Shown here in pieces: positions 1-64,000 of a stretch of 64,000 nucleotides of DNA. Position 1 is the stretch's first letter, and every line of letters begins with the position of its first letter. The translations under genes and the position numbers were made by a program. The notes beneath the pieces are model-generated. The model was given only the letters and a program-made list of their open reading frames with translations. It had not been told where the DNA came from and did no database searches. This DNA is from Flagellimonas allohymeniacidonis (lineage in GTDB: Bacteria; Bacteroidota; Bacteroidia; Flavobacteriales; Flavobacteriaceae), in assembly GCF_004296335.1 (NCBI RefSeq), contig NZ_SGIU01000002.1:385882-449881 (forward strand). Direction: 5' to 3'.

Positions 1-3000
1 CAAAATTGCTGGTATAGGTATACTGGGCGTTAATGAAATTCAAGAACGGAAACTTACTGAACGGCAATTCATAATTGATTTGCATCTGTTGGGAATGTCG
101 GTTAGGTTCCCCAATATCAAAAAAGCCATCCCAGAGATCAAGAAGCTCGTTGATACCCGAATCGGGATCGCCTTCTTCGTTAAAATAATTGCGAACAATA
201 TTGTTGTTGGAAGCGGTAAGGTTCAACCTTAACGATTTGGTAATGCTATAGTTTAGGGCATACTGCCAATTGAACAGATAATTTCGCTGTTGAAGCAACG
301 GTAAATCCAGAGCATCAACCCCAGGCTCCAAAACATCTCGAAAACGCTGCTGATTGAAGGAGCGATTCAAATTTGAATTCAAAGAAAAACTGGCGGGCAA
401 TAAATTAATGTTAAGTTCTTTAAGCCATTGCCAATACTTTCCAGTAAACAAAGAGTCTTTTTTGGCAAAAGGAGCTATAGTGGCAGGTTTAAAATTATGA
501 TTGTAAACAAAACCTGTGGTCACATTTTGATCCCGAAGTTCCGCTACTTGAAAATCTCTATGATCGGTTTCGTTATAGGAATAGTTGAAAGTGAAGTTTT
601 CAATATCAAAGAAGTTTTCCTTTGCTTCCTCCCCTCTATTTTTTCGAACACCAATTAAGTTGATACTGGTTCGCTTTGTATAATCCTCGGCTTGCTCCCG
701 TATGGTCTCGGCTTCCTCAGGAGTGGATGCTGCGTCGATACGGTCATCGAGCTTTAAATCATCATAAACAGGGTCAAACTCTGGAGTAATCAAAGTTTCT
801 GATATACCATAGTTGAAAGGAATTTGAAGCCCCCATTTTTTAGGAAACAGCTGACCGACATTTACATTGGTGACCACATCATAGGAGATGGCATCCTCTC
901 GCAGACGTTCATTGGGCATTTGATCTATAGAGCCAAAACCAGAGGTACTTCTGCTTCCCGTTGCCGTAACATTGGCAAAATCGGCCATGTTGGCGTCCAG
1001 CGCTGCAATAGCGGCCCAACCACCATTATTGTCCAAGCCTGCCAAACGTAGTTCATTGAACCAAACCTCTCCTCGAGCTGGAAGGTCATCGATATTCTTG
1101 ACCCCTACCATCATACCACGTATGCTTCCCAAAGAGGGGTTACCTTTAATCCCAATACGGACCCTCCCCAAAGTTCTCGGTGCAAATTCATCCACAAGTA
1201 CTGCAACACCATCAATAATTTCATAAAAATTGACCTCGTTCAGGGTTTGTTCTGCTATGCCGAGGGATTTTACCTTATTTAGGTCAGCAAGGGCAATATC
1301 AATTTCATTTACTTCCGGCCAAATCTCCTCTGGGGATGTCACGTTGAATGAAGTAAACTGCAGGGGAAGCTCAAGCTGATAGAAGTTTTCTGAGAAGTCC
1401 GTTCCCATTCGAAGGAATCCGACCAAAGGGGTATCATCGTCGGAATAGTCGCCATCCAAAATCTTTTCGGCATGCATAAACATTTTGATGCGCTCATATT
1501 GGCGAATATCGATGTTGACGTTTTTAAAAACACCCCGGGAATCTTCAGATTCCAGATTTTCTACCACAAACGACAGCGATTGCTCATTTTGACGGATAAT
1601 GGTATTGTTGTTGTTCAGCTGTTCCCGTACAACTCCAGGAGGAAGCACATACGGAATGGGCTGTCTTCCAAAGTTTTCCTCGATGTTTACCGTATTAACA
1701 TCGGTAACAGTGCCGTCATCCGAAGGGTCATTGTCCACATCAGGCTGAAGGGAATTCGTATAAGTACGCCAATCACCACGAACCAAATCCAAGGTCGCAA
1801 AACGAAGCACCACATCATCGGAAAAGCCTGTGAGGTACATCCGCATAAAACTTATAGATCGGAAATCGGTTATCCCACCTACGGCTTCTGTGAAGTCGCT
1901 CAGGGGTATTTTATATTGAATCCATCTTCGGTTAAGTTGGGTTCCATTCGGTAAGGTCGGTGTAAGACCTTCACGGATATCTGTTACGTACTGATCATCC
2001 ACCGTGGTATTGGGTCGAATCTGAATCCGGTATTCGTAGTAGCTATCCACCGTATTCATGGTCAAATCACGGTCAATATCCTCTACATCTGGCAAAGTGG
2101 TCGAGCCCCTGCTTGTATTGGTCACTGCCACCGGGGAATTGCCTTGAGGGTTATTGAAATCGAAATAGCGCTCTAAAATTCCTCCTTCACGGTTCAGATA
2201 ATATTGATAATTGTCAAAAGCGGGGTCTTCGGCAGGTCCATTATAAATAGCTTGTTCTTCGGCATCATTTAATCCATCAAATCCAACATCTTGCTGGGTT
2301 CTATTGGTTTCATCAGCATCAAAGGCATAGACCAATGATTGGGTTGAAGGTACTTGCCCCCAAATGGTTGTCCTAGGAATTTCATTATTGGTGGTGGCTG
2401 GAAGACCATTTTCATATTGTTTTCTTCCATCCTTTAGGATGTCTTCTGAAATATTTCCCAAATTCAACACCAATTCCCCGACATTTCCATCAGTCGTCTG
2501 CCCATCAATGTATGGGTCCAACACCCAGAATTGGACAAACTCCACATTGGACTGTTCAAAATTAGTGCTGCTCAACGGACGCATGATTCCTGCCCATTTT
2601 TCAGCAGGTGTCTCAGCAACAAAGTTCGGATTTGCATTATAAGGCCCTTGGTCGTTCGGATAGTAAATGATATCCAACGTTCCCTGCACCTGTGTTTGGC
2701 CTTGGGCAATATCGGTCTCGGTAAATACCTCATCAATAAAAACGCGTCTTGTGGCGTTCAATGAAATATCGTTATCGGAAAGTCCGGCAGGTCTTTGGTT
2801 GGTATAAAAAATAGGGTCAATCGTGTACCACGACATTTTTGCTCGCTCAAAACCGACGTCGATACCGGTACGATCCTGCAAGAATTCCACTGGGGGGCTT
2901 GCCAAGGTCCAACCCAGTGATGAACGAATGTCAATCAATGCCTGGGCTCCTTCAAAATCATCCAAATAGGTCGTTGTTTCTCCTTCAAAATCTGCGTTCT

Positions 3001-5569
3001 TGGGTGAATTCGGTCTTAAAAAGGCCACCTCTCCTCTCACAGATAGGTTTGAGGGCACGTCCGTATCAATATTGGGTAATTTATTGGCCAATCGCGTGAG
3101 AAAGGGAATCTCCGTGCTAAAGTTTCCGTTAAGTCCGAAAATGGTATTGTTCACTGGTTCCACTCCAAAATTGGATTTTTGGGTAAGTGGACGTTCGTTT
3201 AGGTTGAGTACCGTAGCACCCAAAAGAAAGTTCTCGTTAAATTGGTGTTCTACATTGATACCCGTAAACCTTCGGGTCTGCTGTCCAAAAACGGCATTGT
3301 TCTCAACAGATATATTCACCGGAGTGTTAGAAGCTTGAAGACTGGGGTCCAAAATTTGAACGGTTCCTGCCTGATAGTTAACGGTATAATCAATTCCCTC
3401 CTGTAGCTGTCGGCCTCCTGCGGTTACCCGAACCGAACCTCTGGGCACGTTGAAAGCCCCAATTGGAATACCATTGTTACCCTCTGACTTATATCTTCCC
3501 TTTAACTGAAACCTGTTCTTCTCGGCATCTTGTAAGGAAGCTGCCTTGGTCTTGGCGTACATATTTCGGAAAACATAGCGCTCCTGATTGGGGTTATAGC
3601 CCTGATCATCTTCCACGTCATAAATTTCACCTGCATTACTTCGCAAAGTTTCAAAGAGGAATTCCCCAAATGGTTCCACTTTGGTAAAAATAATTCGTCC
3701 CGATTGGGTGTCAACTGTAATCCCTGGAACGTAATCAAAAAAGCCATCCCCTCCACGTTGTACATCGTTATAGATGTTTAAGCGGTCCAGATTGAAGACT
3801 TCCAATAATATACGTTCATCCAAGGGTCTGTTGCCGTTTATAGGAGCGGGAAAATCCACCACTGGGGTAATATAGTTACGAGGGGTTGGGTCGGAATACA
3901 GAATATTGAACTTAAAATCTTCCTGACTTAGCTGAAAAGCACCTGTGGCGTAGATATTTTTCATCATCAAATCCCATATGGGATCATCCACGTTGGTAAT
4001 ATTACTTTTCAATAATTTTAGAATCAAGGTGTTGTTTTCAACGATTGGGTTTACACCACCTGATACCGTTGTTGCATCAATTCCACCATTGGCGAACTCC
4101 CCAACTTGGAAGACTTCCCCATTGAAGGTGTATTGAAAAGCCACACCCAAGACTTCGTCGTTGCTCAACCGTTGATTCAAAGAAATGTATCCCAATTGCT
4201 GGTCGAACTGATAGTCACGGCCCACTTCCAACTTTCGAGCATTCTCCAGAAATGCATAATCGAATCCTTGATTGGCCGAATATCCGTTACCAAAGGTAAA
4301 GCCTTGTTCCACGGTCGCTATGTCACGGATGGAAGCATTTAATACCCCACCATTACCAATAAGGCTTGGGTCATAGTCGTTCGCACCATTTTGTGGTAGG
4401 ACATCGGTACCAGGTATATTGAAAAATCCTGCCGGTGCACCCCCTAGGATACCGATTCTGGTCTTTTCATTGCCCGATCTCCCCAGTTCGGCCTCTCCCA
4501 AATCTTGAATGGCCACAACATTTCGAACGTTCAAGGTTTGCTGATTTCTATTGGTGACCCACACCTCAAGTCTTGTTATTTGCACCTGACTTTGGATAAA
4601 AGGGTAGTTCTCTAGAGCACGGTCATAATTATCCCGAAAATATTGCGCTAAGAAAAAGTGCTTGTCCTCATCGTAATCCAAGGCGGTAAGGGCAAAATCA
4701 TTCAAAGTACCTCCTCCTTGGGCGACCACCGTATTGTTTTGTGAGCGCTGTTCCGAAAAAACAGCGGTAACCGTGGTTCTTCCAAACTGCAATTGTGTTT
4801 TTACCCCGAACAGGCTTTGAGCTCCTGTGATCAAAGAGCTATTAAGGGGCATGTTTACGTTACCAATTTCAATTTTTCTCAGGATGTCATCCTCGGTTGG
4901 GGTGTAATCCAGCTTTACCAAATTTTGGAAATCAAATGTGGCCTCGGTATCGTAGTTTGCCGTTACTTGAAGACGTTCTCCTACCTTTCCCAACAAGCTA
5001 AGACTAATCCTTTGGTCAAAGTCAAATGAGAGGTTGGTACGGTTTCTAGGGGAAAGGGCCGGATTGTCATTTTTTTGCCATAGGACTCCCAAATCCATAG
5101 CAACGGAACCCTGAGGTATTACCTCGATAGTATTTCCTCCGAAAATAGATTCGAAGAAACTGCTGTTCACATAAAAATTGGGCAATAGATTTTTACGTGC
5201 TTCTTGGCTACCTTCCTTTTTTCCTGTGAATGCATCGATTTTCTCTTTGAAATAGGTTTTCATCCCTTCCCGGCGTATCAATTCAAAATACTGTTCGGGT
5301 GTAAGTATTATGGGATAGGAGATATCAAAATCGCCAATAGTTTCAGAGTATATATATCGGTCTAAATCGGGGTCGTACGTGTATTTGGAAACAATGCTGG
5401 TGGGGTTGGCCAAGTTCAAGCGTCCCAAGGCAACTCCGGTTTTCACGGAATCCTGTGCTTGCTCATTGTTCTCTTGTCCCCAAGAAATGGAAACGAACAA
5501 AAAACAAAAACAAAAGAAAAAGTGCTTAAATCCAGTTGGTTTAAGTATTGGTCTTGCCCCTCTTTTCAA
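1..5569 (-). CDS. sprA: SprA/Sov, type IX secretion outer-membrane translocon (3' end cut by window)
   Basis: This is the giant outer-membrane beta-barrel through which type IX secretion substrates and gliding adhesins leave the cell. About 1856 codons are present and open to the window edge; the family is usually around 2300-2500 residues, so the C-terminal part is missing. The N-terminus reads as a signal peptide with a Phe/Cys-rich core (FFFCFCFLF) ending near SWGQ. Recognisable SprA stretches follow, such as YTYDPDLDRY, SPRNRTNLSFDFDQ and PRGSVRVTAGG. No ATG occurs before the first conserved block, so I place the start at a TTG at 5569, five bases after the ruvA stop. Downstream coupling to ruvA and maeB is likely. 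Family identity is firm from sequence; the TTG start is inferred. Confidence 0.95.
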   Translation of the reverse strand, partial: MKRGARPILKPTGFKHFFFCFCFLFVSISWGQENNEQAQDSVKTGVALGRLNLANPTSIVSKYTYDPDLDRYIYSETIGDFDISYPIILTPEQYFELIRREGMKTYFKEKIDAFTGKKEGSQEARKNLLPNFYVNSSFFESIFGGNTIEVIPQGSVAMDLGVLWQKNDNPALSPRNRTNLSFDFDQRISLSLLGKVGERLQVTANYDTEATFDFQNLVKLDYTPTEDDILRKIEIGNVNMPLNSSLITGAQSLFGVKTQLQFGRTTVTAVFSEQRSQNNTVVAQGGGTLNDFALTALDYDEDKHFFLAQYFRDNYDRALENYPFIQSQVQITRLEVWVTNRNQQTLNVRNVVAIQDLGEAELGRSGNEKTRIGILGGAPAGFFNIPGTDVLPQNGANDYDPSLIGNGGVLNASIRDIATVEQGFTFGNGYSANQGFDYAFLENARKLEVGRDYQFDQQLGYISLNQRLSNDEVLGVAFQYTFNGEVFQVGEFANGGIDATTVSGGVNPIVENNTLILKLLKSNITNVDDPIWDLMMKNIYATGAFQLSQEDFKFNILYSDPTPRNYITPVVDFPAPINGNRPLDERILLEVFNLDRLNIYNDVQRGGDGFFDYVPGITVDTQSGRIIFTKVEPFGEFLFETLRSNAGEIYDVEDDQGYNPNQERYVFRNMYAKTKAASLQDAEKNRFQLKGRYKSEGNNGIPIGAFNVPRGSVRVTAGGRQLQEGIDYTVNYQAGTVQILDPSLQASNTPVNISVENNAVFGQQTRRFTGINVEHQFNENFLLGATVLNLNERPLTQKSNFGVEPVNNTIFGLNGNFSTEIPFLTRLANKLPNIDTDVPSNLSVRGEVAFLRPNSPKNADFEGETTTYLDDFEGAQALIDIRSSLGWTLASPPVEFLQDRTGIDVGFERAKMSWYTIDPIFYTNQRPAGLSDNDISLNATRRVFIDEVFTETDIAQGQTQVQGTLDIIYYPNDQGPYNANPNFVAETPAEKWAGIMRPLSSTNFEQSNVEFVQFWVLDPYIDGQTTDGNVGELVLNLGNISEDILKDGRKQYENGLPATTNNEIPRTTIWGQVPSTQSLVYAFDADETNRTQQDVGFDGLNDAEEQAIYNGPAEDPAFDNYQYYLNREGGILERYFDFNNPQGNSPVAVTNTSRGSTTLPDVEDIDRDLTMNTVDSYYEYRIQIRPNTTVDDQYVTDIREGLTPTLPNGTQLNRRWIQYKIPLSDFTEAVGGITDFRSISFMRMYLTGFSDDVVLRFATLDLVRGDWRTYTNSLQPDVDNDPSDDGTVTDVNTVNIEENFGRQPIPYVLPPGVVREQLNNNNTIIRQNEQSLSFVVENLESEDSRGVFKNVNIDIRQYERIKMFMHAEKILDGDYSDDDTPLVGFLRMGTDFSENFYQLELPLQFTSFNVTSPEEIWPEVNEIDIALADLNKVKSLGIAEQTLNEVNFYEIIDGVAVLVDEFAPRTLGRVRIGIKGNPSLGSIRGMMVGVKNIDDLPARGEVWFNELRLAGLDNNGGWAAIAALDANMADFANVTATGSRSTSGFGSIDQMPNERLREDAISYDVVTNVNVGQLFPKKWGLQIPFNYGISETLITPEFDPVYDDLKLDDRIDAASTPEEAETIREQAEDYTKRTSINLIGVRKNRGEEAKENFFDIENFTFNYSYNETDHRDFQVAELRDQNVTTGFVYNHNFKPATIAPFAKKDSLFTGKYWQWLKELNINLLPASFSLNSNLNRSFNQQRFRDVLEPGVDALDLPLLQQRNYLFNWQYALNYSITKSLRLNLTASNNNIVRNYFNEEGDPDSGINELLDLWDGFFDIGEPNRHSQQMQINYELPFSKFPFLNFINAQYTYTSNF

Positions 5570-5574
5570 ACTAG

Positions 5575-6156
5575 TTACAAATTTTTCAGCGCCAGTTTAA
5601 TAATGTCCTCGACGCTAAGAGAAGGATCTTGGGAAACGATTTTGTCCACTACCTTTTCGGACTGTCTTCGCACGAAACCAAGAACCTCTAAAGCAGATAA
5701 CGCTTCTTCCTTGCTTGTATTGTTTTTTTGGAGGGAAACTTCGTCCATATCGAACACTTTCAAAATTTTGTCCTTAAGGTCGAGAATCACACGTTGGGCG
5801 GTCTTGGCTCCTATCCCCTTGATTGCCTGTATGGAAGGTACATCGCCGGATGCGATGGCCTCCTTAATTTGATCTGGTGAAAGGGACGATAGCATCGTGC
5901 GGGCAGTGCTCGAGCCAATTCCTGATACTGAAATCAGCAAACGGAAGATTTCCCGTTCAGACTTCTCCATAAAACCGAATAGCGTATGGGAGTCTTCCTT
6001 TACTTGAAGATGGGAATAAATTTGAATGCTCTCCTCATCTTTGATCAAAGAGAAGGTATGAAGCGAAATGTTTAAAAAGTAGCCCACACCATTGCATTCC
6101 ACCACAACAAAGGTGGGGTTCTTTTCTACCAGTTTTCCTTTAAGATGTGTTATCAT
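5575..6156 (-). CDS. ruvA: Holliday junction branch migration protein RuvA
   Basis: RuvA binds four-way DNA junctions and loads the RuvB motor for branch migration during recombinational repair. The 193 residues match the usual family length. The N-terminal OB-fold starts MITHLKGKL. Two helix-hairpin-helix motifs follow, VSGIGSSTA near residue 78 and IKGIGAKTAQRVILDLKDK near residue 113. The C-terminal RuvB-contact helices end ALKNL. The start lies 25 bases after maeB and the stop is 5 bases before the sprA start, so the three genes look co-transcribed. The partner ruvB is encoded separately at 13247-14269. Confidence 0.97.
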   Translation of the reverse strand: MITHLKGKLVEKNPTFVVVECNGVGYFLNISLHTFSLIKDEESIQIYSHLQVKEDSHTLFGFMEKSEREIFRLLISVSGIGSSTARTMLSSLSPDQIKEAIASGDVPSIQAIKGIGAKTAQRVILDLKDKILKVFDMDEVSLQKNNTSKEEALSALEVLGFVRRQSEKVVDKIVSQDPSLSVEDIIKLALKNL

Positions 6157-6181
6157 TTATGGGTTGGTTTTACTTTTGGGG

Positions 6182-8482
6182 TTAATCTGTTTCTCCCATT
6201 TTGGCCTTTCTTCGTTTTTCTCGCTCTTGGGCATCAATCACCGCGACAGCTGCCATATTTACCATTTCGTCGACACTTGCCCCCAACTGAAGAATATGGG
6301 CAGAGCGTCTTAATCCGACCATCACCGGACCTATTGAATCCGCATTGTGAAGGCCTTTTAACAGCTTGTAGGTGATATTGGCTGCCTCTAGATTCGGAAA
6401 AATGAGCACATTGACCTTTCGACCTGCCAATTTCGAAAATGGAAAATTGTTGTTGCAGAGCTCCTGGTCTAAGGCAAAATCGGTCTGAATTTCCCCATCG
6501 ACGACCAATTCTGGATTTTTTTCGTGTAAAATACGCACAGCTTCCCTCACCTTCTGTGCATTCGGATGGTTGGAAGACCCGAAATTAGCATAGGACAGGA
6601 AGGCCATCACGGGGTCAAAACCAAAGGTTTTGGCCACATTGGCGGTCATCAATCCAATTTCGGCCAATTCTTCGGCACTGGGGTCTACATTGATTGAGGT
6701 ATCTGCCAAAAAAAGCGGACCCCTATCGGTTATCATGATGTTCACTGTGGAGGCGTTTTTAACCCCTTTTGCCCTTCCCAGCACCTCAAATACGGGACGC
6801 AAGACTTTAGGATAGGCTCTTGAATATCCCGATATCATTCCATCGGCATCTCCTTCCAATAACATCATTGAGCCGAAGTAGTTTCGTTTCCCCATATTAA
6901 TACCGGCGCTGTACTGGGTTTCTCCTTTGCGCTTTCGGGATTCCCAAAGTTTTATGGCATACTGGGCCCGAATTTCCTTGGATTCATCTGATCGTGGGTC
7001 GATAATGGGTACTTCAGCATCAAAATCCAGCTCTTTTTTCAGCTTTTCAATGGTTTCCCTATTTCCCAATAAAATAGGTTGTGCGATACCTTCATCGTGA
7101 ACAATTTGGGCTGCCTTTAGAACATCCAAAAGCTCAGCTTCCGCAAAAACAATTCGTTTCGGATTTAATTTGGCCCTGTTGTGCAACAGTCGCACTACTT
7201 TGTTGTCATTTCCGGAACGCAGATACAACTCTTCCTCATACCTTTTCCAATCCTCTATGGGTGCTTTGGCCACACCACTTTCCATAGCAGCCTTGGCCAC
7301 CGCGGGAGGGATTTTCGTAATCAAACGTGGATCAAAGGGTTTGGGAATAATGTAGTCCTTCCCAAAGGCTAAGCGAGTAGTATCATAAGCAATATTGACC
7401 TGTTCGGGTACAGGTTCACGAGCCAAGTCGGCCAATGCCATTACAGCGGCCATCTTCATTTCTTCATTGATCTTGGTCGCCCTTACATCCAAAGCTCCTC
7501 TGAAAATAAAGGGGAAACCCAAAACATTGTTCACCTGATTAGGGTGGTCTGAGCGTCCCGTGGCCATAATGATATCCTTTCTGGTCTTGCAGGCCAAATT
7601 GTACTCAATCTCTGGGTCGGGATTCGCCATGGCAAAAACAATGGGGTCTTTGGCCATGGATTTCAGCATATCAGGGTTAAGGATATCAGCGATGGACAAT
7701 CCAATGAATACATCGGCATCCACCATGGCTTCTTCAAGAGTGTCAATTTTTCTATGGGTCGCAAATTCTTTTTTCTCAATCGTAAGGTTTTCACGATCCA
7801 GACGAATTACCCCCTTACTATCGAGCATTACGATATTTTTAGCGTTAGCTCCAAAAGCTTTGTAAAGCCTACTGCAAGAAACTGCGGCAGCACCTGCCCC
7901 GCTTACCACTATTTTTACGTCCTCTATTTTTTTTCCTGTGATTTCCAATGCATTCAATAATGCAGCAGCGGAAATTATAGCCGTACCGTGCTGGTCGTCA
8001 TGCATCACAGGAATGTCCAACTCAGCCTTGAGTCTGCTTTCTATCTCAAAAGCTTCAGGCGCCTTAATGTCTTCTAAATTAATTCCGCCGAAGGTTGGTG
8101 ATATGATTTTTACGGTTTCGATGAACTTTTCAACGTCGGTGGTGTCCAGCTCAATGTCAATTCCATCGATATCTGCAAATATTTTGAAAAGCAAGCTTTT
8201 ACCTTCCATCACTGGTTTGGAGGCCTCTGGCCCTATGTTGCCCAGTCCCAATACGGCCGTTCCATTGGAAATTACAGCAACTACATTGCCCTTGGCGGTG
8301 TATTTATACACATCATCCTTATTACGCTCAATTTCCAAACAAGGTTCAGCGACTCCTGGGGAATATGCTAACGCTAGGTCACGCTGGGTTGCGTAGGGTT
8401 TGGTAGGTACCACCTTTATTTTTCCTGGTTGGGGTTTGGCGTGATATACCAAAGCTTCCCTGCGCTGTTTTTCTTTGTTCAT
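6182..8482 (-). CDS. maeB: NADP-dependent malic enzyme with phosphotransacetylase-like domain
   Basis: This enzyme decarboxylates malate to pyruvate, making NADPH. The 766 residues fit the long MaeB type. The malic domain includes YSPGVAEP with the probable catalytic Tyr40 and MEGKSLLFK with Lys95. The metal and substrate motif DDQHGT lies near residue 145. A nucleotide-binding fold with VVSGAGAAAV follows. From about residue 430 there is a phosphotransacetylase-like domain (RIVFAEAE, GMISGYSRAYP) that in known MaeB proteins acts mainly in oligomerisation and allosteric control by acetyl-CoA rather than acetyl transfer. It is first in the maeB-ruvA-sprA set. NADP rather than NAD use is inferred from the family architecture. 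Confidence 0.95.
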   Translation of the reverse strand: MNKEKQRREALVYHAKPQPGKIKVVPTKPYATQRDLALAYSPGVAEPCLEIERNKDDVYKYTAKGNVVAVISNGTAVLGLGNIGPEASKPVMEGKSLLFKIFADIDGIDIELDTTDVEKFIETVKIISPTFGGINLEDIKAPEAFEIESRLKAELDIPVMHDDQHGTAIISAAALLNALEITGKKIEDVKIVVSGAGAAAVSCSRLYKAFGANAKNIVMLDSKGVIRLDRENLTIEKKEFATHRKIDTLEEAMVDADVFIGLSIADILNPDMLKSMAKDPIVFAMANPDPEIEYNLACKTRKDIIMATGRSDHPNQVNNVLGFPFIFRGALDVRATKINEEMKMAAVMALADLAREPVPEQVNIAYDTTRLAFGKDYIIPKPFDPRLITKIPPAVAKAAMESGVAKAPIEDWKRYEEELYLRSGNDNKVVRLLHNRAKLNPKRIVFAEAELLDVLKAAQIVHDEGIAQPILLGNRETIEKLKKELDFDAEVPIIDPRSDESKEIRAQYAIKLWESRKRKGETQYSAGINMGKRNYFGSMMLLEGDADGMISGYSRAYPKVLRPVFEVLGRAKGVKNASTVNIMITDRGPLFLADTSINVDPSAEELAEIGLMTANVAKTFGFDPVMAFLSYANFGSSNHPNAQKVREAVRILHEKNPELVVDGEIQTDFALDQELCNNNFPFSKLAGRKVNVLIFPNLEAANITYKLLKGLHNADSIGPVMVGLRRSAHILQLGASVDEMVNMAAVAVIDAQEREKRRKAKMGETD

Positions 8483-8553
8483 GCTCTCGAATTGAAAGTG
8501 TAAATTTAGAAGTTATTCTTTGATCGCGATGAGATTATCCCATAAATGAAAAA

Positions 8554-8574
8554 GACGCCAGCTTTACTGGCGCC
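8554..8574 (-). terminator. Rho-independent terminator after the symporter gene
   Basis: Read on the minus strand, an eight-pair GC-rich stem (GGCGCCAG with CTGGCGTC, including one G-U pair) closes a five-base loop and is followed by a T run. It lies 24 bases past the symporter stop and separates that gene from maeB. Confidence 0.8.
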
Positions 8575-8597
8575 TTTGAATGGAATACTTTTATCTG

Positions 8598-10313
8598 TTA
8601 CCAGAAAGAACCTACTATTATAGCCGTAATAATCAAAAGTATAACTGCCAAATATCGATAATTTTTATACCAAGGCAGACTCTTGAGTTCTTCAGTTTCC
8701 TCTGTGAACAAGGTTTTCCTATAGGTGTATTCTGCCACCTTTTCAGCTGGAGATGGAGCCGTAGCAAGACTGACTACCACATGTATCACAACACAGATTA
8801 CAAATAACCAAGACGCCTTGGCCAAGAAGTGAATCGCATTTATGGGCTCGATCCAGCCAAAAATCTGTGAAAGAATCGTGAAAATGGCCAATCCAAAACC
8901 TATAAGCAAGCTTACGATAGACCCAGTACCGTTTGCCCTTTTCCAAAAGAGTCCCAGAAGAAATGTAGATACTGCGGGCGGACAGGTATAGGCGATTACC
9001 GTTTGCAAATATTCCCAAAGGGAATCGCTCACCGTTTCAATAAAAGGTACCCAGAGGATAGCAAGTACCACAAGAATCAAAGTGGTTATTTGCCCTGATC
9101 TTACCAATTGCTTACTGGTCAAAGAAGGTTTTAACTGTTTTACAAAATCCATGGTGACCAAGGTCGAGGCCGAGTTGAATGTAGCGGATACGGACGACAT
9201 CATCGCAGCCATCAGTCCTGCTACCACCAGCCCCAATACCCCGGTAGGTAGTAGCTTGAAAAGCAACACCGGATAGGTAAGGTTTGGACAGTCGGACAAG
9301 TCATCACAAATACTTCCGTCCGTTAATTCATAATTTAAGCTGGAAATATCGAGGGTATTGAACAAAATCAAAGCCAAAACCCCAGGAACCACCATGATGA
9401 ATATTACAGGAAGTTTGAGCAATCCAGCAAAAAGAGCACCCCAACGACCATGGTTCAAATCTTTTGCTCCCAATACGCGCTGCACCATAAACTGGTTATT
9501 GGCCCAAAAATAGAATCCCAGCAACGGAATACCCGTCAATAAGGACCATCCCGGAATCTTATCATTGGAAGGTCTAACCAGACTAAATACATCATCCGAT
9601 GTTTGGGGAATATATTGACCCGCCTCAATTTTTTTGTCAAAATTCACATCACCATTGGCTAACATCGCATCCAAATTTTCCATCATGGCCGACCAGCCTC
9701 CCCCCATTCGGTCAAATGCGAAATAGGTTAACAAGCAAGATCCAATAATCAGCAATACGGCTTGGATTACCTCGGTCTGAATTACAGAATTCAATCCACC
9801 AGGAATGGTATAAGCGGCAGCGGCAACCGCCAGCAACACTAATATCAATGTAGAATCCAGTTGTGGAAACAAGAGGGTGAGTACGATTTTACCAACATAA
9901 AGTCCCGCTGCGGTATCCACCAAAACATTGCCCACCACTGTGATAAATGAGAAATAATATCTAGATCGACTGTCATAGCGCCTTTCCAAAAATTCGGGCA
10001 TGGTATACACTCCGGATTTTAAGTAAAAAGGCAGGAAAAAAATGGAGAAGAATATTAAGATTATCACGGCATACCACTCGTAGTTGTATACACTCACATC
10101 GGTTTGAAATGCATCCGATGCCAATCCAACTAGGGTGGAACTTGAGATGTTGGCAGAGAAAAGCGCAATCCCCACAATAGGCCATGTCATGGTCCTACCT
10201 CCTAAAAAATAATCCTCTGAACTACTGCGTTTTGATTTTGATATTCCATAAATGATGATTCCGACCAGGTAAACCAGAATTACCAACAAATCCAAGGTTT
10301 GTAATTCACCCAT
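8598..10313 (-). CDS. Sodium/solute symporter, SLC5 (SSS) family, vSGLT-like
   Basis: This is an inner-membrane symporter using a sodium gradient to import a small solute. The 571 residues form about 14 hydrophobic segments. The family signature is clear: GGRTMTWPIVG leading into ANISSSTLVG in the first inverted repeat, YEWYAV and GVYTMPEFLERRYD. These resemble the Vibrio sodium/galactose carrier (vSGLT) more than proline or pantothenate carriers. A soluble insert near residues 230-260 and a cysteine-containing loop (ICDDLSDCPN) near residue 338 are present. A sugar substrate is plausible but not shown, because no sugar-degradation gene is adjacent. It seems to be a single-gene unit with its own terminator. 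Confidence 0.88.
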   Translation of the reverse strand: MGELQTLDLLVILVYLVGIIIYGISKSKRSSSEDYFLGGRTMTWPIVGIALFSANISSSTLVGLASDAFQTDVSVYNYEWYAVIILIFFSIFFLPFYLKSGVYTMPEFLERRYDSRSRYYFSFITVVGNVLVDTAAGLYVGKIVLTLLFPQLDSTLILVLLAVAAAAYTIPGGLNSVIQTEVIQAVLLIIGSCLLTYFAFDRMGGGWSAMMENLDAMLANGDVNFDKKIEAGQYIPQTSDDVFSLVRPSNDKIPGWSLLTGIPLLGFYFWANNQFMVQRVLGAKDLNHGRWGALFAGLLKLPVIFIMVVPGVLALILFNTLDISSLNYELTDGSICDDLSDCPNLTYPVLLFKLLPTGVLGLVVAGLMAAMMSSVSATFNSASTLVTMDFVKQLKPSLTSKQLVRSGQITTLILVVLAILWVPFIETVSDSLWEYLQTVIAYTCPPAVSTFLLGLFWKRANGTGSIVSLLIGFGLAIFTILSQIFGWIEPINAIHFLAKASWLFVICVVIHVVVSLATAPSPAEKVAEYTYRKTLFTEETEELKSLPWYKNYRYLAVILLIITAIIVGSFW

Positions 10314-10505
10314 AATTGTATTGATTTAGTTAGTTAGTTATCTTGTTTAGGATTCCAAAATTTATGGGGTCCTAAAAATTAAGGGGCCAAAATTGCATTT
10401 TCAGCAGTACGGCCCGGAATCTAATATAAGATATTTAGCTATTCCTTAAAAAAAACTTAACATGAAATGCCGGAAAGGCTTCAGCGAAATCGTTGTAGTT
10501 GGTTT

Positions 10506-11429
10506 TCAATACTTTAAAAAATCAACGTTTCGCTGCAAGCCGGAGAATTTTGTGCGCTTCACCGCGGATTTTTTGAACAATTTTTTGAAAACATCTTCGG
10601 TGATTTCCTCCCAGTCCGATTTGGACATCGAAAGCAATTCCGGATGAGGGTCAAACAGAGGTTCACTATGGGATTTTGAGAATCGATTCCAAGGGCAAAC
10701 ATCCTGGCAGACGTCACAACCAAACATCCAATCGTCAAACTTGCCTTTAAATTCTGAAGGAATCTCATTCTTGAGTTCGATGGTAAAATAGGATATGCAT
10801 TTGCTTCCATCGACCACATAGGGTTCCACTATGGCCTCTGTTGGGCAAGCATCTATGCAAGCTGTACATGTACCACAATGGTCAGTTACTGGAGTGTCGT
10901 ACTCCAATTCCAAGTCCACGATGAGTTCGGCGATAAAATAAAAGGAGCCCACTTGCTGAGTTAGGAGATTGCTGTGCTTTCCCATCCAGCCCAAACCACT
11001 TTTGGCGGCCCAAGCCTTATCCAAAACAGGGGCTGAATCCACAAAGGCTCTTCCGCTAACCTCTCCGATTTCTTCCTGTATAAAATGTAACAAACTTTTA
11101 AGCTTGTCCTTTATCACAAAGTGATAATCCGTTCCAAAAGCATATTTCGAAACCTTATACGAATCTGGATTTTGCTCCTTGGAAGGATAATAATTGAGTA
11201 GTAATGAAATTACCGATTTTGAGCCTTCCACGAGCTTGGTAGGGTCCAACCTTTTGTCGAAATGGTTTTCCATATAGGCCATTTCACCATGCCTATTTTG
11301 CTTGAGCCATTTTTCAAGTCGAGGGGCTTCCTCCTCTAAAAACTCAGCTTTGGAAATTCCGCAAGACAAAAAACCGAGGCGCTTGGCTTCGGTTTTTATG
11401 ATTTGTGTATGATGTCTTCTCGAATTCAG
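10506..11429 (-). CDS. queG: Epoxyqueuosine reductase QueG, probable CTG start
   Basis: QueG performs the last step of queuosine synthesis, reducing epoxyqueuosine in tRNA with a cobalamin cofactor and iron-sulfur clusters. Two cluster motifs are visible, [12 protein letters not shown] near residue 186 and [11 protein letters not shown] near residue 239, with [10 protein letters not shown] upstream. The first ATG/GTG/TTG in frame is a TTG at 11369 that begins LSCGISK, which would cut off conserved N-terminal residues. The frame is open upstream and reads [13 protein letters not shown] just before it, the usual QueG N-terminus. The best-placed start is a CTG at 11429, giving 307 residues, close to family length. 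No ATG lies between the upstream in-frame stop and this point. Confidence 0.9.
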
Positions 11430-11471
11430 GGTATTGAAATGTAACTTCTGCTAAGTTACAACTATCAATAG

Positions 11472-11879
11472 TTATTTGTTTGCTGTCTCAGGTCCAATTT
11501 TAGTTGACAGTTCTTGAATTGAATTCACAGGGAATCCTCCTTTTTCGGCATGCTTTCGAATCAACTCTTGATCATTGGCCTTGTATAAGCAATATACCTT
11601 ATCATCTGTGACATAACTATGCAACCACACAATATCATCTCCCATTTCCTTTAAAACCGAACAGGATTTTTGGGAAATGCCCCTCAACTGATCTTGGGTT
11701 AAATTTCCCGCATCAGGAATTTCCCGCTCTATCAAATAGGTTTTCATTGTTGCATTTTTCTTCTTTTCCCTTGCCATCTTAACATAAACCACCTCGCCCC
11801 CTTGTTCTTGGGCTTTCAGATGATTTGTAGTAAAAAAACAACTAAAACAAATTGCTGTACATAATGCCAAATTTTTCAT
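11472..11879 (-). CDS. Secreted DUF4242 (SCO4226-like) protein
   Basis: This is a 135-residue protein with an N-terminal signal peptide (hydrophobic LALCTAICFSCFF, probable cleavage near LKAQ) followed by a DUF4242 domain. The domain runs from about residue 45 (KTYLIEREIPDAG) through CSVLKEMGDDI and WLHSYVTDDKVYCLY to HAEKGGFP. DUF4242 proteins are small ferredoxin-fold dimers; one Streptomyces member, SCO4226, is a reported nickel binder, but no function is established here. The gene lies 96 bases after a regulator whose N-terminus is the same kind of domain, suggesting a functional link. Start at an internal Met (MKTYLIE) would give a cytosolic form, but the signal peptide is convincing. 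Confidence 0.8.
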   Translation of the reverse strand: MKNLALCTAICFSCFFTTNHLKAQEQGGEVVYVKMAREKKKNATMKTYLIEREIPDAGNLTQDQLRGISQKSCSVLKEMGDDIVWLHSYVTDDKVYCLYKANDQELIRKHAEKGGFPVNSIQELSTKIGPETANK

Positions 11880-11975
11880 GATTTCTGGTTTTAAAATTCT
11901 ATACCAAAACTACTCTATCCACACCTTGGGGTCTGAAAGTATTGAACCAAAAAATACTAGAAATGGCTTATTTAT

Positions 11976-13073
11976 CTATAGTGATTTTTGATAGGTCAAA
12001 GGGGAAAGTCCGAAGCGTTCCTGAAAACATTTTGTAAAATACGAGGCGCTACTGAAGCCCACATCGAAGGTAGTTTGTGCTATGTTCCTGTCCGTTCTTA
12101 GCAACTGCAAAGATCTTAGCAATCTGTGTTCTCTAACCAATTCATTCGGGGACATTCCCATAAGGTCAGTACTTTTTCGATACAGCTTTGATTTGCTCAT
12201 AGACATCCGGTTGCAAAATTCAAGTACCCCAAAACGATGATTCTCGGTATTTGCTGAAAGCGTATCCATCAATAATTGAAGGATATTTTCATCTCTTGGG
12301 TCTATGCATTTTAATGCTTTACCTCCTGTTTTATCGGAAGTGTCGTCCTTATAAATCTCACGAATTATGGAAGCGATGACTATTTCATCATTCGCGCTAG
12401 TCTTGCACAAGTGTTTTGCCATTTTTACAGTATCCCCAAAAAGCTCTTTACTTTTTGAAACGGGCATGCCAGCATTTAAGGCGATTCTTAGCCCCAATGG
12501 CTCAGAAGCAATGTGGATGTCCTTTTTTATGGCCAAGGCACAGTCCACTGCTTGGGAAACCGATACAAATGAAGCCACATAAGCCTCATCCTTTAATTCC
12601 ACTTCCCTTCCTTCGTGAACTTTAATCTGTTTCCGCATGATTTCAGTAAATAGTGAAATCAGTCTTTCTGCTTTTTCTGGCCCCAATTTGTGACGCAACA
12701 ATAAGGCATCCGTGATTTCCGAAACCAAAATGATACGAAATGCAGGGTCATTAAAGATTTTGAGTCCGGAGTCGTCAGGGTCATAGTACCCCTCAGGGTC
12801 TGCAATTCTACCCAAAAATGCCTCGACAACATTACTGTCCACCTGAACTATTTCATGGGGCATAAGTCCGTGGGCCCTGTCATGCATCTCCTTTACAGCT
12901 TTTTCATTGGGTGCATCGATCAAACAAAAAGCACTACCTCTTTCCTCATCTACCCAATACGTCATACAGCGACATCCGTATTCATCCTGAATTTTCAAGT
13001 CCTCACGATGCGCCTGGGCAGCATGCTTGGCCTCTATTCCTGGAACAATATGTCTATCCATATATATGGGCAC
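11976..13073 (-). CDS. DUF4242 / degenerate nucleotidyl cyclase / AraC-type transcription regulator
   Basis: Three domains can be read in these 365 residues. Residues 1-90 resemble DUF4242 (MDRHIVPG, YWVDEERGSAFCLIDAP, HGLMPHEIVQVD). Residues 110-255 resemble a class III adenylate/guanylate cyclase fold (LRIALNAGMP, LFGDTVKMAKHLC, IASIIREIY). The usual metal-binding aspartates appear altered: SEITDA replaces the D-I-x-G type motif, and KDEAYVASF stands where GDGF-like residues are expected. Catalysis is therefore doubtful and a ligand-sensing role is more likely. Residues 265-365 are an AraC helix-turn-helix pair (NIAQTTFDVGFSSASYFTKCFQERFG). It precedes the secreted DUF4242 gene, a probable target. 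The whole pair sits between ruvB and queG. Confidence 0.85.
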   Translation of the reverse strand: MPIYMDRHIVPGIEAKHAAQAHREDLKIQDEYGCRCMTYWVDEERGSAFCLIDAPNEKAVKEMHDRAHGLMPHEIVQVDSNVVEAFLGRIADPEGYYDPDDSGLKIFNDPAFRIILVSEITDALLLRHKLGPEKAERLISLFTEIMRKQIKVHEGREVELKDEAYVASFVSVSQAVDCALAIKKDIHIASEPLGLRIALNAGMPVSKSKELFGDTVKMAKHLCKTSANDEIVIASIIREIYKDDTSDKTGGKALKCIDPRDENILQLLMDTLSANTENHRFGVLEFCNRMSMSKSKLYRKSTDLMGMSPNELVREHRLLRSLQLLRTDRNIAQTTFDVGFSSASYFTKCFQERFGLSPLTYQKSL

Positions 13074-13246
13074 AGCGAGTTTGGTTTTATAAGGGTATCA
13101 AAATTGATTCAAAAGACTTTCTTCCTTCTAAAGAAAAGCAACTATTGCTCTTCAAAATAAAAAAAATGGTTCAAAAAATAGCAGAAATGATTCACCATCA
13201 ACTAGTTGAACTTGAGAGCAATAAACAGGTAATTCTCAAAAAGTGT

Positions 13247-14269
13247 TTAAAACAAGCCAGATTGGGCACCTCCTTTTAACTTTCCCAAATGTTTATAAGC
13301 CAGTTCGGTTACTTCACGTCCTCTGGGGGTTCGCATGATAAAACCTTGTTGAATCAAGAAGGGTTCGTAAACTTCCTCAATGGTTTCGGCACTTTCGGAG
13401 ACTGCGGTGGCCAAGGTGGTAATTCCAACAGGGCCTCCCTTAAACTTATCAATAATGGTACTCAGTATTTTGTTGTCCATTTCGTCCAGTCCATGAGCAT
13501 CTACATTCAAGGCCTTCAAGCCGAATTTTGAAATTTCCAAATCGATGTTGCCATCACCCTTGATTTGGGCAAAATCACGAACCCGTCGTAAAAGCGCATT
13601 GCAGATACGTGGCGTTCCCCGACTCCGGCCTGCAATTTCTATAGCCGCTTCTTGGGTAATGGGAACTTTCAAAATCCCCGCACTTCGCTCAACAATAGTT
13701 GACAATAGTTCTGTATTATAATATTGCAAGCGACTTTGGATTCCGAATCGAGCCCGCATGGGTGCGGTGAGTAATCCTGAACGTGTGGTGGCCCCAATAA
13801 GGGTAAAAGGACTCAAATTGATCTGGACAGTTCTTGCATTCGGGCCAGTTTCGATCATAATATCGATTTTATAGTCTTCCATGGCGGAATACAGGTATTC
13901 TTCGACTATGGGACTCAATCGATGGATTTCATCAATGAAAAGGACGTCGCGTTCTTCCAAATTTGTCAAAAGACCTGCTAAATCCCCAGGTTTGTCCAAA
14001 ACCGGACCTGAAGTTATCTTGATACCAACACCCAGTTCATTGGCCAAAATATGGGCCAAAGTGGTCTTTCCCAATCCTGGAGGTCCATGGAAAAGCGTGT
14101 GATCCAAAGCCTCCCCTCTTAAATTGGCAGCTTGAACAAAAACCTTCAAATTTTCCAACACTTGCTCCTGCCCTGTGAAGTCATCGAAGGTAATCGGCCG
14201 CAAAGCTCTTTCAATTTCGAGTTCTTCTTGGGAAAAATTATCGGTGGTCGGATCTAAGTTCTCATTCAT
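13247..14269 (-). CDS. ruvB: Holliday junction branch migration helicase RuvB
   Basis: RuvB is the hexameric AAA+ motor that drives branch migration on RuvA-bound junctions. The 340 residues match the family. Walker A is [11 protein letters not shown] near residue 64, Walker B is LFIDEIHRL near residue 110, and sensor residues lie in [19 protein letters not shown]. The C-terminal winged-helix DNA-binding domain carries [10 protein letters not shown] and ends in TPRGREVT. The ATG at 14269 gives the family N-terminus MNENLDPT. A TAnnTTTG box ends only 7 bases before this ATG, so the message may be leaderless. Confidence 0.97.
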
Positions 14270-14276
14270 ACCTCAA

Positions 14277-14284
14277 CAAATATA
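14277..14284 (-). promoter_or_regulatory. Probable -7 promoter element of ruvB
   Basis: On the minus strand this reads TATATTTG, a perfect TAnnTTTG match. No clear TTG -33 element is seen; a T run about 20 bases upstream is the best candidate. The expected transcription start falls at or next to the ruvB ATG. Confidence 0.5.
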
Positions 14285-14410
14285 GTTGAAAACGGCTCCT
14301 CCCTAAAAACCGAACGACTAAAATACATTTCCAAAAAGGCGATTGAGGAAGTTCGGCGCCTAAGCCTTAACTTAGATACAGAAAATTGCACTCCCTACAA
14401 TTCTACATTT

Positions 14411-16675
14411 ATGGTCACCCTCGATTATTCACTAGGAATTCTCCAATATATCCCATTCTACTATGTTATCTGGTCTGACGATTTGCTCTCTGCTTCGGAA
14501 ATATCCGTTGTGCAGAAAACCATTGAGGAAGATTCGTCTTTGGATACCTCTGACAAATCACAGCTATTGAAATGGTTGAATAGGGACAGTCCTCCGACCG
14601 AAGAAGAATTTAAAAAATGGAAGCAAACCATTTCCAATTCCCAAATAAAACTGGTTGAAAGTGACACCTACCCTTTGACTTCATTAAGTCAGAGATTGGG
14701 CAATGTATACTGTGGGGACTGTGATTTCAATGATCACTTAAAGCATATTGAAATCAATCTTGGCATTCAGCCCAATCATTACAATCATCTTTTTCATGTG
14801 GAGGTAATCCACGAAAAAACATCTAAGCAGTACAATGCCAATGAGCTCGACAAGATTCTTATGGGTGAGCATAGAGCCGTTGTTGAGAAGTTCCGAGCTT
14901 TTTTAAAAAACAATGTCTTTCAATGGCAAATTGAAAGAAATAAGGAACTTCTACGAGAATCCATTTTGAAACAAGTGCAACAGCTTGGCGAAAATGGGTA
15001 TGGCGCACTGGCCTATCCCAAGGAATACGGCGGAACCGGAAACATGCCTGCCTATGGTGCCATTTTTGAACATTTGATGTATTTGGATGGTAGCCTCGCC
15101 GTGAAATTTGGTGTTCAGTTTGGCCTTTTTGGAGGCAGTATTCAAAAATTAGGGACCAAAAAACATCATGATGCCTATCTCTCAGATGCGGGAACCACAA
15201 AATTATTGGGATGTTTTGCTATGACAGAAACGGGGCATGGGTCAAACGTAAGGGGCATCAAAACGACTGCTACCTACGACAAGAGTTCGGACGAAATCGT
15301 AATCCACACTCCGGGCAAAAATGACAATAAAGAGTATATCGGGAATGCGCTTCATTCGAAAATTGCGACGGTTTTCGCTCAATTGATTGTTGATGGAAAA
15401 AATGAGGGAGTGCATGCCCTAGTAGTTCCCTTGCGAAACGAGCAACATGAGTTGTTTGAGGGAATCACTGTAGAGGACAATGGGTATAAATTAGGATTGA
15501 ACGGAGTGGACAATGGCAAGATTTGGTTCAATCAAGTTCGCGTTCCTCGTACAAACTTGTTGGACAAGTACGGTGCCATCTCTGAAAAGGGAACTTATAC
15601 GTCTCCTATCAAGAATCCCAACAAACGCTTTTTTACAATGCTGGGCACTTTGGTGGGTGGAAGAATTTGTGTGGCCAGAGGTGCCTTGGGCGGTGCTAAA
15701 ATGGCGCTCGCCATTGCTGTAAAGCATGCCCTAAACCGTCGACAGTTCAATGACAGCATAAAAGTGCAAGAGGATTTAATCATGGATTATCCAACCCATC
15801 AGCTGCGTCTTACTCCTGCTGTTGCCGCTTCTTACGTATATCACTTTACGTTGGAGGAAATGATGAAATCTTACAGTGATGAATCGCAACCTGACAAAAG
15901 AAAGGTGGAAACACAAGTAGCGGGATTAAAATCCATAATCACCTGGTATGCCAACAACACCATTCAAGAGTGCAGGGAAGCCTGTGGAGGAAAGGGCTAT
16001 TTGGTGGAAAATCGAATCCCTGATTTGAAGGGCGATGTAGATATCTTTACCACTTTTGAAGGAGACAATACGGTCTTATTGCAATTGGCCGCGAAAGGTG
16101 TTCTTTCCGATTTCAAAGCAGAGTTCAACAGTGCAGGCTTTGCCTCTGTATTGAAATTGCTTCGAACACAACTTTCAGACCGCCTCAATACATTAAATCC
16201 GATTTATGCCAATAAGGTCGATGCTGAGCATTTGTACAATCCAAAATTTCACAAGCATGCTTTCGATTATCGAACGCGCCGCCTCACCTATACCTTGGCC
16301 ATGCGCATTCGAGACTACATCAAAAAAGGTGTTCCATCTTATCAGGCGTTTTTGAAAGTGCAAACACATCTTATTGCCCTAGGAAAAGCATATAGTGTTG
16401 AATTGGCGTACAACACTTTTTCCAATGTTTGCGAATCGATGGAAAATATGGAATACAAAAAACTCTTCACCAAATTGGGAACGCTGTATGCTCTAGATCA
16501 ACTCAATCAAGACGCTCGCTGGTATTTGGAACAGGGGTATATTGGCGGAACAAAGTCAAAAGCCATTAGGCAACGGGTAGAACGTTTGTGTACCGAGCTT
16601 CGCCCGCATATAGAAGTATTGGTAGATGGTTTTGGCATTCCAGAGCATTGTCTTACTGCTCCAATAGCCAAGTAA
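14411..16675 (+). CDS. Acyl-CoA oxidase / acyl-CoA dehydrogenase family flavoprotein
   Basis: This 754-residue protein has the long architecture of acyl-CoA oxidases: an N-terminal helical part (YYVIWSDDLLSASEI), a flavin-binding middle and a duplicated C-terminal helical region. Visible motifs are YPKEYGGTG near residue 205, CFAMTETGHGSNV near residue 272 for flavin and substrate contact, RFFTMLGTLVGGRI, and CREACGGKGYL followed by TFEGDNTVLLQLAAKG near residues 535-570. It would oxidise an acyl-CoA to the enoyl-CoA, either with oxygen or an electron-transfer partner; which one cannot be read from sequence. Thiolase or hydratase genes are not adjacent. The stop lies 5 bases before the end of the convergent GIN-domain gene. 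Confidence 0.87.
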   Translation: MVTLDYSLGILQYIPFYYVIWSDDLLSASEISVVQKTIEEDSSLDTSDKSQLLKWLNRDSPPTEEEFKKWKQTISNSQIKLVESDTYPLTSLSQRLGNVYCGDCDFNDHLKHIEINLGIQPNHYNHLFHVEVIHEKTSKQYNANELDKILMGEHRAVVEKFRAFLKNNVFQWQIERNKELLRESILKQVQQLGENGYGALAYPKEYGGTGNMPAYGAIFEHLMYLDGSLAVKFGVQFGLFGGSIQKLGTKKHHDAYLSDAGTTKLLGCFAMTETGHGSNVRGIKTTATYDKSSDEIVIHTPGKNDNKEYIGNALHSKIATVFAQLIVDGKNEGVHALVVPLRNEQHELFEGITVEDNGYKLGLNGVDNGKIWFNQVRVPRTNLLDKYGAISEKGTYTSPIKNPNKRFFTMLGTLVGGRICVARGALGGAKMALAIAVKHALNRRQFNDSIKVQEDLIMDYPTHQLRLTPAVAASYVYHFTLEEMMKSYSDESQPDKRKVETQVAGLKSIITWYANNTIQECREACGGKGYLVENRIPDLKGDVDIFTTFEGDNTVLLQLAAKGVLSDFKAEFNSAGFASVLKLLRTQLSDRLNTLNPIYANKVDAEHLYNPKFHKHAFDYRTRRLTYTLAMRIRDYIKKGVPSYQAFLKVQTHLIALGKAYSVELAYNTFSNVCESMENMEYKKLFTKLGTLYALDQLNQDARWYLEQGYIGGTKSKAIRQRVERLCTELRPHIEVLVDGFGIPEHCLTAPIAK

Positions 16676-16680
16676 GACGA

Positions 16681-17505
16681 TTACTCCACCTTTTTAAGGA
16701 GTTGGGAGGTATCCGTAAACTCAAGGACTGTAATTTGGGGATTGCCATAGAGCGAGGTGCGTGCATTTCCCTTGGAGGAAAGCTCTATATCGCGGTAGGC
16801 GTTCAAACGAACGCTAGCAGAATTTTCCAATTTGGCAATAACGCTTCCTGCTTCCATTTTTTCCCCTTTGAACTTTCCATTCCCTGTAACTTCCAACTGC
16901 ATTCTGTCGGTAGTGCCTTCAAGGGTAAGTGATGCATTTCCATCCAAAGACACGGTATTGGCTTCGTTGACAGCATAGACATAGGCTTCGGTTCTATTGT
17001 TCATGCTCACATTCAACGAATCCACATCCACATTGAACTCAGCTTTGCTCATGTCTTCCAAATTAATGTCCATGACGGCCGCGCTTGCCTGTAGGTTCAA
17101 TCTTGAATCAGCAAAACCATCAACGAACAGTTCGTCGCTATTGATCATTCCATCGGAATTGATACTACCCTCCTTGGCAGCAATAGCCTTCAACTCGGTG
17201 TAATTGACAGTGATGTCAAACTGTTTCTTTGCTGTAACATCATAAAACGAAGTGATTACCAATGTGCTGTCCTCAACCTTGAACTTCAAGATATCTATCA
17301 GGTTGTCATCGGCCATTATTTCATAACCTGGACCAAAAGATTTCTTCAGGCTAATGTCCAAATCAGAATTTAACTGAATAGCGTTGAATGCTGGCAGTTC
17401 TTCATTTACTTCAGTGACAACACGACTCCCCTTGATTTTGGGTTTTCGCTGCGAAAACATCATTAAAGGAAGTATAAGCAGAAGGGCAAATGCTGTTCTT
17501 TTCAC
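16681..17505 (-). CDS. Secreted GIN-domain (DUF2807) protein
   Basis: The 274-residue product has a signal peptide (MKRTAFALLLILPLMMFSQ) and then a head region with the phrase EVNEELPAFNAIQLNSDLDI typical of DUF2807. The remainder is made of short beta-strand repeats with many Asn, Ser and Asp, fitting a right-handed beta-helix. Such proteins are common in Bacteroidota and are thought to sit in the periplasm or at the surface; a precise function is not known. It lies between the convergent acyl-CoA oxidase gene and the cytochrome oxidase genes, and seems to be a single-gene unit. Confidence 0.82.
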   Translation of the reverse strand: MKRTAFALLLILPLMMFSQRKPKIKGSRVVTEVNEELPAFNAIQLNSDLDISLKKSFGPGYEIMADDNLIDILKFKVEDSTLVITSFYDVTAKKQFDITVNYTELKAIAAKEGSINSDGMINSDELFVDGFADSRLNLQASAAVMDINLEDMSKAEFNVDVDSLNVSMNNRTEAYVYAVNEANTVSLDGNASLTLEGTTDRMQLEVTGNGKFKGEKMEAGSVIAKLENSASVRLNAYRDIELSSKGNARTSLYGNPQITVLEFTDTSQLLKKVE

Positions 17506-17584
17506 AGGTGTTCTTTTTAGATGGGTGGACTAAAGATATTATAATTAGCCTACAATTGCCATACCAAAGTCCCTAAACAAAAAA

Positions 17585-17602
17585 CCCATCCTTAAGGATG
17601 GG
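17585..17602 (-). terminator. Terminator after ctaD
   Basis: A perfect 7-pair stem CCCATCC/GGATGGG with a TTAA loop is followed on the minus strand by a run of six to seven T. It lies 22 bases past the ctaD stop and closes the act-cta respiratory operon. Confidence 0.9.
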
Positions 17603-17623
17603 CTTTCTTATCTGTTAGTGAAC

Positions 17624-19441
17624 CTAGTGATTCAGTTCTTCCTCATTTTCTTGCAATGGCGTGGTCTGCGGGACAAAATCCTGTCCAGGAAGAATATACT
17701 CTCCATTGTCATAGGTCTTACTGTAGTCGTAAGCCCATCGATGTACATGCGGAATTTCCCCATGCCAGTTTCCATGAAAATGCTCTTGCGGTGCAGTCCA
17801 TTCCAAAGTTGTAGCTTTCCAAGGGTTTTGTGGACCTCTTTTTCCATAGAAAATACTTCTAACGAAGTTAAAGGCAAACACCAGTTGGGCCCCAGCTGTA
17901 ATCAATGCAAAAACCGTCATCAATACTTGCACGTTGGTCAATTCATCGAACATGGGGAAGGCTGTATTCTCATAATAACGTCTCGGTACTCCTGCCATGC
18001 CCACAAAGTGCATCGGGAAGAAAATTCCGTAGGACCCTATTGCAGTAATCCAGAAATGGACATAGCCCATGTTTTTGTTCATCATTCTACCCTGGAACAT
18101 TTTTGGGAACCAATGATACACTCCGGCAAACAGCCCATATAAGGCCGAAATACCCATTACCAAGTGGAAGTGTGCCACCACAAAGTAGGTATCGTGTACA
18201 TTGATATCAAGCGTACTGTCACCCAATATGATTCCTGTAAGCCCCCCTGTGATGAAGGTAGAAACCATACCAATGGAAAAGAGCATCCCTGGATTCAGCT
18301 GGAGGTTTCCTTTCCATAAAGTGGTAATCCAGTTAAATGCTTTTACTGCGGATGGTATTGCAATCAATAAGGTTGTAAATGTAAAGACAGACCCCAAAAA
18401 TGGATTCATTCCTGAAATGAACATATGGTGTCCCCATACAATGGTGGACAAAAAGGCAATGGCCAAAATAGAAGCTATCATGGCACGATATCCAAAAATT
18501 GGTTTACGTGCGTTGACCGCCATTACTTCGGATACAATACCCATTGCAGGCAGAATAACAATGTATACCTCCGGATGCCCCAAGAACCAAAATAGGTGTT
18601 CGAAAAGTACAGGGGAACCTCCTTGATAATGCAATACTTCTCCTTGGATAAAGATATCTGAGAGGAAGAATGAAGTTCCAAAGCTTCTATCCATAATCAA
18701 CAATAGGGCTGCTGATAAAAGAACCGGGAAAGAAATAACCCCAATGACGGCAGTAACAAAGAAAGCCCAAATGGTCAAAGGTAGACGCGTCATGGACATT
18801 CCTTTTGTTCTAAGGTTAAGCACGGTCACAATATAATTCAATGAACCCAGTAAGGAAGATGCAATGAATATTGCCATGGAAACCAACCACAAGGTCATAC
18901 CTGCCCCCGATCCTGGCTGTGCCATAGGCAAAGCACTCAAAGGTGGGTAGATGGTCCACCCAGCAGCAGCGGGTCCTGCTTCAACGAAAATTGAAATAAC
19001 CATAATCACCGCTGACACAAAGAACATCCAAAAGGAGAGCATATTTAGGAAGCCTGAAGCCATATCCCTGGCACCAATCTGCAATGGAATTAATAAGTTA
19101 CTAAAGGTACCGCTCAATCCCGCTGTAAGCACAAAGAACACCATGATGGTTCCGTGCATGGTCACCAATCCCAAGTAAATATCGGCATCCATAACACCGT
19201 CAGGAGCCCACTTGCCCAAAAATGCTTCAAAGACAGAAAAAGATTCTCCTGGCCATGCCAATTGCATTCTAAAAAGCAATGACATTGCAATTCCAAGGAA
19301 GCCCATAATCAAGACACCCGTAATAAGATATTGCTTGGCAATCATCTTATGGTCTTGACTAAAGATATATTTGGTTACGAAGGTTTCTTTATGATGATGT
19401 CCATGATCGTCATGTCCGTGTTCGTGTCCAATAGCTGACAT
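17624..19441 (-). CDS. ctaD: Cytochrome c oxidase subunit I
   Basis: This is the catalytic heme-copper subunit of the terminal oxidase, reducing oxygen to water and pumping protons. The 605 residues have about 12 membrane segments. Key sites are visible: FLGHPEVYIVILPAMG holds a CuB histidine and the crosslinked tyrosine, WGHHMF has the next two CuB histidines, and HDTYFVVAHFHLVMG holds the heme histidines near residue 405. The N-terminus is His-rich (HEHGHDDHGHHH). It follows ctaC by about 40 bases and is the last gene in the run that begins at actA. Subunits III and IV are not in this block, so they must be encoded elsewhere if present. Confidence 0.96.
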   Translation of the reverse strand: MSAIGHEHGHDDHGHHHKETFVTKYIFSQDHKMIAKQYLITGVLIMGFLGIAMSLLFRMQLAWPGESFSVFEAFLGKWAPDGVMDADIYLGLVTMHGTIMVFFVLTAGLSGTFSNLLIPLQIGARDMASGFLNMLSFWMFFVSAVIMVISIFVEAGPAAAGWTIYPPLSALPMAQPGSGAGMTLWLVSMAIFIASSLLGSLNYIVTVLNLRTKGMSMTRLPLTIWAFFVTAVIGVISFPVLLSAALLLIMDRSFGTSFFLSDIFIQGEVLHYQGGSPVLFEHLFWFLGHPEVYIVILPAMGIVSEVMAVNARKPIFGYRAMIASILAIAFLSTIVWGHHMFISGMNPFLGSVFTFTTLLIAIPSAVKAFNWITTLWKGNLQLNPGMLFSIGMVSTFITGGLTGIILGDSTLDINVHDTYFVVAHFHLVMGISALYGLFAGVYHWFPKMFQGRMMNKNMGYVHFWITAIGSYGIFFPMHFVGMAGVPRRYYENTAFPMFDELTNVQVLMTVFALITAGAQLVFAFNFVRSIFYGKRGPQNPWKATTLEWTAPQEHFHGNWHGEIPHVHRWAYDYSKTYDNGEYILPGQDFVPQTTPLQENEEELNH

Positions 19442-19481
19442 AATCTTTCTAAATTTTTTATTATAGTTCTTTTCCTAGCCT

Positions 19482-20540
19482 TTACTCTACAGGTGTAATC
19501 GTTTGCCCAAACGTCACCTGTTCGGCCATCCACTTATTATATTCTTCCTCGGTCTCCACAATAATCTTCATCTGCATATTGTAGTGGGATTTTCCGCAAA
19601 TCTTGTTGCAAAGCAATATGTAGTCATACTCCCATGGGTCCGAATTAGGTCTACCTTCTGCAGCCCACTTGGCGCGCAATGCGTTTGTTCTTTTTACTTT
19701 ATCTACCACATCAGGATTCAATCTAATTTCCTCTGTGGTCACTGTCGGAGTAAACGAAAATTGTGTGATCATCCCAGGAACACAGTTCATCTGCGCCCTA
19801 AAATGCGGCATATACGCGGAATGTAGCACGTCTTGGGAACGCATCATAAAATTCACTTTGCGACCAACGGGTAGGTGTAATTCTTTTACAATGACATCAT
19901 CTGTTGCATTTGGATCGGATTCATCAAGACCTAATACGTTTGCTCGGTCAATATCAATAAGTCGCACACTGGCATCGCCAAGTACATTGTCCTCTCCACC
20001 ATATCTTGCGGTCCAGTTGAATTGCTGTGCATATAGCTCAACTATCAAAGGATCATCTTCATCATTTACATCCATGATATTGGTCCAGGTATACAATCCC
20101 CAAAGAATCAAACCGGCCAAAACAATTACAGGAATAATGGTCCAAATAAACTCCAGCCTGTCATTATCAGCAAAGAACAAGGCCTTCTTACCTTTTTCAC
20201 CCCTATACTTGTACCCGAAATAGTGTAAAAGCCACTGGGTAATCGTCTGCACAAAAAAGATAATGGCAAATGACACCCACATCAACTGATCGTATTCCCC
20301 GCCATGGGCGGAGGAAGCTTCTGGAAGAAGCATCTTGGAATACTTGGCAAAACTAAATATGGTGATTCCATAAATAAAGATCACAAAGACGAACAATAAA
20401 TAACCGTTGTACTTGTTATCGGAATCGTTTGCTACCTCTGAGTGCTCTGCTTTAAGCTGGGACAATTCAAAAATCTTGGTCATTTGCCAGATTGCAATTG
20501 CTACCAGAACTAAAACAGTCAATGTTAATAATGCAGTCAT
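19482..20540 (-). CDS. ctaC: Cytochrome c oxidase subunit II
   Basis: Subunit II carries the CuA centre that accepts electrons for subunit I. The 352-residue protein has an N-terminal hydrophobic segment, two more membrane helices (near residues 50-65 and 130-150), and a periplasmic cupredoxin domain. CuA ligands are visible as HSAYMPHFRAQMNCVPG and CNKICGKSHYNMQMK, giving the two cysteines, the histidines and the methionine. No heme-binding CxxCH is present, so it is not a caa3-type fused subunit. The extra N-terminal helix and Lys-rich stretch are longer than in proteobacterial proteins but common in Bacteroidota. It is 28 bases from actF. Confidence 0.95.
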   Translation of the reverse strand: MTALLTLTVLVLVAIAIWQMTKIFELSQLKAEHSEVANDSDNKYNGYLLFVFVIFIYGITIFSFAKYSKMLLPEASSAHGGEYDQLMWVSFAIIFFVQTITQWLLHYFGYKYRGEKGKKALFFADNDRLEFIWTIIPVIVLAGLILWGLYTWTNIMDVNDEDDPLIVELYAQQFNWTARYGGEDNVLGDASVRLIDIDRANVLGLDESDPNATDDVIVKELHLPVGRKVNFMMRSQDVLHSAYMPHFRAQMNCVPGMITQFSFTPTVTTEEIRLNPDVVDKVKRTNALRAKWAAEGRPNSDPWEYDYILLCNKICGKSHYNMQMKIIVETEEEYNKWMAEQVTFGQTITPVE

Positions 20541-20568
20541 TGTATATCTTTCTAAGACTTAAATCGTA

Positions 20569-21906
20569 TTAATAATGAAATTGTCTACTTTCCTCAATAA
20601 ATGGATTGCGTTTCGGCTGTAATGCTTCCTTGGTCAACGTATTGAACGTCCAGTAAGTAAACAGTCCTCCAAAAAACAAAATACCTCCTATTTCAGGAAT
20701 TCCAATGTGCCACTGGTCTCCAACTGTCGCCGGCATTACCATAACGAATACATCCAAATAATGTCCGAGCAAAACCACTATTCCTGTCATAATCACAAAC
20801 CAATTCACTCTTTTGTAATCACTGTTCATCAGCACCAACAATGGGAATATAAAGTTCATGGCCACCATTCCAAGGAATGGAAGCTGGTAATCTTGAAAAC
20901 GAGCTACAAAATAGGTAACCTCTTCAGGAATGTTGGCATACCATATCAACATGAACTGGGCGAACCAAAGGTATGTCCAGAAAATGCTAATACCGAACAT
21001 AAATTTGGCCAAATCGTGAATATGGCTATCGTTAACCTGCTCTAAGTATCCTTTGGATTTTAAGTAAATGGCAACAATGGCAATTGTGGTGATTCCTGAT
21101 ACAAACATACTGGCAAACAGATACCATCCAAACAAGGTACTGAACCAGTGTGGATCTAAACTCATGATCCAATCCCACGACATCATAGATTCACTGACCA
21201 AATAAAATACCAAGAAGGCTGCGGACCATCTAAAATTCTTAACGAAATTCGAGTTGTCATCCGAATTATCTTGAGCCAAGGAGAGTTTTCTGGAATATTC
21301 CCTGTAGAAAATCCATCCGCCTAAAAATATAGCCGCTCTTATCAAGAAGAAAGTGGGATTCAAATAACCTGCTTTGCCCTGAAGTAATTTATCATGGGCC
21401 ACAGTATCGGCATCCATCCAAACGAACATGTGGTTCATATGCAATACGGAAAGTACCAAAATCACAAACACAATGATTCCACCGGGAACCAAATAAGCCG
21501 TAATACCTTCCATTATCCGAAACAGCAAGGGTGACCAACCGGCCTGGGATGCTCTTTGTACCGCATAAAAAGCAAGTACACCCAATGCAATCATAAAGAA
21601 AAAGAAAGCAGCAACATACAATGCTGCCCAAGGTCTATTTTGCAGTTGGTGCAGTAAATGTTCATCGTGCGCGGCGCTATGGTCTTCACCATGCGCGGCA
21701 GCTTCACCATGATCTGTTTCTTCACCATGGGTCGCAGCAGCTTCTTCTCCGTGTCCGCCCCCATGTCCATCGTCATGTGCTGCTACCATTGCTTTTGCTT
21801 CTTCCACGGTGCTCGGTGCAGAAAGGAAGCCCGAGGCAAGGCAAATCAATCCGACTGCCATCGCGATGAAAGAACCTATTTTGAGTCTATTTGAAAACGT
21901 ATACAT
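20569..21906 (-). CDS. actF: Alternative complex III subunit ActF
   Basis: ActF is one of the two large membrane subunits of alternative complex III, the quinol:cytochrome c/oxidase oxidoreductase that replaces the bc1 complex. The 445 residues contain about ten hydrophobic helices, with recognisable blocks WSPLLFRIMEGI, SVLHMNHMFVWMD and SWDWIMSLDPHWFSTLFGWY. A hydrophilic segment near residues 43-88, between helix 1 and helix 2, is very rich in His, Gly, Asp and Glu (about 13 histidines). Such a segment could bind metal ions, but this is inference. The gene is 21 bases after actE and 28 bases before ctaC. Confidence 0.93.
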   Translation of the reverse strand: MYTFSNRLKIGSFIAMAVGLICLASGFLSAPSTVEEAKAMVAAHDDGHGGGHGEEAAATHGEETDHGEAAAHGEDHSAAHDEHLLHQLQNRPWAALYVAAFFFFMIALGVLAFYAVQRASQAGWSPLLFRIMEGITAYLVPGGIIVFVILVLSVLHMNHMFVWMDADTVAHDKLLQGKAGYLNPTFFLIRAAIFLGGWIFYREYSRKLSLAQDNSDDNSNFVKNFRWSAAFLVFYLVSESMMSWDWIMSLDPHWFSTLFGWYLFASMFVSGITTIAIVAIYLKSKGYLEQVNDSHIHDLAKFMFGISIFWTYLWFAQFMLIWYANIPEEVTYFVARFQDYQLPFLGMVAMNFIFPLLVLMNSDYKRVNWFVIMTGIVVLLGHYLDVFVMVMPATVGDQWHIGIPEIGGILFFGGLFTYWTFNTLTKEALQPKRNPFIEESRQFHY

Positions 21907-21927
21907 AGTTCTTGTGCTATCTTTCCT

Positions 21928-22500
21928 TTATTTGGTTAGGTCTTCCTTTAATTGCATTACATATTCCGCCACTTGCCATAGCTCTTCCTCATTTTCCAAT
22001 TGAGCAGCATAGGAACCCATGGAGTTCAAACCGTAATACATGGTATGGTACGTGCTTCCCACAGTGATGTTACGTGCAACATCATCATAACTGGGAACAC
22101 CTAATATTTTTTCTCGTTTTACCAAAGTCCCTTGACCAGCACCTTTATTACCGTGGCAAATGGCGCAGTAAATATCATATAACTCTTTTCCCTTGGCCAG
22201 ATTGGTTTCTTTTTGAAGGGAGTCCAATGGACTGGGTTGCAATCGTGCCAATTCCTTTCCTTCAAGTGTATTCTCAAACTCGTAGGGCATATATCCTCTT
22301 GAGATGGTGTTCTCTGCAGGCAACAAAGCTTCTGTTCCCTCAGGGAACAAACCATTGTCCACCGCCTCGTAGGTTTCATACCCGACAGATTCATACATGT
22401 TTGGCATGTACTGGTAATTAGGGCTATTCTTGTTGAAACACGATGTGAACACAAGCACAAAAGCCAATACAAAGGTTACTTTACCAAAGGTCTTGATCAT
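21928..22500 (-). CDS. actE: Alternative complex III subunit ActE, monoheme cytochrome c lipoprotein
   Basis: ActE is a membrane-anchored periplasmic cytochrome c that passes electrons out of alternative complex III. I use the ATG at 22500 because it starts a lipoprotein signal peptide (MIKTFGKVTFVLAFVLVF, lipobox FTSC); the longer frame from 22533 adds only charged residues that overlap actD. The mature protein has one heme site, CAICHGNKGAGQG, near residue 118, and the family phrase MPNMYESVGYE. A distal Met ligand (LNSMGSYA) is near residue 157. The product is 190 residues. Confidence 0.93.
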   Translation of the reverse strand: MIKTFGKVTFVLAFVLVFTSCFNKNSPNYQYMPNMYESVGYETYEAVDNGLFPEGTEALLPAENTISRGYMPYEFENTLEGKELARLQPSPLDSLQKETNLAKGKELYDIYCAICHGNKGAGQGTLVKREKILGVPSYDDVARNITVGSTYHTMYYGLNSMGSYAAQLENEEELWQVAEYVMQLKEDLTK

Positions 22501-22504
22501 CTTA

Positions 22505-23029
22505 TTACTTTTTTTTGGGAACATGGACCTCAACGGCTCCTGTTTCCAACAACAAACTTTTTAATGCTTCCTCATCCTTCCCGACCTCAACTTCCACCAA
22601 AAATCGGTCATCAGTAGTTCGAATATCCGGATTTTCAGCTTTCTTAAAAGGCCACATCCTACTTCTCAAGTAGAAGGTAATCACCATAAGGTGGGCTGCA
22701 AAGAAAACGGTCATCTCAAACATGATCGGAACAAATGCCGGCATGTTTTCCAAATAGGTAAAGCTAGGTTTACCACCAATATCTTGGGGCCAATCCGCAA
22801 TCATGATGTAGTTCATCATCACAATGGCCACGGTAAGTCCCAAACATCCATACATAAAAGATGTAATCGCTATTCGTGTATCGGCCAGTCCCATGGCTTT
22901 GTCCAAACCGTGAACGGGAAAGGGGGTATACACTTCTTCAATATGGTATTTTTCTGAACGAATTTTCTTGACAGCGTTCATTAACACGTCATCATCGTCG
23001 TATATCGCTTTGAATGTGGTTGCTGCCAT
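22505..23029 (-). CDS. actD: Alternative complex III subunit ActD (DUF3341)
   Basis: ActD is a small membrane subunit at the cytoplasmic side of alternative complex III. The 174 residues start with a soluble part (YDDDDVLMNAVKKIRSEKY and YTPFPVHGLDKAMG, the hallmark of DUF3341) and then two membrane helices around residues 52-75 and 100-120. It stops 4 bases before the actE start and begins 2 bases after the actC stop, so translation is probably coupled along actC-D-E. Confidence 0.93.
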   Translation of the reverse strand: MAATTFKAIYDDDDVLMNAVKKIRSEKYHIEEVYTPFPVHGLDKAMGLADTRIAITSFMYGCLGLTVAIVMMNYIMIADWPQDIGGKPSFTYLENMPAFVPIMFEMTVFFAAHLMVITFYLRSRMWPFKKAENPDIRTTDDRFLVEVEVGKDEEALKSLLLETGAVEVHVPKKK

Positions 23030-23031
23030 GA

Positions 23032-24780
23032 TTATTTATCTAAATTGATTAATCCTTTTGCTTGACCTGCCCAGTCGTCACGTTGTGCTCTCCCTGGGAA
23101 AGAACCTGTAATGGAATCCAAAAGATTGTATTCCTTTTCGGTCATTTTACTTACCTGAAGGAAAGAGAAAATACCAATTTTATTCAAGGTTTTCTCCATC
23201 AATGGGCCTATGCCCTTTACCTTTTTTAAGTCATCCGGAGTGTCCGTATCCACATTGAAACTTCCAATGGAACTCAACAGTTGGGTTACGGGGGCTCCTA
23301 AAACTCCACCTGAAGGGGCCTCTTCTTTTTGCGTTTCGTCTTCATCTACATCCACCTCAATGATCACACCATTGGTTGGTTTCGTATATAAAGGTTTTCC
23401 CGCATCGCGAAGCACTTTAAAGCGTTCTCCTGATGATTTCAGAATGGACTTTACTTCGGCCTGCGCAATAACCGGGAATGTTCTGGAATACAATAGGAAC
23501 AAAACGAAGAAGAATCCAATGGTTCCAATAAATATTCCGATATCTACAAAAGTTGGCGAGAACATCGTCCAAGAAGATGGAAGGTAATCCCTGTGCAAGG
23601 AGGTCACGATGATAACAAAACGCTCAAACCACATTCCAATGTTAACCACAATGGAGATAAAGAACGAGAACATGATGCTCGTACGTAATTTTTTGAACCA
23701 CATAAATTGTGGAGAGAACACATTACAGGTCATCATGGACCAATAGGCCCACCAGTAAGGACCGGTAGCTCTGTTCAAAAACGCGTACTGTTCATATTCC
23801 ACACCAGAATACCAAGCGATAAACAACTCTGTGATATAGGCACATCCCACAATGGAACCTGTAATCATAATCACAATGTTCATCAATTCAATATGCTGAA
23901 CCGTAATGTAGGCTTCTAAGTTACATACCTTTCTCATGATGATAAGAAGGGTCTGCACCATCGCGAATCCAGAGAAAATCGCTCCTGCAACAAAGTATGG
24001 CGGGAAGATGGTGGTGTGCCATCCTGGAATCACCGAAGTGGCAAAGTCAAAAGATACAATGGTGTGTACGGAAAGTACAAGTGGTGTTGCCAAACCTGCT
24101 AAAACCAAGGAAACTTCTTCAAAACGTTGCCAGTCTTTGGCCCTACCTGTCCAACCGAAGCTCAACAGACTATAAATTTTCTTTTGGAAGGGTTTGATCG
24201 CCCTATCACGAATCATGGCAAAATCAGGTAAAAGACCTGTCCACCAGAATACCAAGGATACCGATAAATAGGTAGAGATCGCAAATACATCCCAAAGCAA
24301 AGGAGAATTGAAATTCACCCAAAGGCTACCAAATTGATTGGGAATGGGAAGTACCCAGTAGGCCAACCAAGGTCGTCCCATGTGTATGATAGGGAACAAT
24401 CCTGCTTGGATAACCGAAAAGATGGTCATTGCCTCTGCAGAACGGTTAATGGCCATTCTCCATTTTTGTCTGAAGAGCAAAAGTACAGCCGAAATCAGTG
24501 TTCCTGCGTGACCAATACCTACCCACCAGACAAAGTTTGTAATATCCCAAGCCCAGTTGACGGTTCGGTTAAGACCCCAAACCCCTATACCTGTTGATAT
24601 GGTATAGATGATACATCCTAGACCCCAAAGAAAAGCAACAAGTGCAATGCTGAATACTATCCACCAGTGCTTATTGGCCTTTCCCTCAACCGGTCGAGCG
24701 ATATCCACGGTAACATCATGGTATCCTTTGTCTCCCAGTACCAGGGGTTTTCGAATAGGTGCTTCGTAATGCGACGCCAT
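23032..24780 (-). CDS. actC: Alternative complex III subunit ActC (NrfD-like) with C-terminal helix-hairpin-helix domain
   Basis: ActC is the NrfD/PsrC-like membrane subunit thought to bind quinol. The 582 residues include about ten membrane helices between residues 35 and 440, with family blocks NFVWWVGIGHAGTLISAVLLL, GRPWLAYWVLP and FNSPLLWDVFAI. After residue 450 the chain is soluble and charged. The last 65 residues form a helix-hairpin-helix-like fold: VKGIGPLMEKTLNKIGI, then FPGRAQRDDWAGQA. That tail is not needed for quinol chemistry and resembles domains found on unrelated flavobacterial proteins, including S2 in this window. It lies in the act operon between actB and actD. Confidence 0.94.
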   Translation of the reverse strand: MASHYEAPIRKPLVLGDKGYHDVTVDIARPVEGKANKHWWIVFSIALVAFLWGLGCIIYTISTGIGVWGLNRTVNWAWDITNFVWWVGIGHAGTLISAVLLLFRQKWRMAINRSAEAMTIFSVIQAGLFPIIHMGRPWLAYWVLPIPNQFGSLWVNFNSPLLWDVFAISTYLSVSLVFWWTGLLPDFAMIRDRAIKPFQKKIYSLLSFGWTGRAKDWQRFEEVSLVLAGLATPLVLSVHTIVSFDFATSVIPGWHTTIFPPYFVAGAIFSGFAMVQTLLIIMRKVCNLEAYITVQHIELMNIVIMITGSIVGCAYITELFIAWYSGVEYEQYAFLNRATGPYWWAYWSMMTCNVFSPQFMWFKKLRTSIMFSFFISIVVNIGMWFERFVIIVTSLHRDYLPSSWTMFSPTFVDIGIFIGTIGFFFVLFLLYSRTFPVIAQAEVKSILKSSGERFKVLRDAGKPLYTKPTNGVIIEVDVDEDETQKEEAPSGGVLGAPVTQLLSSIGSFNVDTDTPDDLKKVKGIGPLMEKTLNKIGIFSFLQVSKMTEKEYNLLDSITGSFPGRAQRDDWAGQAKGLINLDK

Positions 24781-24813
24781 AATTTATATTCTAATTACTT
24801 TCTTATTTATTGA

Positions 24814-27800
24814 TTATGCCTCATCCGTATTTCTCACCTTCACATGATAGAATACATTGGGTTTTGTACCCACATGCTCCAACAAATGGTACATTCTATC
24901 ATCCTTCTTAAGCTCTGCCACCTTGCTTTCCTCATCATTGATATCTCCAAACACAATAGCTCCAGAGCTACAGGCAGAAGAACAAGCGGTTTGGAATTCT
25001 CCATCCTTGATTACACGACCTTCACGTTTAGCGTCCAAAATGGTCTTTTGTGTCATTTGGATACATAGTGAACATTTCTCCATGACCCCTCGTGAACGTA
25101 CATTCACATCTGGGTTGATGACCATTTTACCAAGATCGTTGTTCATATTGAAATCGAACTCGTCATTGTTGTTATACAAGAACCAATTGAACCTTCTTAC
25201 TTTGTAAGGACAGTTATTGGCACAGTATCTTGTTCCCACACAACGGTTATAAGCCATGTGGTTTTGACCCTGTCTACTGTGTGCAGTAGCAGCAACCGGA
25301 CAAACGGTTTCGCATGGTGCGTGGTTACAGTGCTGGCACATTACCGGCTGGAAGGCCACCTGAGGATTCTCTGATGGATTCTCCAATTCGAGCATTGTAG
25401 CCCTGTAGCCATCAGCAGACTCATCTTTTGTCTGTTCATCCTGAGCGAATGTTTCTTCGGAAGAATAGTAACGGTCAATACGCAACCAATGCATATCCCT
25501 AGACAGTCGGATTTCTTTCTTTCCAACTACAGGTACATTGTTTTCAGCATGGCAGGCAATTACACAAGCACCGCATCCCGTACAGGCGTTCAAATCAATG
25601 GACATATTGAAATGGTGTCCAATGGAACGATCAAATTCTTGCCACAAATCCGCATCAGGAGAGGTAACTGGAATCTCTTGATGATTCAAAGTCACTTGAG
25701 GCATGTAATTCCATTCATGCTTATCCTTGGTATTGAAAATTTCCAAGGTGGTCTCCTTAATGATATCTCCACGCCCCATCATGGTTTTATGCAGCTGTAC
25801 ACATGCGAACTCGTGCATGCCTGAAGCTTTTTCCACAGTCACATTCTGGGATTCAGAGAAGTTTTTATAGAGTGAAAAGGCATTGACGCCAGTTGCCATT
25901 TCGGCTTTCATACCTGCCCTCCGGCCATATCCAAAGGAAAGACCAATTGTATTTTTTGCTTGACCCGGTTGAATGATAACTGGAACATTTTCCAAGACGG
26001 TTCCATCGACGGTAAGCTTGGCATAACTTCCATCCAGACCACCGTTGGCTACATTTTCATTTTCGAAGCCCCATTGTTCGGCATCTGCCTTTGAAACTGT
26101 GATGTAGTTGTCCCAGGAAACCCTTGAAATCGGATCAGGGAATTCTTGAAGCCAAGGGTTGGTAGCTTGTCTACCATCTCCCATTCCAACTTTGGAGTAA
26201 AGCACCAATTCGGTTCCTCCGCTTGTGGAATTTACCAAAGAGCGCACAGCCGCTGCAATAGGCGCAATGCTCGACTGCTCAGCTGAAGATTCATCCTCAG
26301 AAGAAGCGGTCGCATCTGTTACTTCAACATCAGCCACTGGGGTTTCGGAGGTAACAAACACGCCATCTTGAAGCGCCTGGTTCCAACTGGATCCTTGAAG
26401 GATTGAAGTGTCCCAAGTTTCTTTAATATAGTCGTAATAGCTTTTATCGTTGCCCATCCATGTCAACAAGGATGATTGAAACTGTCGGGTATCAAAAAGC
26501 TCTCGAATCGTTGGCTGGGCCAAGCTGAAATGTCCTTTTTTGATTTGAGCGTCACCCCAAGATTCTAAATAATGAGAAGCCGCTGCAACGTATTTTGCAG
26601 CTTGTGCTGTTTCATCGTTATTATATGCGAAGCTTACAGAAACATCCACCTTTTCCAAACCGGAAACAAAATCAGCCGCATTGGGTAAACTGTAAGCAGG
26701 ATTCACGCCATCCATAATCAAGGCTCCTACTCTTCCTGCATTCATATCTGATACCAGCTTGTTCACCTTTGCAACATCTCCTTGACGAACATATCGTGGT
26801 TGTTCGGCATTCATTGCCTCACTGGACAGCAGTTTATTAATGGCCAATACAACTGTTTGGGCATTAATGTCATTAAGTCCCGTAACCACTACGGCTTTAC
26901 TTCCCGCTTTGCGTATATGGGCTGCCATCTGATCAACGGCCTCATCCACATCAGAAGTACCTCCTCCTACATTGCTGCCATTCAACTTTCCGTACAACTT
27001 CGCCAAAGCAATTTTCTGCTGTGTCGGTGTCATCGGATAGCGGTGGTCCGCATTGGCGCCTGTCAAAGACATATTGGATTCTAGCTGGATATGCTTTGAC
27101 ATTTTCCCGTTTTTGGGAACACGTCCTTTTGCATAACTGCTATCATATCCTCCTCCTTGCCAATCTCCAAGAAAATCAGCTCCGAAGGAAACAATCAGCT
27201 CTGCTTTTTCGAAATCATAATCCGGCAAAGCCCTTTCTCCATACATTGTATTGAAGGCATTCAACGCAGCGTCTTCAGAAATGGCATCATACACTACATG
27301 TGATGTATTGGGATAAGCTTCTTTGAACTCAGCAATCAACCGATCTGTAGAAGGACTGGCATGGGTTTGAGTCAACAGAACAATCTGTTGGTTTGAGTTG
27401 GCCAAACTGCCCAACTTGGCCCTTACTGTAGCGTCTAATATTTTCCATTCAATCGGCTCTCCATTAGCCATGGGGCCTTGAACTCGGGTGCTATCGTACA
27501 GGGAAAGCACTGAAGCTTGGACCCTGGCATTGGCGCCCCCATTTACCTTGGCATCGGTATTGTTCTCAATTTTTATTGGTCTTCCCTCCCGGGTTTTCAC
27601 CAAAATACTGGCAAAATCAAACCCATCTGCAATAGTGGTAGCATAGTAGTTCGCAACACCGGGAACAATTCTATCGGGTTGGAAAACGTAGGGAATGGAT
27701 TTGTGCACAGGCCCTTCGCACGCAGCAACCGCAGCGGCAGCTGTACTAAAACCCACATATTTCAGGAAGTCCCTTCTATTGGTCGTTGTAGCCGAGAGGT

Positions 27801-27930
27801 TTTCTTTGTCTCCCAAAAACTCATCAACAGGAATTTGTTCCGTGAATTCATTTTGTCTTAGCGCCTCAACAATGGAATCGTTTGGATTTAACTCCGCTTC
27901 GCTCTTCCAATATTTTTTGTTCGATGCCAT
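24814..27930 (-). CDS. actB: Alternative complex III subunit ActB, molybdopterin-oxidoreductase-like with iron-sulfur domain
   Basis: ActB is the large extracytoplasmic subunit carrying iron-sulfur clusters that wire quinol oxidation to the hemes. The 1038 residues begin with a twin-arginine-like signal (NRRDFLKYVGFSTAAAAVAAC near residue 52, which also has a possible lipobox). A molybdopterin-oxidoreductase-like domain spans about residues 75-720; in studied ActB proteins it has no molybdenum cofactor. The C-terminal ferredoxin part has four Cys clusters: CTGCGACVIACH, CQHCNHAPCETVCP, RYCANNCPYK and EKCSLCIQ. A low-complexity acidic stretch (ASSEDESSAEQ) near residue 552 is unusual but harmless looking. 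Confidence 0.95.
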   Translation of the reverse strand: MASNKKYWKSEAELNPNDSIVEALRQNEFTEQIPVDEFLGDKENLSATTTNRRDFLKYVGFSTAAAAVAACEGPVHKSIPYVFQPDRIVPGVANYYATTIADGFDFASILVKTREGRPIKIENNTDAKVNGGANARVQASVLSLYDSTRVQGPMANGEPIEWKILDATVRAKLGSLANSNQQIVLLTQTHASPSTDRLIAEFKEAYPNTSHVVYDAISEDAALNAFNTMYGERALPDYDFEKAELIVSFGADFLGDWQGGGYDSSYAKGRVPKNGKMSKHIQLESNMSLTGANADHRYPMTPTQQKIALAKLYGKLNGSNVGGGTSDVDEAVDQMAAHIRKAGSKAVVVTGLNDINAQTVVLAINKLLSSEAMNAEQPRYVRQGDVAKVNKLVSDMNAGRVGALIMDGVNPAYSLPNAADFVSGLEKVDVSVSFAYNNDETAQAAKYVAAASHYLESWGDAQIKKGHFSLAQPTIRELFDTRQFQSSLLTWMGNDKSYYDYIKETWDTSILQGSSWNQALQDGVFVTSETPVADVEVTDATASSEDESSAEQSSIAPIAAAVRSLVNSTSGGTELVLYSKVGMGDGRQATNPWLQEFPDPISRVSWDNYITVSKADAEQWGFENENVANGGLDGSYAKLTVDGTVLENVPVIIQPGQAKNTIGLSFGYGRRAGMKAEMATGVNAFSLYKNFSESQNVTVEKASGMHEFACVQLHKTMMGRGDIIKETTLEIFNTKDKHEWNYMPQVTLNHQEIPVTSPDADLWQEFDRSIGHHFNMSIDLNACTGCGACVIACHAENNVPVVGKKEIRLSRDMHWLRIDRYYSSEETFAQDEQTKDESADGYRATMLELENPSENPQVAFQPVMCQHCNHAPCETVCPVAATAHSRQGQNHMAYNRCVGTRYCANNCPYKVRRFNWFLYNNNDEFDFNMNNDLGKMVINPDVNVRSRGVMEKCSLCIQMTQKTILDAKREGRVIKDGEFQTACSSACSSGAIVFGDINDEESKVAELKKDDRMYHLLEHVGTKPNVFYHVKVRNTDEA

Positions 27931-27960
27931 ACGATATATCTGAGATTATCTTCTTTTAAA

Positions 27961-29328
27961 TTAATAGTGACATTTGCCACATTCAAGGCCGCCCATCATA
28001 GCTGCTGTCAATTCTTCAACACCGTACTTTTTGGAAAGTTCGGCATGAATTGCCTCGTAATATTCATTACCCTCTACCTTGATGTTGGTCTCACGGTGAC
28101 AGTTGATACACCATCCCATGGTCAACGGAGCGTATTGGTACATGATTTCCATTTCCTCAACAGGACCATGACAGGTTTGACATTCTATCCCCGCAACGCT
28201 CACGTGTTGGGAGTGATTGAAATAGGCAAAATCAGGAAGATTGTGGATGCGAACCCATTCGACCGGCTGGGTTTCCCCAGTGTATCTTTGGTTTTCTTCA
28301 TCCCAACCCACAGCCTTGTATAACTTTTTGATCTCACCCGTATAGAATTCATTGGTGTATCCGTTGGCCAAATCCTCTGCACTTGGCCCTTCAGGATTTC
28401 CTGTGTATTCGTAAATGGACTTGTGGCAGTTCATACAAACATTCAAAGACGGGATTCCAGAATGTTTAGAAACCCTTGCTGAAGAGTGGCAATATTTACA
28501 TTCAATCTTATTGTTACCAGCATGTATTTTATGTGAATAATGGATAGGCTGCACCGGTGCGTACCCTTGGTCCACACCAACCTGCATCATCCATCCGTAG
28601 GCAAAATACGCACTGCCCAACAAAAGGAAAATAGCAGCGACCAAAACCAAAAACTGATTCTGGGCAAATGCCTTCCAAATGGGAACGCGCTTTTCTGCTT
28701 TGGCCTTTTCCAAAACAACGCCATTGGCCCGGGCAATACTCCGAAGGGTATTGTTGACCAAAAAGAGCATAATCACCAAAAGCCCAAAAACCAGGACAAG
28801 GGCACCTAAAATTATTTCGTTGGAAATACCTCCCGAACCTTCACCACTTCCACCTTCCGATTCAGCAGTAGCGGTTGCAGCGGCAGGTGCTGGAGGAGGA
28901 GCGGCTGTATAAGCCAAAATATCGTCTATATCTTGATTGGAAAGTGTTGGGAAGGCGGTCATCGCCGCTTGATTGTACTCTGCGTAAATCTTATTGGCAT
29001 AAGAATCGCCAGAGGCAATCATTCCTGCACTGTTCTTAATCCAAGTATATAACCATTCGCGGTCCAATCCCTCATCTTCCGCCAATCTGGTTTCAACATT
29101 GGCCAACGCGGGACCTGTCATTTTTCGATTCAAGGCATGGCATGCCGCACAGTTCTGGTTAAACAATTGCTTCCCTTTTACCGGGTCACCATCACCAGAT
29201 GCACTAGCTTCCTCTGCAACAACCTCTGTAGCCGCTGCCTCTTCCTGCGCATAAAATGAAGTTGAAAAAAGTAGGAGGGAAAGACCTAGAACATTTGTAA
29301 ATAGATGGCGGTTTAAAACCTTTTTCAT
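27961..29328 (-). CDS. actA: Alternative complex III subunit ActA, six-heme cytochrome c
   Basis: ActA is the multiheme cytochrome of alternative complex III. I use the ATG at 29328 because it starts a clean signal peptide (MKKVLNRHLFTNVLGLSLLL to FYAQ); the longer frame adds charged residues. The 455-residue protein has an N-terminal monoheme domain (CAACHALNRKMTGPAL, near residue 61), then two membrane helices near residues 165-195 and 217-240. A five-heme part follows, with CKYCH, CMNCH, CQTCH, CINCH and a last CGKCH only one residue from the C-terminus. It is the first gene of the act-cta operon and has a strong promoter match at 29418-29447. Confidence 0.94.
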   Translation of the reverse strand: MKKVLNRHLFTNVLGLSLLLFSTSFYAQEEAAATEVVAEEASASGDGDPVKGKQLFNQNCAACHALNRKMTGPALANVETRLAEDEGLDREWLYTWIKNSAGMIASGDSYANKIYAEYNQAAMTAFPTLSNQDIDDILAYTAAPPPAPAAATATAESEGGSGEGSGGISNEIILGALVLVFGLLVIMLFLVNNTLRSIARANGVVLEKAKAEKRVPIWKAFAQNQFLVLVAAIFLLLGSAYFAYGWMMQVGVDQGYAPVQPIHYSHKIHAGNNKIECKYCHSSARVSKHSGIPSLNVCMNCHKSIYEYTGNPEGPSAEDLANGYTNEFYTGEIKKLYKAVGWDEENQRYTGETQPVEWVRIHNLPDFAYFNHSQHVSVAGIECQTCHGPVEEMEIMYQYAPLTMGWCINCHRETNIKVEGNEYYEAIHAELSKKYGVEELTAAMMGGLECGKCHY

Positions 29329-29417
29329 ACTTGCGAAGTTTCTGTCGAAATCTTTGGTACGGTTATTTCTACTAAACAATTAAAATAGCAGCTTTTTGCC
29401 GTATTAAAAATTGGACA

Positions 29418-29447
29418 CAAAAGTACGACATAGAGTGATTTTTCAAA
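29418..29447 (-). promoter_or_regulatory. Promoter of the act-cta respiratory operon
   Basis: On the minus strand there is TTTG at 29447-29444, an 18-base spacer and TACTTTTG at 29425-29418, a perfect fit to the Bacteroidota -33/-7 pattern. The expected start near 29411 gives a leader of about 80 bases before actA. No comparable promoter was noticed inside the operon. Confidence 0.75.
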
Positions 29448-29504
29448 ATCTTAAAGGATTTATAAATACTAATTTATAAACGTTCTAAATAATGTTCCGT
29501 TCAC

Positions 29505-29532
29505 TTGTTTAACTTTGAAAAAATTACATTTG
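29505..29532 (+). promoter_or_regulatory. Promoter of the SPOR-domain gene
   Basis: TTG at 29505-29507, a 17-base gap and TACATTTG at 29525-29532. Transcription should begin near 29539, which rules out the in-frame TTG at 29515 as translation start and leaves the ATGs at 29548 or 29566. Confidence 0.65.
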
Positions 29533-29565
29533 CATAACACCCAAATTATGAAGCACATAAATCAC

Positions 29566-29937
29566 ATGAAAACCCTATTTTTTATAGCTTTCTCGATGTT
29601 TTCAGTAGCACAACTATTAGCTCAAGAAGGTAGTATTACTATTGAACAGGACCCTAAGATTGACCAGTTATTAAAGGTCTATGCAGAAGTAAATTCCAAA
29701 GCGGAATACTATCAAATCCAAGTAGGTTTTGGCAGCTTTCAAAAGGCACAAAACTTAAAGACCAAGGTTGATCTTGACTTTCCTGGCTGGTACTCAAAAA
29801 TCGAATTTGAATCCCCTACCTATCGGGTGCGATTGGGAAAATTTAAAACAAAATTGGAAGCGGAACGAAAATATTTGGAAGTTCGAAAAAAGTATCCCGA
29901 TGCTATGCTCCTAAAACCTGAGAGCAACTCCAGATAA
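29566..29937 (+). CDS. Exported SPOR-domain protein
   Basis: The product is a 123-residue exported protein. From the ATG at 29566 it starts with a textbook signal peptide (MKTLFFIAFSMFSVAQLLAQ). The mature part ends in a SPOR domain from about residue 48 (YYQIQVGFGSFQKAQNL to YRVRLGKFKTKLEAERKYLEV). SPOR domains bind glycan strands stripped of side peptides, often at division sites. This one has no other domain, so it may be a minor cell-wall binding protein. An ATG at 29548 is possible, but promoter position and signal peptide favour 29566. It converges on infB across a shared terminator. Confidence 0.8.
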   Translation: MKTLFFIAFSMFSVAQLLAQEGSITIEQDPKIDQLLKVYAEVNSKAEYYQIQVGFGSFQKAQNLKTKVDLDFPGWYSKIEFESPTYRVRLGKFKTKLEAERKYLEVRKKYPDAMLLKPESNSR

Positions 29938-29941
29938 AAAT

Positions 29942-29969
29942 AAAAAATCCCACTTTCGTGGGATTTTTT
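29942..29969. terminator. Bidirectional terminator between the SPOR gene and infB
   Basis: A 7-pair stem ATCCCAC/GTGGGAT with a TTTC loop is flanked by six A on the left and six T on the right, so it works for transcripts from either side. It lies just after both convergent stops. Confidence 0.92.
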
Positions 29970-29974
29970 AATCT

Positions 29975-32683
29975 CTATAATTTCTTTTTGACGGCCACTT
30001 CTTGGAAGGCTTCTACAATATCACCCTCCTTGATGTCATTGTAGTTCTTAACCTGCAGACCGCAATCGTATCCCTTGGAAACTTCCTTCACATCGTCCTT
30101 AAATCGTTTAAGGGAAGCAAGTTCGCCCGTAAAGATTACGACCCCATCACGAATCAAGCGTATTTGGGAGTTTCTGAATATCTTTCCAGTAGTGACCATA
30201 CAACCGGCAATGGTACCGACCTTGGAAATTTTAAAGGTCTCACGTATCTCGGCGTTTCCTGTAATTTCTTCCTTGATTTCGGGAGATAGCATCCCTTCCA
30301 TCGCGTCCTTAAGGTCATTGATAGCATCATAAATAATGGAGTACATTCGAATATCGATTTCCTCCCTATCCGCCACAGATCTAGCGTTACCCATAGGCCG
30401 CACGTTAAACCCAATTATAATTGCATCGGAAGCGCTTGCCAAAAGAACATCTGATTCCGTAATGGCACCTACTCCTTTGTGAATGATATTTACCTGAATC
30501 TCATCAGTTGACAATTTTTGGAAGGAATCGGTAAGAGCTTCCACAGAACCATCCACATCACCTTTTAAGATAATATTCAATTCCTTGAATTCTCCTAGCG
30601 CAATTCGTCTACCAATCTCATCCAAGGTAATGTGCCTTTGGGTCCGAACCGATTGCTCTCTTTGCAGTTGCGATCGTTTTGCAGCAATTTGCTTGGCTTC
30701 CCGTTCATCATCCAAGACATTGAAACGGTCTCCTGCCTGCGGTGCACCATCCAATCCTAGTATGGATACCGGCGTGGCGGGGCCCACTTCCTTAACGTCT
30801 TTTCCGCGTTCGTCTTGCATGGCCTTAACTTTACCACTACACGTACCGGCCAAAACATAATCTCCTATCTGCATTGTACCTGATTGCACCAAGACAGTAG
30901 AAACATATCCCCGACCTTTGTCCAAGAACGCCTCAACAACTGTACCTGAAGCCAGCCTGTCTGGATTGGCTTTCAATTCCAACAATTCGGCCTCCAACAA
31001 TACTTTTTCCAAAAGCTCCTTGACGCCTTGACCGGTTTTGGCCGAAATATCGTGGGATTGGATTTTCCCTCCCCAATCTTCAACCAAAAGGTTCATTGCC
31101 GCCAAGCCTTCCTTAATCTTATCAGGGTTGGCTGTGGGCTTATCTATTTTGTTTATTGCAAAAACAATAGGAACATTCGCTGCTTGGGCATGACTGATAG
31201 CTTCCTTGGTTTGAGGCATAATGTCATCGTCCGCAGCCACTACGATAATGGCTATATCCGTGACTTGGGCACCACGTGCACGCATCGCGGTAAACGCTTC
31301 GTGACCTGGCGTATCAAGAAAGGTTATACGCTGTCCATCTTGCAGAGTAACGCCGTAAGCACCAATATGCTGTGTAATTCCACCGCTCTCACCGGCAATA
31401 ACATTTTCTTCACGGACATAATCCAGCAAGGATGTTTTACCATGGTCAACGTGACCCATAACCGTAACGATGGGGGCTCTTGGTTTTAAATCTTCTGGTG
31501 CGTCCACTTCCTCCTCAATGGATTCCTCAATCTCGGCGGTTACAAACTCAACTTCATAGCCAAATTCATCAGCAACTATGGACAATGTTTCTGCATCCAA
31601 GCGTTGGTTCATGGTCACCATAATCCCTAAGGACATACAGGCTGAAATAATCTCGGTAGTGGAGACATTCATCATCGTGGCCACCTCATTGACCGTAACA
31701 AATTCGGTCACTTTAAGAATCTTGCTCTCCAATTCCTGAAGCTCAAGATCTTTTTCGGTTTGTTGCCTATGTTGGTCTCTTTTTTCCCTTCGGTATTTGG
31801 CTCCTTTGCCTTTAGCGGATTTACCTTGAAGTTTTTCAAGGGTTTCCCTTACCTGCTTTTGTACTTCTTCTTCAGTGGGCTCAACTTTAGGAGCCGAACT
31901 ACGTTGTCCCCCTCTACGGCCTTGTCCATTTCCGCCTCGGCCACCTTGACGATCACCTCTACCGGCTTGAGGACCTGTTTTACTGATGATGCGTTTTCTT
32001 CTCTTTTTTCTATCAGCTCCCTGGGCGGTATCTTTCGACTCCTCTTTCTTGGTCTCTTCTTTCTTCTTCTTGGGCTTTTCGAATTTGGAAAGGTCAATTT
32101 TATCCCCAGTTATTTTTGGTCCGGAAAGTTTCTTGTACTGAGTCTGTATGGTTTCCGGTTCTTTTTGTTCTTCTTGGGCAGTTTCTGTTTTCCCGGTTTC
32201 CTCTTTGGAAACTGGCACTTCCTCCTTTTCCACTTTTTCCTCCACAACCTCAGGAGCTTTGACTTCAGGTTGTTCTTGGGTTGGAGCTTCCTCTGTAATC
32301 GTCTCAGCTTCTGGTTTTTTGTCCAGTTCGATCTTTCCAACCGTCTTTGGACCAGAAAGTTCAACCTTAGCCTTGATTACCTGACTTTGAGCTTGCCTAC
32401 GTTCTCTGGCCAATCGGCGCTCTTCCTGCTCTTGCTCAATTTGAATACGAAGGGCTTCTTTTTCCTTGCGCTTCTCTTCGCCCACTTCCTTGGAAGCTAC
32501 CTTTTTGCTCTTGTCAGTCTGGAATTCATCCAACAGGACCTGATACACCTCATCACTGATTTTAGTGGTAGGACGTGCCTCCACCTCATGTCCTTGATCA
32601 GAAAGATAATCTACTGCCCGATCCAATGAAATGTTCAATTCCCTTAGAACTTTGTTAAGTCTTATTGTTGGGTTTCCTGCCAT
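29975..32683 (-). CDS. infB: Translation initiation factor IF-2
   Basis: IF-2 is the GTPase that brings initiator tRNA to the ribosome. The 902-residue protein has an N-terminal IF2_N-like part ([21 protein letters not shown]), then a long low-complexity Lys/Glu/Gly/Arg region to about residue 300. A second N-terminal module and the GTPase domain follow, with G1 [13 protein letters not shown]3 DTPGHEAF and G4 NKID. The C-terminal domains end in KKL. It is the third gene of the rimP-nusA-infB operon. The low-complexity part explains the long open shadow frame on the other strand. Confidence 0.97.
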
Positions 32684-32728
32684 AAATTGTTTTTGCTTAC
32701 CCTAAAAATTCGGTACTAATATACTAGT

Positions 32729-33961
32729 TTAATCTTCAAACTCTTCTTTGAGAATCCGAACCACATTTTGAACGGTTTCCTCTTCCAAATCGGTTCGTTT
32801 GATCAAATCGTCGACGTCTTGCTCTAAAACGCTTCTTGCCGTATCCAATCCAATCTTTTTGAACTCATCGATCACCCAGCTTTCTATCTCATCGGAAAAC
32901 TCGGTCAACTCAACATCTTCTTCAACCCCTTCGCGGAACACATCAATCTCATAACCAGTCAACTGACCTGCCAAACGAATGTTGTGCCCTCCTCTACCAA
33001 TGGCCTTTGAAACCTCCTCGGGTTTAAGATAAACTTGGGCGGTTTTCTTTTCATCATCCAATTTTACAGATGACACTCTCGCCGGACTCAACGCGCGGGT
33101 CACCATCAATTGTGAATTGTTGGTCCAATTAATTACATCAATATTTTCATTGCCCAATTCACGAACAATTCCATGAATTCGAGACCCTTTCATTCCTACA
33201 CATGCTCCAACAGGATCAATACGGTCATCATAAGAATCAACGGCAACCTTGGCTTTCTCACCAGGAATACGTACCGCTTTTTTTATTGTGATGAGGCCGT
33301 CAAAAACCTCTGGTATTTCTTGGAAGAACAACTGCTCTAAGAAAATCGGTGAGGTTCGCGACATAATAATCGAAGGTTTGTTTCCCTTAAGTTCAACACT
33401 TTCGATTATTCCACGCACATTATCTCCTTTTCTAAAGAAATCAGATGGTATCTGTTTTTCTTTGGGAAGAATGATTTCATTCCCTTCGTCGTCCAATAAA
33501 ATAATCGCCTTATGACGAATGTGGTGCACCTCGGCGGTATAAATCTCGCCTTCAAGGTCCTTGAACTGCTTATAAATTGTGGTATTGTCATGCTCGTGGA
33601 TTTTAGAAATCAAATTCTGGCGTAAGGCCAAAATTGCACGACGTCCCAAATCCATTAATTTCACTTCTTCCGAAACATCTTCACCAACTTCAAAGTCAGG
33701 TTCAATTTTTCTAGCTTCACTCAAGGAAATTTCTTCATTGGGTTCTTCCACTTCACCATCTTCCACAACCACACGGTTTCTCCAAATCTCTAAATCTCCC
33801 TTATCTGGGTTGATGATAATGTCAAAATTTTCATCTGAACCAAATTTTCTCTTCAAGGCCCCTCGGAAAACTTCTTCCAAAATGGCCATAAGGGTAACCC
33901 TATCTATAAACTTATCGTCCTTAAATTCCGAAAAGGATTCGATGAGCGCTAGGTTTTCCAT
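32729..33961 (-). CDS. nusA: Transcription termination/antitermination factor NusA
   Basis: NusA binds RNA polymerase and nascent RNA to control pausing, termination and antitermination. The 410 residues include the N-terminal polymerase-binding domain (NLALIESFSEFKDDK), an S1 domain near residues 130-200 (EGEIYTAEVHHI), and two KH domains with VGACVGMKGSRI and GRGGHNIRLAGQLTGY. A short acidic C-terminal tail replaces the E. coli repeats. It sits 13 bases after rimP and 45 bases before infB. In E. coli NusA represses its own operon through leader terminators, which makes the hairpin in front of rimP here relevant. Confidence 0.96.
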   Translation of the reverse strand: MENLALIESFSEFKDDKFIDRVTLMAILEEVFRGALKRKFGSDENFDIIINPDKGDLEIWRNRVVVEDGEVEEPNEEISLSEARKIEPDFEVGEDVSEEVKLMDLGRRAILALRQNLISKIHEHDNTTIYKQFKDLEGEIYTAEVHHIRHKAIILLDDEGNEIILPKEKQIPSDFFRKGDNVRGIIESVELKGNKPSIIMSRTSPIFLEQLFFQEIPEVFDGLITIKKAVRIPGEKAKVAVDSYDDRIDPVGACVGMKGSRIHGIVRELGNENIDVINWTNNSQLMVTRALSPARVSSVKLDDEKKTAQVYLKPEEVSKAIGRGGHNIRLAGQLTGYEIDVFREGVEEDVELTEFSDEIESWVIDEFKKIGLDTARSVLEQDVDDLIKRTDLEEETVQNVVRILKEEFED

Positions 33962-33974
33962 TTTTGAACTTCAA

Positions 33975-34436
33975 TTAAAATTTTAATACAACTTTTGCTT
34001 CTTCAATTTCAGAAAATGCAATTTCCCGCTTTTTCTGAACAGTTACCTTACCCTTGCCAACTGGTTTGGGTTCGCGTGTTTTCCACTCTAATGTGATATG
34101 ATCGTCGTTGGCATCGGTCAAATTGCCCTCAATCTCTTCTCCGGCGGTTTTGACCTTTAATTTTCTACCAATATTTTTTTTATACTGTCGTGGCATTTGC
34201 AAAGGAGAAGTGGCTCCTGCCGAGGTTACCTCAAGGGCAAAGTCCTCTTCTTCCCTGTCCAAATTATGCTCGATGGCCCTGCTCACGTCCATGCAATCTT
34301 GCAGATTCACCCCATCATCACCATCCAAAACAACCCGAACGGTATTGTCTCCTCCCACGGTCATATCAATTAGAAATAGCGAGGGATGCTTTTTTAGAGC
34401 TTTATCCAACAACTCCTTCACCTTTTCTTTCAACAT
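33975..34436 (-). CDS. rimP: Ribosome maturation factor RimP
   Basis: RimP assists maturation of the 30S subunit. The 153-residue protein shows the family motifs [21 protein letters not shown] and [15 protein letters not shown] and has the usual two-domain size. It begins [14 protein letters not shown], is the first gene of rimP-nusA-infB and lies 17 bases after a strong hairpin in its own leader. The last bases are close to nusA, suggesting coupled translation. Confidence 0.95.
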
Positions 34437-34453
34437 AGATTTTAGTAATAAAA

Positions 34454-34474
34454 GAGGGGACTCGAAGTCCCCTC
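34454..34474 (-). terminator. Hairpin in the rimP leader, possible attenuator
   Basis: On the minus strand a 9-pair stem GAGGGGACT/AGTCCCCTC closes a three-base loop and is followed by TTTTATT. It lies downstream of a promoter at 34504-34535 and ends 17 bases before the rimP ATG, so it is inside the operon leader. It could be a terminator attenuating the operon or a hairpin affecting ribosome access. Confidence 0.7.
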
Positions 34475-34503
34475 ATGAATACTTTTATATCCGTTCAGTG
34501 GCG

Positions 34504-34535
34504 CAAATATACAACATTATAAGAGTTTGCGCAAA
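34504..34535 (-). promoter_or_regulatory. Promoter of the rimP-nusA-infB operon
   Basis: On the minus strand TTTG at 34535-34532, 20 bases, then TATATTTG at 34511-34504. The likely start is near 34497, upstream of the leader hairpin and downstream of the tRNA-Gln terminator, so the operon can be transcribed independently of the tRNA. Confidence 0.7.
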
Positions 34536-34545
34536 GGGTATCAGA

Positions 34546-34573
34546 AATAAAAAACCCCAACGGAAAGTCGGGA
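34546..34573 (-). terminator. Terminator after tRNA-Gln
   Basis: Minus-strand stem CCCGAC/GTTGGG (one G-U pair) with a four-base loop, followed by a GTTTTTT run. It begins about 15 bases beyond the tRNA 3' end. Confidence 0.75.
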
Positions 34574-34587
34574 TTTTTTGTTTTAAG

Positions 34588-34659
34588 TTGGCCTACAAGG
34601 ACTCGAACCTTGAACGACTGAACCAAAATCAGCTGTGTTACCAATTACACCATAGGCCA
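34588..34659 (-). tRNA. tRNA-Gln(TTG)
   Basis: A full cloverleaf can be folded: a 7-pair acceptor stem TGGCCTA/TAGGCCA, D stem GTGT/ACAC, anticodon stem GCTGA/TCAGT, loop TTTTGGT with anticodon TTG, and T stem CAAGG/CCTTG. The discriminator base is A and the CCA end is not encoded. It is transcribed toward rimP with its own promoter and terminator. Confidence 0.96.
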
Positions 34660-34677
34660 GTACCACATTTGAGCGTG

Positions 34678-34708
34678 CAAATTTAAGACAAACTTTCATT
34701 TCGACAAA
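34678..34708 (-). promoter_or_regulatory. Promoter of tRNA-Gln
   Basis: On the minus strand TTTG at 34708-34705, a 19-base spacer and TAAATTTG at 34685-34678. The expected start near 34671 lies about 12 bases upstream of the tRNA 5' end. Confidence 0.7.
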
Positions 34709-34829
34709 TATTTTAAGGAGAATCGAAAACAAATCGCACCCAGACTTCCTGTTAAAGCTTTTCCTAAAATGAATAGTCTTCTGTTCGAGATTTACTAAAT
34801 TCGCCCCAACTTGGTAACAACCCATCTTT

Positions 34830-37800
34830 ATGTTCGCAAAAGACTTCAAGAAATGGGATACCATCCTAGGATGGGTCTCTTTTACCATTGCTTTTATCGT
34901 CTATGCTCTCACCGTTGAACCCACAGGCAGTTTTTGGGATGCCGGAGAATACATAACTACCTCTGCCAAGTTGCAGGTTGGACATCCACCTGGCGCCCCC
35001 TTACTTCAAATGATCGGGGCCTTCTTCTCTTTATTTGCTTTTGGGGATAGCTCAAAAATAGCATTGATGGTCAATTCAGTATCCATTGTCTCCAGTGCCT
35101 TTGCTGTACTATTTACCTTTTGGACCATCACCAATTTGACCCAAAAACTGATATCGAAGAAAAAAGCTATCACCAACAGCAAGGCCATTGCCATTTTCGG
35201 CAGTGGATTGGTAGGTGCACTTGCTTTTACCTTTTCCGATAGTTTTTGGTTTAACGCAGTAGAGACAGAGGTTTACGCCATGGCCAGTTTAATTATGGCC
35301 TTACTACTATGGATGGGGCTTAAATGGACCGATAATTTAGATGACGTAAGAGGCAACCGATGGCTACTTTTAATTTGCTTTATCATTGGTCTTACCTTCG
35401 GAATCCAGTTTATGGGATTTTTGGCCATTCCTACCATTGGTCTGTTGTATTACTTTAAAAAGTACAAGACGACCACTGTTAAGAATTTTCTGTTGGCCAA
35501 TATCGTAGTGGTCATCTTGCTCATCCTGGTTTATAAATTTTCCTTGACCTATGTTCTGAGGTTATTCGGATGGAGCGAGGTTTTCTTTATCAATAGTATT
35601 GGGCTTCCCTTCAATTCAGGAACCATTATTATGGGTCTGTTGTTTATTGGCGCCTTCTATTTCGCTTTGCGATATACTCGAAAAAATCAGTTTTATATGG
35701 GCAATACCATCGTGCTTTGCCTTATGTTTTTGATTCTAGGGTTTTCCTCCTGGATGATGTTGCCCATTAGGGCCAATGCAAAAACCGTGGTCAACGAAAA
35801 TGACCCTTCTGATGCACGCTCACTTCTGGCCTATTACAATAGGGAGCAATACCCCGGGGTGGAAAGTCCATTTTACGGGGCCTATTATTCTGACACTTTT
35901 GCGCCTGCGGGCGAAGACATCAATGATAAGCCCAAGTATGAGAAGGATGAAAAGTTGGGGAAATATGTCATTGTCAACAATTATGAGGGAGCCCTTCAAG
36001 GTCCCAATGAAAAACATGTGGGACTCCTTCCCCGAATGTGGAGTGACCAACATGCCGAAAATTACATGCGCTATTTTGGTGTTCTCGAGTTTAAAATTAA
36101 ATCGGAATACATCTCGAACAATGAACTTCGCGAGGCGGTGGCACAATTTAAGGCTGCGGTGGCACAGGGAGAATTGGACACCGAACAATACATTCGTTTC
36201 TTACGGGATTTTAGTGAGTACATAGAAGTGGAACCTCCTACGTTTTGGCAGAATGTCCGATATCTTTTTCAATTCCAATTTGGCTATATGTATATGCGCT
36301 ACTTTATGTGGAATTTTGTGGGTAGGCAAAACGATGTTCAAGGCCGATATGATGAAAACGGACATTGGCTAAGTGGAATTGGGTTTGTTGACAGTATTCG
36401 TCTAGGAAGCCAAAATAACCTTCCCAGCGATTGGGAAAACAACAAAGCAAGAAACACCTATTTTTTCTTGCCTTTGCTCTTGGGAATCATTGGAATCGTG
36501 TTTCAAGTTTCAAAGAATCCCAAACATTTTTGGGCGCTTTTTGTGTTCTTCATTTTCACTGGGCTAGCAATTCAGTTCTACACCAATCCCTATATTTTTC
36601 AACCCAGAGAAAGAGACTACTCCTTGGTAGGCTCCTTTTATATATTCTGTATTTGGATTGGAATAGGGGTGTATGGTCTTTTTGATGAAGTCCGAAAACT
36701 GTTGGCCGCAAAAATTGCCGCTCCGGCAATTTCCATTCTTTGTTTGTTGGCTGTGCCTTTTTTAATGGCATTCCAAAACTGGGATGATCATGACCGTTCA
36801 AACCGATATACGGCCAGGTCCACAGCTAAGGCTTATCTTGATTCCTGTCAAGAAGAAGCTGGGGCCATCCTGTTTACCATTGGAGACAACGATACTTTCC
36901 CACTCTGGTATGCGCAAGAAATTGAAAACCACAGAACCGATGTACGGGTTGTAAACACGAGTCTATTTGCAACGGATTGGTATATAGACCAAATGAAGCG
37001 AAAGGCCTATGAAAGTGAACCCATTCCTTCGCAATTGACGCACGATAAATATCACTATGGTGCCAGGGATGCAGTGTACTATCAGAACATTACGGACAAC
37101 CGCTGGAACATAAAAGACTTTATGAACTGGATTGGAAGTGATAAGCCCCAAACCAAGTTCAAGTATCTGTTGGAAAAACAAGGGGCTGATCTTAGTGAAT
37201 ATCCAGAAAGTAATCTGGACATCGTTTATTACCCAACGAACAAGATTCGAATACCCGTAAACAAACAAAATGTTCTCGAAAGTGGATTGGTTAAGCAGAA
37301 GGATGCGCATTTAATTGTGGACTACATTGACATTGACCTCCCGAGGAGTGCGCTTCCCAAAAATCGTATTTTAATGCTGGACCTCATCGCCAACAACGAA
37401 TGGAAACGTCCCATTTATTTTTCTGGAGGGAGTTTTGACAGTGCTGAATACATTTGGATGAAAGAATATCTTCAATTGGATGGTTTAGTGTATAAGCTGG
37501 TACCGATTAAAACCGAAAACCGAAACAGCTTTGAAATGGGTCGAATCGATACCGAGCTCATGTACGATATTGTCAAGAAATGGGACTGGGGCAACTCTGG
37601 AAGTAGTGATATATACCATGATCCGCAGACCCGCTCCCAAGGGTTGTCCTTTAGAAGCAACTTGGCCCGCCTCACCGAAACTTTAATTAGCGAAGGTAAG
37701 ATTGAGAAAGCCAAGGAGATCATCAATATTGCCATGACCAATTTACCTGTGGACCATTATGGCTTTTATGCCTTTGTGGAACCCTACGTGGATGGATACT

Positions 37801-38162
37801 ATAAAGTGGGCGAAACAACAAAGGCAAGGGAACTCTATGAAAAATTAAGAAAGGTCTACCAAGAACGATTGGAATATTACTCTGGTGCTCCACTAGATGA
37901 ACAATATGAAAAAATTGATGATATTTTGGCCGACATGCAGGCTTATCGAAGGAATATTGACATCCTGATTGAGAATCAGGACAGGGACCACGCCGAGAAG
38001 GAAACCGTAATCTTTAACGAGTACATTGACAAATTTTCGCAATTTGTAGGTGATGACGAGGAAGTTTTCGAAGACCCCATGGTACCAGACCCCGATTTGG
38101 AAGATTCCATTCCTTTGGACACCATCCCTATGGCGGAAGATTCCGTATTACAAGAAGAATAA
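34830..38162 (+). CDS. GT117/DUF2723 membrane protein, putative protein O-mannosyltransferase-like
   Basis: This 1110-residue protein has a DUF2723 membrane region, a Bacteroidota family classed as GT117 and related to the PMT/GT-C lipid-linked sugar transferases. The start FAKDFKKWDTILGWV leads into the first helix; the motif SFWDAGEYITTSAKLQVGHP near residue 33, with an acidic Asp and Glu in the first outside loop, is typical of GT-C catalysis. About 11-12 helices extend to residue 660. The C-terminal part, from 700 on, is soluble and helical, with TPR-like segments near 970-1020 and an acidic tail. A role in flavobacterial protein O-glycosylation is plausible. It ends at a bidirectional terminator. 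Confidence 0.88.
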   Translation: MFAKDFKKWDTILGWVSFTIAFIVYALTVEPTGSFWDAGEYITTSAKLQVGHPPGAPLLQMIGAFFSLFAFGDSSKIALMVNSVSIVSSAFAVLFTFWTITNLTQKLISKKKAITNSKAIAIFGSGLVGALAFTFSDSFWFNAVETEVYAMASLIMALLLWMGLKWTDNLDDVRGNRWLLLICFIIGLTFGIQFMGFLAIPTIGLLYYFKKYKTTTVKNFLLANIVVVILLILVYKFSLTYVLRLFGWSEVFFINSIGLPFNSGTIIMGLLFIGAFYFALRYTRKNQFYMGNTIVLCLMFLILGFSSWMMLPIRANAKTVVNENDPSDARSLLAYYNREQYPGVESPFYGAYYSDTFAPAGEDINDKPKYEKDEKLGKYVIVNNYEGALQGPNEKHVGLLPRMWSDQHAENYMRYFGVLEFKIKSEYISNNELREAVAQFKAAVAQGELDTEQYIRFLRDFSEYIEVEPPTFWQNVRYLFQFQFGYMYMRYFMWNFVGRQNDVQGRYDENGHWLSGIGFVDSIRLGSQNNLPSDWENNKARNTYFFLPLLLGIIGIVFQVSKNPKHFWALFVFFIFTGLAIQFYTNPYIFQPRERDYSLVGSFYIFCIWIGIGVYGLFDEVRKLLAAKIAAPAISILCLLAVPFLMAFQNWDDHDRSNRYTARSTAKAYLDSCQEEAGAILFTIGDNDTFPLWYAQEIENHRTDVRVVNTSLFATDWYIDQMKRKAYESEPIPSQLTHDKYHYGARDAVYYQNITDNRWNIKDFMNWIGSDKPQTKFKYLLEKQGADLSEYPESNLDIVYYPTNKIRIPVNKQNVLESGLVKQKDAHLIVDYIDIDLPRSALPKNRILMLDLIANNEWKRPIYFSGGSFDSAEYIWMKEYLQLDGLVYKLVPIKTENRNSFEMGRIDTELMYDIVKKWDWGNSGSSDIYHDPQTRSQGLSFRSNLARLTETLISEGKIEKAKEIINIAMTNLPVDHYGFYAFVEPYVDGYYKVGETTKARELYEKLRKVYQERLEYYSGAPLDEQYEKIDDILADMQAYRRNIDILIENQDRDHAEKETVIFNEYIDKFSQFVGDDEEVFEDPMVPDPDLEDSIPLDTIPMAEDSVLQEE

Positions 38163-38164
38163 AA

Positions 38165-38188
38165 AAAGCGAGGTGAAAACCTCGCTTT
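38165..38188. terminator. Bidirectional terminator between DUF2723 and thioredoxin-fold genes
   Basis: A perfect 10-pair stem AAAGCGAGGT/ACCTCGCTTT closes a GAAA loop, with A-rich and T-rich flanks on the two sides. It covers the few bases between the two convergent stop codons. Confidence 0.92.
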
Positions 38189-38483
38189 AAATATATTCGT
38201 TCAAAATGCCGATTAGCGTATTGGCGTCTTGTTCGCCACTCTGGCGCCAAACCATTTCGCCTTTTTTATAAATCATTAGGGTCGGCAGTCCCTTGATTCG
38301 CAACGCCTGGGAAAGCTCTTTGTTTTTGTCAACATCAATCTTGATCACCTTTCCTTTATCTCCCAATGCAGCAGCAACATCCCTAAGCACAGGATGCATA
38401 GAGGTTGATTGCTCATTCCACTCAGCATAAAAATCTAGTAGAACGGGAATGTTTAAGTCAATTAGTTCACCAAATTTGGACAT
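38187..38483 (-). CDS. Thioredoxin-fold protein lacking the CxxC active site
   Basis: The 98-residue product aligns by eye with thioredoxin: LLDFYAEWNEQS in the place of the FWAxWCGPC block, KVIKIDVDKNKELSQALRIKGLPTLMIYKKGE with the cis-proline, and a final helix. Both active-site cysteines are replaced (WNEQS instead of WCGPC), and the protein contains no cysteine at all. It should therefore not act as a dithiol reductant. It could act as a chaperone, a binding partner, or a structural subunit. Similar redox-dead forms seem to recur in flavobacteria from memory. Confidence 0.85.
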   Translation of the reverse strand: MSKFGELIDLNIPVLLDFYAEWNEQSTSMHPVLRDVAAALGDKGKVIKIDVDKNKELSQALRIKGLPTLMIYKKGEMVWRQSGEQDANTLIGILNEYI

Positions 38484-38506
38484 AGGTATTTATTGGGTTC
38501 GTCAGC

Positions 38507-38514
38507 CAAAAGTA
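38507..38514 (-). promoter_or_regulatory. Probable -7 element of the thioredoxin-fold gene
   Basis: TACTTTTG on the minus strand, 23 bases before the ATG. No clear -33 TTG is present at the usual spacing. Confidence 0.45.
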
Positions 38515-38573
38515 AGAAAATTTGTTAAAATTATTCCTTGAACGCTAGACTTGGGTAAAGGGCTGTGTTAAAT

Positions 38574-39806
38574 TCAGGTTAAACCTTTCTTTTTAAGGGT
38601 AATCACTGAGATTTCAGGCCAAATTCCAAATCTTCCTGGATAACCGATAAACCCAAACCCACGGTTGACATTAATATATTGTCCCACCTCTTCATAAAGT
38701 CCAGCCCAATATTTGTAGCGCCATTTTACGGGACTCCATTTTACCCAACCAGGAATTTCAATACCAAATTGCATTCCGTGCGTATGTCCGCTAAGGGTAA
38801 GATGGTAATGGTAATCATCACTTACTACCTGTTGTTCCCAGTGCGATGGGTCATGGCTCATTAAAATTTTGAAATCCTCTTTTTGAATTCCCTCAACGGC
38901 CTTTTTCAGGTCGCCTGCTTTCTTAAATCCACCGGCACCCCAGTTCTCCACCCCTACCAAGGCTATCTTTTTACCATTTTTCTCCAAATAGCGGTGTTCA
39001 TTCAATAGAAGATCGAACCCTATATCCTTTTGTAGGTTTATCAGGTCCACCAAGTTTTGCTCTTTGGCTTCAGCGGAAGGCCAACTCGCATAATCCCCAT
39101 AGTCGTGGTTCCCCAAAACGGAAAACTTTCCATCCCTTGCATCCAGTTTGGCAAACAAATCGGCCCATGGTTCCATTTCATCAGCCTTGTTGTTGACCAT
39201 ATCCCCAGTGAAGAGAATAACATCGCTATTTTGCTCATTGATGAGATTTATTCCATAGGCCACTTTATCATAATCGTCAAAGCTGCCACTATGCACATCA
39301 GATATTTGGGTGATTTGATAGCCATCAAATTCATCGGGTAGGTCTTCGAACTCCAGAGCGTATTTTAGAACCTTATAGTTGTATTTTCCACGATACATCC
39401 CATAGAGCAGTGCTCCAAAGGGCAACGCTCCAATCCCGAGTGCCAACGTGCTCACAAACTTCCTTCGGGATGGAAAATAACTTTGACCTTCCGTAATCCC
39501 AACTATTTTTCGATAGCCGGCAGAAAACAGACGGGTTACATCTTCTAAGATCATAAAGGAACCCAACACCATTCCCAAAATGAAAAACGAGAAAAATATA
39601 CCCCCGGCAACCGCCGTGGAAGGGTTCATCGCAGAACCAGGCTGATAATTATTGAGTTTTATCATGAAGTAGATCATAGCTCCCAGGAAAAGAATTCCGT
39701 AACTCCATTGCGCAAAAGGGTTTTTGAACAAGGTTCGAAAAGCTTGAAAGCCATAAACTGCAGAAATGATGTATAGTATAGAAACTATTATAAAGAATCG
39801 AGGCAT
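38574..39806 (-). CDS. Membrane-anchored metallophosphoesterase
   Basis: This 410-residue protein has about four membrane helices in residues 1-145, then a calcineurin-like metallophosphoesterase domain on the C-terminal side. The five metal motifs are visible: QISDVHSG near residue 170, FTGDMVN near 200, LGNHDYG near 233, LMSHDPSHWE near 315 and SGHTHGMQFG near 335. The family includes YkuE-like and lipid-A-related phosphoesterases, so the substrate is unknown. It faces away from polA, with about 170 bases between them. Confidence 0.88.
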   Translation of the reverse strand: MPRFFIIVSILYIISAVYGFQAFRTLFKNPFAQWSYGILFLGAMIYFMIKLNNYQPGSAMNPSTAVAGGIFFSFFILGMVLGSFMILEDVTRLFSAGYRKIVGITEGQSYFPSRRKFVSTLALGIGALPFGALLYGMYRGKYNYKVLKYALEFEDLPDEFDGYQITQISDVHSGSFDDYDKVAYGINLINEQNSDVILFTGDMVNNKADEMEPWADLFAKLDARDGKFSVLGNHDYGDYASWPSAEAKEQNLVDLINLQKDIGFDLLLNEHRYLEKNGKKIALVGVENWGAGGFKKAGDLKKAVEGIQKEDFKILMSHDPSHWEQQVVSDDYHYHLTLSGHTHGMQFGIEIPGWVKWSPVKWRYKYWAGLYEEVGQYINVNRGFGFIGYPGRFGIWPEISVITLKKKGLT

Positions 39807-39820
39807 GTCAATTTTTTTTG

Positions 39821-39828
39821 CAAAGGTA
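39821..39828 (-). promoter_or_regulatory. Probable -7 element of the metallophosphoesterase gene
   Basis: TACCTTTG on the minus strand, 14 bases before the ATG, with a poor -33 region. Confidence 0.45.
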
Positions 39829-39925
39829 TTTTTTAATCCCTTAACACCTTAAATTTTAGTAATATTTAACCTGTAGGTTATTAGACGATTAGCATTACAT
39901 TTCGTTACTGCGCAAAATTCCACGG

Positions 39926-39954
39926 TTGGCTTTTCACATTAATTCGTAGCTTTG
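39926..39954 (+). promoter_or_regulatory. Promoter of polA
   Basis: TTG at 39926-39928, an 18-base spacer and TAGCTTTG at 39947-39954. The expected start near 39961 gives a short leader of about 16 bases before the polA ATG at 39977. Confidence 0.7.
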
Positions 39955-39976
39955 GTTCTCTTCCAATTTATCGACA

Positions 39977-42811
39977 ATGTCTGACCAAAAACGACTCTTT
40001 TTACTTGATGCCTACGCCCTGATATTTAGAGGGTACTACGCCTTGATCAAAAATCCGAGAATCAATTCCAAAGGCATGGACACTTCGGCCATCATGGGCT
40101 TTGTAAACTCACTTTTCGATGTAATCAAACGGGAACAGCCCGACCATTTGGCTGTGGCCTTCGATAAGGGAGGTAGCGTAGAACGTACCGAGTTGTTTGA
40201 AGAATACAAAGCCAATCGCGATGAAACTCCAGATGCCATCAAGATAGCAGTTCCTTACATCCAAAACATATTGAAGGCTATGAAAATTCCGGTTGTAGAA
40301 TTGGAAGGCTATGAGGCCGACGATCTCATAGGCACATTGGCCAAACAGGCCGAAAAAGAGGACTACAAAGTTTTCATGGTTACTCCAGATAAGGATTTTG
40401 GCCAGCTGGTATCGGAAAATATTTTTATGTACCGCCCTGCCCGAATGGGTAACGGAATTGAAGTTTGGGGCATCCCCGAAGTACAAAAACGTTTTGGTGT
40501 GGAGCGTCCTGAGCAGGTGATCGATTACTTAGGAATGATGGGAGATGCAAGTGACAACATTCCTGGACTTCCCGGAGTAGGTGACAAAACCGCCAAAAAA
40601 TTCTTAGCCGATTTTGGTTCCATGGAGGATCTATTGGCCAACACCGACCAGCTCAAGGGGAAAATGAAAGAGAAGGTGGAAGCCAATGCGGAACTGGGTC
40701 GACTTTCCCGGAAACTTGCTGAAATTAAGACCGATTGCGAAGTTACCTTCAATGCGGAGGATTTTGAGATGTGCGCACCTGATAGTGAGAAAGTTCAGGA
40801 AATTTTTGAGGAACTTGAATTTAGGAGGCTCAAGGATCAATTCATTAAAATATTTTCAGGAGAAGCCACCCCTAGCACCCAAGTTACCAGCACAGAGACC
40901 GCTAAACAAGAAGTAAAAGTCGCCGGTAGTGGCCAGTTTACGCTTTTTGGAGGTGATCCTGCTGAAGCCGCTGCCACTATAAAAGATGTAAGTGGTAGAA
41001 AGACTGTTTCGGATGTATCCCATTTCTATCAAACCATTCAAAACGGATTGGGGTTGACTCTTTTTCTGGAGAACTTGATGACACAAACTTCTGTTTGTTT
41101 CGATACGGAGACTACCTCCATCAATCCGTTGGAAGCCGAATTGGTTGGTATTGCGTTCAGTTGGGGTTCCGGCAAGGGGTTCTACGTCCCGATTCCTGAG
41201 GAAAGAGAAAAAGCACAGCAAGTGGTGGAACAACTTCGACCCTTTTTTGAGGCAGAATCCATTGAAAAAATTGGGCAGAATCTCAAGTACGATGTAAAGG
41301 TGATGAAGAATTACGGTATCGAGGTTAAAGGAAAGCTTTTCGATACCATGCTGGCGCATTATCTCATCAACCCTGATATGCGACACAATATGGATGTGCT
41401 TTCGGAAACCTACCTTAATTACACCCCTGTTTCCATTACGGAACTCATTGGTAAAAAAGGTAAAAACCAGTTGAGCATGCGCCAGGTTCCGCTGGACAAA
41501 CAAACGGAATATGCCACAGAGGATGCTGATATCACATACCAACTGGCCCAACATTTTAGACCTGAGCTCAAGCAAGCCAGCATCCTGAAATTGTTCGAAG
41601 AGATTGAAGTGCCCTTGCTCCGCGTATTGGCCGATATGGAACGGGAGGGCATTAATTTGAACAAGGAATTTTTAGATGGCCTTTCTGCTAAACTGGATGA
41701 GGATATCAAAATCTTGGAAACTAAAATTTATGAACAGGCAGGGGAAGAATTCAATATTGCTTCGCCCAAACAATTGGGCGACATCCTTTTTGGAAAGCTA
41801 AACCTTGTGGAAAAGCCTAAAAAAACCAAGACAGGGCAGTTTTCCACTGCGGAAGATGTGCTGTCCTACCTCGCCAAAGATCATGAAATCATTCAAAATG
41901 TACTGGATTATCGCGGTCTTGCCAAATTAAAGAGCACCTATGTGGATGCTTTGCCAAACGAGGTGCAAGCCCATAGCGGCCGAGTGCACACCGACTATAT
42001 GCAGACCGTGGCCGCTACAGGCCGATTGAGCAGCAATAACCCGAATCTTCAAAATATTCCTATCAGAACTGAACGGGGAAGGCAGGTACGCAAGGCTTTC
42101 ATTCCAAGGGACAAAGATCACGTGCTTCTTGCAGCCGACTACTCTCAAATTGAATTGCGAATCATTGCGGCATTAAGCGAAGAGGACACGATGATCACCG
42201 CATTTAAAAATGGCGAAGATATTCATGCATCCACTGCTTCCAAGGTTTTTAATGTACCGATAGAGGAAGTGACCCGAGAACAAAGAGGTAACGCCAAAAC
42301 GGTCAACTTCGGAATCATTTATGGGGTTTCCGCATTTGGGCTCAGCAACCAGACGGATTTAAGCCGAACCGAGGCCAAAGAATTGATAGATACCTATTAT
42401 AAAACCTATCCCAAATTGCGCAATTACATTAGCGAGCAGATTGATTTTGCACGGGAGCATGGCTATGTGCAAACCGTTTTGGGGCGGCGGCGATACCTAA
42501 AAGATATCAATGCGGGCAACCAAGTGGTGCGTGGTGCAGCAGAGCGAAATGCCGTTAATGCACCCATTCAGGGTAGTGCGGCGGATATCATTAAAATTGC
42601 CATGATCAACATCCACAAAAAATTGAGGGAGGGAGGATACAAAACCAAAATGCTGCTGCAGGTACACGATGAATTGGTCTTCGATGCCTACAAACCAGAG
42701 CTGGAAACTGTTAAAAAACTCATTAAAACCGAAATGGAGAATGCCTACGAGTTGGCAGTTCCTCTAGATGTGGAAGTGGGCATCGGTGAGAATTGGTTGG
42801 AGGCGCATTAA
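39977..42811 (+). CDS. polA: DNA polymerase I
   Basis: PolA fills gaps and removes RNA primers during replication and repair. The 944 residues carry three domains. A 5'-3' nuclease covers residues 1-290 (EGYEADDLIGTLAKQAE, TPDKDFGQLV, GVGDKTAKK). A 3'-5' exonuclease from about 350 keeps the metal-binding FDTETTS motif, so proofreading is probably active, unlike many Gram-positive forms. The polymerase domain ends the protein, with motif A AADYSQIELRI, motif B GNAKTVNFGIIYGVSAFGL and motif C LLQVHDELVFDA. A low-complexity linker lies near residues 295-310. It ends at a strong terminator. Confidence 0.97.
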   Translation: MSDQKRLFLLDAYALIFRGYYALIKNPRINSKGMDTSAIMGFVNSLFDVIKREQPDHLAVAFDKGGSVERTELFEEYKANRDETPDAIKIAVPYIQNILKAMKIPVVELEGYEADDLIGTLAKQAEKEDYKVFMVTPDKDFGQLVSENIFMYRPARMGNGIEVWGIPEVQKRFGVERPEQVIDYLGMMGDASDNIPGLPGVGDKTAKKFLADFGSMEDLLANTDQLKGKMKEKVEANAELGRLSRKLAEIKTDCEVTFNAEDFEMCAPDSEKVQEIFEELEFRRLKDQFIKIFSGEATPSTQVTSTETAKQEVKVAGSGQFTLFGGDPAEAAATIKDVSGRKTVSDVSHFYQTIQNGLGLTLFLENLMTQTSVCFDTETTSINPLEAELVGIAFSWGSGKGFYVPIPEEREKAQQVVEQLRPFFEAESIEKIGQNLKYDVKVMKNYGIEVKGKLFDTMLAHYLINPDMRHNMDVLSETYLNYTPVSITELIGKKGKNQLSMRQVPLDKQTEYATEDADITYQLAQHFRPELKQASILKLFEEIEVPLLRVLADMEREGINLNKEFLDGLSAKLDEDIKILETKIYEQAGEEFNIASPKQLGDILFGKLNLVEKPKKTKTGQFSTAEDVLSYLAKDHEIIQNVLDYRGLAKLKSTYVDALPNEVQAHSGRVHTDYMQTVAATGRLSSNNPNLQNIPIRTERGRQVRKAFIPRDKDHVLLAADYSQIELRIIAALSEEDTMITAFKNGEDIHASTASKVFNVPIEEVTREQRGNAKTVNFGIIYGVSAFGLSNQTDLSRTEAKELIDTYYKTYPKLRNYISEQIDFAREHGYVQTVLGRRRYLKDINAGNQVVRGAAERNAVNAPIQGSAADIIKIAMINIHKKLREGGYKTKMLLQVHDELVFDAYKPELETVKKLIKTEMENAYELAVPLDVEVGIGENWLEAH

Positions 42812-42879
42812 AGTCCATTACACACCAATATGGATGGTACCCCTTATTTCATTCTTGGTTTTGTCACCTGAAAACAAAA

Positions 42880-42900
42880 AAGGCACCCGAGGGGTGCCTT
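42880..42900. terminator. Bidirectional terminator after polA and the 53-residue gene
   Basis: A 9-pair stem AAGGCACCC/GGGTGCCTT with a GAG loop, preceded by an A run on the plus strand. On the minus strand the T run follows the hairpin, so it also serves the small gene ending at 42929. Confidence 0.9.
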
Positions 42901-42928
42901 TTCCTTTAAATGGTTATTCCTTTTTTAC

Positions 42929-43090
42929 TTACCAGCCAAAAGCCAGTTTTAATTTAGATTTTCTTGTTTTTTTAACTTCAGTTTTTACTTCTTGTTCTGC
43001 CAATCGGGCATCTTTTTCGAAGTGGGCAAACATCTCCATGGAAAAGGGATAGGCCTGCCATACGTTAGGATAATGTTTTAACTTTCTCAT
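42929..43090 (-). CDS. Small basic protein of 53 residues, function unknown
   Basis: A small ORF starts at the ATG at 43090 and ends TAA at 42929. The product begins MRKLKHYPNVWQAYPFSMEM, goes on with an acidic and basic helix and ends KSKLKLAFGW. It contains no membrane segment or signal peptide. Support comes from a candidate promoter at 43117-43146 and the terminator at 42880-42900, which together frame it as a single transcript. I do not recognise the family. It is separate from the marR gene upstream on the same strand, by about 160 bases. Confidence 0.6.
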   Translation of the reverse strand: MRKLKHYPNVWQAYPFSMEMFAHFEKDARLAEQEVKTEVKKTRKSKLKLAFGW

Positions 43091-43116
43091 GCTACTGTTT
43101 TAAGATAAATGAGTCG

Positions 43117-43146
43117 CAAAATTCCCATAAAGCTTACGGTGGCAAA
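43117..43146 (-). promoter_or_regulatory. Candidate promoter of the 53-residue gene
   Basis: On the minus strand TTTG at 43146-43143, an 18-base spacer and GAATTTTG at 43124-43117, a near match to TAnnTTTG with the first T changed to G. The start codon is 26 bases downstream. Confidence 0.45.
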
Positions 43147-43253
43147 ACAACAGAATTTTCCTATTTCTATGGTATTTTAACCCAACCAATGCTTTTTAAC
43201 AATTTTTTTGGTTAAGATGCTATATTTCTACAGGAAATTATGGAGAATCGGGG

Positions 43254-43700
43254 CTATTCAGGACTGTAATTTTCACCAATACGGTCCAATACCTTCAAAA
43301 AAGTTTCAAATTCGAGTACATCCAAATCTTTGATGGCCCTTTTTCGCAGTTGAACCGCATGGGGCAATACTTGATTGATAATCCCTTCACCTTTTGGAGT
43401 CAGTTCAAGCTTAAATCGCTTTTGATCGCCTTTGAATCTTGATTTAGTAATCCATCCTTTATTTTCCAATCGGCCAATGACTCGGGAGGTTGTGGCCCGG
43501 TTTCGGAAGTTGGTCCGAACAATTTCACGCTGCGACGCTTCATCCCCGAGCTCCGAAATACGGTGTAAAATCACCCATTGCTCAATGGTCATATCCACAC
43601 CCAACTGCTCAAAAGTACGCAGATAAGCGTCTTGGACTTTTCGAAGAACTAAATCCAAGTGCAATCCTATTCCCGAAATTTCATCGATTTGATTGAGCAT
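43254..43700 (-). CDS. MarR-family transcription regulator
   Basis: This 148-residue protein has a winged-helix MarR core: MTIEQWVILHRISELGDEASQREIV, the recognition-helix region FRNRATTSRVIGRLENKGWI, the wing SRFKGDQKRFKLELTPKG, and N- and C-terminal dimer helices. MarR proteins often bind a palindrome and are released by small aromatic acids. It is divergent from hpd, whose pathway intermediates (4-hydroxyphenylpyruvate, homogentisate) are aromatic acids, so it is the probable regulator of the tyrosine operon. A palindrome at 43830-43847 overlaps its own -33 region, suggesting autoregulation. Confidence 0.88.
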   Translation of the reverse strand: MLNQIDEISGIGLHLDLVLRKVQDAYLRTFEQLGVDMTIEQWVILHRISELGDEASQREIVRTNFRNRATTSRVIGRLENKGWITKSRFKGDQKRFKLELTPKGEGIINQVLPHAVQLRKRAIKDLDVLEFETFLKVLDRIGENYSPE

Positions 43701-43814
43701 AATTTACGTCTCTTTTTAGGGCAATACGTCGTTGAATTTCTTTTGACAGCAATACCCTAATAATGCTAGATCACTTTTAACCTAATTTTTTGTTTCGAAA
43801 ACGCTTTCGTAATC

Positions 43815-43844
43815 CAAAAATAGTTATTTTTGTTGCACTAACAA
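43815..43844 (-). promoter_or_regulatory. Promoter of marR
   Basis: On the minus strand TTG at 43844-43842, 19 bases, then TATTTTTG at 43822-43815. It lies back to back with the hpd -7 element, and its -33 is inside the palindrome. Confidence 0.5.
43825..43832 (+). promoter_or_regulatory. Probable -7 element of the hpd operon
   Basis: TATTTTTG fits TAnnTTTG. The -33 region is weak (TTTC at 43805), which would suit a promoter controlled by a regulator. The operator-like palindrome starts inside its last bases. Confidence 0.45.
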
Positions 43845-43847
43845 CAA
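43830..43847. promoter_or_regulatory. Candidate MarR operator palindrome
   Basis: Inverted repeat TTGTTG, six bases, CAACAA; allowing one mismatch it extends to 9-base arms. It overlaps the marR -33 and the hpd -7/start region, which is where a repressor of both promoters would bind. Confidence 0.5.
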
Positions 43848-43878
43848 TAATTGATTTATACTTAAAAATATATTTCCC

Positions 43879-45012
43879 ATGGAAACAGCAGCAATATCCC
43901 AAATGCCCGATGCCACTAAGGACTTTATGCCCATTAATGGTACCGATTATGTAGAGCTCTATGTGGGCAATTCCAAACAAGCGGCCCACTTTTATAAAAC
44001 TGCCTTTGGTTTTCAATCCTTGGCTTACGCAGGCCTTGAAACGGGACTAAAAGACCGAGAGAGTTATGTAGTAGTCCAAGATAAGATTCGTTTGGTATTG
44101 ACCTCTCCCCTTAACAGTGGTACCGAAATCGGAAAACACATCGACAACCACGGAGATGGTGTTAAAGTTGTAGCCCTTTGGGTTGATGATGCCACTTACG
44201 CCTATAACACCGCCATGGAGCGAGGTGCCAAATCATATATGGAACCTGTCACCGAAGAAGACGCATCCGGAAAAGTGGTTCGCTCCGGTATTTATACCTA
44301 TGGAGAGACCGTACACATTTTTGTAGAACGCAAAGATTACAACGGCACCTTTCTACCTGGATATAAAAAATGGGAAACTCCAGAATACAACCCAGCACCC
44401 ACTGGTTTAAAATATGTGGACCATATGGTAGGCAACGTAGGCTGGAACAAAATGAACCACTGGGTAGAATTCTATGAAAAAGTGATGGGCTTTAAAAATA
44501 TCCTTTCTTTTGATGATGATGATATTTCCACCGAATACACCGCCTTGATGAGCAAGGTAATGAGCAATGGCAACGGTCGTATTAAATTCCCAATTAACGA
44601 ACCTGCCGAAGGAAAGAAAAAATCTCAAGTGGAAGAATACTTGGATTTCTACGAAGGAGAAGGCGTTCAGCACGTGGCCGTAGCCACCGACGATATCATC
44701 AAAACGGTTCGTGATCTGCGCAGTCGAGGTGTTGAATTCTTACGTGTACCGGACACTTATTACGAAGCCGTTACCGACCGAGTGGGTAAAATTGATGAGG
44801 ACATTGCTCCATTGAAAGAGCTGGGGATTTTGGTCGATCGGGATGATGAGGGTTATTTGTTACAGATTTTCACCCGTCCGGTGGAGCCCAGACCCACCAT
44901 GTTCTTTGAAATCATCCAAAGAAAAGGTGCACAGTCGTTCGGAAAAGGTAACTTTAAGGCATTGTTCGAAGCCATTGAGCGTGAGCAAGAACTTAGAGGT
45001 ACATTACACTAA
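43879..45012 (+). CDS. hpd: 4-hydroxyphenylpyruvate dioxygenase
   Basis: This iron enzyme turns 4-hydroxyphenylpyruvate into homogentisate in tyrosine breakdown. The 377 residues form two vicinal-oxygen-chelate halves. The iron ligands are visible: His in VDHMVGNV near residue 180, His in VQHVAVATDD near residue 259, and Glu in MFFEIIQRKG near residue 344. A conserved C-terminal helix (GNFKALFEAIEREQELRG) closes the active site. It is the first gene of a five-gene operon, 12 bases before hmgA, with a divergent MarR regulator. Confidence 0.97.
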   Translation: METAAISQMPDATKDFMPINGTDYVELYVGNSKQAAHFYKTAFGFQSLAYAGLETGLKDRESYVVVQDKIRLVLTSPLNSGTEIGKHIDNHGDGVKVVALWVDDATYAYNTAMERGAKSYMEPVTEEDASGKVVRSGIYTYGETVHIFVERKDYNGTFLPGYKKWETPEYNPAPTGLKYVDHMVGNVGWNKMNHWVEFYEKVMGFKNILSFDDDDISTEYTALMSKVMSNGNGRIKFPINEPAEGKKKSQVEEYLDFYEGEGVQHVAVATDDIIKTVRDLRSRGVEFLRVPDTYYEAVTDRVGKIDEDIAPLKELGILVDRDDEGYLLQIFTRPVEPRPTMFFEIIQRKGAQSFGKGNFKALFEAIEREQELRGTLH

Positions 45013-45024
45013 AAAAGTTACAGT

Positions 45025-46182
45025 ATGCCGATTTATCATAAACTCGGAAAAATTCCGCAAAAGCGGCACACCCAATTCGAAAAACCTGATGGAAGCCTGT
45101 ATTACGAGCAATTGTTCGGCACCATCGGTTTTGATGGGATGTCGTCCCTATTGTACCATATCCACAGGCCGACCCAAGTCAAGGAAGTCGGAGAGCCTTT
45201 GGACATGAGTCCCAAAATAGCGGTAGAAAAGAACATTACCTCAAGAAAGCTTATCGGTTTTGATGTAGAGCCCAAAAAAGACTTTTTGGAATCCCGGGAA
45301 CCGCTTTTGGTGAACAGTGATGTCCATGTTGGGCTGGCCGCTCCCAAGCAATCCATGAGTAGCTATTTTTACAAGAATGCGGACGCTGATGAAATGCTAT
45401 TTATCCATAAAGGTTCAGGTACGTTAAAAACCTTTTTGGGCAACATTCCCTTTGAATATGGGGATTACCTCATCATCCCTCGAGGGATGATTTACCAAAT
45501 TGAATTTGATACCGAGGATAACCGCATTTTATACGCAGAGTCTTTTCATCCCATATATACCCCAAAACGCTATCGCAATTGGTTTGGACAATTATTGGAG
45601 CATTCCCCCTTCTGCGAACGGGACTATAAATTACCTCAAGACTTGGAGGCGCATGATGAAACTGGGGAGTTTTTGATGAAAATCAAAAAGCAGGGCATGT
45701 TGCATAGCTTGGTGTATGCTACACATCCATTTGATGTGGTCGGTTGGGATGGGTACAACTTCCCTTATGGATTTTCCATTCACAATTTTGAACCCATAAC
45801 AGGCCGTGTTCACCAACCGCCTCCAGTGCACCAGACCTTTGAAACCGGTACGTTTGTAATTTGTTCGTTCTGCCCAAGATTGTATGATTACCACCCTAAG
45901 GCCATACCTGCTCCATACAACCACTCCAATATCGATTCTGACGAGGTGTTGTATTATGTAGACGGTGATTTTATGAGCCGCACGGGAATCGGCCCTGGAT
46001 ATATTTCGTTGCATCCAGCTGGGATTCCCCATGGACCGCATCCAGGAACCTATGAGGCGAGCATTGGAAAAAAAGGCACTGAAGAATTAGCGGTCATGAT
46101 TGACACCTTCAAACCTTTACAAGTCACCGAAAACGCCCTCAGGATTGATGATGGTGAATACTATAAATCCTGGATAGAATAA
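45025..46182 (+). CDS. hmgA: Homogentisate 1,2-dioxygenase
   Basis: This enzyme opens the aromatic ring of homogentisate to give maleylacetoacetate. The 385-residue protein starts MPIYHKLGKIPQKRHTQFEK, as in family members. A cupin core carries the probable iron-binding residues in HQTFETGTFVICSFCPR and SNIDSDEVLYYVDGDF, and SLHPAGIPHGPHPG near residue 332. It is shorter than the human enzyme but fits the bacterial short form. It follows hpd by 12 bases. Confidence 0.95.
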   Translation: MPIYHKLGKIPQKRHTQFEKPDGSLYYEQLFGTIGFDGMSSLLYHIHRPTQVKEVGEPLDMSPKIAVEKNITSRKLIGFDVEPKKDFLESREPLLVNSDVHVGLAAPKQSMSSYFYKNADADEMLFIHKGSGTLKTFLGNIPFEYGDYLIIPRGMIYQIEFDTEDNRILYAESFHPIYTPKRYRNWFGQLLEHSPFCERDYKLPQDLEAHDETGEFLMKIKKQGMLHSLVYATHPFDVVGWDGYNFPYGFSIHNFEPITGRVHQPPPVHQTFETGTFVICSFCPRLYDYHPKAIPAPYNHSNIDSDEVLYYVDGDFMSRTGIGPGYISLHPAGIPHGPHPGTYEASIGKKGTEELAVMIDTFKPLQVTENALRIDDGEYYKSWIE

Positions 46183-46203
46183 GAGATTTTATTGAAAAAC
46201 CGA

Positions 46204-46272
46204 TGTCATTTCGAAGTGAACAAGCCGATTGAGAAGTCTTTTTTAGGTTTCTCCCTTACGCTCGAAATGACA
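46204..46272. repeat. Palindromic interspersed-repeat-like element
   Basis: Perfect 11-base inverted arms (TGTCATTTCGA at 46204-46214 and TCGAAATGACA at 46262-46272) enclose a region with further partial symmetry (GAGAAGTCTTTTTTAGGTTTCTC). The look matches short palindromic repeats I remember as scattered through flavobacterial genomes. It fills the space between hmgA and fahA. Confidence 0.75.
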
Positions 46273-46283
46273 AAAAAGCTATT

Positions 46284-47504
46284 ATGATCATAAACATACC
46301 CGAAAACTCAGATTTTTCAATCCATAATCTTCCTTTTGGAATATTTTCAACATCAGACCGAAGTCCTCGAGCCGGCATAGCCATAGGAGAACATATATTG
46401 GACTTGGCAGCCCTTGGTGAGTTGAACGTATTTGATTTTAATCCCGCGGTTTTCAAAAAAGAAGTTTTGAATGACTTTATCGGATTGGGAAAAGCAGTTA
46501 CCTCCATGGTACGAAAAGAAGTTCAGCATTGGCTGCAAGATGACGATTCCATATTGGCCAATAAACCAGAACTTTTTGTCAAGCAACAGGAAGCGACTAT
46601 GCACATGCCAGTGCATGTTGGGGACTACACAGATTTTTACTCGAGCATTGAACACGCTACCAATGTTGGAAAGATGTTTCGTGACCCCGAAAATGCCCTT
46701 TTGCCCAATTGGAAGCATATTCCTGTTGGATACCATGGCAGGGCCAGTTCCATAGTGGTAAGTGGAGAACCCATTCGTCGTCCAAAGGGACAGACCCTTC
46801 CCAAAGATTCCAAAACTCCTGTTTTTGGTCCTTCACAACGTTTGGATTTTGAACTGGAAGTAGGATTTATATGTGGAAAGAATACCGAGATGGGAGAATC
46901 TGTTTCTACAAGTGATGCTGAGGATTACATTTTCGGATTGGTTCTGTTCAATGATTGGTCTGCCAGGGACATTCAGAAATGGGAATATGTTCCATTGGGG
47001 CCCTTCTTGGCAAAAAACTTTGCCTCTTCCATTTCTCCTTGGATTGTTACTTTGGAAGCTTTGGAACCTTTCCGCGTTGCAGGACCTGCGCAGGAGCCCA
47101 AGGTATTGTCCTATTTGGAATATGAAGGTCAAAAAAATTATGATGTCAATTTGGAAGTGGGAGTTGCTCCAGAAAGCGGTGAAGAAACCACGGTTTGCCG
47201 TAGTAATTTTAAGCACATGTACTGGAACATGGCCCAGCAGTTGACCCATCACACGGTAAATGGATGTAATATCCATGTTGGGGATATGATGGCTTCCGGA
47301 ACCATTTCGGGAAAAGAAGAGAATTCATTTGGTTCTATGTTGGAACTTGCGTGGATGGGAACCAAACCCATTCAAATGAAAGATGGCTCCGAACGAAAGT
47401 TCATTAATGACGGGGATACGGTCATTATGCGAGGATATGCTCAAAAAGGCGATATTCGTGTTGGATTTGGAGAAGTCTCCTCAAAAGTCCTTCCTGCAAA
47501 ATGA
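46284..47504 (+). CDS. fahA: Fumarylacetoacetase
   Basis: This is the last enzyme of tyrosine breakdown, splitting fumarylacetoacetate to fumarate and acetoacetate. The 406-residue protein has an N-terminal SH3-like domain and a C-terminal FAH fold. Active-site features include DFYSSIEHATNVG near residue 115, PVGYHGRASSIV near 150, and LFNDWSARDIQKWEYVPLG near residue 220, with the catalytic metal-binding acidic residues nearby. Its ATG is 12 bases after the palindromic repeat and its last four bases overlap the next gene (ATGA). Confidence 0.95.
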   Translation: MIINIPENSDFSIHNLPFGIFSTSDRSPRAGIAIGEHILDLAALGELNVFDFNPAVFKKEVLNDFIGLGKAVTSMVRKEVQHWLQDDDSILANKPELFVKQQEATMHMPVHVGDYTDFYSSIEHATNVGKMFRDPENALLPNWKHIPVGYHGRASSIVVSGEPIRRPKGQTLPKDSKTPVFGPSQRLDFELEVGFICGKNTEMGESVSTSDAEDYIFGLVLFNDWSARDIQKWEYVPLGPFLAKNFASSISPWIVTLEALEPFRVAGPAQEPKVLSYLEYEGQKNYDVNLEVGVAPESGEETTVCRSNFKHMYWNMAQQLTHHTVNGCNIHVGDMMASGTISGKEENSFGSMLELAWMGTKPIQMKDGSERKFINDGDTVIMRGYAQKGDIRVGFGEVSSKVLPAK

Positions 47505-48403
47505 CAAAAACCATACATCCCGACGAAATTCCACAGCCAGACCTGCATGGGATTTTATTGACTGCAGTGGCCCCACGACCCATCTGCTTTGCAAGTACAG
47601 TTGATGCCGAGGGCAACGTAAATTTGAGCCCCTTTAGCTATTTTAATGTATTTAGCTCAAATCCGCCTGTCTTGATTTTTTCTCCGGCTAGAAGTGGACG
47701 GGACAATACACACAAACATTCCTACCTTAACGTGAAGGAAGTTCCCGAGGTAGTCATCAACATCGTGAACCATCCTATTGTGGAGCAAATGTCACTTTCC
47801 AGCACTGCATACGAACGAGGTGTGGATGAATTTATAAAATCTGGGTTGACTCCGGTGGCCAGTGACAAGGTTAAACCGCCGCGGGTTGGTGAAGCTCCGG
47901 TCTCATTTGAATGCACCGTGCAACAAACCATTGAACTCGCGGAAGAACCAGGGGCAGGCAACTTAATCATCGCCAAAGTGGAACTTATTCATATCAATGA
48001 AAACTATTTGAACGACCAAGGTAAGCTTGATACTCAAAAATTGGACTTGGTGGGCAGAATGGGAGGAAGTTGGTACATCCGAGCTGCGGGGGATGCACTT
48101 TTCGAAATACCAAAACCCATACGCACCAAGGGAATTGGTGTGGATGCGCTTCCTGAGGGTATTCGAGAAAGCGATGTTCTTACTGGAAACAACTTGGGCC
48201 GTCTAGGGAATCTCGAAAAACTCCCTTCAGAAGAAGAAATCAAAAACATCCAACAAGATGACGAAGTTCGGATGATGGGCAAAAAAGTGGGAGACAATCC
48301 CGAGAAACTCAAAATGCAACTACATTGGTTGGCCCAACAGATTATAAATGAAGGAGAAACCGCAAAGGCCATGGCCGTTTTGCTTTATGCAGAAACTTTA
48401 TAA
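47501..48403 (+). CDS. Flavin reductase-like (DIM6/NTAB family) protein
   Basis: The 300-residue protein has a split-barrel flavin-binding domain in residues 1-200: VAPRPICFASTVDAEGNVNLSPFSYFNVFSSNPP, FSPARSGRDNTHKHSYLN and NIVNHPIVEQM. The C-terminal third is helical and of unknown role. Related proteins supply reduced FMN or bind flavin as oxidoreductases. Overlap with fahA and the tight spacing to the aminotransferase (2 bases) place it in the tyrosine operon. Its exact reaction cannot be read from sequence. Confidence 0.85.
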   Translation: MTKTIHPDEIPQPDLHGILLTAVAPRPICFASTVDAEGNVNLSPFSYFNVFSSNPPVLIFSPARSGRDNTHKHSYLNVKEVPEVVINIVNHPIVEQMSLSSTAYERGVDEFIKSGLTPVASDKVKPPRVGEAPVSFECTVQQTIELAEEPGAGNLIIAKVELIHINENYLNDQGKLDTQKLDLVGRMGGSWYIRAAGDALFEIPKPIRTKGIGVDALPEGIRESDVLTGNNLGRLGNLEKLPSEEEIKNIQQDDEVRMMGKKVGDNPEKLKMQLHWLAQQIINEGETAKAMAVLLYAETL

Positions 48404-48405
48404 GC

Positions 48406-49518
48406 ATGGAAAACGGAATTGAGTCAATTTTCAAATCCTTTTTGGAACCCAAGGAGGTTTATAAAGGTGGAAAGAACATTCCAGCCGGCATCAACAAAAA
48501 AATCTATAAACTTTCCTCCAACGAAAATCCAATTGGGCAGTCCCCAAAGGCTACGGAGGCGCTAATCAAAGCAGCTCACGATGTAGCGATTTATCCAGAC
48601 CAGACCGATATTCGGCTTCGCGAAGCATTGGTGGATGACTTTCAGGGTCAGCTCCATGTAAACCAATTCCTTTGTGGAAACAGTGGTTCTGAGGTTATCG
48701 ATATGATTTTAAGGGCCTTTATCAATGAAGGCGACGAAGTGATTTATTCCAACCCATGTTTTTTGCCCTACTCCGTCTTTTCAAGATGGTATGGGGCCAA
48801 ACAAGTGGATATCCGCCTTAAAAATTCTGATTACGCGTTGGATGTTGATGGAATTCTCAACGCCATTACGGATCGGACCAAAATCATATTTCTTACGAGT
48901 CCCAACAATCCCACTGGCACCTATGTTCCAAAATCGGTTTTGGAAGATTTTCTGAACCGGGTTCCCAAAAATATCATCATCGTATTTGATGAAGTGTATC
49001 GGCACTTTGCTGATGCTCCCGATTATGTGACAGCACTTCCTTATGTGTTGGCAGAACATAATGTTATTGGCATCAACAGCTTTTCAAAGACCTATGGTTT
49101 AGCTGGATTGCGTATTGGCTATTGCTACACCACTCAAAAAATTGCGACATACATTCGTCAGATTCATAAACCATTCCTTTTGCCTCTTACCTCAATCGAA
49201 GCGGGAATAGGTGCATTAAAGGATAAAGAATTTGTTGCCGAAACCGTTCGAACCGTACAAGTGGGTAGAAAGTTCTTGGCTAAAGCTTTTGATGAACTGG
49301 GCATTAAGTATTGGCCTTCCCAAGGTAACTTTTTCATCATTGACCCTCCCCTACCTGAATTTGAATTCACTGATTTTCTGATGAATGAGGGGGTAATGGT
49401 ACGGCCAGTATCTCAATTTGGTGCCCCAGGAAAAGTACGGATCACCGTTGGCACCCAAGAAGCTAATGAAGCCTTGGTAGAAGCCCTTAAAAAAATAAAA
49501 CCCCATCCGAAAGGATAG
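48406..49518 (+). CDS. HisC-like class I/II aminotransferase, probable aromatic aminotransferase
   Basis: This 370-residue PLP enzyme resembles histidinol-phosphate aminotransferases: SSNENPIGQSPKA near residue 37, LTSPNNPTGTYVP, FDEVYRHFAD near 198 and the PLP-lysine motif INSFSKTYGLAGLRIGY near residue 227. The gene context suggests that it makes 4-hydroxyphenylpyruvate from tyrosine or phenylalanine. HisC-type enzymes are known to take aromatic amino acids, so this is a reasonable inference, but histidine biosynthesis is not excluded. It is the last gene in the operon, just before a hairpin. Confidence 0.85.
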   Translation: MENGIESIFKSFLEPKEVYKGGKNIPAGINKKIYKLSSNENPIGQSPKATEALIKAAHDVAIYPDQTDIRLREALVDDFQGQLHVNQFLCGNSGSEVIDMILRAFINEGDEVIYSNPCFLPYSVFSRWYGAKQVDIRLKNSDYALDVDGILNAITDRTKIIFLTSPNNPTGTYVPKSVLEDFLNRVPKNIIIVFDEVYRHFADAPDYVTALPYVLAEHNVIGINSFSKTYGLAGLRIGYCYTTQKIATYIRQIHKPFLLPLTSIEAGIGALKDKEFVAETVRTVQVGRKFLAKAFDELGIKYWPSQGNFFIIDPPLPEFEFTDFLMNEGVMVRPVSQFGAPGKVRITVGTQEANEALVEALKKIKPHPKG

Positions 49519-49520
49519 GG
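49501..49520 (-). terminator. Terminator after the minus-strand lipoprotein gene
   Basis: A hairpin of CCC-ATCC/GGAT-GGG with a single-base bulge and GAAA loop is followed on the minus strand by a T-rich run (TTTTATTTTTTT). It overlaps the last codons of the aminotransferase gene. Confidence 0.7.
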
Positions 49521-49544
49521 CTTACATCAAACAAGCTTGTTAAT

Positions 49545-50048
49545 TTATTGTTTTGTGAAGACCGCGTCGGCCCCAGCGTAGTTGTTTTCATCGATGCTTT
49601 CCCCTGGAATGATCAGGATATTCCCATCTTCAAAAGCGATGGTGATCGTTTCCTCCTCCATATCTTCATTAATGAAGGTCAACTGGTTTCCTTCCAAGGA
49701 CCAAGTTGTGGATTCTGTGGTGCTTTCTGTAGGACATGGAATATCCAAGCCGCCGACACCCACGTTGATGGACAGAAAATCGGCCTTGCTATCGGAAACG
49801 GCAGTACCGTCAGCGTTGAAGGTAAAGATGATCAAATCACAATCGATGCCTTGTAAAAAGCCGATAATTTCTTTTGCAAAATCCAAATCATCATTATCAG
49901 TGGTGCTATCGACGCGTAAATCGGTCAGCACCCAGGTTCCTACCAAATCATTGGTTCCGTTTTCATTGTTTCCGGAGTCGTCTTCATTGTCAGAAGAGCA
50001 AGAAAACACCAAAATCAGGGTGCAAAGCAGTAGACTTATCTTTTTCAT
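49545..50048 (-). CDS. Lipocalin-like lipoprotein
   Basis: The ATG at 50048 gives a 167-residue lipoprotein precursor: MKKISLLLCTLILVFSC, with a clear lipobox (VFSC) followed by an acidic Ser/Asp/Asn spacer typical of surface lipoproteins in Bacteroidota (SSDNEDDSGNNEN). The mature part starts LVGTWVLTDLRVD and continues FTFNADGTAV and TWSLEGNQLTF, the pattern of small lipocalin-like (DUF4923/DUF5004-like) domains. The longer frame from 50078 adds residues before the signal and is unlikely. Confidence 0.82.
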   Translation of the reverse strand: MKKISLLLCTLILVFSCSSDNEDDSGNNENGTNDLVGTWVLTDLRVDSTTDNDDLDFAKEIIGFLQGIDCDLIIFTFNADGTAVSDSKADFLSINVGVGGLDIPCPTESTTESTTWSLEGNQLTFINEDMEEETITIAFEDGNILIIPGESIDENNYAGADAVFTKQ

Positions 50049-50121
50049 TTTTTTTGTTTGTGGGGTTATAATAACCAATAGAACGAAAAAATGAGATAAA
50101 TCGTACCCTCAAAAAAGAATT

Positions 50122-52785
50122 CTACAGAACGAATCGATAGGTTGCTTTTAACAAAAAGATGTTCTGTGGGGTTTGACCAAAGGCGTTGTCCCCCAAACTT
50201 CGTAAAAGGCCCTGCGTGGGATCTCCGTCCCTGGAGACATCTTGCGACCAGACCAAGAAAATTTCAGACCCTGGAATATACTCCCACCGAATCACCAAGT
50301 TAGACCTGAACTGAACAAAGGAAAAATCTGGGTCATCGAAACTAAAATCCACATCACCATTGAGGTTTTCATCGATTGAATAGGTGCCATCCGCCAAGGA
50401 TATCTGATCACCAGAATATCCTAAAAACCGATTCTCGAAACGTTGTGCCGTGGCATCGGTAACGTGCTTAAAATTGGAATAACGCCCTCTAGAAATAAAA
50501 GGCTGTCCCCAATACTGAATCGTTAAATTTGGGTTTATTGTATAGTTGAACCGGAATGACATGCTTAGTGTACGCTGTTGAATTTCACCATTCAGATACC
50601 TCGGAGTACCCCCTACATCATCAAAATTGTCTATGAATTGCAACTTGTCATTGTTAATGCTCAAGGATGGAAAAGCAGAAACCCGAATTGCGTTAACCGG
50701 CTGATACACCAAACCCGCTTCAACATAATAGAAGCGATACGAGTTGTCCACAGCCTTCCGTCCCCTATGGAAGAAATTAAACCGTAGCTTTTTTCGATTA
50801 TCGGTGCGAATCGAGTTCCAAAAACTCAATTCCGGTGAACGCCTTAGACGGGGCCCTCCTCTAAGCGCAAAATTGTCGTACTGTATCGGTGCATAATTAA
50901 ATCCAAAGTTGGAAAACCAGTTATTTTCCCAGTTCTGCCAGCTATTGGTATTAAATCGAAGACTGTTATGATTGCCATTAAAGTCCCATGCGCTCCAATG
51001 GTTGTAGTTGATTCCTACACGACGAAAAGTGCTATCGGGCTTTAAGGTCTGATAACCTATCCAGGTATAATGACGGATATCGTCAGATTGTCTTTGAAAA
51101 CCAATATCGTTCAATTCCAACTCCGGGGACCTCCAAGTACCTCCAGTCTCAAATCGCCAATGCCCATTTCCTATTTTTCCAATTTGAAGGTTCCCTGCAG
51201 TACCTGTAAGTGAAGTTCTATCAGCTTCGACCTCCACGTGGTCAGCATCCACCCTTTGAAATAGGTGGGTTATGGATTCTTGGGTATTCTGGATGGCCTC
51301 CTCACTGCCTTCCACACGACTGAAAATCATGTTTCCCTCAACATACCAATCCCGATTATTCCACTGATGCTTAAAATCCACCCCGCCAGTATAAGCCGAA
51401 CGATGCAAAAAGTTCAACTCATCGGTAAGGTTATCCCGATTGGTTGCCGTGAATATGCCTCCGATATAGGAATTGCGATCATTGAAGTCTTTCTGTAAAC
51501 GCCCGACAAAATAATTGGTCAAGGGCTCCACCATCTCTCTTCTTCCGTTCCCATCCTCATCAACAATGGAAGCATAGCGCTTGGCCGTTACGCTTTCCAA
51601 AACCCCTATGGCCCAGCCATCCCTTGTTTTGCCGCTGAATTTTGCAGCACCTATTATAGGTGTATTGTCGGGCTGGTCAATAAACTCATTATCCGCGGTA
51701 TCGGGCGAGCCCTGCGGACTCCTTCCAATTCGTCTGGAATAAAAAACATTGTCAAACCCGAAAGTGTTTCCCGCTTCCGATTGGGAAACGTTGAAGTCGA
51801 AAATATTTTTGTTTTCCACGAAAAATGGACGCTGTTCACGAAAAAATATCTGAAATCCATCCAAAGCAATGGCCGATGGGTCTGCTTCCACCTGGCCAAA
51901 ATCTGGATTTACAGTAAGGTCAAGCGTAAGATCGTTGGTCACTCCAATTTTGGCATCGAGACCAACCGTGATGTCGCTTTCATTACCATCCCTAAAGGGA
52001 TTTCCTTCTTCCGCCTCATACGTTTCGCCACTGGTTACCGTATAGGGTTGAACTTCGAGTTGTTTTTGGGGTTCAATGTTTTTTAGGCCATGCAGTTCCC
52101 CAAACTCACTGACCCAACCTGGCTGATCAATGGGTTTCCGTTGCCAAAGTGATCGCTCCTCTGCCCTAAAAAATCGTCTTGTGGATTGAAGTCCCCACAC
52201 CTGGTCATCTGAACCACTAAATTTCAATTGGCTCAGTGGAATCTTCAACTCTGCCGTCCATCCTTCTTCATCCACATTGGTTTTGGTGTACCAAATAGGG
52301 TTCCAACTACCATCCCAATTGCTGCCATTGTTCGATACAAACTCATCTCCCTTCACCCCTGCAGCTGTAACGGTAAACGAAAATGCCGTACGTTGATCAT
52401 GGTAACTATCGATGTTAAACTCGACCCAATCACCGTCAAAACCATCTCTTCGCGAAAGTCGTTTTACAATCTTGTCGGGTTCTTCGTCATAACAGCGCAC
52501 TCCTATATAAAGGAATTTGGCGTCATACACGATTTTAAATTTGGTCTGATAACTGGGCGGCGTGTTTTCATCAGGCTGGAATTCAACATAATCTCCCGTC
52601 CACTCGACTATATTCCAGACTTGCTCGTCAAGCAGTCCATCGATGGCGGGTGGTTTTGCTTCGCCTATGGCTTGGGTTACATAAATTTTCTTGGCCACCA
52701 CCTGCGTGGTATCTGGATTGGATGCATACGTGCTCGCCCAAAATAAAAGAATGAACAGGGCGGACAAGAGGGTTGGTTGTCTCAC
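50122..52785 (-). CDS. DUF5916 outer-membrane protein with CBM9-like domain
   Basis: The 887-residue protein has a signal peptide (LLSALFILLFWASTYA), then a carbohydrate-binding family 9-like domain in residues 40-240 (KPPAIDGLLDEQVWN, IVYDAKFLYIGVRCYDEEPD, WTAELKIPLSQLKFSG). The rest is DUF5916: PDFGQVEADPS near residue 295, FFREQRPFFVENKNIFDF, and many amphipathic beta strands ending in a final strand with a C-terminal aromatic segment (YRFVL). The C-terminal part may be an outer-membrane beta-barrel. The family often lies near transport or peptidase genes; the ligand is unknown. Confidence 0.85.
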   Translation of the reverse strand: MRQPTLLSALFILLFWASTYASNPDTTQVVAKKIYVTQAIGEAKPPAIDGLLDEQVWNIVEWTGDYVEFQPDENTPPSYQTKFKIVYDAKFLYIGVRCYDEEPDKIVKRLSRRDGFDGDWVEFNIDSYHDQRTAFSFTVTAAGVKGDEFVSNNGSNWDGSWNPIWYTKTNVDEEGWTAELKIPLSQLKFSGSDDQVWGLQSTRRFFRAEERSLWQRKPIDQPGWVSEFGELHGLKNIEPQKQLEVQPYTVTSGETYEAEEGNPFRDGNESDITVGLDAKIGVTNDLTLDLTVNPDFGQVEADPSAIALDGFQIFFREQRPFFVENKNIFDFNVSQSEAGNTFGFDNVFYSRRIGRSPQGSPDTADNEFIDQPDNTPIIGAAKFSGKTRDGWAIGVLESVTAKRYASIVDEDGNGRREMVEPLTNYFVGRLQKDFNDRNSYIGGIFTATNRDNLTDELNFLHRSAYTGGVDFKHQWNNRDWYVEGNMIFSRVEGSEEAIQNTQESITHLFQRVDADHVEVEADRTSLTGTAGNLQIGKIGNGHWRFETGGTWRSPELELNDIGFQRQSDDIRHYTWIGYQTLKPDSTFRRVGINYNHWSAWDFNGNHNSLRFNTNSWQNWENNWFSNFGFNYAPIQYDNFALRGGPRLRRSPELSFWNSIRTDNRKKLRFNFFHRGRKAVDNSYRFYYVEAGLVYQPVNAIRVSAFPSLSINNDKLQFIDNFDDVGGTPRYLNGEIQQRTLSMSFRFNYTINPNLTIQYWGQPFISRGRYSNFKHVTDATAQRFENRFLGYSGDQISLADGTYSIDENLNGDVDFSFDDPDFSFVQFRSNLVIRWEYIPGSEIFLVWSQDVSRDGDPTQGLLRSLGDNAFGQTPQNIFLLKATYRFVL

Positions 52786-52956
52786 TGTTTACGTTTTTTG
52801 ATTTGATTAGTTACAATAAAGACCATCCAAATTCGAAACAGTTACACTTTAACATAGAATTATTGCATTTTTAACAGTATTTAGGTTCATTGATTTGTCA
52901 CTCTAATAAGACCTCCGGCAAGATTCTAAAAAAAGAAAAATATTCCGAATCAGGCA

Positions 52957-52987
52957 TTTGTAATTCAATCTAATAATTGTACATTTG
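52957..52987 (+). promoter_or_regulatory. Promoter of rplM-rpsI
   Basis: TTTG at 52957-52960, a 19-base spacer and TACATTTG at 52980-52987. The start is expected near 52994, at the base of the leader stem. Confidence 0.75.
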
Positions 52988-52992
52988 CAGCC

Positions 52993-53018
52993 CGTTTAAC
53001 GAATTAGGTTATTAAACG
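52993..53018 (+). promoter_or_regulatory. Leader hairpin of rplM-rpsI
   Basis: Perfect 7-base inverted arms CGTTTAA and TTAAACG enclose a 12-base loop. It sits in the short leader between the promoter and the GTG start at 53034. It may be a site for autoregulation by the ribosomal protein, as leaders of this operon in other bacteria are. Confidence 0.5.
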
Positions 53019-53033
53019 ATTAATATTGTAGAA

Positions 53034-53489
53034 GTGGATACATTAAGTTACAAGACGATTTCCGCCAATAAATCAACCGTTTCAAAAGAATGGTTGTTGG
53101 TTGATGCAGAGGGGCAAACCTTGGGTAGGTTGGCTTCAAAAGTGGCCAAGCTCCTTAGAGGAAAACATAAAACCAATTTTACCCCCCATGTTGATTGTGG
53201 TGACAACGTTATTGTAATCAATGCTGAGAAAATCAATCTATCAGGCAACAAGTGGGCAGATAAAACTTACCAAAGATATACAGGATATCCTGGGGGTCAG
53301 CGTGAGACTACCGCGATTGAAATGTTGGACAAACAGCCAGAGCGTATTGTTGAGAAGTCCATAAAGGGAATGCTTCCAAAAAACAGATTGGGTGCTGATC
53401 TTTTTAGAAACTTAAAAGTATATGCCGGGACTGAGCACGGACATGATGCGCAAAAACCAAGAGCAATAAACTTAAACGACTACAAATAA
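53034..53489 (+). CDS. rplM: 50S ribosomal protein L13
   Basis: L13 is an early-assembly protein of the large subunit. The 151-residue product starts at GTG ([13 protein letters not shown], the usual flavobacterial N-terminus) and carries [32 protein letters not shown] and [22 protein letters not shown]. Its TAA stop shares one base with the rpsI ATG, the standard L13-S9 pair arrangement. Confidence 0.98.
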
Positions 53490-53875
53490 TGGAAGTTGTT
53501 CACAAGATAGGAAGAAGAAAAACTGCAGTAGCTAGAGTATATCTTTCTGAAGGAAAGGGAAACATCACTGTAAACAAAAAAGATTACAAGGACTATTTTT
53601 CTACAGCTACTTTACAATACAAAGTTCAACAAGCTTTTGCATTAACTGGCAATGAAGACAGTTACGATGTAAAAGTCAATGTTTATGGAGGAGGAATTAC
53701 TGGCCAAGCCGAAGCTATTCGATTGGCATTGTCCAGGGCCATGTGTGAAATCAACGAAGAGAACCGAACTGTTCTTAAGCCTGAAGGTCTATTAACAAGG
53801 GATCCAAGGATGGTTGAACGTAAGAAGTTTGGTCAGAAGAAAGCGCGTAAGAAATTCCAATTCTCCAAGCGTTAA
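53489..53875 (+). CDS. rpsI: 30S ribosomal protein S9
   Basis: S9 is a small-subunit protein whose C-terminal tail reaches the P-site tRNA. The 128 residues start [19 protein letters not shown] and end in the conserved basic tail KKARKKFQFSKR. The motif GGGITGQAEAIRLALSRA is present. The ATG overlaps the rplM stop by one base, so translation is coupled. Confidence 0.98.
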   Translation: MEVVHKIGRRKTAVARVYLSEGKGNITVNKKDYKDYFSTATLQYKVQQAFALTGNEDSYDVKVNVYGGGITGQAEAIRLALSRAMCEINEENRTVLKPEGLLTRDPRMVERKKFGQKKARKKFQFSKR

Positions 53876-53885
53876 GAATTTTTTG

Positions 53886-53899
53886 GGTGTTTCGACACC
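53886..53899 (+). terminator. UUCG hairpin after rpsI
   Basis: GGTGT, TTCG, ACACC followed by TTTATTAT, 11 bases after the rpsI stop: a short terminator with a stable tetraloop. Confidence 0.6.
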
Positions 53900-53921
53900 T
53901 TTATTATATAGGTTCATTGAA

Positions 53922-53943
53922 AACCCTGAAACGTTTCAGGGTT
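53922..53943. terminator. Perfect palindrome after rpsI, likely second terminator
   Basis: A fully self-complementary element of 22 bases (arms AACCCTGAAAC and GTTTCAGGGTT) is followed by ATATTTT. It is a second hairpin between rpsI and rpsB, either a backup terminator or a protein-binding site. Confidence 0.6.
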
Positions 53944-54084
53944 ATATTTTAAAACAAGTTGTCGTTGTTCCAAAGAGCAATAATCAACTTTTTGGATACT
54001 AGTTTAGCATCTAAATGGATGGGGCGAACGAAAGTGACCACCCACTCATTGCTACTACAACGGAACGTAAACTAAGTACAAAAA

Positions 54085-55236
54085 ATGGCAAGCAAAACTG
54101 AAGTCAAAGACTTACTTGAAGCTGGTGTGCATTTTGGGCACCTAACCAGAAAATGGAATCCGAACATGGCTCCTTACATCTACATGGAGCGTAACGGAAT
54201 CCACGTTATCAATCTTTACAAAACCGTAGCAAAGCTGGACGAAGCCAAAGAGGCTTTGAAAAAAATTGCATCTTCCGGTAGAAAAATTCTTTTCGTAGCT
54301 ACGAAAAAGCAGGCGAAGGACATCGTAGCTGATAAGGTGTCCAATGTAAACATGCCTTACATTACGGAGAGATGGCCAGGAGGTATGTTGACCAACTTTG
54401 TCACCATTCGAAAAGCTGTTAAGAAGATGGCAGCGATTGATCGAATGAAAAAAGATGGAACGTTCAACACACTTTCCAAAAAAGAAAGATTGCAGGTTGA
54501 TCGTCTAAGGGCCAAATTGGAGAAAAACCTAGGTTCCATTGCTGACATGACCCGTTTGCCCGGGGCAATTTTCATCGTTGATACAATGAGAGAGCACATC
54601 GCAGTGAAGGAAGCACAAAAATTGAACATCCCAATTTTTGCCATGGTGGATACCAACTCTGACCCTCGACCTATTGATTTTGTAATCCCTGCCAATGATG
54701 ATGCCGGAAAGTCCATTGAAGTTATCCTTACTGAGGTGACCGAAGCTGTGGCCGAAGGTTTGGCTGACCGCAAGAACGATAAGCAAGAAGAGAAAAAAGC
54801 TGCAACGGAAACGGCTGAAGCCGTAGCTGAAGCTCCAGCAAAGGAAGCTGCTCCGGCTCCTGCAGTTGAGGAAGAAAAAGTAACCGCAAAAGAGGTTAAG
54901 GAAGAAGCCGCCCCTGTTGAGGAGAAAAAAGAAAAAGTAGCTGAGCCAAAAGCAAAGAAGGAGGCTCCAGCCCCTGCTGCAGAGGTTGAGGACTTGACAA
55001 AAATAGAGGGTATTGGACCAAAAGCTGCTGAAGCATTGAACAACAATGGCATCAATACCTATGCAGACCTATCGAAAGCTAAAGCGGACAAAATCAAAGA
55101 GATTTTGACCGAGGCTAGCTCCCGAATGGCGCATTTAGATCCCACAACTTGGCCAAAACAAGCTAAAATGGCTGCTAATGGAAAATGGGACGAGCTAAAA
55201 GAATGGCAAGAAAAAGCCAAAGGAGGTGTGGAATAG
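54085..55236 (+). CDS. rpsB: 30S ribosomal protein S2 with long C-terminal helix-hairpin-helix extension
   Basis: The first 230 residues are normal S2: LLEAGVHFGHLTRKWNPNM, ATKKQAKDIV, RWPGGMLTN, IFIVDTMREHIAVKEA and TNSDPRPIDFVIPANDDA. The protein then continues to 383 residues, about 140 more than E. coli S2. The tail has a low-complexity Ala/Glu/Lys/Pro linker near residues 232-305, then a helix-hairpin-helix-like domain: DLTKIEGIGPKAAEALNNNG and a final basic segment with WPKQAKMAANGKWDELKEW. The tail is charged and may contact RNA or a partner. A 209-base gap separates rpsI and rpsB; tsf follows by 79 bases. Confidence 0.95.
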   Translation: MASKTEVKDLLEAGVHFGHLTRKWNPNMAPYIYMERNGIHVINLYKTVAKLDEAKEALKKIASSGRKILFVATKKQAKDIVADKVSNVNMPYITERWPGGMLTNFVTIRKAVKKMAAIDRMKKDGTFNTLSKKERLQVDRLRAKLEKNLGSIADMTRLPGAIFIVDTMREHIAVKEAQKLNIPIFAMVDTNSDPRPIDFVIPANDDAGKSIEVILTEVTEAVAEGLADRKNDKQEEKKAATETAEAVAEAPAKEAAPAPAVEEEKVTAKEVKEEAAPVEEKKEKVAEPKAKKEAPAPAAEVEDLTKIEGIGPKAAEALNNNGINTYADLSKAKADKIKEILTEASSRMAHLDPTTWPKQAKMAANGKWDELKEWQEKAKGGVE

Positions 55237-55315
55237 AGCGATGCAATTAAGCATTGACCTAAACCCATATTCATTGACACTTTTTTACTTTATATAATTT
55301 TAAACGAGAAAGAAA

Positions 55316-56140
55316 ATGGCAAACATTACCGCCGCAGACGTAAATAAATTAAGAAAAATGACCGGGGCTGGAATGATGGATTGCAAGAAAGCCCTAGTTG
55401 AAGCTGAAGGTGATTTTGATAAAGCAATTGAAATCCTTAGAAAGAAAGGACAAAAAGTTGCTGCCAAGAGAGCCGATAGAGATTCTTCTGAAGGTGCTGC
55501 AATTGCAAAAGTCAGTACAGACCAATCCAGTGGAGTCATTATTTCTTTGAATTGTGAAACTGACTTCGTTGCCAAAAATGACACCTTTGTCAGCTTGGCC
55601 AACGAGCTTGCCGAATTGGCCTTGGATTACGATAGCAAAGATTCTTTTCTTAGTGCACCTTATAACGGGATTACCGTATCTGAAAAGTTAACGGAACAAA
55701 CTGGTGTAATTGGTGAAAAAATCGAGATTGGAAGCTTTGAGCGATTGAATGCCCCTTTTGTTGGGTCTTATATACACGCCGGAAACAAAATTGCAACCTT
55801 GGTAGGTTTATCTGCAGCGGTTGACGGTTCTGCTGAAGCAGCCAAAGATGTGGCTATGCAAGCAGCTGCCATGAATCCTGTTGCTTTGAATGAAGATGGT
55901 GTGGATCAATCCATCATTGACAAAGAAATCGAGATTGCAAAAGACCAATTGCGTCAGGAAGGAAAGCCGGAGGCTATGTTGGAAAATATCGCAAAAGGAA
56001 AACTGAAGCGTTTCTTCAAGGATAATACTTTGGTGAACCAAGCTTTCATTAAAGACAGCAAACAAAGTGTTGCCCAATATGTAAAATCTGTGGATTCCAA
56101 TTTGGAAGTAACCGGATTTCAGAGGGTAGCTTTGGGATAA
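55316..56140 (+). CDS. tsf: Elongation factor Ts
   Basis: EF-Ts regenerates EF-Tu by exchanging GDP for GTP. The 274 residues start MANITAADVNKLRKMTGAGMMDCKKAL with the family UBA-like domain, then SLNCETDFVAKND and the two core repeats. Length fits bacterial EF-Ts without extra domains. Gene order rplM-rpsI-rpsB-tsf is conserved in Bacteroidota. Confidence 0.97.
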   Translation: MANITAADVNKLRKMTGAGMMDCKKALVEAEGDFDKAIEILRKKGQKVAAKRADRDSSEGAAIAKVSTDQSSGVIISLNCETDFVAKNDTFVSLANELAELALDYDSKDSFLSAPYNGITVSEKLTEQTGVIGEKIEIGSFERLNAPFVGSYIHAGNKIATLVGLSAAVDGSAEAAKDVAMQAAAMNPVALNEDGVDQSIIDKEIEIAKDQLRQEGKPEAMLENIAKGKLKRFFKDNTLVNQAFIKDSKQSVAQYVKSVDSNLEVTGFQRVALG

Positions 56141-56160
56141 GCAAAACGTAACTTCATAAA

Positions 56161-56188
56161 AAAGCCGCTTCTTGTTGGAAGCGGCTTT
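56161..56188 (+). terminator. Strong terminator after tsf
   Basis: An 11-pair perfect stem (AAAGCCGCTTC/GAAGCGGCTTT) with a six-base loop and T run, 20 bases past the tsf stop. It also faces the convergent DUF4097 gene and may serve both. Confidence 0.93.
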
Positions 56189-56209
56189 TTTCATTTTCAT
56201 GCGTTGTAC

Positions 56210-57019
56210 TTACCTCGATTTTATAAGGATATCACCATTGAAAGTTTTGAAGAGCATTTCTGGACCGCCACCATTAATGGTGCCGCGGACCCACTGCTCT
56301 ATCTTTACCTTGTACTTCCCAGAAGACTTGCTCGTATCCACTTGTGGCTTATTATCTGACACAACCATATTAAAGTCGGTATATACATCTCCCATTTCCG
56401 ATTTTGCCTTTATGTTTGCTTTTAGCGAACTTGGAAAAGTAACCTCCACATCACCATTAAAACTGCTAAAGGCCATGTTGTCTTGATTCGCAATACGGTC
56501 GAAACTTACCTTGACTTCACCATTGGTTGTATTTGTAGTCACAGAGCCACTTACATTATCCAAGGTAATATGTCCGTTCACATTGCTGATTTCCAATGAT
56601 CCCGTCACTCCTTTCACGTAAATATCCCCCTCATTCACAGTACTCAGCTTCAATGAAAAGTTAGCGGGAACCTTGATATCAAAGTCTGTTTTTTTGTTCC
56701 ACGCCTCATTTTCAATTTGAACTATATTGTTTTTCTCCTCGGCACTTATATTGAGCCCTGAACCTCCTATTCGTTTGAGGCCCGCCTTGGTTTTTGTGGT
56801 TTTCACTTCATCTTCATCCACAGAAACCTTTACAATTACCTCCTTGCCTTCATAGGCATTTACTGTTATCGAACCTCTCACCTGTTCCACTTCCAAGAGA
56901 CCCTCGTTACCAGGGGAACTCAATGGAATGGTAAACAAATCAATACTCTTTTCCTGTCCCGATATTCCGGTGGCGATACCCATAAACAGTATGGCCATAA
57001 TCAACTTCAAATTTTTCAT
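56210..57019 (-). CDS. Secreted DUF4097 protein, second copy
   Basis: The ATG at 57019 gives a signal peptide (MKNLKLIMAILFMGIATGISGQ) and a 269-residue product. The longer frame from 57046 overlaps the upstream gene and is unlikely. The mature part has beta-helix-like repeats, with phrases EVEQVRGSITVNAYEGKEV, VKGVTGSLEISNVNGHITL and SGSVTTNTTNGEVKV. It looks like a partner or paralogue of the gene just before it. The start is 4 bases after that gene's stop, so they are translated together. Family members are common next to ECF sigma factors; the function is unclear. Confidence 0.85.
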   Translation of the reverse strand: MKNLKLIMAILFMGIATGISGQEKSIDLFTIPLSSPGNEGLLEVEQVRGSITVNAYEGKEVIVKVSVDEDEVKTTKTKAGLKRIGGSGLNISAEEKNNIVQIENEAWNKKTDFDIKVPANFSLKLSTVNEGDIYVKGVTGSLEISNVNGHITLDNVSGSVTTNTTNGEVKVSFDRIANQDNMAFSSFNGDVEVTFPSSLKANIKAKSEMGDVYTDFNMVVSDNKPQVDTSKSSGKYKVKIEQWVRGTINGGGPEMLFKTFNGDILIKSR

Positions 57020-57023
57020 AGAC

Positions 57024-57887
57024 TTATATCTTTTTAATGTATACATCTCCGTTCAGTGTTTCAAAATCAAAATCAATGTTGCCATTTCCTATTTGCACAA
57101 CCGGTTTTGATTCATATCTATATTTGGGTTTATTTCCTTTACTGGATTCTTTATTGGTTTTCACAAATTGTTTGTTGATATCAAAATCAGTAAACATATC
57201 CCCGTTCATACTCTTAAAGGAAATATTGGCAGAAAGTGATTTTTGATAGGAGATGTTGATATCCCCATTCAAAGAGTAATACTCTGATGCCTCTGTGGGG
57301 TTGTCCGCATAGGATATGGTAACCGGTCCGTTGATGCAATTCACTTTGGTTTTCCCTGTAACATTGGTCAAGGTAATACCCCCATTTACATTGGCGGCCT
57401 TTAGGTAAGTGCCTTTGGTGTTTTTTACAACTACATCCCCGTCGTTTACACCACTTACCATAATCTTAACCGAATTTGGGACCTTAATGGTGAAATCCAA
57501 TTGATGATCGTATGGCACTTCCTCATTATTGCACCAATTAAAGCTCAATTTCTCATCATCAAATTGGATGTAGGGAGCGTCGGGGCGAAGCACCACTCTA
57601 TCCGACTCCTGAATAACTTTGAGCTGCAACTCTTTCTTGCCCAACTCAAGATCTGTAGCGGAGTCGGCCCAAATGGTTCGTTTGACATTCACCAACACCT
57701 GATTTCCTGAATACCCTTCAACCGAAATGGAACCGAAGAAATTTCGAATTATTAAAGTATTGGTGGGAACATTTTCCAAGCCCACTTCCTTCGTAATACG
57801 TTCTGAAAACTCTTTTTTCTGAGCCTCCGAACTTTGCATTCCCACCCAAAAGATGAGAAATAGCGATAAAATAATCTGTTTCATCAT
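57024..57887 (-). CDS. Secreted DUF4097 protein, first copy
   Basis: The 287-residue protein starts with a signal peptide (MKQIILSLFLIFWVGMQSSEA). The mature part shows beta-helix repeats such as FFGSISVEGYSGNQVLVNV, GVNDGDVVVKNTKGTYL and LTNVTGKTKVNCINGPVTI, clearly related to the following gene. Its tail contains NGNIDFDFETLNGDVYI, a motif also seen at the end of the next gene as TFNGDILI. It is in the sigma/anti-sigma operon, 64 bases after the HEAT-repeat protein. Confidence 0.85.
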   Translation of the reverse strand: MMKQIILSLFLIFWVGMQSSEAQKKEFSERITKEVGLENVPTNTLIIRNFFGSISVEGYSGNQVLVNVKRTIWADSATDLELGKKELQLKVIQESDRVVLRPDAPYIQFDDEKLSFNWCNNEEVPYDHQLDFTIKVPNSVKIMVSGVNDGDVVVKNTKGTYLKAANVNGGITLTNVTGKTKVNCINGPVTISYADNPTEASEYYSLNGDINISYQKSLSANISFKSMNGDMFTDFDINKQFVKTNKESSKGNKPKYRYESKPVVQIGNGNIDFDFETLNGDVYIKKI

Positions 57888-57951
57888 TTTGATTATTTGA
57901 CTGTTCGTAATTTGATTTTTGTCTCAATGGAGACGGATTGATAAATAAACT

Positions 57952-58755
57952 CTAGATTATGGATTCAATGGAATTCTCGATTTTCTTCTTCACCGTTGTG
58001 TCCAAGGTCTTTTCTTTCAGCAATTGCCGGAATGGTTCGATGGAGGCCTTTTCTTGCAAGGCAACCATTAAGTTGGCCAAAGTAACCTGAAGAATGGGTG
58101 ATTCTTGATGCGCTATGGACTGCACAAGTCCTTGCCTGACCAATGGATTCTCCAAATAGTTCGTCAATGACTCTATGGCCGCCAACCTCACATTCACGTT
58201 AGGGTCACCGTTCAGCGTTTGCAGCAGAGCCTTTACCACAATACTGTCCACCTTACTTATTTTATTGGCCTCACTGACGCCTTGCAGTCGCTGATTGGCC
58301 GATGGTTGTTCCAAAAGGGTCAACACAAGGCGCTGGCGAACCTCTTCGGCCTCATTCTCTGCTGCAACAACCTCCTGATTTGGAAAATTGGATTCTGCTG
58401 GATTAAGAAAATACCCTACTCCCAAACCGATACCCAGCAATAGGATACCATAGGCCAGTTTAGGTTTCCACATTTGGGAAAAGATTTCTAAGATCGAATT
58501 CCAAAAGGTATTCCTTGGTTCGTTTCCAATCTCCTTCGACAACATGGTGAAGAAAGTTTCATCCATTTCCGGTGAAGGTTCTGGCGTATCCAAGGCTTCC
58601 AAATGGGACCATGCCTTTGATAAATCGGCATATTCTTTTTGATAGGCTTCATTTTCACTCAGCAGCTTTTCAAATATCGCTCTATCCTCCTTTGAGATAT
58701 CTCCACTTAGATAATCCATCAGCTTCATTTCAAATTTTTCCTTATCCATGGTCAT
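57952..58755 (-). CDS. Probable anti-sigma factor with HEAT-like repeats
   Basis: This 267-residue protein overlaps the sigma-factor stop by 4 bases. Residues 1-60 form a charged helical cytoplasmic part (FEMKLMDYLSGDISKEDRAIFEKLL), the typical anti-sigma N-terminus of Bacteroidota without a zinc motif. A single membrane helix lies near residues 96-115 (LAYGILLLGIGLGVGYFL). The extracytoplasmic part has HEAT-like helical repeats (NGDPNVNVRLAAIESLTNYL, EKASIEPFRQLLKEK). A shorter start at the second ATG (58749) is possible. The topology suggests it holds the ECF sigma factor at the membrane. Confidence 0.82.
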   Translation of the reverse strand: MTMDKEKFEMKLMDYLSGDISKEDRAIFEKLLSENEAYQKEYADLSKAWSHLEALDTPEPSPEMDETFFTMLSKEIGNEPRNTFWNSILEIFSQMWKPKLAYGILLLGIGLGVGYFLNPAESNFPNQEVVAAENEAEEVRQRLVLTLLEQPSANQRLQGVSEANKISKVDSIVVKALLQTLNGDPNVNVRLAAIESLTNYLENPLVRQGLVQSIAHQESPILQVTLANLMVALQEKASIEPFRQLLKEKTLDTTVKKKIENSIESII

Positions 58756-59306
58756 GATATTTCCAGTTCTAAAAATATGGTTCTGAGCTCTTTAAGAGCT
58801 CTATGAACCCTTACTTTGGCCGCACCTTCTGTACAGTCCATAAATTCTGCCAATTCCTTAAACTTTAACCCTCGGTATTTGCTCATCATTAGAAGTTCCC
58901 TTTTATCATCGGACAGCTTGGCCAAAGCTCTTCGAAGCAATGCTGAATTACCTTCTTTTTCAATACCCTCATTAAAACCATCTTCCATTGGCTCCCCCAA
59001 TTCCTCGGACGTTACATTGAGTGAGATACTTTCCTTGGCCATCTTTTTATGATAATCGTAGTTGACGTTTCTTGCCATTCGAAACATCCAGGCAGCAAAC
59101 ATGCCCTCACCTGTATATGAACCTTTGTACTTCACCATACGAACGAACACATTCTGAACCAAATCTTCGCTGACAGAGGGATTGTTGCCCAGATTATAGA
59201 AAAACCCAAACAGTCGCTTCTTATGGCGTTCGTAGAGTAGCCCCAGTTTGTCCAAGTCTCCAGATTTTACTTTTAACATGAGAGCGTTGTCCGTTAGGTC
59301 GTTCAA
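58752..59306 (-). CDS. ECF-type RNA polymerase sigma factor
   Basis: The 184-residue protein has sigma-2 and sigma-4 regions: YERHKKRLFGFFYNLG, SEDLVQNVFVRMVKYKG, AWMFRMARNVNYDYHKK and, in region 4, RELLMMSKYRGLKFKELAEFMDCTEGAAKVRVHRALKELR. The longest frame begins at TTG (59306), giving NDLTDNALMLKVKSGDLD, which matches how related sigma factors start. The first ATG at 59279 would remove ten residues of this block. Overlap with the HEAT-repeat gene points to a sigma/anti-sigma pair, with the DUF4097 genes as likely members of the regulon. Confidence 0.87.
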   Translation of the reverse strand: MNDLTDNALMLKVKSGDLDKLGLLYERHKKRLFGFFYNLGNNPSVSEDLVQNVFVRMVKYKGSYTGEGMFAAWMFRMARNVNYDYHKKMAKESISLNVTSEELGEPMEDGFNEGIEKEGNSALLRRALAKLSDDKRELLMMSKYRGLKFKELAEFMDCTEGAAKVRVHRALKELRTIFLELEIS

Positions 59307-59427
59307 GTTGTTTACGTTTTTGGTTCGTTTTAGGATATACTGCGTCTTTTTGAAAAGGTTACAAAAAGTATAATTTTTTCATCATTTTTCCCCTAAAACC
59401 ACTCATTAGGATGCTCGAAAGCCTAAA

Positions 59428-59445
59428 TATTTTTGATTATTTTTG
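59428..59445 (+). promoter_or_regulatory. Two possible -7 elements of pyrH
   Basis: TATTTTTG occurs at 59428-59435 and again at 59438-59445. Both lie too close upstream of the in-frame TTG at 59443 for that codon to be the translation start. No clear -33 element was found. Confidence 0.4.
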
Positions 59446-59466
59446 TCCGGATTTCAACACACCCAC

Positions 59467-60174
59467 ATGCAATACAAAAGAATTCTTTTAAAATTGAGCG
59501 GAGAAGCGCTCATGGGAGAACAGCAATACGGAATTGACGGAAAAAGGCTTGCCGAATATGCCGAGGAGATAAAAGCTGTTGTGGACAAGGGAATCGAAGT
59601 CGCTGTGGTTATCGGTGGCGGAAACATTTTTAGGGGTCTTTCGGGTGCCAGTCAAGGAATGGACCGAGTTCAGGGAGACCATATGGGTATGTTGGCGACA
59701 GTGATCAATGGTTTGGCCTTGCAAAGTGCACTGGAGCAAGTAGGTGTAGAAACAAGATTGCAATCTGCCATAAAAATCAATGAGGTAGCGGAGCCCTTTA
59801 TTCGAAGAAGAGCGATACGACATCTTGAAAAAGGACGGGTAGTAATTTTTGGTGGTGGTACGGGCAACCCTTATTTTACAACAGATTCAGCCGCTGTGCT
59901 TAGAGCAATTGAAGTCAAGGCCGATGTCATCCTAAAAGGAACTCGTGTGGATGGAATTTATACCTCAGATCCAGAAAAGGATAAAAGTGCCACCAAATTT
60001 GACAATATTACCTTCAATGATGTAATTTCAAAAGGTCTTAAAGTGATGGACACAACGGCCTTCACCCTAAGTCAAGAAAATGAACTTCCCATTGTGGTTT
60101 TTGATATGAACACGAAAGGCAATCTCATGAAACTGGTCAATGGGGAGAAAATTGGAACCGTGGTCAATGTATAG
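59467..60174 (+). CDS. pyrH: UMP kinase
   Basis: PyrH phosphorylates UMP to UDP, a step of pyrimidine nucleotide synthesis. The ATG at 59467 starts [17 protein letters not shown], the proper N-terminus of the family, giving 235 residues. The longer frame starting at TTG (59443) overlaps promoter-like sequence. Motifs [30 protein letters not shown] and [15 protein letters not shown] are present. It is followed by frr after 40 bases, a common arrangement. Confidence 0.97.
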
Positions 60175-60214
60175 ATCGGCAAGCAATTTGTTGTCAAATC
60201 CCAAAAACTAAAAA

Positions 60215-60769
60215 ATGAACGAAGAAATAGATTTTATACTGGATAGCACAAAAGAAAGTATGGATGGTAGCATTTCGCACTTGGAAAAAGCCTTGGTAAA
60301 AATCAGGGCCGGTAAGGCCAGTCCCGTTATGCTTTCCACCGTTATGATTGAATACTACGGCTCACCCACACCGCTTTCGCAAGTTTCCAATATTAATACA
60401 CCCGATGCCCGCACCATCTCCGTTCAGCCTTGGGAGAAAAGTATCCTACAGGATATTGAAACGGCCATTATGAACGCAAACCTAGGTTTCAACCCCATGA
60501 ACAATGGAGAAATGGTCATTATCAATGTTCCTCCGTTGACTGAAGAACGAAGAATCCAATTGGTAAAACAAGCGAAAGGTGAGGCTGAGGATGCGAAAGT
60601 GAGCATTCGAAATGCGAGACAAGATGCAAATAAGGAGATCAAAAGACTTGATGTATCCGAAGATTTGAAAAGCAATGCCGAAGTAGATGTGCAGGAACTC
60701 ACTGATAAATACAGTCAAAAAGTGGATGCCATTCTTTCCGTGAAAGAGACGGAAATCATGAAGGTTTAA
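60215..60769 (+). CDS. frr: Ribosome recycling factor
   Basis: RRF splits the post-termination ribosome together with EF-G. The 184 residues match the family, with KALVKIRAGKASPVMLSTVMIEYYG, TPLSQVSNINTPDARTISVQPW, and TEERRIQLVKQAKGEAEDAKVSIRNARQD. It lies in the pyrH-frr pair, as in many bacteria. Confidence 0.98.
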   Translation: MNEEIDFILDSTKESMDGSISHLEKALVKIRAGKASPVMLSTVMIEYYGSPTPLSQVSNINTPDARTISVQPWEKSILQDIETAIMNANLGFNPMNNGEMVIINVPPLTEERRIQLVKQAKGEAEDAKVSIRNARQDANKEIKRLDVSEDLKSNAEVDVQELTDKYSQKVDAILSVKETEIMKV

Positions 60770-60821
60770 CCCCCCTTTTAAATCATGATTCCATTCTTTA
60801 GGAGCGCAACCTATCATTTTC

Positions 60822-60829
60822 TACCTTTG
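60822..60829 (+). promoter_or_regulatory. Probable -7 element of the RND/MMPL gene
   Basis: TACCTTTG, 17 bases before the ATG at 60847, with a weak -33 (TTTA at 60797-60800). Confidence 0.45.
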
Positions 60830-60846
60830 CGCCCAATATTCGGTAT

Positions 60847-63243
60847 ATGGTAAATAAGCTTACCCGTGGTTTTTGGCCCAAAGTTGCCCGCATTATCCTA
60901 AGAAACAGAATTCTTATTTTGTTTCTGGTAGCAGCCGCCACGGTATTCCTTGCCATGCAATGGAAAAACATCCAGTTCTCCAATACCGAAGCGAATATTC
61001 TCCCAAACGATCATCCTGCCAGTGTTCAGTATAGTGCCTTTACCAAGATTTTTGGGGAAGAAGGAAATGCCATTGTCTTTGCCGTAAGGGATGCCGCACT
61101 GTTTCAACCTAACAATTTCAACCGATGGAATAAGTTTAGCAAACAACTGGAAGCTTTTCCTGAAATCGATTTTGTGGTTTCCACAGATAACCTCAAAGTG
61201 CTCGAAAAGGACAATGAGAAACAGGAATTTGTTATTGAGGATTTTATCAAAAATCCCCCAGAAACCCAAGCTGAGGTAACTCAACTAAAAGATCATCTTC
61301 TTAACAACCTTCCATTTTATAATGGTTTAATATACAATCCTGATAGCGAAACCATTCAGACCATAGCCTATTTGGATAAAGATATCATGAGTACCCCGGT
61401 AAGGAATGAGTTCATATTGAACGATCTTAGGGATTTGGTGCAAAACTTTGAAGAGGAGACCCAGTTGGATATGCACATTTCTGGGATGCCCTACATCCGA
61501 ACATGGAATACAAAGTCCATTGTGGATGAAATTGGCATTTTCATTGTCGCGGCATTATTGGTCACTTCACTAATATTCTTTTTCTTTTTTAGAAGTTTTC
61601 GGGCCACCTTCATTTCTATGTGCGTCGTAGTCATCGGTGTGATGTGGGCTTTTGGAATTTTGGGGCTTCTTCAGTACGAAATCACCATTTTAACTGCACT
61701 CATTCCTCCATTGATCATTGTTATAGGTATCCCCAACTGTATTTTTCTTATCAATAAATATCAGCAAGAGGTTAAAAAGCACGGGAACCAGGCGCTTTCA
61801 CTTCAGAGGGTAATTTCAAAAATTGGAAATGCCACCCTCATGACCAACATTACCACAGCTTCGGGCTTTGCCACCTTCATTATTTTGGATAGCGACCTTT
61901 TAAAGGAATTTGGTATCGTAGCTTCCATCAACATCATTGGAATTTTCATTTTATCACTGCTTATCATTCCCATTATCTACAGTTTTATGGCGCTTCCGAA
62001 AACCAAGCACTTAAAACACCTCAATAAAAAGTGGATAGACCTCTTTGTTGATTGGATGGAGCGGATGGTACGGCATTATCGTATTGGCGTTTATGTCACG
62101 ACACTTATAGTGCTTATTTTGAGCATCATCGGAATCTACCAAATTGAAATTACGGGAAGTCGTATCGAAGACCTTCCAAAAAACACCCATTATTTTAAGG
62201 ACATTCGCTTTTTTGAACAGGAGTTCGACGGCATTATGCCCATGGAGATTGTGGTGGACACGAAGCGTAAAAACGGCGCCGTAAGACCTGCTACTTTGAG
62301 ACGGATGGACCAACTTGGCACTGTGATACAGGAAACTCCCGAATTATCGAGGCCCATTTCCATGGTAGATTTGGTAAAATATTCCAAACAGGCCTTTTAT
62401 AATGGTATTCCCAAATATTACCAATTACCGACTTCACAAGAGAATACCTTCATTATGGATATGGTGAGAAAATCCTCAGCCGAAGGCGATTTATTGGAGA
62501 GTTTTGTGGATAGTACTGGGCAGACCGCACGATTGACTACCTATCTCCGCGATGTAAAGATTGATCGCATGGAGGAAATTGAGACTGATATCCTTGATGC
62601 TATTTCCAAATATTTTCCTCAAGAGCGCTATAATGTTTTTATGACAGGAAAGGCTTTGCTTTTCCTTAAAGGAACCAAGTATCTGGTCAAAAACCTATTG
62701 ATTTCTTTAGCCTTGGCCATAGGTCTCATTTCGCTATTTATGGCGTATTTGTTTAGGTCCTTTAGAATGATCATTATTTCCTTGATTCCCAATCTTTTGC
62801 CTTTGGTTATCACCGCTGGATTGATGGGTTATCTTGGTATACCCATAAAACCCTCTACCATTTTGGTGTTTAGTATTGCTTTTGGTATTTCGGTTGACGA
62901 TACGATTCACTTTTTGGCCAAATATCGGCAAGAGCTTACCGCCAATAAATGGCAAATCAAAAGATCGGTCTATGCCGCTTTGAGAGAAACAGGGGTTAGC
63001 ATGTTCTACACATCCATTGTGCTTTTCTTCGGGTTTTCGGTATTTATAATTTCGAGCTTTGGTGGTACTAAAGCACTAGGTGGATTGGTTTCAGCCACCT
63101 TGCTCTTTGCCATGTTGGCCAATCTTATTTTATTACCATCACTTCTGCTCTCTTTGGAAAGAAGTATTGCCAACAAACAAGTTTTGAAAAAACCGCAAAT
63201 CGATATCCTTCCAAAGGAAGAGGTCAGTTTAAAGGACAAATAA
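60847..63243 (+). CDS. RND-superfamily (MMPL / sterol-sensing-like) membrane transporter
   Basis: The 798 residues form the classic two-fold RND plan: a first helix near residue 20, a large outside domain, five or six helices from about 225 to 380, another outside domain, and six helices from about 615 to 780. Motifs include TALIPPLIIVIGIPNCIFLINKYQQE and, in the second half, VFSIAFGISVDDTIHFLAKYRQE, both matching the fourth-helix region with proton-relay acidic residues. This is the MMPL/hydrophobe exporter branch, not the tripartite multidrug branch. Cargo is unknown; lipid or hopanoid-like transport is possible. It stands between frr and asnS. Confidence 0.87.
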   Translation: MVNKLTRGFWPKVARIILRNRILILFLVAAATVFLAMQWKNIQFSNTEANILPNDHPASVQYSAFTKIFGEEGNAIVFAVRDAALFQPNNFNRWNKFSKQLEAFPEIDFVVSTDNLKVLEKDNEKQEFVIEDFIKNPPETQAEVTQLKDHLLNNLPFYNGLIYNPDSETIQTIAYLDKDIMSTPVRNEFILNDLRDLVQNFEEETQLDMHISGMPYIRTWNTKSIVDEIGIFIVAALLVTSLIFFFFFRSFRATFISMCVVVIGVMWAFGILGLLQYEITILTALIPPLIIVIGIPNCIFLINKYQQEVKKHGNQALSLQRVISKIGNATLMTNITTASGFATFIILDSDLLKEFGIVASINIIGIFILSLLIIPIIYSFMALPKTKHLKHLNKKWIDLFVDWMERMVRHYRIGVYVTTLIVLILSIIGIYQIEITGSRIEDLPKNTHYFKDIRFFEQEFDGIMPMEIVVDTKRKNGAVRPATLRRMDQLGTVIQETPELSRPISMVDLVKYSKQAFYNGIPKYYQLPTSQENTFIMDMVRKSSAEGDLLESFVDSTGQTARLTTYLRDVKIDRMEEIETDILDAISKYFPQERYNVFMTGKALLFLKGTKYLVKNLLISLALAIGLISLFMAYLFRSFRMIIISLIPNLLPLVITAGLMGYLGIPIKPSTILVFSIAFGISVDDTIHFLAKYRQELTANKWQIKRSVYAALRETGVSMFYTSIVLFFGFSVFIISSFGGTKALGGLVSATLLFAMLANLILLPSLLLSLERSIANKQVLKKPQIDILPKEEVSLKDK

Positions 63244-63335
63244 CAGCTTCGAACCCTTTAAATCTATTGGTTTGATTGCTCTCGTTATTGACCAAAAAAC
63301 TATCTTTACCGCTTAATTTCAGCAAAGGCAAAAAT

Positions 63336-64000
63336 GAAGTCAACTGCTATCAAAGAACTGCTTGCAAAGCAGCCTATTGGAGAAACTGTAGAAGTAAATG
63401 GATGGGTAAAAACTTTCAGAAGCAACCGATTCATTGCATTGAATGATGGTTCAACCTTACAGAACCTTCAATGTGTCTTGGATTTTGAGAAGTTTGATGA
63501 ATCCCTTCTTAAACAAATCTCTACTGGGGCCGCATTGAAGATAACCGGTAAATTGGTAGAGAGTCAGGGAAGAGGGCAAAGTGTGGAAATTCAATCCGAT
63601 GATGTATTTGTGCATGGAACGGCCGACCCTGAAACCTATCCAATTCAACCTAAAAAACATTCCCTGGAGTTTTTACGTGAAAAAGCTCACCTGAGAGTAC
63701 GTACCAGTACGTTTTCAGCAGTAATGCGCGTACGCTCCGCCTTGGCTTTTGCCATTCATAGCTATTTTCAGCAAAACGGGTTTTATTATATGCATGCGCC
63801 TATCATTACCGGTTCAGATGCCGAGGGCGCAGGTGAAATGTTCAGGGTGACCACGCTCGACCCCAAAAGTCCTCCGGTAGATGAGAAGGGTGAGGTGGAT
63901 TACAGTCAGGATTTCTTCGCCAAGGAAACCAATCTTACTGTTTCGGGGCAATTGGAAGCTGAAACCTATGCCATGGGATTGGGGAAGGTGTACACATTTG
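63336..64000 (+). CDS. asnS: Asparaginyl-tRNA synthetase (3' end cut by window)
   Basis: AsnRS charges tRNA-Asn. The 221 residues visible start MKSTAIKELLAKQPIGETVE. The N-terminal OB-fold has VNGWVKTFRSNRFIALNDGS, and the class II catalytic domain begins with FLREKAHLRVRT, APIITGSDAEGAGEMF and FFAKETNLTVSGQLEAE. The last is the motif-2 area typical of AsnRS. The frame is open to the window edge. Confidence 0.96.

Follow-up and report, generated by a model that had tools for sequence, protein, structure and literature searches.

Why should a hairpin that looks like a terminator stand between the rimP-nusA-infB operon and what appears to be the operon's own promoter, where it would obstruct the operon's own transcripts? 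The question is raised by the window, meaning the whole 64,000-nucleotide stretch of Flagellimonas allohymeniacidonis DNA that was analysed here, taken from a genome that measures 3.57 Mb and is assembled into 6 contigs. An earlier note on this DNA had answered with an attenuator linked to NusA, in an arrangement that included a tRNA gene.

The rimP locus and its leader

Everything discussed here lies on the minus strand, and read toward rimP the parts come in the order tRNA-Gln, terminator-like hairpin, promoter, second hairpin with a T-rich tail, rimP, nusA and infB; the earlier note had laid out the parts as far as rimP in just this order, and all are present. Against NCBIfam models, rimP (33975..34436, 153 aa) scores 220.4 bits for NF002531, where the cut-off is 123, nusA (32729..33961, 410 aa) 365 bits for TIGR01953 (cut-off 253.4) and infB (29975..32683, 902 aa) 834.8 bits for TIGR00487 (cut-off 424.4). 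The gene for tRNA-Gln(TTG), at 34587..34659, forms a separate upstream unit, with a likely promoter whose -7 box, TAAATTTG at 34678..34685, was picked out by eye from the consensus, and with a terminator-like hairpin on its 3' side (34549..34579) that folds at -14.8 kcal/mol. That tRNA (RF00005, 64.4 bits) is the sole Rfam match above threshold, the remaining matches, at E values up to 10, lying below their own gathering scores.

The promoter of rimP fits the Bacteroidota type. By eye it reads TTTG-N20-TATATTTG (34535-34504), with the -33 box TTTG at 34532..34535 placed 20 nt from a -7 box TATATTTG at 34504..34511 that is also conserved in relatives, and it fits the Bacteroidota consensus boxes quoted in PMC7366714. 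Since the -7 box of Flavobacterium psychrophilum is placed at -12 to -5 (PMC9723704), transcription would start near 34499 and yield a leader RNA of about 63 nt (34437..34499). A good promoter had been claimed before, with a start near 34497, and the start predicted here lies within a couple of nucleotides of it; what does not hold is its reading as a sigma-70 promoter, which we rejected because the TATAAT in question is one of 6 sites where shuffled sequences yield 6.1, that is, the chance level.

The leader hairpin, at 34454..34474, was recognised by pattern, folding and conservation. It reads GAGGGGACT TCG AGTCCCCTC, followed by TTTTATTACT, so that a loop of TCG is closed by a stem, GAGGGGACT/AGTCCCCTC, of 9 pairs, 6 of them G-C; the family form of the stem is GAGGGGAC-loop-GTCCCCTC. 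Immediately 3' of the stem comes the T-rich tail TTTTATTA (34446..34453), identified from the sequence and from the T-run of the family, and 17 nt separate the end of the stem from the rimP ATG at 34436, exactly the gap given in the earlier note. Hairpin and tail together fold at -16.4 kcal/mol. The leader fold has a z of -2.59 and is equalled in 4 of 200 shuffles, and 3 kb of the locus hold 6 terminator-like sites against 2.9 (sd 1.8) in shuffles. From the source sequence alone, then, the evidence for the hairpin is modest, and it is the comparison with relatives, by the family pattern and the strict test in the class, that excludes chance.

In 78 of the 129 family loci, the source among them (34454-34476, minus strand), there is an ATG that overlaps with the stem at its base (ATGAGGGG). 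We considered a leader peptide beginning at this ATG and rejected it, because the ATG is present in only those 78 loci and the varying loop lengths shift the frame.

Conservation from family to phylum

Of 299 Flavobacteriaceae genomes, 284 gave a RimP match, and from these we took a non-random set of 130 loci, including the source, that favours the better RimP scores (the 30 best and 100 further ones) and was picked without regard to the leader. A hairpin stands before rimP in 129 of the 130 by pattern and in the last, L062, by eye, where it reads GGGGGGAC...GTCCCCTC. Of the 129, 121 have GAGGGGAC without any change as their 5' arm and 75 have TTTTTATA as their tail, while the loops vary between 3 and 7 nt and the stretch ahead of the stem, some 20-27 nt by eye, varies too. 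A strict test for a hairpin followed by T residues is passed by 126 of the 130 loci against 0.2% of shuffles, and the pattern hairpin is present in all four that miss it (L076, L089, L100 and L138). Two of these, L100 and L138, have a variant stem, GAGGCGAC...GTCCCTC, which needs a bulged C in order to pair along its full length.

What becomes of the tRNA in this company? Within the 1.2-1.5 kb fetched upstream, a tRNA gene accompanies 34 of the 130 family loci (32 Gln genes, one of which lies on the other strand, and 2 Leu genes), as against a hairpin in all 130. We therefore rejected the tRNA as a functional part of the element, which the earlier arrangement had made of it, and read its nearness as shared gene order. 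In each of 12 family genomes with a nearby tRNA-Gln the rimP stem is GAGGGGAC, and the 10 detectable stems among the tRNA-Gln terminators of the same genomes are all different.

A promoter-type box, in turn, goes with the hairpin. The box TA..TTTG[CT] occurs within 80 nt 5' of the stem in 129 of 129 pattern-positive family loci, and in the class TAnnTTTG lies 9-38 nt 5' of the stem in 83 of 87 hairpins, compared with 7.6% of random 70-nt stretches. In the 129 family loci the gap from the -7 box to the hairpin is narrow (20-30 nt, median 27, sd 1.8), whereas the gap from the hairpin to the start codon is wide (12-112 nt, median 17, with 12-30 nt in 116 of 129), the start codons being taken from alignment to the source RimP and accurate to about 12 nt; the hairpin thus appears tied to the place where the polymerase starts, not to the place where the ribosome does. 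The gap to the start codon reaches 50-112 nt in 13 of the 129 loci (L003, L006, L009, L011, L012, L016, L020, L021, L027, L041, L042, L044 and L047). In one of these, L027, the long spacer holds another terminator-like hairpin with a T-run of its own; a second structure as a general feature of the long spacers was rejected, z being -2 or lower in 2 of the 13 (L016 at -2.84 and L027 at -2.03).

For the class, 90 loci were chosen on RimP score alone, again non-randomly from the best (30 plus 60), and 84 of them pass the strict test, against 0.5% of shuffles. Five of the six that miss it (L209, L220, L225, L236 and L259) have a hairpin by eye, and the sixth, L252, has none under relaxed rules either, which makes 1 in 90. 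The set of 87 class hairpins leaves out L224, where another hairpin scored higher and the model matches, and includes L209, L220, L236 and L259 by eye. Of the 84 class hairpins, 25 match GAGGGGAC exactly in the 5' arm, 43 have GGGGAC there and 82 have GGG; G outnumbers C in the 5' arm of 82 of them, and of 124 of 126 in the family. The T-run is polar and lies on the rimP side: in the family there are on average 6.0 T in the 8 nt after the stem and 3.5 A in the 8 nt before it (129 loci), and the class values are 6.6 and 4.1. Many class tails have at least six consecutive T after the last G-C pair.

Covariation is another matter, because a strong test would need more variation than the family stem offers. 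Its cells are paired in 99.1%, many as G-U, and 4 cells are doubly changed, three of them from G-C to C-G and one from G-C to A-U. These double changes are confined to 1 of 8 pairs, and at least as many pairs are hit in 120 of 500 shuffles; the count of double-change cells and the covariation score exceed all 500. Compensatory stems are seen in L099, L107, L118, L130 and L137, as GAGCGGAC/GTCCGCTC in four of these loci and GAGAGGAC/GTCCTCTC in one. In the class, double changes affect 5 of 8 pairs and 26 cells, where slid controls give 0-2 pairs and 0-8 cells, in an alignment that was fitted to the model, includes some opposite-strand palindrome matches and so leans toward structure; a MAFFT alignment of 78 distinct class hairpins had shifted 5' arms and was left out of the pair counts. 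The earlier note had looked to an alignment for a conserved stem with covarying pairs, and both are there, the conservation by the family pattern and the class strict test, the double changes chiefly in the class.

How specific, then, is the hairpin to rimP? A hairpin-only covariance model, built on Flavobacteriaceae rimP leaders and holding no gene information, finds a match at E up to 0.05 in 186 of 395 class genomes, many of them weak. RimP lies directly downstream in 28 of the 29 matches listed besides G000, a check that covers these 29 listed loci. Nine of the 29 are family members, of which 3 had served in building the model; the other 20 come from other families and have RimP downstream in 19. 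The match without rimP, L171, resembles an ordinary bidirectional terminator in an intergenic position, and we rejected it. In the source genome the rimP leader scores 50.9 bits with this model and the runner-up site 23.0, and with no other strong match to speak for a regulon, that idea was rejected for this genome.

When one genome from each species was scanned for GAGGGGAC and GTCCCCTCTTTT with 3-7 nt between them, at least 118 matches came up. Among those listed, 112 of 116 testable ones stand just before RimP or in an open frame that runs into RimP, a count that combines two rules, which gave 107 of 118 and 95 separately and 112 of 118 together; the rule giving 107 missed open frames extending far through the motif, and the rule giving 95 missed frames that start inside it. 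At L291 and L315 the DNA ends, which makes them untestable, and L269, L271, L308 and L322 are without rimP. Of 80 named matches among those listed, 77 are Bacteroidota on a reading of their names (Thermobacterium included), and the remaining three, one each from Clostridia, Rhodospirillaceae and Selenomonadales, all lack rimP at the site.

Beyond the class, the strict test is passed by 19 of 26 additional loci from other classes of the phylum (L384-L409), and the other 7 pass a looser test that allows loops of up to 15 nt and has no shuffle control. Their stems differ, with GTGGGG/CCCCAC as one example and the C-first CGCCC/GGGCG as another. Across the phylum, structure, T-run and place persist where the sequence of the stem does not. 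The C-rich 5' arms found outside Bacteroidia (CGCCC/GGGCG) are the inverse of a published G-first motif.

How the leader may work

We think it likely that the element attenuates transcription of rimP-nusA-infB through an intrinsic terminator close to the promoter, with NusA as the probable tuning factor. On this account RNA polymerase would start near 34499, make about 25 nt of RNA and then the 9-bp hairpin with its U-run; a share of polymerases would stop at the U-run and free a leader RNA of about 50 nt, and the rest would read on into rimP-nusA-infB. With no antiterminator structure apparent by eye, the stopping share would most likely be set by a protein on the paused polymerase. NusA, which favours hairpin pausing and intrinsic termination, would be the best candidate for this controller, since it is also encoded in the operon, and the result would be negative feedback on NusA, RimP and IF-2; NusA-dependent termination has reportedly been described in B. 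subtilis, by Mondal in 2016. The transcript start, the termination and its strength, and the part given to NusA are predictions made from sequence. The link to NusA would draw on gene order and on precedents, and gene order, with nusA the same-strand downstream neighbour of rimP in 60 of 60 loci checked, simply allows it. Termination itself may be weak or dependent on a factor, because the T-run is interrupted (TTTTATTA in the source, TTTTTATA in 75 of 129 family loci).

A terminator would not need a stem as well conserved as that of the family, and this hints at some further, sequence-specific role. We consider it unlikely, though worth spelling out, that a dedicated factor, NusA or RimP, reads the promoter-proximal stop by its sequence: 121 of 129 family loci carry GAGGGGAC unaltered and GGGGAC recurs in 43 of 84 class hairpins while neighbouring terminators drift freely, and the idea loses ground because GAGGGGAC is exact in only 25 of the 84. 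Stems outside the class differ and often have a C-rich 5' side, so no single recognition sequence would serve the whole phylum. If such a factor did exist, the leader would act in Bacteroidia as a feedback gate by which ribosome assembly is coupled to the capacity for transcription termination, and other classes would have rewired its stem.

The same constancy of the 5' arm, set beside ten tRNA-Gln terminator stems that are all different, could also be expected of a site at which RimP, NusA or a ribosomal protein binds by sequence and controls translation or processing. We give this quite a small chance, since the loop is free to vary from 3 to 7 nt, the distance to the start codon varies, and the sequence is diluted in the class (25 and 43 of 84 for the two motifs) and replaced in other classes. 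Distance also bears on the view that the hairpin shields the rimP mRNA from decay or keeps its start region open, with no termination involved: it would sit close to the RNA's predicted 5' end, at about +26 to +46, and it lies 12-30 nt ahead of the start codon in 116 of 129 loci. That view is quite unlikely too, for the 13 loci with gaps of 50-112 nt fit it poorly and it has no need of a one-sided T-run, which is nevertheless retained and polar.

An interrupted T-run and a near-fixed distance from the -7 box would both suit a hairpin pause site, dependent on NusA or NusG, at which the polymerase couples with the first ribosome and no RNA is released. This is very unlikely in our opinion, given that in many class tails the last G-C pair is followed by an unbroken run of at least six T, as in terminators, and that the corresponding transcript of Streptococcus agalactiae ends there (PMC4448216). 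In the source genome, where the hairpin lies downstream of tRNA-Gln and its terminator, one might finally see a second terminator insulating rimP from tRNA-Gln read-through; a tRNA in the fetched flank of only 34 of 130 loci, together with a position 3' of the promoter-type box in 129 of 129 family loci and 83 of 87 class hairpins, where the hairpin would obstruct rimP's own transcripts, makes this extremely improbable.

Known relatives and wider meaning

The attenuator that we favour has relatives. A rimP-leader of the same kind was described in Firmicutes and Gammaproteobacteria (Naville & Gautheret 2010, PMC2965389), and the likeness is close: both are 5' leaders of rimP-nusA-infB with a short hairpin, a G-rich 5' arm, a C-rich 3' arm and a T stretch, no visible antiterminator is described in that account, and the distance to the gene is variable in both (4-130 nt there, 12-112 nt in our family). 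Their motif GGGc(...)gCCC, in which we take lower case to mean weaker conservation, compares with GAGGGGAC...GTCCCCTC here, in which GGGG and CCCC are retained and an A-U pair separates them from the closing C-G. The main text of that paper contains no occurrence of bacteroid, flavobact or cytophag, and its species tables may include Bacteroidota. The gammaproteobacterial Rfam family RF01770 (rimP) shares gene and leader position with our element; the source leader, however, is not a member of that model, its score being 14.5 bits for the minus strand (16.0 for the other strand) against a gathering score of 47.

In E. coli K-12, the metY-rimP-nusA-infB leader has terminators t1 and t2 (PMC6511841), and the likeness extends to a tRNA gene, terminators and an inner promoter ahead of rimP; by eye, the last hairpin before rimP (L383) is of the GGGC-loop-GCCC type, followed by T7. 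E. coli differs in its initiator tRNA-Met, longer leader and RNase III sites, the source having a separate tRNA-Gln unit and a predicted leader of about 63 nt. S. agalactiae resembles the source in its short leader with a terminator-type hairpin near the start: transcription of its rimP-nusA-infB ends 31 nt after the start at an intrinsic terminator, and NusA feedback was proposed (PMC4448216). That bacterium belongs to the Firmicutes and its ends were mapped by RNA-seq, the source leader being predicted from DNA. A rimP leader RNA is in addition listed among ProQ-associated attenuator-derived RNAs (PMC5391140), and an E. coli fusion of the rimP 5' UTR and ORF shows lower expression in a Rho mutant (PMC7815308), a result that bears on Rho and not on the source hairpin.

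Closest to home, a 2021 study of F. psychrophilum lists 64 structured 5' regions and names as an example an element upstream of rimP, conserved in other Flavobacteriaceae genera and without an Rfam hit (PMC9723704). Very probably this is the element described here; the passages on rimP in that account report its presence and give no structure, extent or mechanism. Among the papers listed from the literature searched, titles and abstract openings pointed to no other work on the structure or mechanism of the element in Bacteroidota.

How much of the earlier note's proposal survives? An attenuator-like terminator hairpin after a good promoter, conserved and with covarying pairs, does; the tRNA has dropped out, and convergence is no likelier than shared descent with turnover of the stem, for the same kind of element is described in Firmicutes and Gammaproteobacteria. 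The element is the Bacteroidota form of a known, little-studied kind of rimP leader and ordinary in kind, and the facts added here are its extent, its stem consensus, its promoter spacing and the turnover of its stem across the phylum. It offers material for a new RNA family entry, the family-trained model having returned rimP leaders at 19 of the 20 listed loci from other families. Few attenuators have been mapped for Bacteroidota in the literature surveyed, and a short, near-universal leader made up of a promoter-type box, a stem and a T-run would give this phylum a simple test system for NusA feedback and intrinsic termination.
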